Shown here piece after piece: positions 1-41,716 of a stretch of 41,716 nt of DNA; position 1 is the stretch's first letter, and the number at the start of each line of letters is the position of its first letter. The position numbers were made by a program, and so were the translations under genes. Source of the stretch: Bacteroidia bacterium (GTDB taxonomy: Bacteria > Bacteroidota > Bacteroidia > SXHM01). The stretch is taken from the NCBI GenBank assembly GCA_020054035.1, contig JAGVLY010000069.1:1-41716 (forward strand). Reading direction: 5' to 3'. The notes beneath the pieces were generated by a model. That model worked only from the letters and a program-made list of their open reading frames with translations. It did no database searches and was not told the origin of the DNA.

Positions 1-57
1 ACAATCTTTGATTTACTCCTAAAACGAATGGTTGAAAACGAAGCAAAACGCCTGTAA
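1..57 (+). CDS. C-terminal end of an upstream gene (partial)
   Basis: The frame beginning at base 1 is open for 18 codons and closes with TAA at 55-57. The residues end in KRMVENEAKRL, a charged amphipathic stretch that looks like a real protein C-terminus. Nothing more can be said about its function because the rest lies outside the window. It could also be chance, since 18 open codons is weak evidence. The following 168 bases, up to the atpG stop, hold no gene I can support, only a weak inverted repeat TTTCCA/TGGAAA at 114-129. Confidence 0.35.
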   Translation, partial: TIFDLLLKRMVENEAKRL

Positions 58-225
58 TCAATGGTTCTGGATTGCGCTCTAAGTGCCTATACCAATTGAA
101 TTATTTTGAAGACTTTCCAAAATTGGAAAACAAAACTAAGAAAAAAATATAAAGACGTAATGGGATTAACCCTAATCCTGATGATGCCGTGACAAAACTG
201 ATTACTGCATACCGATTACCGGCTG

Positions 226-1110
226 TTACCCTTCCAACGCTGCCGCACCGCCACCGATCTCCAATATCTCATTGGTGATAGCTGCCTGACGTGCTTTGTT
301 GTAGCTCAGTTTAAGAGATTTCAACAGTTCTTTTGCGTTATCGGTTGCCTTGTGCATAGAGGTCATACGCGCACCGTGTTCAGATGCGTTTGAATCAAGC
401 ACTGCTTTGTAAAGCTGAATTTTCAGCGATTTAGGAATAAGGTCTTCTACGATCTCTTCTTTGTTCGGCTCAAAGATGTAGTCAACGCTTTTTGCTTTTA
501 CGTTTCCGGCAATGGCTTCTGATTTTACAGGAAGAAATTGCTCTGAAGTAACGATTTGCACCGCAGCGTTTTTAAATTGGCTGTAAACTAATTCTACGCG
601 GTCGTATTTACCGGCAGCAAAATCAGCCATAATTTTTTCGGCAATAGGGGCAACGGTATCAAACTTTAGGTTGTCATACACTTCGTTGTGCGAAGAAGCC
701 AATGTGCAAGCCGATTTTTTAAAATAGTCAGTAGCTTTTTTTCCGATAGTAAGAATGTGAACTCCTCCTGCGGCTTTCTGGCTTGGATATTTTTCGTTGA
801 TAAGGTTATTGGTAAGCTTAATGGCGTTGCTGTTAAAGGCTCCGCACAATCCGCGGTTCGAGTTAATAACCACAAACAATACATTCTTTACTTCTCTCTC
901 CTTTGAAAAACCACCGCCCGAAGAACTGTCCAATGATGCGCTCAGGTTCTGCAGAATTTCTTTCAGCTTGGAAGCATAAGGTCTCATACGCTGGATAGCA
1001 TCCTGCGCCCTGCGCAATTTAGATGCGCTCACCATTTTCATCGCGCTGGTGATCTGCTGCGTTGAACTTACCGAGGTAATCCTGTTCCTGACTTCCTTAA
1101 GATTCGCCAT
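226..1110 (-). CDS. atpG: ATP synthase F1 gamma subunit
   Basis: Central rotor shaft of F1, linking c-ring rotation to catalysis in the alpha3beta3 head at the inner membrane. The 294 residues match the usual family length. The N-terminal helix carries the conserved pattern RITSVSSTQQITSAMKMVSA (residues 10-29), and the C-terminal helix carries the gamma signature ITNEILEIGGGAAALEG at the extreme end. These two helices form the coiled coil inside the hexamer. The gene starts 9 bases after the atpA stop and is the last gene of the operon; atpD and atpC do not follow, as is usual in Bacteroidota, where they sit elsewhere. The ATG at 1110 starts the conserved N-terminus directly. Confidence 0.97.
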   Translation of the reverse strand: MANLKEVRNRITSVSSTQQITSAMKMVSASKLRRAQDAIQRMRPYASKLKEILQNLSASLDSSSGGGFSKEREVKNVLFVVINSNRGLCGAFNSNAIKLTNNLINEKYPSQKAAGGVHILTIGKKATDYFKKSACTLASSHNEVYDNLKFDTVAPIAEKIMADFAAGKYDRVELVYSQFKNAAVQIVTSEQFLPVKSEAIAGNVKAKSVDYIFEPNKEEIVEDLIPKSLKIQLYKAVLDSNASEHGARMTSMHKATDNAKELLKSLKLSYNKARQAAITNEILEIGGGAAALEG

Positions 1111-1119
1111 CCTTAATTA

Positions 1120-2697
1120 CTATTTGTATTTTCCTGTAAGGTCAGCAGCAACCTTCTCAATTGTAGTTGTTATTTCGTCTGTCAGCTTACCTGCTTTCAA
1201 ATCGTTCAACACATTTTTGTGTTGCGCTTCCATCAGGTTCAGGAAATCTTTTTCAAAATCTCTTACTTTGTTTACAGGAACGCTTCTCAACAATCCTTTT
1301 GTTCCGATGTAAAGAATAGCAACCTGTTGCTCAACGCGAAGTGGTGAAAACTGTCCTTGTTTCAAAATCTCCACGTTACGTGAACCCTTGTCAAGAACCG
1401 CTTTAGTAGCAGCATCCAGATCAGAACCGAATTTTGAGAACGCTTCCAACTCACGGTATTGTGCCTGGTCAAGTTTCAAAGTTCCCGCAACTTTTTTCAT
1501 TGATTTGATCTGAGCATTACCACCCACACGCGATACCGAGATACCTACGTTAATAGCAGGACGCACACCGGCATTGAACAAGTTCGACTCAAGGAAGATT
1601 TGTCCGTCAGTAATAGAAATTACGTTGGTTGGAATGTATGCAGATACGTCACCCGCTTGTGTTTCAATAATAGGAAGAGCAGTTAATGAACCACCACCTT
1701 TTACCAATCCGCGAATTGATTCAGGAAGGTCGTTCATGTTTTTAGCAATCTCGTCAGAAGCATTCACCTTAGCGGCACGCTCCAGCAAACGGCTGTGCAG
1801 ATAGAATACGTCACCCGGATAAGCCTCACGCCCCGGTGGTCTGCGCAACAGAAGTGATACCTCACGGTAAGCCACAGCTTGTTTTGATAAATCGTCATAA
1901 ACGATCAGGGAAGGTTTTCCGGTATCACGGAAAAACTCACCGATAGCAGCTCCTGCAAACGGTGCATAGAACTGAAGCGGTGCAGGGTCAGAAGCCGTAG
2001 CCGATACAATTACTGTATAAGGCATTGCTCCGTTTTCTTCCAAGGTTTTTGCAATGTTTGCAACAGTAGAACCTTTCTGTCCGATTGCAACATAGATGCA
2101 AAAAACAGGTTCCCCTTTTTCGTAAAATTCTTTTTGGTTGATGATGGTGTCGATCGCCACAGCAGTTTTACCTGTCTGACGGTCACCGATGATCAACTCA
2201 CGTTGTCCGCGTCCGATAGGAATCATCGCGTCAATCGCTTTGATACCTGTTTGCAGCGGCTCGTTTACCGGCTGCCGGAAGATAACTCCCGGAGCTTTTC
2301 TTTCCAAAGGCATTTCGTAAGTAACACCTTTGATTGGTCCTTTACCATCAATAGGAAGACCTAAGGTATCAACCACACGGCCCAACATGCCTTCACCTAC
2401 ATTGATAGAAGCAATTTTGCCGGTGCGTTTTGCAACAGAACCCTCACGGATACCTGCTGAAGAACCAAGCAATACTGCTCCAACGTTATCTTCCTCTAAG
2501 TTAAGAACGATTGCACGCAACCCGTTCTCAAACTCAATCAACTCACCCGACTGCACGTTTGAAAGTCCGTAGATACGGGCAATACCGTCACCTACCTGTA
2601 ATACGCTTCCTACTTCCTGTAATTCGGTTTCGTTTTTGAACCCGGCAAGTTGCTGCCTAAGGATTCCCGAAATCTCTGCTGGTTTAATTTCTGCCAT
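1120..2697 (-). CDS. atpA: ATP synthase F1 alpha subunit
   Basis: Non-catalytic nucleotide-binding subunit of the F1 head. The 525 residues are of normal family length. The Walker A motif GDRQTGKT is at residues 171-178, Walker B LIVYDD at about 264-269, and the alpha/beta signature [10 protein letters not shown] at 380-389 is followed by the arginine finger R390. The N-terminal [17 protein letters not shown] matches the delta-binding N-terminus of bacterial alpha subunits, which supports the chosen start. It lies between atpH (12-base gap) and atpG (9-base gap) in one operon. No anomalies were seen. Confidence 0.98.
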
Positions 2698-2709
2698 CTT
2701 TTGTTTTAT

Positions 2710-3267
2710 TTAAAAATCTTTAACGTATAAATTTTTGCTGAAATCGCGTTTCAGTAAATTGATCTGACTTGAAATGCTGTTATCCACTTGATTGTCGTCA
2801 ACACGCAGAATAAAACCACCGATAAGTTCCGGGTTTAGTTTCTCAACCAGTTCTACAGTTAAGCCTGTTTGTCCTTTAACTATCTCCAATATTTTCTTTT
2901 TCGCTTCTTCCGAAAGTGGAACAGGGGTGCTTACTTCCGCGATCTTAATTCCTTTGTCGGCTTTGTATTGTGCTACAAACGAAGAAGCAATTTCATGAAT
3001 ATATTTCTCCCGTTTTTTGTTGGTAAGCAACACCAAAAAGCTCAGACTGATAGTGTTTATTTTCGCTGAAAATATCTCTTTCAGAATTGCTAATTTCTTG
3101 TCGGTGCTGATAACAGGGCTTTTCAGTAATACGCTGAAATCTCTGCTTTCATTAATTGCTTTAAGAACAAGCTCCATATCAGCAAAAACAGCATCAAGCG
3201 ACTTTTGCTCGCGTGCAAGGTCAATCAGTGATTTTGCGTATCGGTGGGCTATTCTTGGCTCTGCCAT
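2710..3267 (-). CDS. atpH: ATP synthase delta subunit (OSCP-like)
   Basis: Peripheral stalk subunit joining the b-dimer to the top of F1. It has 185 residues, the usual size. The N-terminal helical bundle begins RIAHRYAKSLIDLAREQ, the typical delta/OSCP opening. The C-terminal part has the conserved run PELIGGFILRVDDNQVDNSI (residues 145-164), the OSCP family signature region (GG followed by a D-x-x-D-x-S pattern). The gene begins 4 bases after the atpF stop, consistent with translational coupling in the operon. Confidence 0.95.
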   Translation of the reverse strand: MAEPRIAHRYAKSLIDLAREQKSLDAVFADMELVLKAINESRDFSVLLKSPVISTDKKLAILKEIFSAKINTISLSFLVLLTNKKREKYIHEIASSFVAQYKADKGIKIAEVSTPVPLSEEAKKKILEIVKGQTGLTVELVEKLNPELIGGFILRVDDNQVDNSISSQINLLKRDFSKNLYVKDF

Positions 3268-3271
3268 TTTC

Positions 3272-3766
3272 TTAGTTCAGTTTGGTATCTTTCAATAAAG
3301 TTTGAACCAATTCTTTCTGTTTGTTAGGGTCAGCAAGTTCCTGTTTCAATACTTTCTCAGCAATCTCAATACTCAAAGTAGCTACGTAGTTTTTCAACTC
3401 GGTAATAGCTGCCATTTTCTCGTTGCTGATATTCTCACGTGCCGAAGCAAGGATTTTGTCCGATGCTTCGGTTGCTTTTGCTCTGGCTTCGTTAATGATC
3501 ATTTCTTTTGCTTCACGTGCTTCTTTTAAAAGAATATCTCTTTCGTTGCGTGCTTCCTGCAAGAGTTTTTCGTTACCTGCTCTGAGTGCAGTCATTTCCT
3601 CTTTTGCTTTTTGTGCTGAGTTCAGCGCATCAGAAATTGTTTTTTCACGTTCATCCAGCATTTCAAGAATGGGTTTCCATGCAAATTTTTTCAGCAGGAA
3701 AAGGATGAGCGCAAATGAAACGAACATCCAAAAGATAAGTCCGAATGCCGGTTTTACTAATTCCAT
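3272..3766 (-). CDS. atpF: ATP synthase F0 subunit b
   Basis: Membrane-anchored peripheral stalk subunit. The 164 residues begin with a single membrane helix (about residues 8-26, FGLIFWMFVSFALILFLLKK) and continue as a long charged heptad-rich helix (about residues 35-140) rich in Glu, Lys and Ala. This is the expected dimerising coiled coil. The first residues MELVKPAFGLIFW are typical of Bacteroidota b subunits. It follows atpE after a 127-base gap containing a strong hairpin, the only large gap inside this operon. Confidence 0.95.
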   Translation of the reverse strand: MELVKPAFGLIFWMFVSFALILFLLKKFAWKPILEMLDEREKTISDALNSAQKAKEEMTALRAGNEKLLQEARNERDILLKEAREAKEMIINEARAKATEASDKILASARENISNEKMAAITELKNYVATLSIEIAEKVLKQELADPNKQKELVQTLLKDTKLN

Positions 3767-3811
3767 TTTGTTTTAATTTTTTGTTTCAATTGTTTAATCA
3801 TTGTCGCTTCT

Positions 3812-3842
3812 CCCTCTCCCTCGGAGAGGGTCGGGGTGAGGC
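3812..3842. repeat. GC-rich REP-like palindromic element
   Basis: An 8-bp perfect stem (CCCTCTCC at 3812-3819, GGAGAGGG at 3823-3830) with a 3-base loop is followed by TCGGGGTGAGGC. A diverged relative in the opposite orientation is at 13733-13765. The form is that of dispersed palindromic repeats often seen between Bacteroidota genes. It sits in the atpE-atpF gap, next to the hairpin at 3848-3882. Whether it belongs to a genome-wide family cannot be seen from this window. Confidence 0.5.
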
Positions 3843-3847
3843 TTTTA

Positions 3848-3882
3848 AAAACAAGAACCAACCAACCGTTGGTTCTTGTTTT
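3848..3882 (-). terminator. Hairpin between atpE and atpF (attenuator or terminator)
   Basis: A perfect 15-bp inverted repeat (arms 3848-3862 and 3868-3882, core AAACAAGAACCAAC) has a 5-base loop. On the transcribed strand it ends in a T-run, so it fits an intrinsic terminator or a processing and stabilising hairpin placed just after the c-subunit gene. Because atpF must still be expressed, partial termination or mRNA protection of the atpBE part is the likely role (inference). Confidence 0.6.
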
Positions 3883-3893
3883 ATTCTTTATGC

Positions 3894-4193
<300 letters not shown>

Positions 4194-5366
4194 TTAGTGA
4201 TGTTCTTCGGCATGGTGATGCTCTTCTACAGCCGAGCCGAAGTAAATAGCTGAAAGAAGAGTAAAAACATAGGCCTGCAGGAATGCTACCAGCAATTCAA
4301 GACAGGTCATAAATAAGGTAAATGCAAGTGAGAAAATGGAAACACCGTAACCGGCAACCACATTCATTTCACCGAAAATGAAGATAAGACTAAAGAAAGA
4401 AAGTGCGATAATGTGACCTGCGGTCATGTTCGCAAAAAGTCGGACCATCAATACAAACGGACGAAGGAACACGCCTAATATCTCAATCGGTGTTAAAAGA
4501 AACAGAACCCAAACCGGAACCCCTGGCATTGCAAAAACGTGCATCCAGTAGTTTTTGTTAGCGTTAATAAGGATAATGATGAATGTGAAAACAGCAAGGG
4601 ATAAAGTAACTGCTATGTTTCCTGTAAGGTTAGCGCCTCCCGGAAAGATAGGAACAAGCCCCAACAGGTTATTGATCCAGATGAAGAAGAATACAGTCAA
4701 CAGAAAAGGCATGAATTTTTTGTACTTCGGTCCAATGCTTGCCTTTGCAATATCATCACGAACAAAAATAATGATAGGCTCTATGATAGCCTGAATTCCT
4801 TTAGGTGCAGTATTCGGGTTGCGTGTATATGCTTTTGCAGCCGAAATAAAGATAAACAGCATCAGTATAAGGCTGATGAATAAAGAAGCTGTGTTTTTGG
4901 TGATAGAAATATCCCACAGGTTAGCTGATAATTCTTCGTTAACGGTACCATCTTCATTCACAGCAACAACCGTGTTGTGTTCTAAACGGTAGCCATTGTA
5001 ATCATCATGACCGTGGTTGAATTTTGAAGAAGAGAAAATATCCAACCCTTTTTCGCTGGAGTAAATGATAATAGGAAGCGGAATGGAAGTGTGCCCCCAC
5101 AGGTGCCAGTCATGTGCATCGGCAACGTGCTCCATGATCATTTTGCCGGCATCAAACTTTTCTTCTCTGTGATGCCCTGCTTCAGCATGTGCTTCCGTTG
5201 CAAGACTGTCGTGTTGAACCGTTGCAGTAGTATCATGAGCGCCTTCCGGTGAAGTTTTGTGTGCCTCTTCATGAGCAAATGTTGAAAATGCTGAAAAAAT
5301 GACTGCGAGCGAGAAAGCTGTTGCTTTGGTATAAAAACTTCTGAAACCTTTGATATTATTGAGCAT
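4194..5366 (-). CDS. atpB: ATP synthase F0 subunit a, with N-terminal extension
   Basis: Stator subunit providing the proton half-channels. At 390 residues it is much longer than the roughly 270 of E. coli. The extra part is N-terminal: a signal-peptide-like segment (1-31, ending FSTFAHEEA), then a His/Glu-rich region (about 32-100) expected in the periplasm. The conserved membrane core begins near 155, and the essential arginine is R309 in LMVRLFANMTAGH. The C-terminus is again His-rich (AVEEHHHAEEHH). Long AtpB proteins of this plan are known in Bacteroidota. First gene of the operon; ATG at 5366. Confidence 0.96.
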   Translation of the reverse strand: MLNNIKGFRSFYTKATAFSLAVIFSAFSTFAHEEAHKTSPEGAHDTTATVQHDSLATEAHAEAGHHREEKFDAGKMIMEHVADAHDWHLWGHTSIPLPIIIYSSEKGLDIFSSSKFNHGHDDYNGYRLEHNTVVAVNEDGTVNEELSANLWDISITKNTASLFISLILMLFIFISAAKAYTRNPNTAPKGIQAIIEPIIIFVRDDIAKASIGPKYKKFMPFLLTVFFFIWINNLLGLVPIFPGGANLTGNIAVTLSLAVFTFIIILINANKNYWMHVFAMPGVPVWVLFLLTPIEILGVFLRPFVLMVRLFANMTAGHIIALSFFSLIFIFGEMNVVAGYGVSIFSLAFTLFMTCLELLVAFLQAYVFTLLSAIYFGSAVEEHHHAEEHH

Positions 5367-5406
5367 TGCGCGCGTTTTCCTTGCTAAAAATCCTTGAATT
5401 CGGCTG

Positions 5407-5414
5407 CGAAAATA
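5407..5414 (-). promoter_or_regulatory. Possible -7 element of the ATP synthase operon
   Basis: On the minus strand TATTTTCG lies 40 bases upstream of the atpB ATG. It differs by one base from the Bacteroidota sigma-A -7 consensus TAnnTTTG. No clear -33 TTG is seen at 17-23 bases, so this is tentative. Confidence 0.35.
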
Positions 5415-5531
5415 GATAAAATATTCAAACGGAAAAGTGATGTGGAAATTTATTTATCGCTGGGCGTTTTTACTTCCGATGATTCTGCCAACTTTGCAGC
5501 CTTGAAAACCGAAAAAGAACCCAAAGCGGAA

Positions 5532-6314
5532 ATGTCTTTTCTTCAGCATCTTGAAGAATTGCGCTGGCATCTGGTGCGCAGTTCGGCTGCCATTTTCATT
5601 TTTGCGCTCATCGCTTTTATTAATAAAGAGTTCTTATTTGACAAGCTAATCCTTGCGCCTAAAAATGCAGACTTTCCCACTTACAGATTTCTTTGTATGT
5701 TGGGTCAGAAACTCAATCTTGATGAATCCATCTGCATCAAAGAACTCTCGTTCACCCTCATCAATATAGATATGTCGGGGCAGTTCAGTACCCATATGTC
5801 GGTTTCGCTCTATGCAGGAATAGTGCTTGCTTTTCCTTATGTAATATGGGAGCTATGGCGTTTTATTAAACCCGGGTTACATAACCACGAACGTAAATAT
5901 GCCAACGGAATTGTGTTTTTTACTTCGCTCCTTTTCTTTCTAGGGGTCTTATTCGGCTATTATGTAGTAACGCCCATGTCGGTAAATTTTCTCGGTACTT
6001 ATCAGGTCAGTTCCTTGGTAGCCAATCAAATCAGTTTGGGTTCATTCATCAGTACGGTAACTACACTTACTTTAATGACGGGCGTTGTGTTCGAACTTCC
6101 CATACTTGTTTATTTTCTTACCAAAATAGGTGTACTTACTCCTGAGTTTATGCGCAATTATCGCAGACATGCCATAGTTGTCCTGCTCATAATCTCAGCC
6201 ATCATTACTCCGCCTGATGTTACCAGCCAGATTTTGGTGTGCATTCCCCTGTTGGCACTTTACGAAATCAGCATTTTTGTTTCGGCCTACGTGCTGAAAA
6301 AACAAGAGGCTTAA
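5532..6314 (+). CDS. tatC: Twin-arginine translocase subunit TatC
   Basis: Core receptor of the Tat system, binding twin-arginine signal peptides of folded exported proteins. From the ATG at 5532 the protein has 260 residues and begins MSFLQHLEELRWHLVRS, matching the canonical TatC N-terminus (LEELR). The frame is open further upstream to 5394 but without an ATG, so the internal ATG is preferred. Six hydrophobic segments are visible, with the typical PGLHNHERKYA cytoplasmic stretch and late GVVFELPILVYFLTKIG. It is divergent from atpB and 23 bases ahead of the amidase gene. tatA is not in the window. Confidence 0.95.
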   Translation: MSFLQHLEELRWHLVRSSAAIFIFALIAFINKEFLFDKLILAPKNADFPTYRFLCMLGQKLNLDESICIKELSFTLINIDMSGQFSTHMSVSLYAGIVLAFPYVIWELWRFIKPGLHNHERKYANGIVFFTSLLFFLGVLFGYYVVTPMSVNFLGTYQVSSLVANQISLGSFISTVTTLTLMTGVVFELPILVYFLTKIGVLTPEFMRNYRRHAIVVLLIISAIITPPDVTSQILVCIPLLALYEISIFVSAYVLKKQEA

Positions 6315-6337
6315 TTACATTTTCAATATTAATTACA

Positions 6338-7756
6338 ATGGAAAAAAGAGTTAACGCATTTACAAACGATGCGCTCGGCAACATGGATGCTACTGCAATT
6401 GCCGAAGCAATAGCCACAAAGAAAATTTCTGCTGCCGAAGCAGTGGAAGCTGCTATTGCCCGCGCAGAAAAAGTAAACGGAGAGTTGAATGCCATTGTTA
6501 TAAAAATGTATGACGATGCCCGCAAAGGTTCGCAGCAAAAAGCAGGAGGAGGATTGCGCGGAGTTACCACATTTATAAAAGACACAGATGGCATTAAAGG
6601 CTATCCCACCCAACTGGGAACAGGAGCTTTAAAAGCAAAACCGGCAAAAGCCAACAGCAAATTTGTAAATCAGTTTCTATCTACAGGAGTCGTAAATCTT
6701 GGTAAAACAACGCTTCCCGAATTCGGATTAATATGCAGCACCGAGAATGAACGTTGGGGAATAACCCGCAATCCCTGGAACACCGATTATACAACTGGAG
6801 GTTCATCATCCGGCTCTGCGGCTATGGTGGCAAGCGGAGTAGTACCCATTGCTTCGGCAAATGACGGTGCCGGCTCTATTCGCATACCGGCTGCTATTTG
6901 CGGGCTGGTGGGCTTGAAACCTTCGCGCCACCGGCTATATGGTGTGGATGGTGCGGAAGCCATGCCGATTCAATTGGTTCATCAGGGCGTGCTTACCCGC
7001 ACGGTGCGCGACACCGCTTTGTTTTATGCCGAAGCAGAAAAATATTACAGTACTGCACGTATGCCCAAAATGGGGTATGTGCAACACGCTTCCAAACAAC
7101 GTTTGCGTATTGCTTTTTTTGAAAATCTTCCGGAAGGCAAAACTGCAAATCAGGATGCTGAGACGTACAAAACACAAAAAGAAACAGCCGAATTATTGCA
7201 ATCGCTTGGTCATCATGTGGAGCAGGTTCCTTTTCCCCTCGATGTAGAAACGATGGTAAATCATTTTCTCAATTACTACGGTTTCTTCTCCTATATGATG
7301 TCGCACTGGCCGCGCTTAGCTTTGAAAGGTAAAGTTGACTGCAGTTTGTTGGAACCATTTACAACAGGACTTGCAGACCGATTTAAAGCCAATGCATTGA
7401 AGTTGCCAATGAGTATCCGCGCTATGAAAAAAATAGGAAAAGAATCAGAAAAACTGTTTCACAAATACGATGTGCTGATGTCGCCCGTGCTGTCGCACAA
7501 AACACCTAAAATCGGTTATTTTTCTCCGCAGCTTTCGTCCGAAGAAGTTACTAAACGTGCAGTTGATTTTGCTTCCTATACCGGACTGAACAACGTTACA
7601 GGTGCGCCTGCCATTTCACTTCCCTTAGGTGTTGATAGCGAAGGAATGCCTTTAGGTGTTCACTTTGCAGCGCCCTACGGTTTTGATAAACGTTTGATTG
7701 AACTGGCTTACGAACTGGAAGAAGCTAAACCTTGGAGGTTTATTTATAACGCTTAG
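6338..7756 (+). CDS. Amidase signature family enzyme
   Basis: Hydrolase of the amidase signature family (Ser-Ser-Lys triad), acting on an amide of unknown identity. The 472 residues from ATG 6338 begin MEKRVNAFTNDALGNMDA. The catalytic Lys is in TFIKDTDGIKGYPTQLGT, and the glycine/serine-rich signature TTGGSSSGSAAMVASGVVPI followed by DGAGSIRIPAAICG supplies both serines. It could be mistaken for GatA, but there is no gatB or gatC context, and the C-terminal region looks like free-standing amidases. The open frame extends back to 6239 over the tatC end, but that part reads as shadow. It follows tatC by 23 bases and may be co-transcribed. Confidence 0.9.
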   Translation: MEKRVNAFTNDALGNMDATAIAEAIATKKISAAEAVEAAIARAEKVNGELNAIVIKMYDDARKGSQQKAGGGLRGVTTFIKDTDGIKGYPTQLGTGALKAKPAKANSKFVNQFLSTGVVNLGKTTLPEFGLICSTENERWGITRNPWNTDYTTGGSSSGSAAMVASGVVPIASANDGAGSIRIPAAICGLVGLKPSRHRLYGVDGAEAMPIQLVHQGVLTRTVRDTALFYAEAEKYYSTARMPKMGYVQHASKQRLRIAFFENLPEGKTANQDAETYKTQKETAELLQSLGHHVEQVPFPLDVETMVNHFLNYYGFFSYMMSHWPRLALKGKVDCSLLEPFTTGLADRFKANALKLPMSIRAMKKIGKESEKLFHKYDVLMSPVLSHKTPKIGYFSPQLSSEEVTKRAVDFASYTGLNNVTGAPAISLPLGVDSEGMPLGVHFAAPYGFDKRLIELAYELEEAKPWRFIYNA

Positions 7757-7766
7757 GTATTTTATA

Positions 7767-7979
7767 TTAAGCGACAATTACAAGTCTTTCAGCATCATTC
7801 AATACAGCTAATGCCAGTTGCTTTTTTACGGTAGGAAAATCGTCAAGAAATTGGTCAAGCGTATAGTTACCTTCTAGGTAATCGAAAAGCGTTTGAATGG
7901 GAACCCGTGTTCCCCTGAAAACAGGCGTTCCGCCAAGTATGTCCTTATCAATATTTACAGGATTAACTTTGTTTTTCAT
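7767..7979 (-). CDS. DUF433 small protein (antitoxin-like)
   Basis: A 70-residue protein matching the DUF433 pattern: a near N-terminal DKDILGGTPVFRGTRVPIQTL core followed by LFDYLEGNYTLDQFLDDFPTV, a compact helix-turn-helix-like domain. DUF433 proteins are often the antitoxin-like partner of a DUF5615 PIN-like toxin encoded next to them. Here no such partner is present: the next minus-strand space is taken by the convergent amidase end only 10 bases away. It may be an orphan. An exact -7 element (TATCTTTG) lies 13 bases upstream of its ATG. Confidence 0.85.
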   Translation of the reverse strand: MKNKVNPVNIDKDILGGTPVFRGTRVPIQTLFDYLEGNYTLDQFLDDFPTVKKQLALAVLNDAERLVIVA

Positions 7980-7992
7980 GGTAATGTTTTTA

Positions 7993-8000
7993 CAAAGATA
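7993..8000 (-). promoter_or_regulatory. -7 promoter element of the DUF433 gene
   Basis: The minus strand reads TATCTTTG, an exact TAnnTTTG, 13 bases before the ATG, which would give a leader of only a few bases. No TTG is present at the right -33 distance. Confidence 0.45.
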
Positions 8001-8027
8001 ATTCGTTTTTCATTCTCCTGCTGACAG

Positions 8028-9614
8028 CTACGTATTCAACTCCGCATATAACGGTCTCACCGTTTTATACATCTTCTTATAAAAAGCCATGCGCTTGTCG
8101 TAAAACGCAAAGTTACCCGGATTGGGCTGATATACTTTTTTCACTTTCAGCTTCGTTTTCATTTCGTCATAGCTCACAACACCAAGATTGTTGAAGCACA
8201 TAAAAGCAATGCCTTTGGTATTGGCTTGTCGCGGCTCATCCATCAGGTGAACAGGAATCTTCAGGGCATCTGCACAGATCTGAGCGGCTGTTTCCCATAA
8301 AGCACCACCGCCTGTAAAATTCACTTTCTCTATTTTGCGTTTCAGTATCTTCTCCTTTATCTCCAGCACCCATTTAAAGTTCATGGCGTATGATTCAAAA
8401 ACCGCGCGTATCATATCATTCCGTCTGGTGGAAGGACCAAGATTGATAAATCCGCCCTTCATATTCAAGTCCTGTTCAGGAAAAGTAGAACCAAATATCC
8501 AGGGCAGAAACACAACACCATTGCTGCCAACCGGTGATGACGATGCCATATCATCGGCAATCTTGCCGTAGTGTGAATCTGTTTCTGCGTTTATCCGTGA
8601 AAGGTCGTCCTCCACACGTAAAAAACTATGCATTAAATAATTCAGCGCCTTGGCACCGGCACCGGCCTCACCCACTAAAATATATTTGTTCGGAACAGGA
8701 CTGCTAACCGAATAAATTCCGTTCAGAATATCAATGATGCGTTTATTGATAACCACACCCGTGTTCAGCGTAGTTCCTATTTCTATCACCATGTCGTAAT
8801 CACTGAAAGCGCCACCGCCTAAAATGCAGGCAGTAGTGTCCTGCATTCCCGAAAACACTTTCACATTTTCCGAAAGGCCGAGGTATTTAATAACCGCATC
8901 CGTTGGCTTGCCGAGGTTTTCACCAACGGGAACAACTTCCGGAAAACGGTTAATGTCCAATCCGAGGTATTCCACCAAACCTTTATCGTAAGTGCCTTTG
9001 CTCCATGCCGCTTTCTTTATCAGCGTGTAAGCAAAACCGGTGTTTTCATTGGTTTGAAATTTCCCTGTCAGCTTCAGACTTAGAAAATCCGAAGGTTCTA
9101 ACACCTTGTACGTTTTTTTCCAAACCTCCGGCAATTCATTTTTCAAAAGCAGCATGTGGCTTCCTCCATCCACACCCGAAAGAATAGGAGGGATGCCCAC
9201 CGAATACAACCATTTCAGCAGCTTGAAAATATTGTAATCCAAAATGGACGGGAAGCCACCCATTATTTTCTTGATGTGTTTGCTCGCCCGCGCATCTTCC
9301 CACATAATGGCGTTGTGAACAGCGTTCCCCTGTTCGTCCACCGGCACCGAAGTAAAATACTGTGAGCAGGTTCCTATCGCAACAATATTGCTTGCTGTTT
9401 TTGATTCATCAATCACCTCTTTCGAGAGTTGCAATATCTGTTTCCACCAGCCTTCGGCATCTTGCTCTACAGCTTTTCCGCCTTGCGAATACGCACTATC
9501 AAAATGTCCTGAACGGCTCGCCAGAATTTCACCGTTCTGGCTCACTACCGAAACCTTTGGTCCGCTAGAACCCAGGTCAATGGATAATACGCATTTCAGA
9601 TTGCTGTCTCCCAT
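8028..9614 (-). CDS. FGGY-family carbohydrate kinase (xylulokinase-like)
   Basis: ATP-dependent kinase of the FGGY family (actin-like ATPase fold) which usually phosphorylates sugars or polyols. The 528 residues open with the phosphate-1 motif VLSIDLGSSGPKVSV (D13). The substrate-side motif is NAIMWEDARA (about 101-110) and the catalytic base is D259 in SGMQDTTACILGGG. The C-terminal ATPase domain has VNFTGGGALWETAAQICADA. The substrate cannot be told from sequence. The gene starts 9 bases after the stop of the S1P-lyase-like gene in the same orientation, so the two form an operon, and the substrate may be linked to that lyase rather than to pentose catabolism (inference). No sugar isomerase or transporter is nearby. 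Confidence 0.88.
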   Translation of the reverse strand: MGDSNLKCVLSIDLGSSGPKVSVVSQNGEILASRSGHFDSAYSQGGKAVEQDAEGWWKQILQLSKEVIDESKTASNIVAIGTCSQYFTSVPVDEQGNAVHNAIMWEDARASKHIKKIMGGFPSILDYNIFKLLKWLYSVGIPPILSGVDGGSHMLLLKNELPEVWKKTYKVLEPSDFLSLKLTGKFQTNENTGFAYTLIKKAAWSKGTYDKGLVEYLGLDINRFPEVVPVGENLGKPTDAVIKYLGLSENVKVFSGMQDTTACILGGGAFSDYDMVIEIGTTLNTGVVINKRIIDILNGIYSVSSPVPNKYILVGEAGAGAKALNYLMHSFLRVEDDLSRINAETDSHYGKIADDMASSSPVGSNGVVFLPWIFGSTFPEQDLNMKGGFINLGPSTRRNDMIRAVFESYAMNFKWVLEIKEKILKRKIEKVNFTGGGALWETAAQICADALKIPVHLMDEPRQANTKGIAFMCFNNLGVVSYDEMKTKLKVKKVYQPNPGNFAFYDKRMAFYKKMYKTVRPLYAELNT

Positions 9615-9623
9615 AACAAACTA

Positions 9624-11150
9624 TTAAAATGGATACGTGCTTTGTGTTACATCAGTATAAGCAGTCAGCATTGGCAGATACATTGATGGGTCAATTTCCT
9701 TGCCCGCACCGCCATACATCGCTGCCGATTTCGGGTCACCTTTCTGAACCTTGGCATATTCCACAGCCGCTTTTATATCCTTCTCAAACTCTTCCACAAT
9801 GTTAGGATTAGTTACCTGCGGACCCGTAATGCAAAAATGGAATCCATCAGGATGTTGTTGCCCGTTCATTCTCCAACCTTTGGTTTTCAGATAATCATTC
9901 ACGTGATAAATCTTAAAAGCATCGGAACCGATGGCAGTGATAAACAATGAATCGCCAAACAGTTTTAATTCAGGAATAGAACACACTACATTTTTTAGTC
10001 TCGTGTTTACTTCAAAGATTTGTTTCGCACGTTTCATATAGCCTTCCTTGCCGTAATGCACCATGGCAGCCCATGTTGCGGCAAACAATCCGCCCGATTT
10101 ACTTCCGTTAAATCCAGTTGAAATATAAATCCCTCCGGGCCAGTCAACCTGTCCGTAGTATTGGTAACGTCTCAGCTCTTCGCTGCTGAATAACAACGTA
10201 GAGGTTCCTTTCAGCGAGTAACCGTATTTATGCGTGTCGGCAGAAATAGCCGTAACCCCCGGCAAACGGAAATCAAACACCGGGCATTTGATGCCCAGCG
10301 GCTCGGCCCATGCAAGAATAAAACCACCCAAACAACCATCCACATGCAAGCCAACATTGTGTTTCACTGCAATGTCCGAAAGTTTTTCAATTGGGTCAAT
10401 AATACCGTGACCGTAGTTACCTGCCGAGCCAACAATCATCACCGTGTTAGCAGTTATCTTGCTCTCCATATCGTTTACATCTGCCTGATAGTTCGCATCA
10501 ATCTTGGCTGTAACAACTTTCAGATTCAGGTAATGTGCCGATTTAAAAAAGGCTGGGTGTGCCGAAATCGGGATAATAATTTCGGGTTGAGTAATTCCTT
10601 TTTTATCCACGCCCCACTCGCGGTGCGAGTAAACCGATTGATAAATGCTGTCAGTGCCTCCCGTAGTTAATGAGCCGCTTGCTTTCTGCTCGGGGTTGCG
10701 TTTGTTCACCGCAGCACCGTTAAAAATATCCAGCGTCATGGCAATAATTTCACCCTCGTATTTGGTAAGCGAAGGACATACATCACGCTGTATCGAGTTC
10801 ACCTGTGAGTAGTACGAAAACGCCTCATTCAGAAAATCATAATGGTCCTGGTCGCCATGATAAAACGAGCCCGATATCTTCCCGCTTTTCCAGGGCGCAC
10901 TTTCTATCGCGTGCATCTCGCGTATCTGTTTCATCACCTCTTCCTTGGATGATGATTTCTCAGGCATCTTAGTATTAACCGTGTATTTATCACGGTAAGG
11001 AAACAGCGAATCCACCATCTCGGGGTTGCCGCGCATTTCACCCAGTATCAACTTTATTTTTTTGTCATCGTCCATGCTGCGTTGCACAGCCCTTGCCAGT
11101 GCCGGCAGGTGTTTGACAATTTTCTTTTCAATGTATTTTTTTATGCTCAT
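9624..11150 (-). CDS. Sphingosine-1-phosphate lyase-like PLP enzyme
   Basis: PLP-dependent group II decarboxylase-fold enzyme most like sphingosine-1-phosphate lyase, which cleaves phosphorylated long-chain bases into phosphoethanolamine and a fatty aldehyde. From ATG 11150 it has 508 residues, as in bacterial S1P lyases. Motifs: SGSLTTGGTDSI (158-169), SAHPAFFKSAHY, HVDGCLGGFI (269-278) and ISADTHKYGYSLKG with PLP-binding K308. The later QVDWPGGIY, GSKSGG and WRMNGQQHPDGFHFCIT stretches track the eukaryotic enzyme closely (comparison from memory). The N-terminus shows no clear membrane anchor. The open frame extends to 11429, but ATG 11150 follows a consensus -7 box. Glutamate decarboxylase is a less likely alternative. 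Confidence 0.88.
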   Translation of the reverse strand: MSIKKYIEKKIVKHLPALARAVQRSMDDDKKIKLILGEMRGNPEMVDSLFPYRDKYTVNTKMPEKSSSKEEVMKQIREMHAIESAPWKSGKISGSFYHGDQDHYDFLNEAFSYYSQVNSIQRDVCPSLTKYEGEIIAMTLDIFNGAAVNKRNPEQKASGSLTTGGTDSIYQSVYSHREWGVDKKGITQPEIIIPISAHPAFFKSAHYLNLKVVTAKIDANYQADVNDMESKITANTVMIVGSAGNYGHGIIDPIEKLSDIAVKHNVGLHVDGCLGGFILAWAEPLGIKCPVFDFRLPGVTAISADTHKYGYSLKGTSTLLFSSEELRRYQYYGQVDWPGGIYISTGFNGSKSGGLFAATWAAMVHYGKEGYMKRAKQIFEVNTRLKNVVCSIPELKLFGDSLFITAIGSDAFKIYHVNDYLKTKGWRMNGQQHPDGFHFCITGPQVTNPNIVEEFEKDIKAAVEYAKVQKGDPKSAAMYGGAGKEIDPSMYLPMLTAYTDVTQSTYPF

Positions 11151-11154
11151 GCTG

Positions 11155-11162
11155 CAAATGTA
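11155..11162 (-). promoter_or_regulatory. -7 promoter element of the lyase-kinase operon
   Basis: The minus strand reads TACATTTG, an exact TAnnTTTG, with only 4 bases between it and the lyase ATG at 11150, which would make the transcript leaderless or nearly so. It overlaps the palindrome at 11158-11184. Confidence 0.5.
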
Positions 11163-11184
11163 GAGAAATAGCATTTCTCTACAT
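11158..11184. promoter_or_regulatory. 12-bp-arm palindrome over the lyase promoter
   Basis: ATGTAGAGAAAT (11158-11169) is repeated as its exact reverse complement ATTTCTCTACAT (11173-11184) around a 3-base AGC spacer. It starts inside the proposed -7 element and runs upstream toward -35, the classical position of a repressor operator. It also lies in the divergent gap shared with the DUF5686 gene. An RNA hairpin is possible but less likely if the transcript is leaderless. Confidence 0.5.
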
Positions 11185-11253
11185 CTTTCTTCAACATCCT
11201 CCGTATAAAAACATAATTTTAGCATCCTCATTTTTCCTGCGCCACGTCCATTT

Positions 11254-13731
11254 GTGAAAACCCCACAGCATAAACCCTTCCTGCTAAAACTAAGTGCTGT
11301 TCTCTTCACGCTGTTAGCCTGTGCTGCAACCGCTTCTGCGCAAATAACCAAAATAGAAGGCACCGTCAAAGACTTCGAAACAGGCGAACCACTCCCCTTT
11401 GTAAACATCAGTTTTAAAGGCACCACCATTGGTACCGTAACCGATATTGACGGAATGTATTCGCTTGAAACGGCTTTCCCAACCGATACCTTGCAGGCTT
11501 CTTTTGTGGGTTATCAAACCGATTACGAAGCAGTGATAAGAGAAGAAAGGCAAGAGATAAATTTCCTCATCATGAAAGATATCATCAGCCTCGAAGAAGC
11601 GGTGATACTCCCCGGTGAAAACCCTGCCGAAATCCTGCTGCGTAAAATAATAGCCCGCAAAAAATACCACAACAAAGACCGTCTCGATTATTACGAATAC
11701 GAAGTGTATAACAAAGCGCAGTTCGACATCAATAACTTTGACGAAAAATTTAAAGAGCGCAAACTCTTTAAAACATTTGATTTCATTTTCGATAATGTCG
11801 ATACCTCTGATGTAAACGGAAAAGTGTTCCTCCCCATTTTCATCACCGAGTCGGTTTCGGATTACACCTTTCGCAAAAATCCCAAAACAACCAAAGAAAA
11901 TATCCGCGCCACAAAAGTCTCCGGAATCGAAGACCAAAGCATCTCGCAGTTCATGGGCGATATGTATCAGAACATAAATGTGTACGACAATTTTGTGTCT
12001 GTCTTTGGCAAAGGCTTTATAAGCCCCGTAGCCGATTTTGGTTTGCAGTATTACCGCTACTATTTGGTGGATAGTTTTTTTGTCGGCAATAAGTGGGCCT
12101 ACAAAATGCAGTTCACCCCAAGGCGCAAATACGAGCTTACTTTTAAAGGCGAACTCGTTGTGCACGACAGCACCTTTGCCCTCCTCAAAGTGGACATGAA
12201 TGTTTCCGAAAAAGCAAACGTAAACTACATCAACGAACTCTACATCAATCAGGAATTCGACATGGTGCACGACACCACCTGGATGCTTACCCACGATCGC
12301 CTCTTTGTTGACTTCATCATCAGCGAGCGCGCCATGGGCCTTTTCGGAACCAAGACCACCAGCTACCGCAATTTTAAAATCAATGAACCCCGCAGCGATA
12401 AATATTATTCCAATCCCGAAAACATAACGGTTGAAAAAGGAGCAGAAGATAAAAGAGAAGAATTCTGGAAACAGAACCGCCATGATTCGCTCTCGCAAAA
12501 AGAAAAGACCATTTACGCCATTGCCGACACGGTTAAAAATCTTCCCGCCTTTAAATCATGGCTCAATGTTTTTACAACCATAGTAACAGGGTATAAAAAG
12601 ATAGGTCCCATCGACCTTGGTCCTTACATAAGCCTTGTCAGTTTCAATCGTGTTGAAGGTTGGCGCTTCGGTATCGGCTTTAAAACCAACAATAAGTTCA
12701 GTAAAAAGCTAAAACTCAACGCCCATGTTGCCTACGGCCTGCGCGACCAAAAGTGGAAATATGGCGGTGGCTTCCTCGTCTTTGTTTCCAAAAAACCGCG
12801 ACAGATTTTCAGTTCGCAATACGAATACGATGTGGAGCAGCTCGGCCTCAGCGCAGACGCATTTAAAGAAGACAATGCTTTGGGATCCTTCTACCGCAGA
12901 CGACCCTTTTACAAGCTCAGCTATGTGCAGGATGTGCGCGCCAATTATGAAGCAGAGTGGTTTCACGGCTTCAGCAACCGCGTTAGTTTTGTGCATCGCG
13001 AGTTGCAGTCTGCAACCGATAAAGTGGTTTACAATTTCGCTTCCGATGCTTATCCCGACCATCGCATCATTTCTTCTGAAGTTCGCTTCTTCACTCGCTT
13101 CGCCTATCAGGAAAAGTTTATTGAAGGCGAGATCAATCGCCTCAGCCTCGGCACAAAATATCCCAAGCTCTCCCTCGAATATGCCTATGGAATCAAAGGC
13201 CTGTGGAACGGCCAATTCAATTACCATCGTCTTGTGTTCACCATTGATGGTTGGGTGCAAACCAATCCCATCGGCTGGTTCGAATATTTTGTGCAGGCCG
13301 GTAAAACATGGGGAAGCCTGCCTTACCCCTTGCTCTACATTCAACCCGGCAACGAAACCTATGCTACTGACGACTACTCCTTCAACATGATGAACCTCAT
13401 TGAATTTGTTGCCGATGAATACGTAGCCGTTTTTGCCACCCACCACTTCAACGGATACTTCCTCAGTAAGATTCCGCTCATGCGCAGACTGAAATGGCGT
13501 GAAGTGGTTTCGGCCAAAGCCGTGGCAGGCCGCATCTCGCAGGCAAACACAACCATGATGATTTTCCCTGTCGACCTTTTTGCCCTCAACGGCATTTATG
13601 CCGAAACCGGAGTAGGTATCGAAAACATTTTCAAAATCTTCCGCGTTGATGTCATGTGGCGTCTTACCCAGTTGGATAATCCCAACATCCGCAAAATAGG
13701 TGTGCTGGGTAGTTTCAGTTTTAACTTTTAA
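11254..13731 (+). CDS. DUF5686 family protein with carboxypeptidase-like regulatory domain
   Basis: A secreted or outer-membrane-associated protein of 825 residues. It begins with a GTG codon and a signal peptide (about 1-30, ending TASAQ). Next is a CarboxypepD_reg-like beta-sandwich (about 33-105: [20 protein letters not shown], then [12 protein letters not shown] and FVGYQ), the same module found ahead of TonB-dependent receptors. The remainder fits DUF5686, with aromatic, alternating strands in its last third and a C-terminus VLGSFSFNF ending in phenylalanine, as in outer-membrane barrels. Its molecular function is unknown. Two long antisense frames overlap it and are regarded as shadows. 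It lies divergent from the lyase operon and upstream of lptB. Confidence 0.85.
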
Positions 13732-13732
13732 G

Positions 13733-13765
13733 CGCCTCACCCTTCCCTCCCCAAAGGATTGGGTT
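13733..13765. repeat. Diverged REP-like element
   Basis: GCCTCACCC followed by TTCCCTCCCCAAAGGATTGGG resembles the reverse complement of the element at 3812-3842 (shared GCCTCACCC and an imperfect CCxxxCCC/GGGxxGG dyad). It immediately follows the DUF5686 stop codon. The relationship is judged by eye. Confidence 0.35.
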
Positions 13766-13778
13766 AAGCTTTGTGCCT

Positions 13779-13806
13779 TTGTGGCAACAAAGAATTCCTA
13801 CTTTTG
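13779..13806 (+). promoter_or_regulatory. lptB promoter (TTG-N17-TACTTTTG)
   Basis: TTG at 13779-13781, a 17-base spacer and TACTTTTG at 13799-13806 match the Bacteroidota promoter plan. Only 5 bases separate the box from the lptB ATG, so the mRNA is predicted to be leaderless or nearly so. Confidence 0.55.
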
Positions 13807-13811
13807 CCTTC

Positions 13812-14537
13812 ATGATTCTCAGAGCCGAAAAATTAGTCAAGCAATACAAAGGGCGTTACGTTGTAAACAATGTTTCGGTACAGGTAAAGCGTGGCGAGAT
13901 TGTCGGTCTGCTTGGTCCCAACGGAGCAGGTAAAACCACTACCTTCTATATGATTGTAGGTCTGGTAAAACCCGATGACGGTAAAATATTTCTGGGCGAA
14001 ATCGAGATAACTAAAATGCCCATGTACAAAAGAGCAAAGCTCGGCATCGGCTATCTGGCGCAGGAAGCATCGGTTTTTCGCAAACTAAGCGTTGAAGATA
14101 ATATACGTGCAGTATTGGAAATGACATCGCTCACCCGTGCAGAACAAAAGCACCGTTTAGAAACTATGCTTGATGAATTTGGTTTGCAGCATGTGCGAAA
14201 AAATAAAGGCGAATTACTTTCGGGTGGCGAGAGAAGAAGAACAGAAATTGCACGTGCACTTTCTGTAAATCCAAGTTTCATCTTATTGGACGAACCTTTT
14301 GCAGGAGTTGACCCCATTGCAGTTGAAGACATCCAAAACATTGTAAGAGCGCTGAAGAAAAAAAACATCGGCATCCTCATCACCGACCACAACGTTCACG
14401 AAACACTGAACATCACCGACCATACCTATTTGCTTTTTGAAGGCTCTATTATGAAAGCAGGAAGTGCCGAAGAACTGGCTAATGACGAACAGGTGCGCAG
14501 AGTTTACCTTGGACAGAATTTTGATCTGAAGAGGTAA
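13812..14537 (+). CDS. lptB: LPS export ABC transporter ATP-binding protein
   Basis: Cytoplasmic ATPase of the LptBFG complex that extracts lipopolysaccharide from the inner membrane for transport to the outer membrane. The 241 residues from ATG 13812 begin [15 protein letters not shown], as LptB proteins do. Walker A GPNGAGKT is at 35-42, Q-loop YLAQEASVF near 81-89, signature LSGGE at 136-140, Walker B ILLDEP at 157-162 and the switch histidine in [20 protein letters not shown] and the C-terminal [12 protein letters not shown] are typical of LptB rather than other ABC ATPases. The start is fixed by the promoter immediately upstream. lptF and lptG are not in the window. Confidence 0.95.
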
Positions 14538-14544
14538 TATCTTC

Positions 14545-14573
14545 TTTGAATTGTTTTTCATTTATTATTTTCG
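14545..14573 (+). promoter_or_regulatory. Possible promoter of the 14642 gene
   Basis: TTTG at 14545-14548 is followed after 17 bases by TATTTTCG at 14566-14573, one base from the TAnnTTTG consensus. The start codon lies 68 bases downstream. Confidence 0.4.
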
Positions 14574-14641
14574 AGGCGTCAACCGTTAAAAAAATCATTA
14601 TGAACTACTCTCACGAATTCCTTAATCTTAAAATTAACACG

Positions 14642-16162
14642 ATGAGTAAAAAACTACTCCTCTCCCTCCTCATCTTGCTTTCGTTTACTGCTTTTGCCCA
14701 AAAAGAAAAAGAAGACAAAGCCGAAAACAAAAAGACCAAAACCTTTGGCGAAAAAATTGGTGATTTTGCGGGCAACCTGATGACTGCCAAAACAGATGCG
14801 CTGGACAATTGCGCACTTACGATTAATGTTATCAACGGCATCTACGATATGCGCACCAAAACCTCGGAGACAAAATATTTTCCCGAAGGCAGCACCGAAG
14901 GCGATAATGGTATCTCGCTTTCCTTTTTCAAAAACGGTGGAACAGGTCTTTACAAACTCAAAGGAGAAATATTTTGTGACGGACAACCGATGGAATATCT
15001 TGGCCTGGGCAGTTACATCATAGCATTTAAAGAACCCTGGAGCGGCACTAAAAAAATTACTATCAAAACCGAAAGTGGTGATGAGGCCGAATTTATTGTA
15101 GGCGCCATTCCCGATATTGAAATCAATAGTGTAAACAACGATAAAATACTTCCCATTATTGACCTTGCCGAAGACATGACCATGGAATATACCAACCCTG
15201 CCGGCACTGAAGGAACAGAGGTAAACGTTGGTTTGCTAACCGACATCATGGGCGTTCGTGCGTTTAACAACTTTTCCAATTTCCCGGCAAAGAATAACAA
15301 GGTTACCATTCCTAAAGAGGCTTTCAGCAACCTTACCGTAACTGGCGCTCTAAATGCCGGACAGGTAAACAAAGGCGCCAACTGGCTTTGTGCCGAGCGT
15401 GTGAAGAAAACCGAAAAGTCTGCGCTTAGTCCTGAGCAAAAGCCGGGTGATTTACCTGCCGTTACCATCATCCAGAAATCGTATTCAACATGGCCGGTAA
15501 TTGTAAAAGGCAGACAGGAAGATGGAATATTAACGCAGCTGTATTTTTCAGGTGCGTTCAATGATGGCAACATAGGATTTGAGGTGCATAAACCCAATGC
15601 ACAAACTGGAATTCCTCTTTCGCGTGCCAGCAAATTCGGATTGATTTCATTAACACTGAAAGGCAGTTTGTATCATAAAGATGTAAAAACAACCAGTTCA
15701 AGTTGGGATATTGGTAACACGCGTTATACGCAAACCACAACCCATACAACAATACTTGAATTTCCTCAGCTGCCCGATGAACACTGGGATAATATGCTTT
15801 CTACATTTTATCAAAAACTAACACCCGCTTTCAAAAATAAATTCAATGTTGATTTTGTTGATGTAGAAAAAGTAACATCTGCCAGCGGATATAACACGCT
15901 GTTTGTGGATGATGAAATAAACACATACACCAAAATTGCACGTACTTATAAAAACACCAAACGTTCAAGTCCAAAACGTCTGGGCGAATTCTTTAAAACC
16001 CTCAGCAGCAGCCAGAGCAGCGAAACGCCTATGAACAAGATGATGCGCGAGTTGGGTGTTGATGGTTTAGTTAGTGCTGAAATTGAATTACAGGTTGCTG
16101 CCGATGAAAACAAAAAAAATCGTACTGCTTCCCCGCATCAATTTCTCCATCCGCGGAATTGA
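14642..16162 (+). CDS. Secreted protein of unknown function, frame-broken near its C-terminus
   Basis: I do not recognise the family. From ATG 14642 the product starts with a clean signal peptide (MSKKLLLSLLILLSFTAFAQ), so it is exported. A Lys/Glu-rich linker (about 21-45) follows, then a mixed soluble domain without obvious catalytic motifs. An alternative ATG at 14600 would bury the signal peptide. The reading frame reaches an A8 run at 16112-16119 and then continues as NRTASPHQFLHPRN, which does not look conserved. Skipping one A joins it to the frame that continues to 16382, giving about 579 residues. The A8 may be a sequence error, a real mutation or a slippage site. The gene follows lptB and converges on hemA. 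Confidence 0.75.
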   Translation: MSKKLLLSLLILLSFTAFAQKEKEDKAENKKTKTFGEKIGDFAGNLMTAKTDALDNCALTINVINGIYDMRTKTSETKYFPEGSTEGDNGISLSFFKNGGTGLYKLKGEIFCDGQPMEYLGLGSYIIAFKEPWSGTKKITIKTESGDEAEFIVGAIPDIEINSVNNDKILPIIDLAEDMTMEYTNPAGTEGTEVNVGLLTDIMGVRAFNNFSNFPAKNNKVTIPKEAFSNLTVTGALNAGQVNKGANWLCAERVKKTEKSALSPEQKPGDLPAVTIIQKSYSTWPVIVKGRQEDGILTQLYFSGAFNDGNIGFEVHKPNAQTGIPLSRASKFGLISLTLKGSLYHKDVKTTSSSWDIGNTRYTQTTTHTTILEFPQLPDEHWDNMLSTFYQKLTPAFKNKFNVDFVDVEKVTSASGYNTLFVDDEINTYTKIARTYKNTKRSSPKRLGEFFKTLSSSQSSETPMNKMMRELGVDGLVSAEIELQVAADENKKNRTASPHQFLHPRN

Positions 16163-16382
16163 CGAAACAAAAGGCAACCGCAACGGAACCTATGCAGAGG
16201 GTACCATCAACTTCCGCAAAGGCATTCCTTTTAATGGCGACATTGTAAGAGCCGATGTAAACAGCCTTGCCAAAGTCTGCAACGTTGACCAGATGATTGC
16301 CTGCCTGGAATATGTGCTTACCAATCTTCAGGCAAAGGAAGTGGCAATGGGATACGATAAGATTTGGAGTATAGGCGAGTAG
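16104..16382 (+). pseudogene. C-terminal part of the 14642 gene in the shifted frame
   Basis: This frame reads IVLLPRINFSIRGIDETKG immediately after the A8 run and stays open for 87 codons to TAG at 16380-16382, three bases before the hemA stop. The content is well-formed protein (NGTYAEGTINFRKGIPFNG), and joining it to the upstream frame by removing one A makes a continuous sequence. It is therefore more likely the true C-terminus of the upstream gene than a separate gene. A separate start at ATG 16104 is possible but has no signal or promoter of its own. Confidence 0.65.
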
Positions 16383-16385
16383 GAC

Positions 16386-17612
16386 TTACTCGTCTTTCAC
16401 TAAAATATTCTTGGTAATCTTCATCGGAACGCTGATGTATTTGCCTTCCATGTAATCGAGGATTTTTTTCAGTACTTCTTTAGACTTAGGGTCTAACTTC
16501 TCCACTTCTTTGCTGAATACTTTTTCGGTGGCGTTCTCGCGTATTTCTTTCAGCAGACCGGGAAGTGTTTTCATGGCTATTTCTACTTCACGTTCGCGCA
16601 TCGTTTTCTTAAACGCAGTTAAAGCCGTGTCTATAATTTCTTTGCAGCGCTCTAATTCTTTCTGACGGTGTTCTAAGTTTTCGCGGGCTATTGTTTTCAG
16701 ATTTTCAATGCCTATGTAATGCACATTTTTTAACGCTGCAACCGCATCATCCACATCGGCAGGAATAGCAAGATCAACAATTATTTTTTTGCCTTTTTCA
16801 TCGGCAACAAGTTTTGAAAACAGTTTGCTGTCTACAATAGTTTCAGCAGATGCGGTGCACGAAATAAGTACATCAAAACCTGTTTTATGCTTTTTTAAAT
16901 CAGCAAGTAAATGCGCTTTGCCTTTAAATTGTTTCGCCAGCTTTTCTGCATTTTCTAAACTGCGGTTATATACACTAACGCTGCTCCAGTTTTCCTTTTT
17001 CAGGTATTGGGCAATGGAGGTATTGGTTTGTCCTGCGCCAATCAATAGTAAGCGGCTGTTCTTTTTAACCCCGGCTTCTTCTAACTTACGGTACGCCAGC
17101 GAAACCACCGAAACAGGGCGTTGTGCAATCTGTGTATCCGAATATATTTTCTTGGCGGTTTCAATGGTTGTCTTCACCAGCAGGCGAATAAAATCGCCCG
17201 ATAAATTCAGTTGACGGCATTGTTCATACGCCTTGCGAACCTGCGTAATAATTTCGCGCTCGCCCACTACTAACGAATCAATAGACGAAGCTACATACAG
17301 CAAATGCCTTACGGCATCTTCGCCTTCATAAATCTTTACTTTTTCTTCCGCAAAATGAATTTCCTTTTTAGTCCATGCAGGATTAAAATGTTTGAAAAAA
17401 TCATGCAGCCAGGCGGGTGATGGTTTCTCGTGCGACACCATCATCAGCTCTACACGGTTGCAGGTGCTGAGGAATAACAGTTCCGAAATTCCTGAATTCT
17501 TTTTCAGAGGCAGCAAACGCTTTTCTAGTTGCCCGTCTTCAATATGAAAACGACCAATCTCACGGATGTCAATGGTCTTGTGGGTAAAAGCGAGTATGCG
17601 AAAGTTCTTCAA
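16386..17612 (-). CDS. hemA: Glutamyl-tRNA reductase
   Basis: First committed enzyme of C5-pathway tetrapyrrole synthesis: NADPH-dependent reduction of glutamyl-tRNA to glutamate-1-semialdehyde. The 408 residues begin with the catalytic domain. The catalytic cysteine is C51 in LFLSTCNRVELMM, followed by SSIDSLVVGEREIITQVRKA. The NADPH-binding domain has LLLIGAGQTNTSIAQYL, and a C-terminal helical dimerisation domain completes the usual plan. The ATG at 17612 follows an exact -7 box. It is convergent with the 14642 gene and divergent from the glycosyltransferase gene. No other hem genes are nearby. Confidence 0.95.
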   Translation of the reverse strand: MKNFRILAFTHKTIDIREIGRFHIEDGQLEKRLLPLKKNSGISELLFLSTCNRVELMMVSHEKPSPAWLHDFFKHFNPAWTKKEIHFAEEKVKIYEGEDAVRHLLYVASSIDSLVVGEREIITQVRKAYEQCRQLNLSGDFIRLLVKTTIETAKKIYSDTQIAQRPVSVVSLAYRKLEEAGVKKNSRLLLIGAGQTNTSIAQYLKKENWSSVSVYNRSLENAEKLAKQFKGKAHLLADLKKHKTGFDVLISCTASAETIVDSKLFSKLVADEKGKKIIVDLAIPADVDDAVAALKNVHYIGIENLKTIARENLEHRQKELERCKEIIDTALTAFKKTMREREVEIAMKTLPGLLKEIRENATEKVFSKEVEKLDPKSKEVLKKILDYMEGKYISVPMKITKNILVKDE

Positions 17613-17635
17613 AGCCTGTTTTTCAAAAAGCCCCG

Positions 17636-17643
17636 CAAAAGTA
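17636..17643 (-). promoter_or_regulatory. -7 promoter element of hemA
   Basis: The minus strand reads TACTTTTG, an exact TAnnTTTG, 23 bases before the hemA ATG. No TTG is seen at the expected -33 distance. Confidence 0.45.
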
Positions 17644-17705
17644 GTATTGCAAGGGGTTTATTTGTCATAAAATTGTATCTCTTTTAGTAGCTTGCACGCT
17701 CAATC

Positions 17706-19640
17706 ATGTCGCAGCAGCAATTCAAGTTAAGTCCTTACTTCCCCTTTCTTTATTTCTGCCTGCTGGCGTTTATACTTTTCTCAGGCAACACCCACAGCCT
17801 TACCGACCAGGACGAAGCAGCTTATGCCGGCTTTGCCAAACAGATGATTGAATCGGGTAATTGGGTAACGCCTGAGTTCATGTGGAGCGAGGTGCACCGC
17901 AAGCCGCCCTTGCATTTCTGGAACATAGCCCTCAGCTATAAAGTGTTTGGAGTAAATGAATTTGCAGTGCGTTTTCCGGCTGCGTTATTTGTGTTGCTTA
18001 CCTGTTTGCTGGTGTTCTATGCAGGTAAAAAAATAGTTGGCGAGCGGCTTGCATTGCTTTGGGTAATAGTGTTAAGCACTTCACTCTTAGTACCCGTTCT
18101 TGGTAAAATTTCAGTAACCGATTCTACCTTGTTGTTCTTTACAACCGCCTGTGCGTTTTCGTTTTACTTTGTTCTTAAGCAAAAAGCGTGGAAGTGGGTG
18201 TTGGTGTTTTGGCTTTCGTTTGCGCTGGCTTTGCTTACCAAGGGCCCGCCTGTTGTTTTGTTTGCGTTGGGCTTAAGTGGTTTGTTGTTGATGTTCCACC
18301 CCAACCGCAGGAACTTAATGATGTTTCATCCCTGGTTCTTTCTGCCCTTGGCTTTGCTGCCCTTGCTGGCCTGGGGATATGCCACCACGCACTACGATGG
18401 CGGCAAGTTTGTAACCTGGATGATTGACTGGTACGTACTGAAACGCGTTGGCGGAAGCGTGTTCGGTCAATCCGGTTTTCCGGGCATGCACCTGTTGATG
18501 ATTATCCTGTTTTTTATCCCTTGGCTGCTGTTTTTGCCACAGGCTTTTAAGGCATTGTTCACGCAGCTTTTTAAAGACAAAAAAGAAGGCTTGTTTTTTT
18601 CTGCATGGTTTGTGGCGGGCTGGTTTATTTTTGAGTTATCGCCCAGTAAGCTCCCGGCTTATGTGGTGGCTGCCCATGTGCCGCTGGCATTTTTTATTGC
18701 GCGGGTTGCAGTTGAACAAAAGCTGTCTGCAAAGTTTTGGTTGATTATTCACTACCTCATTGCCTTTGTTTTGTTTGCCGCAATTGTTGCCGTTCCGTTT
18801 ATAATAAATGTTGCGGCAGCAACTAAAATTCTCTTTGTTTCCGTTGGTCTTGTGTTGCTTATCGCAACGGTTGTTTCGCTGTTTGTTATGCGCACCAAAT
18901 GGTTGTTGCCTGCCCTGATAAGTGTGGCGGTTTTGCTGCAACTGGGTCTGTGGCAGGTCTTGGTGCCCGCAACCGATGAGTATAAAAACAACACCAGACA
19001 AGTAGCGGATTATGCAACCGAACATGCCGACAAAACAAGCCGCATACTAATAGCCAACGGACAAAACAAGCCCCCAAGCCTGCCCTTTTATTTAAGCAAC
19101 ACGTTTAATAACATACAGGACGAATATGATTTTTCCCTATTGCTTAAAACCTGGTATTCCGACTCAGCCTGCGTGCTTATTCTCAATGAAAAGCAGAACG
19201 CATTGTTTGCACAAACACTTCCTGCTGTTGAGGTTAAAAAACTGGAAACAATACAAGAACTGAAGCAAGCCTTCTCCAACTACTACATCCTTATAAAACC
19301 CGAAACCGAAAAAAACACTCCTCTTCCCTTGCCCGAATGGCTGAAACCGCCTTTAACTCAGCAGGCTTATGAAGAAGGAATAAAAAGCAATCCCCAATGG
19401 ATGCACGACCTCACCCTAAAAGCAAAAGAGCGCAACCTGAGCATAGAAGAACTGATTACCGCAGATGCCAACTGGTTAGCCGAAAACGACCTGCGCAGAT
19501 ACAACTACCTTACCGCCATGTTGCAAACTCCGCGCTGGAAAACCGACCTTGAAACTCGGGCTGCCGCCAAACAAATAAGCCTTGAAGCCTTTTGTAGCGA
19601 GGAGGTTGATTTTATATTCAAACAGGGGAGGGTGTATTAA
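17706..19640 (+). CDS. GT39-type membrane glycosyltransferase (ArnT/PMT-like)
   Basis: Integral membrane glycosyltransferase of the GT-C fold that uses a polyprenyl-phosphate sugar donor; the acceptor is unknown. Of 644 residues, about 1-430 are membrane-spanning with roughly 11-12 hydrophobic segments. The first periplasmic loop has the acidic motif TDQDEAAYAGFAKQM (D36, E37) and EVHRKPPLHFW, typical of the ArnT/PMT group. The soluble C-terminal part ends with two copies of a roughly 35-residue unit (about 559-593 and 605-638), each with an NPQW or TPRW start and a later SxEEL/SLEAF helix. The gene is divergent from hemA and precedes secA by 129 bases. It could modify lipid A or another glycan. 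Confidence 0.88.
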   Translation: MSQQQFKLSPYFPFLYFCLLAFILFSGNTHSLTDQDEAAYAGFAKQMIESGNWVTPEFMWSEVHRKPPLHFWNIALSYKVFGVNEFAVRFPAALFVLLTCLLVFYAGKKIVGERLALLWVIVLSTSLLVPVLGKISVTDSTLLFFTTACAFSFYFVLKQKAWKWVLVFWLSFALALLTKGPPVVLFALGLSGLLLMFHPNRRNLMMFHPWFFLPLALLPLLAWGYATTHYDGGKFVTWMIDWYVLKRVGGSVFGQSGFPGMHLLMIILFFIPWLLFLPQAFKALFTQLFKDKKEGLFFSAWFVAGWFIFELSPSKLPAYVVAAHVPLAFFIARVAVEQKLSAKFWLIIHYLIAFVLFAAIVAVPFIINVAAATKILFVSVGLVLLIATVVSLFVMRTKWLLPALISVAVLLQLGLWQVLVPATDEYKNNTRQVADYATEHADKTSRILIANGQNKPPSLPFYLSNTFNNIQDEYDFSLLLKTWYSDSACVLILNEKQNALFAQTLPAVEVKKLETIQELKQAFSNYYILIKPETEKNTPLPLPEWLKPPLTQQAYEEGIKSNPQWMHDLTLKAKERNLSIEELITADANWLAENDLRRYNYLTAMLQTPRWKTDLETRAAAKQISLEAFCSEEVDFIFKQGRVY

Positions 19641-19661
19641 GATTCTACTTTAGATTTTTTC

Positions 19662-19669
19662 TACCTTCG
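19662..19669 (+). promoter_or_regulatory. Possible -7 element of secA
   Basis: TACCTTCG lies 100 bases upstream of the secA ATG, one base from TAnnTTTG. If used, it leaves a leader of about 95 bases containing two dyads: ACCCT/AGGGT near 19686 and the hairpin at 19728-19749. Confidence 0.35.
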
Positions 19670-19727
19670 CCTCCCCTTTGCTGACACCCTGTCAGGGTTT
19701 TTGCATTGGTTTAATAATTGACAAACA

Positions 19728-19749
19728 CAGGTTTTTTCATTAAAACCTG
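19728..19749 (+). promoter_or_regulatory. Hairpin in the secA leader
   Basis: CAGGTTTT (19728-19735) and AAAACCTG (19742-19749) form a perfect 8-bp stem with a 6-base loop, ending 20 bases before the secA ATG. The core resembles the CCTGACAGG/AAACCTG repeat found inside gltX, so it may be a repeat remnant rather than a dedicated regulator. Confidence 0.4.
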
Positions 19750-19769
19750 AAAACATACACGCATAGATA

Positions 19770-22595
19770 ATGATAAACTTCATCAACGGCTTAGCCGGAA
19801 AAATATTCGGTAGTAAAGCCGACCGCGACATCAAAGAAGTGATGCCCCTGGTTGAAAAAATAAAAGTAGAATTCCCGAAACTTGCTTCCCTTTCTCATGA
19901 TCAGCTTCGCGCTAAATCAGACGACTTCCGTAAACGCATTCAGGATTTCCTGAAAACCGAAAACGATGAAATCGCTTCCATCCGCGAGAAGATTGAAAAC
20001 ACTCCTGACTTAGATGTGCATGAAAAAGAAAATCTTTACGAGCGCATCGATAAACTGGAAGAAGTCATTAAAGAAAAAACAAAAGAAATTCTTTTAGAAA
20101 TTCTTCCCGAGGCCTTTGCAGTAGTGAAAGAAACAGCAAAACGTTTCACCGAAAACGATACCCTGCGTGTTACTGCAACTCAAATGGACCGCGACCTTTC
20201 GGTGCATAAACAACACATCGCAATTGAAGGCAACTATGCCGTTTGGAGCAGCCGCTGGATTGCGGGCGGCACCGAAATAAAATGGGACATGGTACACTAC
20301 GATGTGCAGCTCATTGGCGGTATTGCGTTGCACATGGGCAAAATTGCCGAGATGGGAACAGGTGAAGGAAAAACGCTCGTGGGCACACTTCCTGTTTACC
20401 TGAACGCATTGACGGGAAAAGGTGTACACCTTGTTACAGTAAACAATTACCTCAGCCGCAGGGACAGCGAGTGGATGGGTCCTTTATTTGAGTTTCACGG
20501 AATAACAGTTGATTGCATTGACAACCACCAACCCAATTCCGAAGCCCGCAGAAAAGCCTATTTGGCCGACATTACCTACGGAACTAACAACGAGTTTGGT
20601 TTTGATTACCTGCGCGACAACATGGCGCGCAGCCCCGAAGACCTGGTGCAACGCAAGCACAATTACGCCATTGTGGATGAGGTCGATTCAGTTTTGATTG
20701 ACGATGCACGTACACCGCTCATTATTTCAGGACCAACTCCAAAAGGCGATAAACAGGAGTTCACAGAAATGAAACCAAAAATTGAACGACTGATTCAGGC
20801 TCAACGTAATTACGTTAACAATGCACTTTCGGAATCAAAACGTTTACTCAAAGAAGGAAAAGAAGAAGAAGGTGGTTTGTTGTTATACCGTTCGCAACGC
20901 GGTTTGCCGAAAAACAAGGCACACATCAAATACCTGAGTGAGCCGGGTGTAAAAACCATCATGCAGAAAACAGAAAACTACTACATGCAGGACCAGAACA
21001 AGGAAATGCACAAGGTAGATGCCGAACTGTTTTTTGTGATTGACGAGAAGACCAACTCCATTGAGTTAACCGAAAAAGGCATTGACCTTATCACCGGAAA
21101 CTCTGATGATACCGAGTTCTTCGTGCTTCCCGACATGGGAACTAAAGTGGCGGAAATAGAACACTTACACGTTGACGACCACGAAAAAGCAAAGAAGAAA
21201 GAAGAACTGATGCGTGACTTTGCCATTAAGTCAGAGCGCATTCACACCATCAACCAATTGCTGAAAGCATACACCTTATTTGAGTTGGATGTAGAGTATG
21301 TGGTGATTGAAAACAAAGTAAAAATTGTGGACGAGCAAACAGGTCGTATCATGGAAGGGCGCAGGTATTCCGATGGTTTGCACCAGGCGATTGAAGCAAA
21401 GGAAAATGTAAAGGTGGAAGCTGCAACACAAACGTATGCAACCATCACTTTGCAGAATTATTTCCGCATGTATAACAAGCTGGCGGGTATGACCGGAACT
21501 GCCGAAACAGAAGCAGGCGAGTTCTGGGATATTTACAAACTGGATGTGATGGTAATCCCTACCAATCGCCCGATTGCGCGTAACGACAGAGAAGATCTGG
21601 TTTACAAAACTGCCCGCGAAAAATACGGAGCAGTGATTGAAGAAATTGTGAAATTGACTGAGCAGGGACGCCCTGTTCTGGTGGGAACAACCTCGGTTGA
21701 GATTTCGGAATTGCTTTCGCGCATGTTGAAAATGAAAAACATTAAACACAATGTTTTGAATGCGAAGTTGCACCAACGCGAAGCCGAGATTGTTGCCGGT
21801 GCAGGACAAAAAGGAGCAGTTACCATTGCCACTAACATGGCTGGTCGCGGAACGGATATCAAGTTGGGTGCCGGTGTAAAAGAAGTGGGAGGTTTGGCAA
21901 TTGTAGGTACAGAGCGCCACGAATCAAGACGCGTTGACCGCCAGTTGCGTGGTCGTGCCGGCAGGCAGGGTGATCCCGGTTCTTCACAGTTCTTCGTTTC
22001 GTTGGAAGATAACCTGATGCGACTTTTCGGTGGCGACCGTATGACTAAATGGATGGACCGCCTCGGACACAAAGAAGGTGAGGTTATCCAGCATTCGGTG
22101 ATGACAAAATCCATTGAGCGAGCGCAGAAAAAAGTGGAGGAAAACAACTTCGGAACACGTAAACGTTTGCTGGAATACGATGACGTAATGAACTCGCAGC
22201 GCGAGGTAATTTACAAACGCAGACGCCATGCCCTGTATGGCGACCGCCTGTCGGTTGACATCTCGAACATGATTTATGACACCTGCGAAAGCGTGGTAGA
22301 ACAATACCGCGAGACAAAAGATTTTGAAGGATTTAAAATTGAGCTTATCCGCACCTTCTCGGTTGAATCGCCTGTTACTGCTGAAGAGTTTGCTTCCACC
22401 AACACACCGGTGCTGAGCGAAAAAGTGTTCCAATACTTAGAAGAAAAATACAAACAGAAAAAAGATTTCAGTGCCGAACGGGCATACCCTGTTATAAAAC
22501 AAGTGTATGAAAACGAAGGGCAAAGTTTTGAGAACATTGTAATTCCTTTCAGTGACGGTATAAAAACGCTGAACGTTGTTACAAATCTTAAATAA
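19770..22595 (+). CDS. secA: Preprotein translocase ATPase SecA, first 941 residues up to an in-frame TAA
   Basis: Motor ATPase of the Sec pathway, driving unfolded preproteins through SecYEG. Walker A MGTGEGKT is at 195-202. The DEAD-type motif is [20 protein letters not shown] (about 304-323), and NBD2 has [13 protein letters not shown] and [17 protein letters not shown]. Long insertions typical of Bacteroidota SecA account for its size. The frame closes at TAA 22593-22595 after VVTNLK, but the same frame continues immediately with [10 protein letters not shown] and the rest of SecA to 23060 (1097 codons in all, normal length). The stop falls before the two-helix finger, so the 941-residue product should not support translocation. 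Error, recent mutation and readthrough remain open. Confidence 0.95.
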
Positions 22596-23060
22596 GCATA
22601 CGAAACCCGCGGAAAAGTTTTGGCCACATCGTTTGAAAAAAACATTGTGCTTGCCATTATTGACGACATCTGGAAAGAGCACCTGCGCGAAATGGATGAG
22701 TTGAAATCATCCGTGCAGAATGCGGCTTACGAGCAAAAAGACCCCTTGCTGATTTATAAGTTCGAGTCGTTTGAGTTATTTAAAACATTGCTTGGAAAAA
22801 TAAATCGCGAGATAGTTCCTTTCCTTTTCAAAGGCACTTTGCCCGAACAGGCCCCTACAAGTTTCAAGCGTAACCTTGCACCGCCAAAACCCGAAGCCAA
22901 CCTGAAAACAGGAAGAGATGAAATTGGCGCACCCCGCCAACCCGGAGTTCCCAACACCGAGCAGGAAAAACCAATGCCTGTAAAAGTGGAAGACAAGATA
23001 GGTCGCAACGACCCTTGCCCTTGCGGAAGTGGTAAAAAGTATAAAAACTGTCACGGGTAA
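22596..23060 (+). pseudogene. secA: C-terminal part of SecA after the internal stop
   Basis: In the same frame as the upstream part, this segment encodes the helical scaffold continuation [20 protein letters not shown], the two-helix finger region ([18 protein letters not shown], with the tyrosine equivalent to the E. coli fingertip tyrosine), a Pro-rich linker and the zinc-binding SEC-C motif [20 protein letters not shown]. Sequence conservation looks complete, so no decay beyond the single TAA is visible. A TTG at 22620 could restart translation, but no ribosome-binding signal supports it. The secA/23116 terminator follows 3 bases later. Confidence 0.85.
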
Positions 23061-23063
23061 TAA

Positions 23064-23096
23064 AAAAAGAGCCCCGCCAATGGCGGGGCTCTTTTT
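23064..23096. terminator. Bidirectional intrinsic terminator after secA
   Basis: A stem of GAGCCCCGCC (23069-23078) with GGCGGGGCTC (23082-23091) is flanked by A-runs on the left and T-runs on the right, so it can terminate secA on the plus strand and the 23116-23490 gene on the minus strand. Confidence 0.92.
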
Positions 23097-23115
23097 ATTA
23101 GATGATTTGCAAAAA

Positions 23116-23490
23116 TTAATTCTGTTTTGCAGAACCACTCACCATGCTGATTGATTTAGTAACCAAGTCAGTATCGGTTTGCAATTGATAAAAATACTGC
23201 CCCGGAGCAAGTGTTGAAATATCATACGTTTCGTTGTACTCACCTGCTGTGCGGTTGCCGGCAAACAAAACTTTACCTACGCTGCCATCAACACTGAAAA
23301 TCATAAGCTTCACAGGCGTGTTTTGCGGAAGCTGATAGTTAATAGTAAGCGTAGAAGAAGAAGGATTAGGGTAGGCTGTCAGTTTAAACTGGTCGTCACC
23401 ATTGTTTTGGGACAAAGCCGGTTTAGCTGTTATGGCATTCATAAAAAATGCACTCAGCAGAATTACGATATAAGTTTTAATAGTAAACAT
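23116..23490 (-). CDS. Secreted mini-protein: signal peptide plus T9SS sorting domain
   Basis: A 124-residue protein with an N-terminal signal segment (about 1-28), then almost directly a type A T9SS C-terminal domain. The domain opens with FKLTAYPNPSSSTLTINYQL (about 36-55) and continues with VKLMIFSVDG and the closing LAPGQYFYQLQTDTDLVTKSI. No room is left for a cargo domain. Such sorting domains normally sit at the end of large surface proteins and direct their export and anchoring. It could be the remnant of a truncated cargo protein, a decoy or regulator, or a small surface protein in its own right. It is co-oriented with the HMA lipoprotein gene 57 bases upstream. Confidence 0.85.
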   Translation of the reverse strand: MFTIKTYIVILLSAFFMNAITAKPALSQNNGDDQFKLTAYPNPSSSTLTINYQLPQNTPVKLMIFSVDGSVGKVLFAGNRTAGEYNETYDISTLAPGQYFYQLQTDTDLVTKSISMVSGSAKQN

Positions 23491-23547
23491 GTTGGTTAGT
23501 TATTGTTGGTTGGTTTTTATGTTGGATTGGTTGTTAATGGTCAAGGT

Positions 23548-23952
23548 TTAAACGGCAGTATCTTTCAACAAATCTTCTTCAATTGCATCCACTTCGTTGT
23601 CTTCTTCGCCTTCAGTTGCTTTCTTTTCAATTTTCACCTCTACATTGGTTACTTTGTATTGCCCTTCGTTTAAAGCAGCAATAGCAGCAAGAATATCTTT
23701 TTCGCTGGTCTTTGTATCATCAAATTTGAATGTGGCTGTCTTTTCTTCAAAGTTTACTTTGCTGTAAGTAACACCTGCCAGTTCAGCAACTGTTTTCTCA
23801 ATCGTTTTAGCGCATCCTTCGGCACAGGTCATTCCATCAAGCGTAATATTCATTTCGGCCGTAGAGACAACAGTATCTTTTCCGCCCGAAGAGCAGGAAT
23901 AATAAACCTGCATACTAACAAAAGCGAGAACAAAAAACAATACTTTCTTCAT
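23548..23952 (-). CDS. Heavy-metal-associated (HMA) domain lipoprotein
   Basis: From ATG 23952 it has 134 residues. A lipoprotein signal ends at YYSC with C20 as the lipid anchor. An HMA domain (about 33-100) carries the metal-binding motif GMTCAEGCAKT, with C43 and C47 spaced CX3C rather than the classical CXXC; this variant is known in Bacteroidota HMA proteins. The C-terminus is highly acidic (residues about 112-128). HMA domains bind Cu(I) or other soft metals, so a periplasmic or surface copper-binding role is likely. It diverges from the two copper-monooxygenase-like genes, which suggests a shared metal context (inference). The open frame extends to 23988, but the lipobox fits the later ATG. 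Confidence 0.88.
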   Translation of the reverse strand: MKKVLFFVLAFVSMQVYYSCSSGGKDTVVSTAEMNITLDGMTCAEGCAKTIEKTVAELAGVTYSKVNFEEKTATFKFDDTKTSEKDILAAIAALNEGQYKVTNVEVKIEKKATEGEEDNEVDAIEEDLLKDTAV

Positions 23953-23974
23953 GATTGGATTTTTTAAAATCGCG

Positions 23975-24003
23975 CAAATGTATATCAATTGATGCTTGTC
24001 AAA
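23975..24003 (-). promoter_or_regulatory. Promoter of the HMA lipoprotein gene (TTTG-N17-TACATTTG)
   Basis: On the minus strand TTTG (24003-24000), a 17-base spacer and TACATTTG (23982-23975) match the Bacteroidota consensus, 22 bases before the ATG at 23952. This is the best-formed promoter in the window. Confidence 0.65.
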
Positions 24004-24191
24004 TCAGTGTTTGTAATGATTTTTTGCACACTCGAAATAAGGCGAAGCAATAGTCCTGCTTATCGGGCGAAAAACAGGTTTCGTCTATTTTTAGGGCTCT
24101 TCAGAGGTATTCTAGCAAGCTGTATTGTGATTTAATTACCTTTAGCAGCCTCAAAAAAAGGCGATTACACTAATTTATCAATACCATTTCA

Positions 24192-25850
24192 ATGAAGCAT
24201 TTTTACATTTCTGCTGCACTTGTGTTCTCAGTTTTTACTGCAAAGGCACAATCAACTTATCAAAGCGTTTACAACCTCTTTCAAGCTAACTGCACCATTG
24301 GATGCCACGGCAATGGCGGCACTTCAGGCAACCTTGACCTGTATGGCGGAGGAAGCGCCAGCACCGTTTACAACAACATCGTTAATGTTACACCTGTAAA
24401 TCCTGCTGCTGCTGCAAAAGGTGAAAAACGAATTATGCCAGGTTATCCTGAAAGAAGTTTTTTATTGCGTAAATGTGCTACTACAGCTTGGGATAATGCT
24501 TACGCATTAGATGTTACCGAAGGCAATAACATGCCCGACAATCAACCTTCATTAGAAAAAGAAGAAATTGAATTGATTCGTCAATGGATACAATATGGCG
24601 CACCGCAAAGCGGGCAAGTGATAAGCACACAAACGCTTTATAATTATTACCATGTAAATGGCAGACCAAGAATTACACCTCCTCCTGCACCTGCTCCCGG
24701 TGAAGGTTTTCAGGTTCATTTCGGTCCTGTAATCCTCGATCCGTTGCAGGAAATTGAATATTACAAAAAAGAAGCCGTTTTCAACGCTACTCCCTTTGAA
24801 GCCAACAAACTTAGCTGTACAATAGATGATGATTCGCATCACTTTCTGCTTTTTGGTTTTCTACCCGGTGCTGAAAGCGAATTGGATGAGGGATTACGCA
24901 CGGTTGATGTTTCCAACGTGTTTCCTGATCAGACAAAATATATTGTAGGTTGGGTAGATTCAGAAACCACCGACCTGCCCGATAACACAGCTTATTATTT
25001 TCCTGACAGTGCAGTATTAGATTTGAATTACCACATCATCAATTATTCGGAAGATTCCATACTGGCTGCCGAAGCGTATGCAAATGTTTACACCCAACCA
25101 CTTGGAACTGCAGAAAGAGAAATGAAATCAGAGTTGGTAATTTACAATCCTACCGCATTATTAATCTTTAATAACGGAAACGAACAAACTTTTTCAGGCT
25201 CGCGCTTTGAAGCCGGTTCACAAGACGACTGGAATATTTGGTTTCTTTCTACCCATACTCACAAATACGGAACAGCTTACAATGTTTACAAACGCAATGC
25301 AAACGGAAGTAAAGGCGATATACTGTATGACGGAAATTACAATACCAATTACACCTTCAATCAGGGGTATTATGATTGGCAACACCCTGCTAATAAATAT
25401 TTTGATCCTTTGGAAACTGTTGATGCTTCCAACGGAATTATTCACGAAGCAAAATATAAAATCAGCGACCCCGATGAACAAGCATTTCTCATCACGTTTG
25501 GTTTAACAACCGCTGATGAGATGATGCTTATTTTCATGCAATATACGGTTAACGCTCCTATCGGAATTAACGAAGCAATTACAGCAGCAGAAAATGTTTC
25601 GGCTTATCCAAATCCTGTTGCAGACGTTTTGAATTTCTCGTATACTCTGAAAGAAGAATCAACAGTTGCAATTGATATTTATGATATCAGCGGAAAATTA
25701 GTTGCTAACCTGATGAACAAAACCGAAACAGCTGGCAAAAAGATTGCACAAATTAATACCAACGCTCCGGGTTGGACAAGCGGAACATATTATGTTCGCC
25801 TGAGTGTAAACGGTGAAAGTATTTCTAAACAAATTGTAAAAATAGATTAA
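24192..25850 (+). CDS. Secreted cytochrome c / copper type II monooxygenase-like protein with T9SS domain (paralog 1)
   Basis: 552 residues: a signal peptide (1-20); a small cytochrome c domain with the haem-type motif C34-x3-C38-H39 (NCTIGCHGNGG), candidate axial M114 in NNMPDNQP and the closing EIELIRQWIQYGAP; then a peptidylglycine-monooxygenase-like copper domain; and a C-terminal T9SS domain beginning VSAYPNPVADVLNFSY (about 469-484). Candidate copper ligands follow the PHM order: H216-H217 (DDSHHFLLF), H281 (LNYHIINY), H355 and H357 (THTHKYG), and M444 or M445 (DEMMLIF). The CX3CH spacing is atypical, so haem attachment is inferred. The substrate is unknown. It is followed after 8 bases by a paralog. 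Confidence 0.82.
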   Translation: MKHFYISAALVFSVFTAKAQSTYQSVYNLFQANCTIGCHGNGGTSGNLDLYGGGSASTVYNNIVNVTPVNPAAAAKGEKRIMPGYPERSFLLRKCATTAWDNAYALDVTEGNNMPDNQPSLEKEEIELIRQWIQYGAPQSGQVISTQTLYNYYHVNGRPRITPPPAPAPGEGFQVHFGPVILDPLQEIEYYKKEAVFNATPFEANKLSCTIDDDSHHFLLFGFLPGAESELDEGLRTVDVSNVFPDQTKYIVGWVDSETTDLPDNTAYYFPDSAVLDLNYHIINYSEDSILAAEAYANVYTQPLGTAEREMKSELVIYNPTALLIFNNGNEQTFSGSRFEAGSQDDWNIWFLSTHTHKYGTAYNVYKRNANGSKGDILYDGNYNTNYTFNQGYYDWQHPANKYFDPLETVDASNGIIHEAKYKISDPDEQAFLITFGLTTADEMMLIFMQYTVNAPIGINEAITAAENVSAYPNPVADVLNFSYTLKEESTVAIDIYDISGKLVANLMNKTETAGKKIAQINTNAPGWTSGTYYVRLSVNGESISKQIVKID

Positions 25851-25858
25851 GCCTTTTT

Positions 25859-27547
25859 ATGAAGAAGTTATTATTTGGCGCTGCCGCGCTTATTTCAATT
25901 AACGCAACAGCACAGGATACCTATCAGCAGGTGTATTCTCTTTTTCAGGCAAACTGCACCGTAGGATGCCACGGAAATGGCGGAACATCCGGCAGCCTTG
26001 ACCTTTACGGAGGTGGCGATGCATCGGTTGTATATGACAACATAGTAGATGTAACACCTGTAAACCCTACAGCAGTATCAAAAGGCTACAAACGCATTTA
26101 CCCCGGCCATCCCGAAAAAAGTTTTCTTTTGCGCAAATGCTCTTACAATGCGTGGGATGATTATTACCCTATTGAAGTTTCGGAAGGAAATGCTATGCCG
26201 GATAATCAACCCGTTCTTGAAAAAGAAGAGGTAGAATTAATCCGTCAATGGATTCTTTACGGTGCAAAAGAAACCGGAAACTTTGTTGATACACAGGTTT
26301 TGTTTGACTACTACCATGTAAATGGAAAACCACGAATGGCAACACCTGCAGCACCTGCCGAAGGCGAAGGTTTTCAATTACGCATGGGGCCTTTCTTTCT
26401 TCCTCCTTTGCAGGAAGTAGAGTTCTTTAAAAAACAGGATATAACATTAGCCGACAGCGTTGATGTAGATAAACTGGAAACATGGTTTAATGATGAGTCG
26501 CACCACTTTATTATTTACAAATTTAATGATGGTACAGATGCCGATTATCCTGCCGGATTGAGAAACATTAACGATCCCGAAGGCAGTTCACTTGGCGTAA
26601 ACGAAATGATTGCCACTTGGCAAGATGCATTTGCTTACAACCTGCCCGAACAAACTGCTTTCAGATGGAAAGGAGATCAAATTCTGGATATGAATTATCA
26701 TATTGTAAATTACGATGAAGATTCAATTATAGCCGCAGAATCATATACAAATATCTACACTGCTCCTGTTGATACAAACAATATTGTAATGACTTCGGTT
26801 TTGATTCCAATTAATGCAGTTGAATTTATTTTAGGAACAGGAACATTCGGACAAGACTTGATTATTCCGAATGATGGTGAAGTGCATACCTTTACCTATC
26901 GTTTGGCGTTCCCGTTCTATCCTCTTGCTCCTACATGGCATATCTGGTCAATTCAATCGCACACACATGCGCGCGGACAGGATTTTGATATTTACAAAAG
27001 CACTCCTGACGGACAAAAAGGCGAGCAATTTTATGAAGGATTTTATAACCGCGATTACACATTCAATCAGGGTTTTTATGACTGGGAGCATCCTGCAGTT
27101 CGTTTCTTTGAGCCTTTTTATGAAGTTCCATTGCAAACAGGTTTAATCTTTGAAGCTGTTTACCAAAATCTCACTGATGACACACTCTATTGGGGAAATA
27201 CCACCAATGATGAAATGATGTTATTTTATGTTCAGTATACCGAAGAAGCTTTGCCTACATCTTCTGTTAAGGAACAAACAAACCCGGTTTCGTTTACAAG
27301 CTACCCAAACCCGTTTACCGAAAGCACTCAGATTTATGTGAACCTGCCTGCATCTGACAGAATACAATTAGATGTATTTAACATGGCTGGCGAAAAAATC
27401 ACTACGCTTGCCGATGCACAGTTTGGTGCAGGACAACACCGTTTTGATTTTTCGTCAAAGGCGCTGAATCTGGCCTCGGGAATTTATCTGGCGCGTTTGA
27501 ATACTTTGCAGGGAACGCAGAGTATCAGAATGACGGTAATAGACTAA
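25859..27547 (+). CDS. Secreted cytochrome c / copper type II monooxygenase-like protein with T9SS domain (paralog 2)
   Basis: 562 residues, a clear tandem paralog of the preceding gene with the same four-part plan. A signal peptide ends at about residue 19, and the cytochrome-like domain has C33-x3-C37-H38 (NCTVGCHGNGG), M113 in NAMPDNQP and the EVELIRQWILYGAK end. Copper-site residues are H215-H216 (DESHHFIIY), H281 (MNYHIVNY), H368 and H370 (SHTHARG), and M453 or M454 (DEMMLFY). The T9SS domain starts FTSYPNPFTESTQIYVNL (about 479-496). All candidate ligands are kept in both copies while the loops differ, which argues that both are functional and perhaps differ in substrate. It starts 8 bases after paralog 1, in one operon. 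Confidence 0.82.
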   Translation: MKKLLFGAAALISINATAQDTYQQVYSLFQANCTVGCHGNGGTSGSLDLYGGGDASVVYDNIVDVTPVNPTAVSKGYKRIYPGHPEKSFLLRKCSYNAWDDYYPIEVSEGNAMPDNQPVLEKEEVELIRQWILYGAKETGNFVDTQVLFDYYHVNGKPRMATPAAPAEGEGFQLRMGPFFLPPLQEVEFFKKQDITLADSVDVDKLETWFNDESHHFIIYKFNDGTDADYPAGLRNINDPEGSSLGVNEMIATWQDAFAYNLPEQTAFRWKGDQILDMNYHIVNYDEDSIIAAESYTNIYTAPVDTNNIVMTSVLIPINAVEFILGTGTFGQDLIIPNDGEVHTFTYRLAFPFYPLAPTWHIWSIQSHTHARGQDFDIYKSTPDGQKGEQFYEGFYNRDYTFNQGFYDWEHPAVRFFEPFYEVPLQTGLIFEAVYQNLTDDTLYWGNTTNDEMMLFYVQYTEEALPTSSVKEQTNPVSFTSYPNPFTESTQIYVNLPASDRIQLDVFNMAGEKITTLADAQFGAGQHRFDFSSKALNLASGIYLARLNTLQGTQSIRMTVID

Positions 27548-27601
27548 ACCCCTCAACAAAATAACTGTTGATGTTAAGTCGCTCTCATACAGGGCTTGTT
27601 A

Positions 27602-27609
27602 TATCTTTG
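27602..27609 (+). promoter_or_regulatory. -7 promoter element of gltX
   Basis: TATCTTTG, an exact TAnnTTTG, lies 19 bases before the gltX ATG at 27629. A good -33 TTG is not visible at 17-23 bases. Confidence 0.5.
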
Positions 27610-27628
27610 TGCACTCAACAATCAAAAA

Positions 27629-29152
27629 ATGTCTGACAGAAAAGTTCGTGTGCGATTTGCTCCCAGCCCAACGGGACCTTTACATATTGGCGGTGTGCGT
27701 ACTGCTTTATACAATTACCTTTTTGCTAAAAAGCTTGGAGGTGATTTTATTCTCCGCATTGAAGATACCGACCAGGGACGTTATGTTGAAGGTGCGGAAG
27801 ATTATATAATTCAATCATTGAAATGGGTGGGTATTGAACCCAATGAAGGTGTTGGTTTTGGTGATGGCCCGTATGCGCCTTACCGCCAGAGCGAACGAAA
27901 AGATACCTATCACCAGTTTGCCGAGCAATTGGTAAAAAGCGGACACGCTTATTATGCATTTGATACTTCAGAAGAACTGGAAGCTCTACGCAAAAAGCTG
28001 GAAGCTGCCAAAGCACCTGTTACTGCTTATGGTTCTGCTGTGCGTATGGAAATGAAAAACTCACTTACACTATCTGCGGATGAAGTTGCATCAAAACTAA
28101 ATGCAGGTGAGCAATACGTTATCCGTATCAAAATATCAGAAAACGAGGAAGTAAAAGTTCAGGATATAATTCGCGGTGAAGTGGTGTTCAGCACTTCGTT
28201 GATGGACGATAAAGTTTTATTCAAAAGCGATGGAATGCCAACCTATCATCTTGCGAATGTTGCGGATGATTATGCCATGCAGATCACGCATGTTATTCGC
28301 GGTGAGGAATGGTTGTCATCAGCTCCTTTGCACGTATTGTTGTATCGCTATTTAGGTTGGGAAGACAAGATGCCGCAATTCGCGCACTTGCCATTATTAA
28401 AACCCGATGGCAATGGAAAACTAAGCAAACGTGACGGAGATAAATTAGGCTTCCCTGTTTTTCCATTGGAATTTAAAGACCCTAAGACAGGAGAAATTTC
28501 ATCGGGATATCGTGAAAAAGGATATTTACCGGAAGCTGTAATTAATATTATTGCCTTCCTCGGCTGGAACCCGGGAACGGAACAGGAGATTTATTCTCTG
28601 GAAGAATTGGTAGGTGCTTTCTCCATGGAGCACGTGCACAAAGCAGGTGCAAAATTCAATTTTGAAAAAGCGAAATGGTTCAATGAGCATTACATCAAAA
28701 CTGCATCGGATGAGCGATTGGCAAATCATATTCTTCCGCTTGCGCAGGAGAAGTTTGGTGTAAATGATTTAGAGTTTTTGAAAAAAGTGTGTGCATTGTT
28801 GAAAGACCGTGTTTCGTTTATCAATGACATTGTTTGTGCAAACTCTTTTGTTTTTGCAGCACCTGCAAATTACAGTGCTGATGCTCTTAAAAAATTAGGT
28901 TCTCCAAACCTGACAGGTTTTCAAAACCTATCAGGTTTTATAAATTCAATTGAAGACTTCTCTGCTGCAAACATTGAAAATTCATTGAAACAATTTGCCG
29001 AAACCAATGAAGTAAAATTAGGCGACCTGATGAAGTTTACCCGCATCAGCATTGTCGGAGACCTCAGCGGTCCGGGCGTTCCCGACCTGATGGTGTTGTT
29101 GGGGAAAGAAGAAATAGGGAAGCGAATCAATTCGTTTCTGGCTCAACAGTAA
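27629..29152 (+). CDS. gltX: Glutamyl-tRNA synthetase
   Basis: Charges tRNA-Glu with glutamate. From ATG 27629 it has 507 residues and begins MSDRKVRVRFAPSPTGPLHI with the HIGH-type motif PLHIGG at 17-22. KMSKS is represented by KLSKRDGDK. The presence of glnS immediately downstream suggests a discriminating enzyme and no need for the indirect Gln-tRNA route (inference). The odd feature is residues 426-437 (PNLTGFQNLSGF), encoded by two tandem palindromic 18-bp repeat units at 28904-28939, lying in the C-terminal anticodon-binding region. The open frame to 27596 is discarded in favour of the ATG after the -7 box. Confidence 0.96.
   Translation: MSDRKVRVRFAPSPTGPLHIGGVRTALYNYLFAKKLGGDFILRIEDTDQGRYVEGAEDYIIQSLKWVGIEPNEGVGFGDGPYAPYRQSERKDTYHQFAEQLVKSGHAYYAFDTSEELEALRKKLEAAKAPVTAYGSAVRMEMKNSLTLSADEVASKLNAGEQYVIRIKISENEEVKVQDIIRGEVVFSTSLMDDKVLFKSDGMPTYHLANVADDYAMQITHVIRGEEWLSSAPLHVLLYRYLGWEDKMPQFAHLPLLKPDGNGKLSKRDGDKLGFPVFPLEFKDPKTGEISSGYREKGYLPEAVINIIAFLGWNPGTEQEIYSLEELVGAFSMEHVHKAGAKFNFEKAKWFNEHYIKTASDERLANHILPLAQEKFGVNDLEFLKKVCALLKDRVSFINDIVCANSFVFAAPANYSADALKKLGSPNLTGFQNLSGFINSIEDFSAANIENSLKQFAETNEVKLGDLMKFTRISIVGDLSGPGVPDLMVLLGKEEIGKRINSFLAQQ
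28904..28939. repeat. Tandem palindromic repeat inside gltX
   Basis: Two 18-bp units, CCAAACCTGACAGGTTTT and CAAAACCTATCAGGTTTT, are directly repeated with three differences. Each is itself a palindrome: AAACCTG/CAGGTTT around one base, and AAAACCT/AGGTTTT around ATC. They are in frame and encode NLTGF and NLSGF. The core resembles short AACCTGACAGGTT repeats seen between genes in this phylum, so an in-frame repeat insertion is likely. Confidence 0.7.
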
Positions 29153-29160
29153 CCCTCGGA

Positions 29161-29316
29161 TTTCCCTCTGCGAAAAACTCAGCGTTCTCTGCGGTAAAAA
29201 AAGTAAACCGCAGAGTTCCGCAGAGAAATAAAACTGAGAGCCGCAGAGAAAAACAATCTTTATAGCTTTGCAGAATTAATAATCTCAGTGTTCTTAGTGC
29301 CCTTAGTGGTAAAAAC
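29161..29316. repeat. CTCTGCGG/CCGCAGAG repeat cluster between gltX and glnS
   Basis: Within about 85 bases there are five copies of CTCTGCG(G) or its complement (29166, 29187, 29208, 29218, 29241). CTCTGCGGT at 29187 pairs with ACCGCAGAG at 29207-29215 as a hairpin. A tail of short TTAGTG steps (TTCTTAGTGCCCTTAGTGG, 29291-29309) leads into the glnS start. This looks like dispersed low-complexity repeat DNA, and the glnS -7 element lies within it. Confidence 0.5.
29263..29270 (+). promoter_or_regulatory. -7 promoter element of glnS
   Basis: TAGCTTTG, an exact TAnnTTTG, lies 49 bases before the glnS ATG. A -33 TTG is not seen, so the call rests on the -7 box alone. Confidence 0.4.
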
Positions 29317-29319
29317 AAA

Positions 29320-30996
29320 ATGGAAGAGTTAAAAAAAGAAGAAGAAAAATCACTCAACTTTCTCGAAGAAATTGTTGAGGCTGATTTAAAGTCAGGAAAA
29401 TATACAAGCATTCTCACCCGCTTTCCGCCTGAGCCGAATGGGTATTTACATATCGGGCACAGCAAATCTATCTGCATCAATTTTGGGCTGGCAAAAAAAT
29501 ACGGAGGCAAAACCAATCTGCGTTTTGATGATACCAACCCTACAACCGAAGATGTGGAATATGTGGACAGCATTAAAGCCGATATCAAATGGCTGGGCTT
29601 TGAATGGGCAAATGAATTTTATGCCAGCGATTATTTTCCGCAGATCTATGAATTTGCTTTAAAGCTAATCCGCAAGGGCTTAGCGTACGTTGACGATTCT
29701 ACTTCCGAAGAAATTGCCGCGATGAAAGGAACACCCACTGAGCCCGGAAAAAACAGTCCTTACCGCGACCGCACCCCACAGGAAAACGAAGAGCTTTTTG
29801 TGAAAATGAAGAATGGTGTATTCGCTGAAGGCTCAAAAATATTACGCGCAAAAATTGACATGGCATCGCCTAACATGATTTTGCGCGACCCTGTTATTTA
29901 CCGCATCAAATTTGCGCATCATCACCGCACGGGCAATACGTGGTGCATTTATCCGATGTATGATTTTGCGCACGGACAAAGCGACTCCATTGAAAATATT
30001 ACACACAGCATTTGCACGTTGGAGTTTGTTCCGCACCGTGCGTTGTATGACTGGTGCATTGAAAAGCTCGAGATATTTCCATCCAAACAATATGAGTTTG
30101 CGAGACTGAACGTGAATTACACGGTAATGAGCAAACGCAAATTTTTGCAATTAGTAAACGAGAATATTGTGAACGGCTGGGACGACCCGCGGATGCCCAC
30201 CATTTCAGGGATGCGCAGAAGAGGTTATACCGCAAAAGCTATCCGCGATTTTGCAGAACGTGTGGGCGTGCAAAAGCGCGAAAACCTGATCGATATTTCA
30301 CTGCTTGAATTTTTTGTGCGCGAGGATCTGAACAAAACTTCTCTGCGCAGAATGGTGGTTTTTGACCCGCTGAAAGTGGTCATCACCAATTTTCCGGAAG
30401 GACAAACCGAACAACTATCAGGTGAAAATAATCCGGAAGTGGAAAACTCGGGAACACATGCTATTCCATTCAGCCGCGAGATCTACATTGAGCGCGATGA
30501 TTACATGGAAAACGCACCGAGCAAATTTTTTCGCCTCAGCGTTGGTAAACAAGTGCGACTGAAAAGCGCTTACATCATCACCTGCACCGATGCCATTAAA
30601 GATGCCAACGGCAACATCACCGAACTGCATTGCACCTACATTCCTGAAAGCCGCAGCGGAAGTGATACATCCGGCTTAAAAGTAAAAGGCACTGTGCATT
30701 GGGTAAACATTGCAGATGCCGTTCCGGTGGAAGTTCTGGAATACGACCGTTTGTTTAAAGTCGAAAATCCGGCAAGCGAAGAAGGTGATTTCAAAGAGTA
30801 TATCAATGAAAACAGTTTGACTGTAATTCCTGTTGCCTATGCCGAACCTGCTATTAAAGAAGCAAAAGCTGATGAGCGTTTCCAGTTTTTGCGCAAGGGA
30901 TATTTTTGTTTGGACAAAACCTCAACGCCAGAGAAGTTAGTGTTTAACAGAACGGTTACGCTGAAGGATAACTGGGCGAAGGAGCAGAAGAAATAA
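29320..30996 (+). CDS. glnS: Glutaminyl-tRNA synthetase
   Basis: Charges tRNA-Gln directly with glutamine. The 558 residues match bacterial GlnRS. The HIGH-type motif is PPEPNGYLHIGHSKS (36-50), preceded by a short lysine/glutamate-rich N-terminus, and the KMSKS-type motif is VMSKRK with M270. LRFDDTNP and WCIYPMYDFAHGQSD are GlnRS-type class I core motifs, and the C-terminal half has the two beta-barrel anticodon-binding domains. The first residues (MEELKKEEEKSLNFLEEIV) follow the plausible ATG at 29320. The gene follows gltX in the same direction after a repeat-rich 167-base gap. Confidence 0.96.
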   Translation: MEELKKEEEKSLNFLEEIVEADLKSGKYTSILTRFPPEPNGYLHIGHSKSICINFGLAKKYGGKTNLRFDDTNPTTEDVEYVDSIKADIKWLGFEWANEFYASDYFPQIYEFALKLIRKGLAYVDDSTSEEIAAMKGTPTEPGKNSPYRDRTPQENEELFVKMKNGVFAEGSKILRAKIDMASPNMILRDPVIYRIKFAHHHRTGNTWCIYPMYDFAHGQSDSIENITHSICTLEFVPHRALYDWCIEKLEIFPSKQYEFARLNVNYTVMSKRKFLQLVNENIVNGWDDPRMPTISGMRRRGYTAKAIRDFAERVGVQKRENLIDISLLEFFVREDLNKTSLRRMVVFDPLKVVITNFPEGQTEQLSGENNPEVENSGTHAIPFSREIYIERDDYMENAPSKFFRLSVGKQVRLKSAYIITCTDAIKDANGNITELHCTYIPESRSGSDTSGLKVKGTVHWVNIADAVPVEVLEYDRLFKVENPASEEGDFKEYINENSLTVIPVAYAEPAIKEAKADERFQFLRKGYFCLDKTSTPEKLVFNRTVTLKDNWAKEQKK

Positions 30997-31000
30997 TACT

Positions 31001-31061
31001 GTCATGCTGAGCGTAGTCGAAGCATCAATTATTTAGGCCCTTCGACTACGCTCAGGGTGAC
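31001..31061. repeat. Inverted repeat of the GTCA..GAGCGTAGTCGAAG family
   Basis: The left arm 31001-31022 and right arm 31040-31061 are reverse complements over 22 bases with two mismatches (core CTGAGCGTAGTCGAAG). A half-copy is at 32765-32788 and a related palindrome at 34745-34805. It lies between glnS and folB and may act as a terminator or mRNA-stabilising hairpin. The family is a common intergenic palindrome in Bacteroidota, as far as I know. Confidence 0.75.
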
Positions 31062-31078
31062 AAACGCAAGAAAAAACA

Positions 31079-31435
31079 ATGCAAGTAACCCTCGAAAACA
31101 TCCAACTCTACGCCTATCACGGCTGCCTTGAAGAAGAAGCCCTGATAGGACAAAACTACCGTGTGGATGTGTATATCACCACCGACTATTCAGAGGCTGC
31201 CCAAACGGACGACCTTACAAAAACGGTTGACTACACGCAGGTTTACGAAATAGTAAAACGCGAAATGTCCATCCGCTCAAAACTGATTGAGCATGTTTGC
31301 CGCAGAATTTGCGAAGCGCTTGCTGCGGAGATCCCCTCAATAGAAAAATGTTTGGTAAAACTGACCAAATACAATCCGCCTGTAAATGGTATGGTTGGAA
31401 AAGCGAGTGTTACCTGGGAGGATAGCCAACAATAG
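31079..31435 (+). CDS. folB: Dihydroneopterin aldolase
   Basis: Folate pathway enzyme converting 7,8-dihydroneopterin to 6-hydroxymethyl-dihydropterin and glycolaldehyde. Its 118 residues are the normal length. The pattern LENIQLYAYHGCLEEEALIG carries the active-site glutamate region (E19/E20), TVDYTQVYEIV supplies the active-site tyrosine (Y52), LIEHVC the substrate-binding glutamate (E71), and VKLTKYNPP the catalytic lysine K97. These assignments follow the known family. The ATG at 31079 begins 17 bases after the palindromic repeat. Other fol genes are not nearby. Confidence 0.93.
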   Translation: MQVTLENIQLYAYHGCLEEEALIGQNYRVDVYITTDYSEAAQTDDLTKTVDYTQVYEIVKREMSIRSKLIEHVCRRICEALAAEIPSIEKCLVKLTKYNPPVNGMVGKASVTWEDSQQ

Positions 31436-31436
31436 A

Positions 31437-31466
31437 AGCAGAAATAATTACTTCTGCTCAGTTTTT
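31437..31466 (+). terminator. Probable folB terminator
   Basis: AGCAGAA (31437-31443) pairs with TTCTGCT (31452-31458) across an 8-base loop, followed closely by a T5 run at 31462-31466. It starts right after the folB stop codon. Confidence 0.5.
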
Positions 31467-31484
31467 ATCAAAATTTACCTGCGT

Positions 31485-32048
31485 TTACTTCTTATTGAAC
31501 TTATTCATCACAAAAGAAATATCCATAGACCCAAAGTCTTTAATCAATTCTACCGATTTAAGGATACTTTCGTTAATGATGGGCTTTTCTTCAGCCGTCC
31601 ATTCCCCTAAAACATAATCCACTTGTCTTCCTTTGGCAAAATCATTTCCCACGCCAAAGCGCAGGCGGGGATATTCATTTGTATTCAGTTCAAATTGTAT
31701 GCTTTTTAAGCCGTTGTGTCCTCCATCGCTGCCTTTGGCACGCAGGCGAAGTTCACCACAGGGCAGGGCAAGGTCATCGGTAACTACCAGCAGGTTGCGG
31801 ACAGATATTTTCTCAGCCGTAAGCCAGTATTTAATGGCTTTACCACTCAGGTTCATATACGTGGTAGGTTTTATAAGAATAAACGTGCGGCCCTTGTGCT
31901 TTACCTCACATACATCGGCCAAACGGTCGGGCTTAAAAGCAGTAGTGGACGCCTTTGCAAGGGCATCCACTACTTTAAAACCTATATTATGGCGGGTCTC
32001 GGCATACTCGCTTCCGATATTACCAAGACCGGCTATCAGGTATTTCAC
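31485..32048 (-). CDS. pth: Peptidyl-tRNA hydrolase
   Basis: Frees tRNA from peptidyl-tRNAs that drop off the ribosome. Its 187 residues match the bacterial Pth family. Active-site residues are all present: N10 (AGLGNIG), H20 (TRHNIGF), N66 (TTYMNLSG), D91/D92 (VVTDDLALP) and N112 (GGHNGLKSI). RLRFGVGNDFAKGRQVDYVL is the usual C-terminal block. It follows the L25 gene by 12 bases; the order prs, rplY/ctc, pth is widely conserved in bacteria, although here the prs gap holds a repeat. Confidence 0.96.
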   Translation of the reverse strand: MKYLIAGLGNIGSEYAETRHNIGFKVVDALAKASTTAFKPDRLADVCEVKHKGRTFILIKPTTYMNLSGKAIKYWLTAEKISVRNLLVVTDDLALPCGELRLRAKGSDGGHNGLKSIQFELNTNEYPRLRFGVGNDFAKGRQVDYVLGEWTAEEKPIINESILKSVELIKDFGSMDISFVMNKFNKK

Positions 32049-32060
32049 AACCTAAAAGAA

Positions 32061-32717
32061 TTACTTTTTAGTCGGTGCTTTAGCTGCTGCTGCAGGTGCT
32101 GCTGCTTTAGCCGGTGCCGCTGCTGCTGCTTTGGCAGGTGCTGCTGCTGCCGCTCCTTTATCTTCCTCTACAACTCCGCGTTTGTGTTTAACACCTACTA
32201 CTTCGCTTGAAAGGATTTCTAAAAATTTAACTCCTGGATAGTCCAAATCTGCAATTTTTATTCCCTGACCAACTTTCAATCCTGAAATATCAACAGTGAT
32301 GTTTTCAAGAAAATCTTCCGGCTTTGCACTCACTTTCAGTTTGCGGAAGTTTTGTTTCAATAAACCACCGTCACGCACTCCGGGTGAAGTTCCGGTAAGT
32401 TTTACAGGAAGTTCAATGGTTACATATTTTCCGGGAACCAATTCACGGAAATCGATGTGAAGAATTTTGTCGCTGATAGGGTGCAACTGAATTTCCTGCA
32501 TGATTGCAGAATACTGGTTGTCTCCTACTTTAATTTCGGCTTTGAAAACTTCGGGAGTGTAAACGAGTTTTTTGAACTCTTTTTCATCTGCCACAAAGTG
32601 GATTTGTTCTTTTCCGCCATAAATTACACATGGGATAAGACCACTTCTGCGCGAAGCTTTTGCATCTTTCTTCCCTACGTTCGCTCTTGGCGAACCGCTA
32701 ATAGATACTGATTTCAT
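32061..32717 (-). CDS. rplY: Ribosomal protein L25/TL5 (CTC family)
   Basis: 5S-rRNA-binding ribosomal protein of the long TL5/CTC type. Of 218 residues, about 1-90 form the L25 domain (SISGSPRANVGKKDAKASRR at the start) and about 95-185 the TL5 C-terminal beta domain (LTGTSPGVRDGGLLKQNFRK). The last 35 residues are a low-complexity Ala-Pro-Lys tail of AAAPAKA-like repeats, common in Bacteroidota. It is placed between prs and pth, as in many bacteria. The tail probably interacts with rRNA through its lysines (inference). Confidence 0.95.
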   Translation of the reverse strand: MKSVSISGSPRANVGKKDAKASRRSGLIPCVIYGGKEQIHFVADEKEFKKLVYTPEVFKAEIKVGDNQYSAIMQEIQLHPISDKILHIDFRELVPGKYVTIELPVKLTGTSPGVRDGGLLKQNFRKLKVSAKPEDFLENITVDISGLKVGQGIKIADLDYPGVKFLEILSSEVVGVKHKRGVVEEDKGAAAAAPAKAAAAAPAKAAAPAAAAKAPTKK

Positions 32718-32764
32718 TGTTTTGTTTTTGTTTAGTTATTGATTGATTTGAATTGATTTTCGTT

Positions 32765-32788
32765 GTCACCCTGAGCGTAGTCGAAGGG
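32765..32788. repeat. Half-copy of the GAGCGTAGTCGAAG repeat next to prs
   Basis: GTCACCCTGAGCGTAGTCG followed by AAGGG matches one arm of the palindrome at 31001-31061 and abuts the prs stop codon (32789-32791) directly, with no partner arm. Confidence 0.7.
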
Positions 32789-33721
32789 TTAAAATATAAA
32801 GTTAGTACTTATCGATTCATAGTTATGCACCTTGCGGATAACATCTGCAAACAGCGGAGCTACTGATAAGGCCTTGATTTTAGCACTTTGTTTTTTCAGC
32901 GGAATGGTATTGGTAACAATCAGTTCCGTAATTTTTGAATTCTCTAATTTCTCATACGCATCGCCCGAAAGCAAGGGGTGAGTAATGCAAGCGCGAACGC
33001 TGGCAGCCCCTTTTTCCATCATCATATCGGCAGCTTTTACAAGCGTTCCTCCGGTGTCGATGATATCATCTACCAGCACCACATCTTTGCCTACAATATC
33101 ACCGATAACGGTCATGCTGTGCACCTCGTTAGCTACCTTGCGTTGTTTGTAGCAAATAGCTAAATCAACATTCAGGTTTTTAGCGTAGGCATTAGCTCTG
33201 CGGGTTCCTCCAACATCGGGAGTTGCCATAATCAGGTTAGGAAGATTGAGGTTTCTCAGGTAATCTAAGAAAAGGTAAGAAGAGTATAAATGGTCAACCG
33301 GAACATTGAAAAAGCCTTGTATCTGGTCGGCATGTAAATCCATTGTAATAATGCGGGTAACACCGGCAGTGCCTAATAAATCGGCAACCAGTTTAGCACC
33401 GATCGAAACACGGGGTTTGTCTTTTCTATCCTGACGGGCAAACCCGAAATAAGGGATAACGGCTACAATCTGTTTAGCCGAAGCGCGTTTTGCGGCATCT
33501 ACCATCAACAGCAATTCAAACAGGTTATCAGCAGGTGGAAATGTGCTTTGAACAATAAAAACATCTTCGCCACGGATACTCTCGCCAAAAGACGGTTCAA
33601 ACTCACCATCTTTAAAACGCACCACCGATGATTTTCCCAACGGAATACCGTAGGCATCAACGATTTGCTTACCTAAGTAAAGCGAGGATTCGCAGGAAAA
33701 TATTTTTACTTCAAACGGCAT
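32789..33721 (-). CDS. prs: Ribose-phosphate pyrophosphokinase (PRPP synthetase)
   Basis: Makes PRPP from ribose-5-phosphate and ATP for nucleotide, His and Trp synthesis. From ATG 33721 it has 310 residues and begins MPFEVKIFSCESSLYLGKQI. DGEFEPSFGESIRGEDVFIVQST leads to PYFGFARQDRKDKPR, MDLHADQIQGFFN is the divalent-metal and ATP region, and VLVDDIIDTGGTL is the PRPP-binding loop. The open frame continues upstream to 33784, but those residues are unlike the family and span a promoter, so the internal ATG is used. Confidence 0.96.
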   Translation of the reverse strand: MPFEVKIFSCESSLYLGKQIVDAYGIPLGKSSVVRFKDGEFEPSFGESIRGEDVFIVQSTFPPADNLFELLLMVDAAKRASAKQIVAVIPYFGFARQDRKDKPRVSIGAKLVADLLGTAGVTRIITMDLHADQIQGFFNVPVDHLYSSYLFLDYLRNLNLPNLIMATPDVGGTRRANAYAKNLNVDLAICYKQRKVANEVHSMTVIGDIVGKDVVLVDDIIDTGGTLVKAADMMMEKGAASVRACITHPLLSGDAYEKLENSKITELIVTNTIPLKKQSAKIKALSVAPLFADVIRKVHNYESISTNFIF

Positions 33722-33740
33722 GTTTCTTTGAAAAGGGACG

Positions 33741-33770
33741 CGAAGATAGAGAAAAACTGTAATGGCGCAA
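33741..33770 (-). promoter_or_regulatory. Probable prs promoter (TTG-N19-TATCTTCG)
   Basis: On the minus strand TTG (33770-33768), a 19-base spacer and TATCTTCG (33748-33741) lie 19 bases before the prs ATG, one base from the consensus. Confidence 0.45.
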
Positions 33771-33791
33771 GCACAAAGGCACAATTCTGCC

Positions 33792-34733
33792 TTATTTTGA
33801 CCAGATACGGGTATTCAGGTTCAAATCATCCACAATACTCAGGCAGTCGCATAACTCGCTGTAAAAGGTGCGGATATAATCAGAATTGGTAATGCTTTCC
33901 TTGAATTTTGGTTCAAAAAGGTTTTGGTCATTGTAAAGTGCCACAAACACTTTTGAATTGATAAAAGACAAATAAACCTTGGTATTGTATTTCTTTTTCA
34001 AATCAAGTATGCGCTGAATCATGGAGGTGCTGAGGATGTAACGAGCCTCTACCTGATCGTTGCTATAGACCACAAACTCTTTTTCAAATTCTGCGTTTTC
34101 CATATGCACTACCTGCTCGCGGGTAAAGTTCCACGACTGGAATTTTTTGCCCAGAAAACCAAACAGTTTTTCCGCAGTATCGGGCAACACTATTGTTTGC
34201 CCATGAAAGTTTTTATGAAAATCGGCAATCATAAAAAGACCTTTGAAAATGGTAACGTAATAGGTTCGCCCCTTGTTGCCTGTCCGCTTTTCCTGTGTGT
34301 GCAATTCCGAAAATTCTATTTCCGTTTTGTCCACCATTCCACTAATATGGTCTTCTCCCGAATAGCGGTCGGCACGCTCGGTAAAAATTTTGCTTTCGAA
34401 GAATTTTGCTTCTGAAATAAACTGTGATTTATTGTAACCCAGATTGGGGTTTACAGCCTGAATAATGCGGTGAAAAACCTTGTCCTTAAATTCTTCTTTA
34501 TACCGTTTCTCTTTAGGATAATAACCCAGAAAATAAAAAGCGGCTGCAAATAATCCTCCAATAAAAATAGTGGCGGGATGTCTTACAAACAACAGAACAA
34601 CAACCGTTGCAACGCCAATTCCGATGGTAATATTGAGCCACTTTTTTGCGCTCTTGTATTGCTGCTGACGCGACAGTTCCAGTTCTTCCAGTTGAGGAAG
34701 AAGTTCGGAAAAGATTTGGTCGAAGGGTTTCAT
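33792..34733 (-). CDS. DUF3137 membrane protein
   Basis: A 313-residue protein of the DUF3137 family, often encoded with LemA. Residues 1-28 are a charged helix (SELLPQLEELELSRQQQYK). Two adjacent membrane segments follow at about 33-52 and 54-70, then a cytoplasmic-facing soluble domain with FKGLFMIADFHKNFHG and SWNFTREQVVHMENAEFEKE. No catalytic motif is evident and its function is unknown. It lies downstream of lemA on the same strand, separated by a palindromic repeat at 34745-34805, and the pair is likely co-transcribed. Confidence 0.85.
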   Translation of the reverse strand: MKPFDQIFSELLPQLEELELSRQQQYKSAKKWLNITIGIGVATVVVLLFVRHPATIFIGGLFAAAFYFLGYYPKEKRYKEEFKDKVFHRIIQAVNPNLGYNKSQFISEAKFFESKIFTERADRYSGEDHISGMVDKTEIEFSELHTQEKRTGNKGRTYYVTIFKGLFMIADFHKNFHGQTIVLPDTAEKLFGFLGKKFQSWNFTREQVVHMENAEFEKEFVVYSNDQVEARYILSTSMIQRILDLKKKYNTKVYLSFINSKVFVALYNDQNLFEPKFKESITNSDYIRTFYSELCDCLSIVDDLNLNTRIWSK

Positions 34734-34744
34734 TTTTACAGCTC

Positions 34745-34805
34745 GTCACCCTGAACTTGTTTCAGGGTCTTAAATTCAGAGATGCTGAAACAAGTTCAGC
34801 ATGAC
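34745..34805. repeat. Palindromic repeat between lemA and the DUF3137 gene
   Basis: Arms of 26 bases (34745-34770 and 34780-34805) are inverted copies with few mismatches, sharing CTGAAACAAGTTCAG. The outer GTCACCC/GCATGAC ends are the same as in the 31001-31061 repeat, so this is a second subfamily of the same dispersed element. Confidence 0.75.
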
Positions 34806-34809
34806 GATA

Positions 34810-35373
34810 CTACTTCTTAAACATCTCCTCTACATTCACATTCTCGCGCTCGCCTTCAGGAATTTCAAATGATGCTTTGCGTTGGTAGCCCAACATTTTT
34901 GCAACAAGATTAGATGGAAACATTTCAACACCGTTGTTGTAGTCAAACACCGAAGCATTGAATGCCCTGCGTGAAGCTGAAATTTGTTCTTCCACTTCAT
35001 TTAATGCAGCCTGCAGTTGCAGAAAATTAGTGTTCGCTTTCAGGTCGGGATAATTTTCAACGGCAACCTTTACTTGTCCTAAGGCAGAGCCTAATTTGTT
35101 TTCCAAATCAAAACGTTCGCTGCTGCCGTCAGGTGCTTTCATTACTGAATTGCGCAGTTCGGTTATCTTGGTCAGCAAACCACTTTCGTGTTGCATGTAT
35201 TGTTTCACCGACTCAATCAAATTCGGAATTAAGTCTCTGCGTTTTTTCAGCATCACGTCAATGCTGCTGAAGGCATATTCAACATTGTTTTTCTTTGAAA
35301 TTAATCCATTGTAAATAACAACGAGAATTAGAATTGGAACTAAAATAAGAGCGGCAAGAATTAGAATTGGCAT
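34810..35373 (-). CDS. lemA: LemA family protein
   Basis: Small membrane-anchored coiled-coil protein of 187 residues. An N-terminal membrane segment (about 2-22, ILILAALILVPILILVV) is followed by YNGLISKKNNVEYAFSSIDV and the LemA-type motif KKRRDLIPNLIESVKQYM (43-60). A later helical region has DLKANTNFLQLQAALNEVEE and ISASRRAFNASV, both classic for the family. The cellular role is not well defined. Transcribed toward the DUF3137 gene, with an exact -7 box 26 bases upstream. Confidence 0.95.
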   Translation of the reverse strand: MPILILAALILVPILILVVIYNGLISKKNNVEYAFSSIDVMLKKRRDLIPNLIESVKQYMQHESGLLTKITELRNSVMKAPDGSSERFDLENKLGSALGQVKVAVENYPDLKANTNFLQLQAALNEVEEQISASRRAFNASVFDYNNGVEMFPSNLVAKMLGYQRKASFEIPEGERENVNVEEMFKK

Positions 35374-35399
35374 GGCTATTTGGTTTTGGTTTGTTTGTT

Positions 35400-35407
35400 C
35401 AAATGTA
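35400..35407 (-). promoter_or_regulatory. -7 promoter element of lemA
   Basis: The minus strand reads TACATTTG, an exact TAnnTTTG, 26 bases before the lemA ATG and just beyond the stop of the upstream PLP gene. The -33 element is not clear. Confidence 0.45.
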
Positions 35408-35414
35408 TAAATTT

Positions 35415-36554
35415 TTAAGAAAGACTCTTTTTCAAATCCTCAATTAAATCCTCCGCATCTTCAATTCCTATACTCAAACGAATGAGAGAATCAACCACAC
35501 CTGTTTTTTCGCGCTCGGCTTTTGGTATAGATGCATGTGTCATGGTTGCAGGATGCCCTATCAACGATTCAACGCCACCCAATGATTCGGCAAGTGAGAA
35601 AAGCTTTGTTCCTGACAGCACTTTAGTTGCTGCTTCAATGCTGTTATCTTTTAGTGTGAAGGAAACCATTCCTCCGAAACCACACATTTGTTTTTTTGCA
35701 ACTGCATGTCCGGGATGAGTTGGAAAACCGGGCCAATATACTTTGTCAACTTTTGGTTGCTTTACTAACCAGTTGGCAATTATTTCTCCGTTTTCGCAAT
35801 GGCGTTGCATACGCAAATGCAATGTTTTTATTCCGCGCAACACCAGAAAACAATCCTGCGGCCCCGGCACTGCACCGCAACTGTTTTGAATAAAAGCTAA
35901 ACGTTGTGCCAGTTCATCATCATTTACACAAAGTGCGCCCATCACTACATCTGAGTGGCCACCCAGGTATTTTGTAACACTGTGCATTACTATGTCAGCA
36001 CCCAAATCCATCGGGGTTTGCAGGTAAGGTGTAGCAAATGTATTGTCAACCGCGAGCAGGATGTTATGTTTTTTTGCCAATGCTGAATACGCAGCTATAT
36101 CAACCACATTCAGCATGGGATTGGTGGGAGTTTCCACCCAGAAAAGCTTCGTATTTTTGTTAATTAGTTTTTCTGCTTCAGCAATATCGGTCATGTTCAC
36201 AAAATGGAATTTGATTCCATACTGCTGAAAGATTTTTGTGAAGATGCGATACGAACCGCCATACAAATCATTGGTAGAAATTACCTCATCACCGGGTTGC
36301 AATAATTTCACCACACAATCAATAGCGCCCATTCCGCTGCTGAAACACAAACCGTGTTTTGCATTTTCTAATGCCGCAAGATTTTTCTGTAAAGCATCGC
36401 GTGTTGGATTTTGTGTGCGCGAATACTCATAGCCTTTGTGGTCGCCCGGAGCTGCCTGCACATAGGTTGATGTTTGATAAATAGGAGTCATAATGGCTCC
36501 TGTAGTTGGGTCGGGTTCTATTCCCGCGTGTATTGCTTTGGTTGCGAATTTCAT
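35415..36554 (-). CDS. Cystathionine gamma-synthase or gamma-lyase (Cys/Met metabolism PLP enzyme)
   Basis: PLP-dependent transsulfuration enzyme of 379 residues. It begins MKFATKAIHAGIEPDPTTGA, a usual opening. YEYSRTQNPTRDALQ binds the cofactor phosphate, AVDNTFATPYLQ carries the cofactor aspartate (D170), and HSVTKYLGGHSDVV holds the PLP lysine K195. The C-terminal SLAESLGGVESLIGHPATMT is typical. Synthase and lyase activities cannot be separated by eye in this family, so metB versus mccB/cgl is left open. It stands alone between lemA and the T9SS gene, with an intrinsic terminator and a -7 box upstream. Confidence 0.92.
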   Translation of the reverse strand: MKFATKAIHAGIEPDPTTGAIMTPIYQTSTYVQAAPGDHKGYEYSRTQNPTRDALQKNLAALENAKHGLCFSSGMGAIDCVVKLLQPGDEVISTNDLYGGSYRIFTKIFQQYGIKFHFVNMTDIAEAEKLINKNTKLFWVETPTNPMLNVVDIAAYSALAKKHNILLAVDNTFATPYLQTPMDLGADIVMHSVTKYLGGHSDVVMGALCVNDDELAQRLAFIQNSCGAVPGPQDCFLVLRGIKTLHLRMQRHCENGEIIANWLVKQPKVDKVYWPGFPTHPGHAVAKKQMCGFGGMVSFTLKDNSIEAATKVLSGTKLFSLAESLGGVESLIGHPATMTHASIPKAEREKTGVVDSLIRLSIGIEDAEDLIEDLKKSLS

Positions 36555-36576
36555 ATATACATTTAATAAAGTCGGA

Positions 36577-36584
36577 CAAAAGTA
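36577..36584 (-). promoter_or_regulatory. -7 promoter element of the cystathionine enzyme gene
   Basis: The minus strand reads TACTTTTG, an exact TAnnTTTG, 22 bases before the ATG; TTG occurs 16 bases upstream of it, inside the terminator stem-loop. Confidence 0.5.
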
Positions 36585-36588
36585 AAAT

Positions 36589-36620
36589 AAAAAAGCCCCG
36601 CAATTCTGCGGGGCTTTTTT
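36589..36620 (-). terminator. Intrinsic terminator of the T9SS protein gene
   Basis: GCCCCGCA (36595-36602) and TGCGGGGC (36607-36614) form an 8-bp GC-rich stem with a 4-base loop, extended by A6/T6 on each side. It lies 16 bases past the minus-strand stop at 36637 and would also work on the other strand. Confidence 0.93.
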
Positions 36621-36636
36621 AGAACTTTGATTAGTG

Positions 36637-38238
36637 TTACTGCACCACCAACCTCATACTGTTTCTTCTGTCTTTAAATGCCAGTTCAACAACATACACT
36701 CCACGCTCAAATTTAGTTGCGGGAATTTCAAAACGTGTTCCTGTTACATTGGCTGCTGAAAAAACATTGCGTCCTGTGATGTCATAAACAGTAACGTTGA
36801 ATTGCTCGTTGTCAGGATTGGTGAACAACAGCGTTGCATCATCTTTAGCAGGGTTTGGATACAGAATAATATCCATTGTTGCAGAAGTATTCAGCTCGGT
36901 GTTGTTTGCAAACGCAGGCGCTTCCGGAGCAAACGGTCCTGTGTTTTCGGTAAAGTCTTTGGAGTAACGGTCAACCTCTTTCTGCATCTCTTCAAAGCCT
37001 CCTGCAAGGTGATAAGCCACCGAAATCTTTTTAATTGCTCCCGCTTTAAAATCAAAAGGACCAACCAAACCTAAACCTCTTCTGTCGCCTGCAACGTTCT
37101 CTAATGACTTTTCATTCCATCCTGTTTTGGTTGTCGGATTTCCGTCATACATAAAGGTACAGCGCTCTTTCCCGCCTTTGGCAACTCCTCCTTCTGTTAT
37201 CATCATTCCATCGCGCCAGTAGCCGTTTAGGTAGTGATAATAATCTTCCGGGAAATACGGGTTTCCGCTCAGCGACCAATCGTTGTTATAGGTCATATAG
37301 TTGTCAAATTTTTCAGTGAGCAAGGTAACCGACATATAAGGTGTTTGTGTTTTACCAAACACCTCTGCATCCTTGCTTTCATCGGCATTGTAGCCATAAT
37401 AGGTATTGCGTTTTACATCAATTCCTGCGTACTCGTCATATACATTGCTGCCCAAATCAATGTCGGTAAACACGCCTAATTTAGTGTCGGTATAATCAAA
37501 GCCTGAGCGGTTGATAATGGTGAAATCTACAAACACGGTATTGTTATATGCTTTCACACGTTCATCAAAAGCATAAGCCAGACCAATTACTTCCATCCCC
37601 ATTTTGTAAGTATTGGATTCGGTGTGCTCACCACGGTGGTCGTTAAAGATAAACAGCACCGCTTCATCACCTTTTATAGAAGGATAATCACCGTTTTGCG
37701 GATCATAAATTCCGTTGCCGTTTGCATCAGCAAAAGGGGCAAGGTTAGGTGATTGTCCTTTTTCAATATCACCCGATGCAGGCCAGTTGGCAATAACTTC
37801 GGGCATTTGATATTCAGGATTTGCAAAATTTGCAATATGTGCTTTCACTTCTTCTTTGGTGATCTTCCAGACGCGATTCCATTTATCGTCTTCGGCAGCA
37901 GAATAAAATTCTTCCTTCATTACAGGTCCCGCGAAAATGTCGGTTCCCCACTGACCAAAAGTTGGCGCATAAATATGATACTTGTCTGCTTCCTTGCCGC
38001 CCATCCAGATACCTGCAATGTGAATGGCATGTTTTCCATCTGTGTTCTTGATTTCAAAACCCTTTTTCTCCATGTCGGGTGCGTCAATCATGTTGCCGAA
38101 CAGGCGACCGTTGGCATTAATGGTTGCGCGGATGTTGTTGATGTCAAGAACATCGGAGTTAACTGTTGTTTGCGCTGTTGCGGAAAATCCTGCAAGCAGC
38201 AATGCAAATGCTGATGATTTTAGTAGTTTATGTTTCAT
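36637..38238 (-). CDS. T9SS-exported surface protein of unknown function
   Basis: 533 residues: a signal peptide (1-23, ending GFSATAQ), a large beta-rich body, and a type A T9SS C-terminal domain starting near 451 (MDIILYPNPAKDDATLLFTN) with a typical closing FERGVYVVELAFKDRRNSM. The body has PFADANGNGIYDPQNGDYPS, a dockerin-like or calcium-loop-like DxNxDGxYDP pattern seen in a large Bacteroidota family of adhesin-like proteins. FVDFTIINRSGFDYTDTKLG resembles that family as well. No enzymatic motif was seen. It ends before an intrinsic terminator and diverges from the barrel-protein gene. Confidence 0.85.
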   Translation of the reverse strand: MKHKLLKSSAFALLLAGFSATAQTTVNSDVLDINNIRATINANGRLFGNMIDAPDMEKKGFEIKNTDGKHAIHIAGIWMGGKEADKYHIYAPTFGQWGTDIFAGPVMKEEFYSAAEDDKWNRVWKITKEEVKAHIANFANPEYQMPEVIANWPASGDIEKGQSPNLAPFADANGNGIYDPQNGDYPSIKGDEAVLFIFNDHRGEHTESNTYKMGMEVIGLAYAFDERVKAYNNTVFVDFTIINRSGFDYTDTKLGVFTDIDLGSNVYDEYAGIDVKRNTYYGYNADESKDAEVFGKTQTPYMSVTLLTEKFDNYMTYNNDWSLSGNPYFPEDYYHYLNGYWRDGMMITEGGVAKGGKERCTFMYDGNPTTKTGWNEKSLENVAGDRRGLGLVGPFDFKAGAIKKISVAYHLAGGFEEMQKEVDRYSKDFTENTGPFAPEAPAFANNTELNTSATMDIILYPNPAKDDATLLFTNPDNEQFNVTVYDITGRNVFSAANVTGTRFEIPATKFERGVYVVELAFKDRRNSMRLVVQ

Positions 38239-38369
38239 AGTATTTGATTTTAAAAACGTGAATAAAATTAAGTAAAATAAATTTGAGATACCAATCCGAG
38301 GTGTTAAAAAGTGTTAAAAACATCTATAGGATGCAGACAAGGGAATTATTCCATAAATTTACATTACTC

Positions 38370-39035
38370 ATGAAAAAGATACTTGTATTTATAGGCTTTC
38401 TTTTTTTCATCACAGTTGCAAACGCCCAGCAGCAAGATACCCTTTGGCTGAAAGAACATGCAGATACGCTGCACTATAAAACAGCCAAAGAAGTAAAAGA
38501 GCCCAAGCCCCTGCAAAAGAAGATACGTCCTGTGCCGGTTGAACTAAAGCGCAATCTTATTTCAGTAAATCTGATGGACCTGATGCTGAAAAATATTTCG
38601 TTCAGTGTTGACTTTGTTCCGGGTGAGGGAAAGGTGGGTATTACCATGCCGCTTACGTTTTACAGTCCGCTGGGCAAGGCTATACAAAATGCCAACAGCA
38701 GCGATATGGGCAAATACCATAAAGAATTAGCCACTTACATAAGAGCTGGCTTTGATCTTAATTACTATCCCCTGGGGCAGCGGAAATATACCTGGGTAAC
38801 GGGAGTATCTATGCAGGGTGCTTATCTGAAGCGCGATGTAGACGTGCAGGTAGATGAAAACAAAGGTGTTTATCAGGGGTTGTATTTTTATTTCATGGGA
38901 AAGACGGGTGTGCAGCTTACGTACTGGAACCGTTTTACGCTTTCCTTTATTGTTCATGCAGGAGTAAAAACTCCGGATGTGGAGACCTGGCATTTTGCAA
39001 TGCTGGGTAATGTAGGCGTTGGGGTAAGGTTTTAA
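38370..39035 (+). CDS. Outer-membrane beta-barrel protein
   Basis: A 221-residue exported protein. From ATG 38370 a signal peptide (MKKILVFIGFLFFITVANAQ) precedes a charged linker and alternating amphipathic strands such as ISFSVDFVPGEGKVGITMPL and AGFDLNYYPLGQRKYTWVTG. It ends in VGVGVRF, with a C-terminal phenylalanine as in outer-membrane barrels. The family is not identified; a small porin or OmpA/OmpW-like barrel is possible. The open frame starts at 38283, but the residues before the ATG are unlike a signal peptide. It is convergent with the GH5 gene, ending 6 bases from its stop. Confidence 0.8.
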   Translation: MKKILVFIGFLFFITVANAQQQDTLWLKEHADTLHYKTAKEVKEPKPLQKKIRPVPVELKRNLISVNLMDLMLKNISFSVDFVPGEGKVGITMPLTFYSPLGKAIQNANSSDMGKYHKELATYIRAGFDLNYYPLGQRKYTWVTGVSMQGAYLKRDVDVQVDENKGVYQGLYFYFMGKTGVQLTYWNRFTLSFIVHAGVKTPDVETWHFAMLGNVGVGVRF

Positions 39036-39041
39036 TACTAC

Positions 39042-40271
39042 TTATTGCAGTGCTGCAGCCACACTCCCATCCTGCGTGGTGTTGGCGATTAATACAGCAT
39101 CAAGAAAACTCTGCGCAATTTCCTCATAGGTTTCCGATGATGTTTTTGGTTCATTCTTGATCATCTTTATCCATTGGTCGCTGATATGAATTTCATTCAA
39201 AGGATAGCTGCCCGAACCCGGTTTCACTTTCTTCCATGTCCAGAACGCATCACCGCAGAAATTATACTGGCTGTCGCGGAGTTTTAGCTTTATGTTTTGC
39301 AAATCAGAAGGCGAAGCCTCGCCCCACTCACCGCACCATAGCGGGGCATTTACGTGCGTACCAAAATCACTGAAGCTTTGCAGCTGTGAATTCTGGTCGG
39401 GCTCAGACATAAACCAGGTGTAAAAATGGAAGCTGTAAATCTGGTTGTTATCCATCAGCGAGTTGAAAATGGAAAAGTCCTTTGCAAAGTCAGCGCCTTC
39501 CAATATTAAAAGATGGTGAGTGTCCACTTCGCGAATTCCCGCAATAATGGTGGTGTACAGATTAACCATATCCATATTGTCGGGTGGTGAGGGCTCGTTT
39601 AAAATGTCATAGCCCAGCACTATTCTGCGGTCTTTATAACGTTCGGCAATTGCTTTCCAGATACGCAGCATCTGTTGCTTGTTATCTTCACTTGCCCACA
39701 CTTTCACATTGTCGGGGTCCGAGATAAAGATAGAGTTTTGCCCGCCCGGTGCGGCATGCATGTCGAGTATAACATATACGTTAAACTCTTCGCACCAGTC
39801 GAGCAGGTTGTCTATGATCTGGAAATGCGCTTCATCCAGTGCATTATCGTTGGAGCCATTGTCGAAAAAAGCATGGTTGAACGGAACGCGGATAGAATTA
39901 AAGCCGAGGTTATGCACTGCAATAATATCATCACGGGTAATAAAATTGGAGTAAATGCTTTCGCGGAAGTCCTGTGCAAAAGCTGAACTGGTGCGGCTTT
40001 CAATGGTATTCATCATCCAGATCTCGGAATTAAATCCGCCTCCCCATATCCAGGCTTCCCATAAAAGCCAGCCACCGAAGCTCACGCTTTTAAGCTCCAG
40101 CTCCGTTCCGGTAGTATCCATCAGCTTGCCATTGCGGATGTGCACATAAGTAGTATCTACTATGTTGGTAGGATTAAAATCAATAGGCTCGTCTTTTTTG
40201 CAGGAGCTGAAGCTGCAAACAAAAAGCAATGCCGGTATGCTGAAAATAAAGGTGAGACAATTTCTTTTCAT
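39042..40271 (-). CDS. Glycoside hydrolase family 5-like lipoprotein
   Basis: A 409-residue surface or periplasmic lipoprotein. The signal ends FSSC with lipid-anchor C24, followed by KKDE. The TIM-barrel hydrolase has SIRVPFNHAF (R128), VILDMHAAPGGQ (H172), the acid/base motif YDILNEPSP with E226, and the nucleophile motif LWCGEWGE with E315. These are the GH5/clan A signatures. The activity is probably an endo- or exo-beta-glucanase or mannanase; the sequence does not decide. It has no SusC/SusD or other carbohydrate-locus neighbours. Confidence 0.9.
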   Translation of the reverse strand: MKRNCLTFIFSIPALLFVCSFSSCKKDEPIDFNPTNIVDTTYVHIRNGKLMDTTGTELELKSVSFGGWLLWEAWIWGGGFNSEIWMMNTIESRTSSAFAQDFRESIYSNFITRDDIIAVHNLGFNSIRVPFNHAFFDNGSNDNALDEAHFQIIDNLLDWCEEFNVYVILDMHAAPGGQNSIFISDPDNVKVWASEDNKQQMLRIWKAIAERYKDRRIVLGYDILNEPSPPDNMDMVNLYTTIIAGIREVDTHHLLILEGADFAKDFSIFNSLMDNNQIYSFHFYTWFMSEPDQNSQLQSFSDFGTHVNAPLWCGEWGEASPSDLQNIKLKLRDSQYNFCGDAFWTWKKVKPGSGSYPLNEIHISDQWIKMIKNEPKTSSETYEEIAQSFLDAVLIANTTQDGSVAAALQ

Positions 40272-40376
40272 GGTAAATGCAGATTTAATATGCTTCTTAG
40301 GTGAGGATTGCGAAGCCTGACGTGCGGCTAACGCATATCCAAGCCAGCGTGGGATCTAAGCCAGCAATTATAATCA

Positions 40377-40886
40377 TTATGCACCAAAATAAGTTGCTTT
40401 TAAATGTTGAATATCCATTGCAACATATGTTGGGTCAATTTTGGGTATCATCCGTTTATATAGCCTATGCATTGCTTCAGCTAAATTTTCAGTTTTAAAA
40501 ATGAATATATACTTTTTACAAATTGGAGGATTTGATGATAGTATTAGGGTTGAGCCTTGAACCTTTTGCTCCAAATCTTTTTTCTTAATAGCATATAAGT
40601 CAGTTACTTTAAATTTAAGTTCAACTAATAACATTTGAGTTTTTGTAGCATCTTCATTTTTAATTCCGAAAGCTAAATCCATTGATTTATTTTTTTCAAG
40701 ACGCCCTTCTATACCTGCGATAATATTTTCTGCTCGATCGAGATTTAAAACAATTTCTCCACCTGTAAAAAGACTAGTGGTAGTTTGATAGCCTTCTTCA
40801 TTAATTAATGAATTAATATCTTGAAGGCAGGTAGCGTGAGCTAATGCAATACTATGATTTGTAGTTGTTGTTCTACAATATTGCAT
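40377..40886 (-). CDS. Small protein with a PD-(D/E)XK-like motif, partner of the upstream ATPase
   Basis: I do not recognise this 169-residue family. A nuclease-like pattern is visible: D70 in KSMDLAFGI, then E89-x-K91 in LLVELKFKV, a spacing compatible with PD-(D/E)XK phosphodiesterases, with E60 in the preceding helix. Both surrounding segments read as beta strands. The assignment rests on motif geometry only. It starts 4 bases after the ATPase fragment stop, so the two are one operon, and it shares the low GC of that gene. ATPase-nuclease pairs of this kind are common in phage-defence islands (inference). The 105 bases between this gene and the GH5 gene hold only an AAGCCAGC repeat (40341 and 40358). 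Confidence 0.6.
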   Translation of the reverse strand: MQYCRTTTTNHSIALAHATCLQDINSLINEEGYQTTTSLFTGGEIVLNLDRAENIIAGIEGRLEKNKSMDLAFGIKNEDATKTQMLLVELKFKVTDLYAIKKKDLEQKVQGSTLILSSNPPICKKYIFIFKTENLAEAMHRLYKRMIPKIDPTYVAMDIQHLKATYFGA

Positions 40887-40890
40887 AATA

Positions 40891-41613
40891 CTAACTTCCG
40901 TATTGATTAATACGATCTAATGCTATGTTAAAAGATTCGAAAATTGGATCTATCTCTTTTCCTAAAAGTCTATAGTTGAATAAATAATTTTTATCAGCCT
41001 TTTCTGCCAAGTAGAAATTTAAATTGTCTGATACTTGTTCTTTTTCAGAGATGTATTTAATTGCGCTTACCATATCAGGATTATGGCTTGCTATAAAGAA
41101 TTTAGCACCTATTATCTTATTCAATAAAACAATAAGGCGAGCATACTCAATAATCCATTGAGGATGTAAATTAGATTCTGGTTCGTCAATTATTAGAAGC
41201 GTTTTATCATTTAATGAACCATTCTTAATTAGTAGCTGCAAAATTGCAAAAGACTTTATACCTGTTGCGCAATCCAGTAGATTAAATATTGAACCATCAT
41301 CTCTTTTATAAGCAAATTCACTCAAAAAATCAGATGAATCGTCAATAGAAACATCACCATGAATAATTTCCTTGCTTATTGTTTTTGAAATATCAGAAAA
41401 AGAGGAATTACCTTTTTTAGATAGAAGTTCATTTAAATCATTCCAATATTCATTAACAGAGTCATCTACTCCTATCATCATTGGAGTATCTATATAAATC
41501 ACATTTTGAATTAAATATGGTATTGATAAATAATCTTTTTTTAAAGAAACTATTTGATCTTCAAATTCTAATACATCAAAGACTTTGGGTAAATTTTCCA
41601 TCCGAGAAAACAT
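40891..41613 (-). CDS. AAA/ABC-type ATPase (OLD/AAA_21-like), C-terminal 240 residues
   Basis: The C-terminal part of an SMC/ABC-like ATPase of the AAA_21/OLD group. It has an ABC-signature-like ATGIKSFAILQLL (about 121-133), Walker B LLIIDEPESNLHPQW (about 144-158) and a following switch IASHNPD. No Walker A motif is present, so the N-terminal half must lie upstream. The upstream frame (41576-41716) encodes a compatible C-terminal-like run and overlaps this one by 38 bases, suggesting a one-base frameshift around 41600-41612. The ATG at 41613 is thus probably internal. It is AT-rich compared with the rest of the window, suggesting transfer. Confidence 0.75.
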   Translation of the reverse strand: MFSRMENLPKVFDVLEFEDQIVSLKKDYLSIPYLIQNVIYIDTPMMIGVDDSVNEYWNDLNELLSKKGNSSFSDISKTISKEIIHGDVSIDDSSDFLSEFAYKRDDGSIFNLLDCATGIKSFAILQLLIKNGSLNDKTLLIIDEPESNLHPQWIIEYARLIVLLNKIIGAKFFIASHNPDMVSAIKYISEKEQVSDNLNFYLAEKADKNYLFNYRLLGKEIDPIFESFNIALDRINQYGS

Positions 41614-41716
41614 TTCTTAGGGCTTCTTTGAATAAGGAAGATGGTCTTGATTCTATTTTGCCCGAAGCTTCTTTAAATATTGATTCTACAAAATCATAAA
41701 TCTTATCGAATGGTAA
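41576..41716 (-). pseudogene. Upstream frame of the same ATPase, cut by the window edge
   Basis: From the window edge this minus-strand frame reads LPFDKIYDFVESIFKEASGK and continues open to FKEALRNVFS, then DGKFTQSL and TGA (41578-41576). The switch to the 41613 frame needs one base fewer near NVFS, after which the text reads on as RMENLPKVFDVLEF. It is judged to be the middle of the ATPase, displaced by a frameshift. If it is a separate gene end instead, the two frames overlap. Confidence 0.55.

Follow-up and report, generated by a model that had tools for sequence, protein, structure and literature searches.

The window analysed here, 41,716 nucleotides long, is one whole contig (C61) of a Bacteroidia genome of 1.87 Mb that is 68% complete. 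Two tandem genes on its forward strand, P1 (P0001; positions 24192..25850, 552 residues) and P2 (P0002; 25859..27547, 562 residues), lie 8 bases apart, and both open reading frames were confirmed at these coordinates. The two proteins are 44% identical over their full length and share the same build: a signal-peptide-like start is followed by about 120 residues that contain a C-x3-C-H motif, with an MP motif 80 residues later, then by a middle part of about 320 residues that contains HH, H, HTH and DEM motifs, and finally by a T9SS type A sorting domain. In P1, the signal-peptide-like N terminus (MKHFYISAALVFSVFTAKAQ; 24192..24251, assigned by eye from the translation) leads into a putative cytochrome c domain (24249..24611; TIGR03806, E 8.3e-7) with CTIGCH at residues 34-39 and a candidate axial Met114 in the MP motif. 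A domain resembling peptidylglycine hydroxylating monooxygenase (PHM) with H216/H217, H281, H355/H357 and M444 comes next (24624..25580), followed by the sorting domain (25605..25838; Por_Secre_tail, residues 472-549, 49 bits). P2 has the corresponding parts: an N terminus (MKKLLFGAAALISINATAQD; 25859..25918) assigned in the same way; a cytochrome c domain (25916..26278), predicted with a pLDDT of 93, with CTVGCH at residues 33-38 and a candidate axial Met113; a PHM-like double jelly-roll domain (26291..27247) with H215/H216, H281, H368/H370 and M453, and a near-invariant H411 in an EHP motif; and the sorting domain (27302..27523; Por_Secre_tail, residues 482-555, 30.9 bits). The C-x3-C-H spacing that the first-pass annotation had read in both N termini is thus present in each.

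Both Por_Secre_tail matches lie above the curated cut-off of 27 bits. SprA was found in the genome itself and in the genus, and a cytochrome c assembly protein is present in the genus, so that both export and haem attachment are possible. The T9SS export proposed earlier is borne out by the tail domains, by SprA and by the signal-peptide-like N termini. The divergent neighbour of P1 is an HMA-domain lipoprotein (23548..23988, reverse strand) with the motif GMTCAEGC, and a 124-residue protein (23116..23490, reverse strand), with little in it besides its signal peptide and T9SS sorting domain, is also conserved in the locus. The gene order of T9SS-tail protein, HMA lipoprotein, P1 and P2 is kept in six related genomes. 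Of 11 loci with P1-type genes, 10 have the HMA lipoprotein gene close by, compared with none of 67 other loci; among the Flavobacteriales it accompanies P1-type genes in four of five loci, with an EamA-type transporter gene in between in one of them (L051). Judging from its HMA domain, the lipoprotein is likely to be a copper-handling (copper-chaperone-like) partner. A promoter scan gave a signal no higher than that of shuffled sequence.

The relationship of the middle part to PHM is marginal in single-protein Pfam scores. PF03712 scores 22.5 bits against P2 alone (cut-off 23) and 24.5 bits in the genome search, P1 has no PF03712 match, and PF01082 is unmatched in the Pfam search of the two proteins. 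Support for the assignment therefore comes from profiles, from the predicted structure and from conservation across the family. Sequence searches with P1, P2 and the family profiles as queries also returned no PHM match among PDB chains, so that structural and profile-profile comparisons were needed. An AlphaFold2 model of P2 residues 20-468, built from a 67-sequence alignment, covers the haem and copper domains together with a pLDDT of 94.6 and a pTM of 0.92. The top 31 PDB matches of this model in Foldseek are all PHM or dopamine beta-hydroxylase (DBH), with E-values from 4e-15 to 1e-11 and, for PHM, TM-scores (target) of 0.53-0.71. In addition, hhalign aligned a wider-family profile of 12 sequences (the window proteins plus other PF03712 proteins) with rat PHM, using a sequence letter-identical to PDB 4e4z, at an E-value of 3.5e-10 and a probability of 96.7. 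In this alignment H107/H108, H172, H242/H244 and M314 of rat PHM are in register with the HH, H, HxH and M of the window proteins; a narrower alignment (A2) placed the ligands in the same order but scored lower and was displaced by one or two positions at H172. The first reading of the domain as PHM-like is thus upheld, and on the predicted structure and the profile comparison the assignment of the copper domain to the PHM/DBH fold is firm.

The six putative copper ligands, which had been noted in both paralogs in the order of PHM and are located at the residues given above, are invariant in all of 28 homologues from a set found without a motif seed. They are likewise invariant in 97 of 97 distinct homologues, pairs of which are down to about 30% identical. 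Most of these 97 sequences came from a genome scan whose seed pattern included DEM, so that M453 was partly selected for in this larger set; the histidine ligands were absent from that selection. All six ligands are also kept in 12 far more divergent proteins. PHM binds the C-terminal carboxylate of peptidylglycine through Arg240, Asn316 and Tyr318, which align with positions 366, 455 and 457 of the family. Position 366 is S, G, Q or T, with Arg in 0 of 97 sequences, position 455 is L, G, V or I, and position 457 is mostly F or Y; Asn316 and Tyr318 of PHM are not kept. The copper domain has no cysteine in P2 and one in P1, too few for the PHM disulfides to be present. The lack of counterparts to the three carboxylate-binding residues and to the disulfides makes peptidylglycine, on sequence grounds, an unlikely substrate of P1 and P2.

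We conclude from its sequence relationships that the N-terminal domain is a divergent c-type cytochrome domain with putative haem binding. When 67 haem domains of the family were searched, 48 matched the SO2930 di-haem cytochrome family (TIGR03806; best E-value 2.3e-9), 33 matched Cytochrome_CBB3 and 24 matched PSCyt1; none of these matches reaches a curated cut-off, those to Cytochrome_CBB3 and PSCyt1 being significant by E-value only and those to TIGR03806 being partial. The domain is helical in the model, and a Foldseek search with this small, haem-free part alone returned zero PDB matches. Both cysteines and the histidine of the haem site are kept in 96 of the 97 homologues, and the candidate axial methionine at position 113 in 90, with a histidine nearby in some of the others. 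The spacing of the motif varies at this one site: two residues separate the cysteines in 38 homologues, three in 34, four in 23 and five in one, while a single natural homologue (L106) has no CxnCH. On a tree built from the rest of the protein, at least 16 changes are needed among the states with two, three and four residues, and even near relatives differ (four in L050, two in L053). The first-pass annotation had treated CX3CH as distinctive; as a mark of an unusual haem it is rejected, since the same site ranges from two to five intervening residues. Such variation at one haem site is a natural experiment on the limits of cytochrome c maturation. L106 retains all its copper ligands, so that not every member strictly requires the haem.

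All seven genomes sampled from the genus contain relatives of P1 and P2, as do 14 of the 53 good genomes in a sample of relatives, with up to six per genome. The same fusion, which the first-pass annotation had suggested looking for in other genomes, was found well beyond this group. A PF03712 search of 297 Bacteroidota genomes gave matches in 29 genomes, and 30 loci were inspected; one (L140) is cut off at a contig end, leaving 29 proteins with complete N termini. All 29 carry a CxnCH domain ahead of the copper domain in the same frame. Thus, the fusion is the normal form of the PF03712 copper domain in Bacteroidota rather than a peculiarity of P1 and P2, and its presence in every complete protein argues that the haem and the copper work together. 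These proteins include the window family with its T9SS tail, lipoproteins that lack the tail, a second T9SS group, and a protein with redoxin, haem and copper domains (L141). Plasmid searches found no close relative and only one PHM-like protein, an actinobacterial lipoprotein from Nonomuraea with neither haem motif nor haem domain; bacterial PHM-like proteins therefore need no haem domain in general.

Several features set P1 and P2 apart from the known systems that they resemble. They share with PHM (rat; PDB 1phm, 1sdw and 3mll) the double jelly-roll fold, the six copper ligands in the same order and with similar spacing, and the local motifs HTH, FYxxEHP and [DE]EM. Unlike PHM, they lack the Arg240 anchor, Asn316, Tyr318 and the disulfides, they carry an extra N-terminal haem domain and a T9SS tail, and the identity in the structural alignments is 14-17%. 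DBH (human; PDB 4zel) also has this fold, with the same ligands (Foldseek E about 6e-15), but no match to it is detectable by sequence. DBH also has an additional N-terminal domain, which is a DOMON domain, whereas the proteins described here have a CxnCH haem domain in that place and are predicted to be secreted through T9SS. A further likeness is to the other PF03712 proteins of Bacteroidota (L122/L132, L121 and L141), in which an N-terminal CxnCH domain precedes a six-ligand copper domain. Of these, the lipoprotein group (L122/L132) is anchored by a lipobox, L141 has an extra redoxin domain, and in the second T9SS group (L121 type) the haem domain is shorter and carries a CHRxGEIAPF motif, the profile of the window family giving this group only about 20 bits. 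No characterised member of these groups was found in the searchable literature. The haem domain itself resembles the SO2930 di-haem cytochrome (TIGR03806) and planctomycete PSCyt1 (PF07635) over about 100-110 residues; the differences are that a single haem domain is joined here to a PHM-like domain and that the matches are partial and far below the full-length cut-off.

On balance, the evidence inclines us to regard P1 and P2 as dicopper monooxygenases with the PHM/DBH fold that are exported and anchored through T9SS and use their own haem c, in place of ascorbate, as the reductant. In the mechanism that we propose, an outside reduced donor, which may be a small reductant or a cytochrome of the periplasm, outer membrane or extracellular space, would pass electrons to the haem of P1 or P2. 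The haem would deliver them one at a time to CuH (the HH and H ligands), and O2 activated at CuM (HxH and Met) would hydroxylate a C-H bond of an extracellular organic compound other than peptidylglycine. For P1 and P2 we infer haem and copper binding, the direction of electron flow, monooxygenase activity and substrates. Electron supply by the fused haem is plausible in view of the confident two-domain model and the recurrence of the fusion. The high pTM suggests that the two predicted domains are fixed relative to each other, which would be favourable for direct transfer. A single haem can hold one electron, and each PHM turnover consumes two, so that an outside source of electrons is still required; 'self-contained', as the oxidase was first described, is therefore an overstatement.

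Electrons could also run in the opposite direction, with the copper domain oxidising a substrate and the haem accepting the electrons and passing them to the respiratory chain or to extracellular acceptors, in which case P1 and P2 would be dehydrogenases or oxidases. Such a role would fit the resemblance of the haem domain to electron-transfer domains (PSCyt1 and the SO2930 family), and it is hard to see what would supply electrons to a one-haem protein on the cell surface, which could readily lose them. However, the full PHM set of CuH and CuM ligands is kept, the CuM methionine included, and to our knowledge every enzyme characterised so far that has this set (PHM, DBH and TBH) is an O2-dependent monooxygenase in need of an external reductant. 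We consider the reversed flow unlikely. Rather less probable is a PHM-like monooxygenase reduced by ascorbate-like compounds or quinols, in which the haem domain is structural, vestigial or serves, for example, in docking. The best argument for a dispensable haem is L106, whose copper ligands are complete in the absence of CxnCH; the Nonomuraea lipoprotein does without a haem domain altogether, and the spacing range of two to five residues could reflect relaxed constraint. A vestigial domain, however, would be expected to lose the residues that are retained here, namely Cys, Cys and His in 96 and Met113 in 90 of 97 homologues, and three sequence groups of the phylum each show the fusion.

The proteins might, alternatively, have no enzymatic role and bind copper (and haem) at the cell surface for acquisition, storage or sensing. 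The neighbouring HMA lipoprotein, the paralogs that number up to six in a genome and the lack of an adjoining gene for a substrate or pathway are all compatible with such a role. Copper storage or uptake proteins, however, usually hold many copper ions and can accept changes of ligand, whereas the two three-residue sites of the catalytic pair are never lost here even where identity over the rest of the domain is down to about 30%, and we regard a purely binding function as quite improbable.

PHM and DBH are textbook eukaryotic enzymes of animal hormone and neurotransmitter synthesis, in which ascorbate (vitamin C) supplies the electrons. A bacterial form that is widespread and carries its own haem, if confirmed, would change the view of where this enzyme class occurs and where it came from. 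The haem would also allow electron delivery to the uncoupled CuH and CuM to be followed optically, a readout that bears on the old question of how the two coppers are reduced and coupled, and the family would be a source of secreted C-H hydroxylases. In its broadest form, which we advance tentatively, the proposal is that dicopper monooxygenases on the surface of Bacteroidota form a large class that has gone unrecognised, in which electrons must enter the PHM-type active site through a covalently attached haem c instead of from ascorbate and the CxnCH site tolerates two to five intervening residues. Fold and site are familiar ones; what is new is the bacterial variant, coupled to a haem domain and exported to the surface. 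Proteins of this form are already in the databases, and neither a paper describing them nor any report of a cytochrome-PHM fusion was found in a literature search that reached few subscription papers. A metalloproteome review from 2020 places PHM and DBH (DBM) under eukaryotes only (PMC7435645), and a further paper (PMC8812541) points out that the double jelly-roll fold is shared and calls PHM widespread among eukaryotes.

The two paralogs differ in how far their domains have diverged. In every genome, the haem domains of P1 and P2 are about 71% identical and the copper domains 41-47%. The copper domains reject a clade of P1 plus P2 (p 2e-8), whereas the haem domains do not (p 0.21). An exchange of haem domains between P1 and P2 is not claimed, since the other half of the test gave conflicting results with two data sets (p 0.67 for 97 rows, p 0.01 for 36 rows). 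With their haem input alike and their catalytic domains diverged, P1 and P2 probably act on different substrates.

The two tandem proteins, P1 and P2, carry their haem domains at positions 24249-24611 and 25916-26278 of the window, respectively. In every genome of the genus, identity between P1 and P2 is about 71% in the haem domain, 41-47% in the copper domain and about 20% in the tails. The haem domains being far more alike than the copper domains and tails, these sequence comparisons suggest that P1 and P2 have exchanged their haem modules or that one module has been converted to the other, but tests of this gave mixed results.

A more distant haem-PHM protein is encoded on another contig (C10) of the window's own genome (L123:316-1869); it contains the haem motif CTPCH, scores 30-33 bits against PF03712 and belongs to the T9SS group with the shorter haem domain. 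At L141:1450-3255 (minus strand), a single frame of 602 aa joins a Redoxin/AhpC-TSA domain, a CxxCH domain and a PHM-like copper domain. A natural homologue without CxnCH (L106:6001-7269) has CTDALLADD in its place and keeps all copper ligands; it could possibly serve as a haem-less control.

Upstream of the tandem pair, an HMA-domain lipoprotein (23548-23988, minus strand) contains the motif MTCAEGC, in which C-x3-C replaces the CxxC usual in HMA domains; this spacing is also present in Flavobacteriales relatives (L048, L051, L055 and L105). A 124-aa protein (23116-23490, minus strand), 75-92% identical across six related genomes, consists of nearly nothing besides a signal peptide and a T9SS sorting domain. 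The secA gene appears split (21984-23060): its C-terminal part, including the zinc-binding tail, lies at 22620-23060, in a different frame and beyond the end of ORF 19770-22595, probably owing to a frameshift or an assembly error in GCA_020054035.1.
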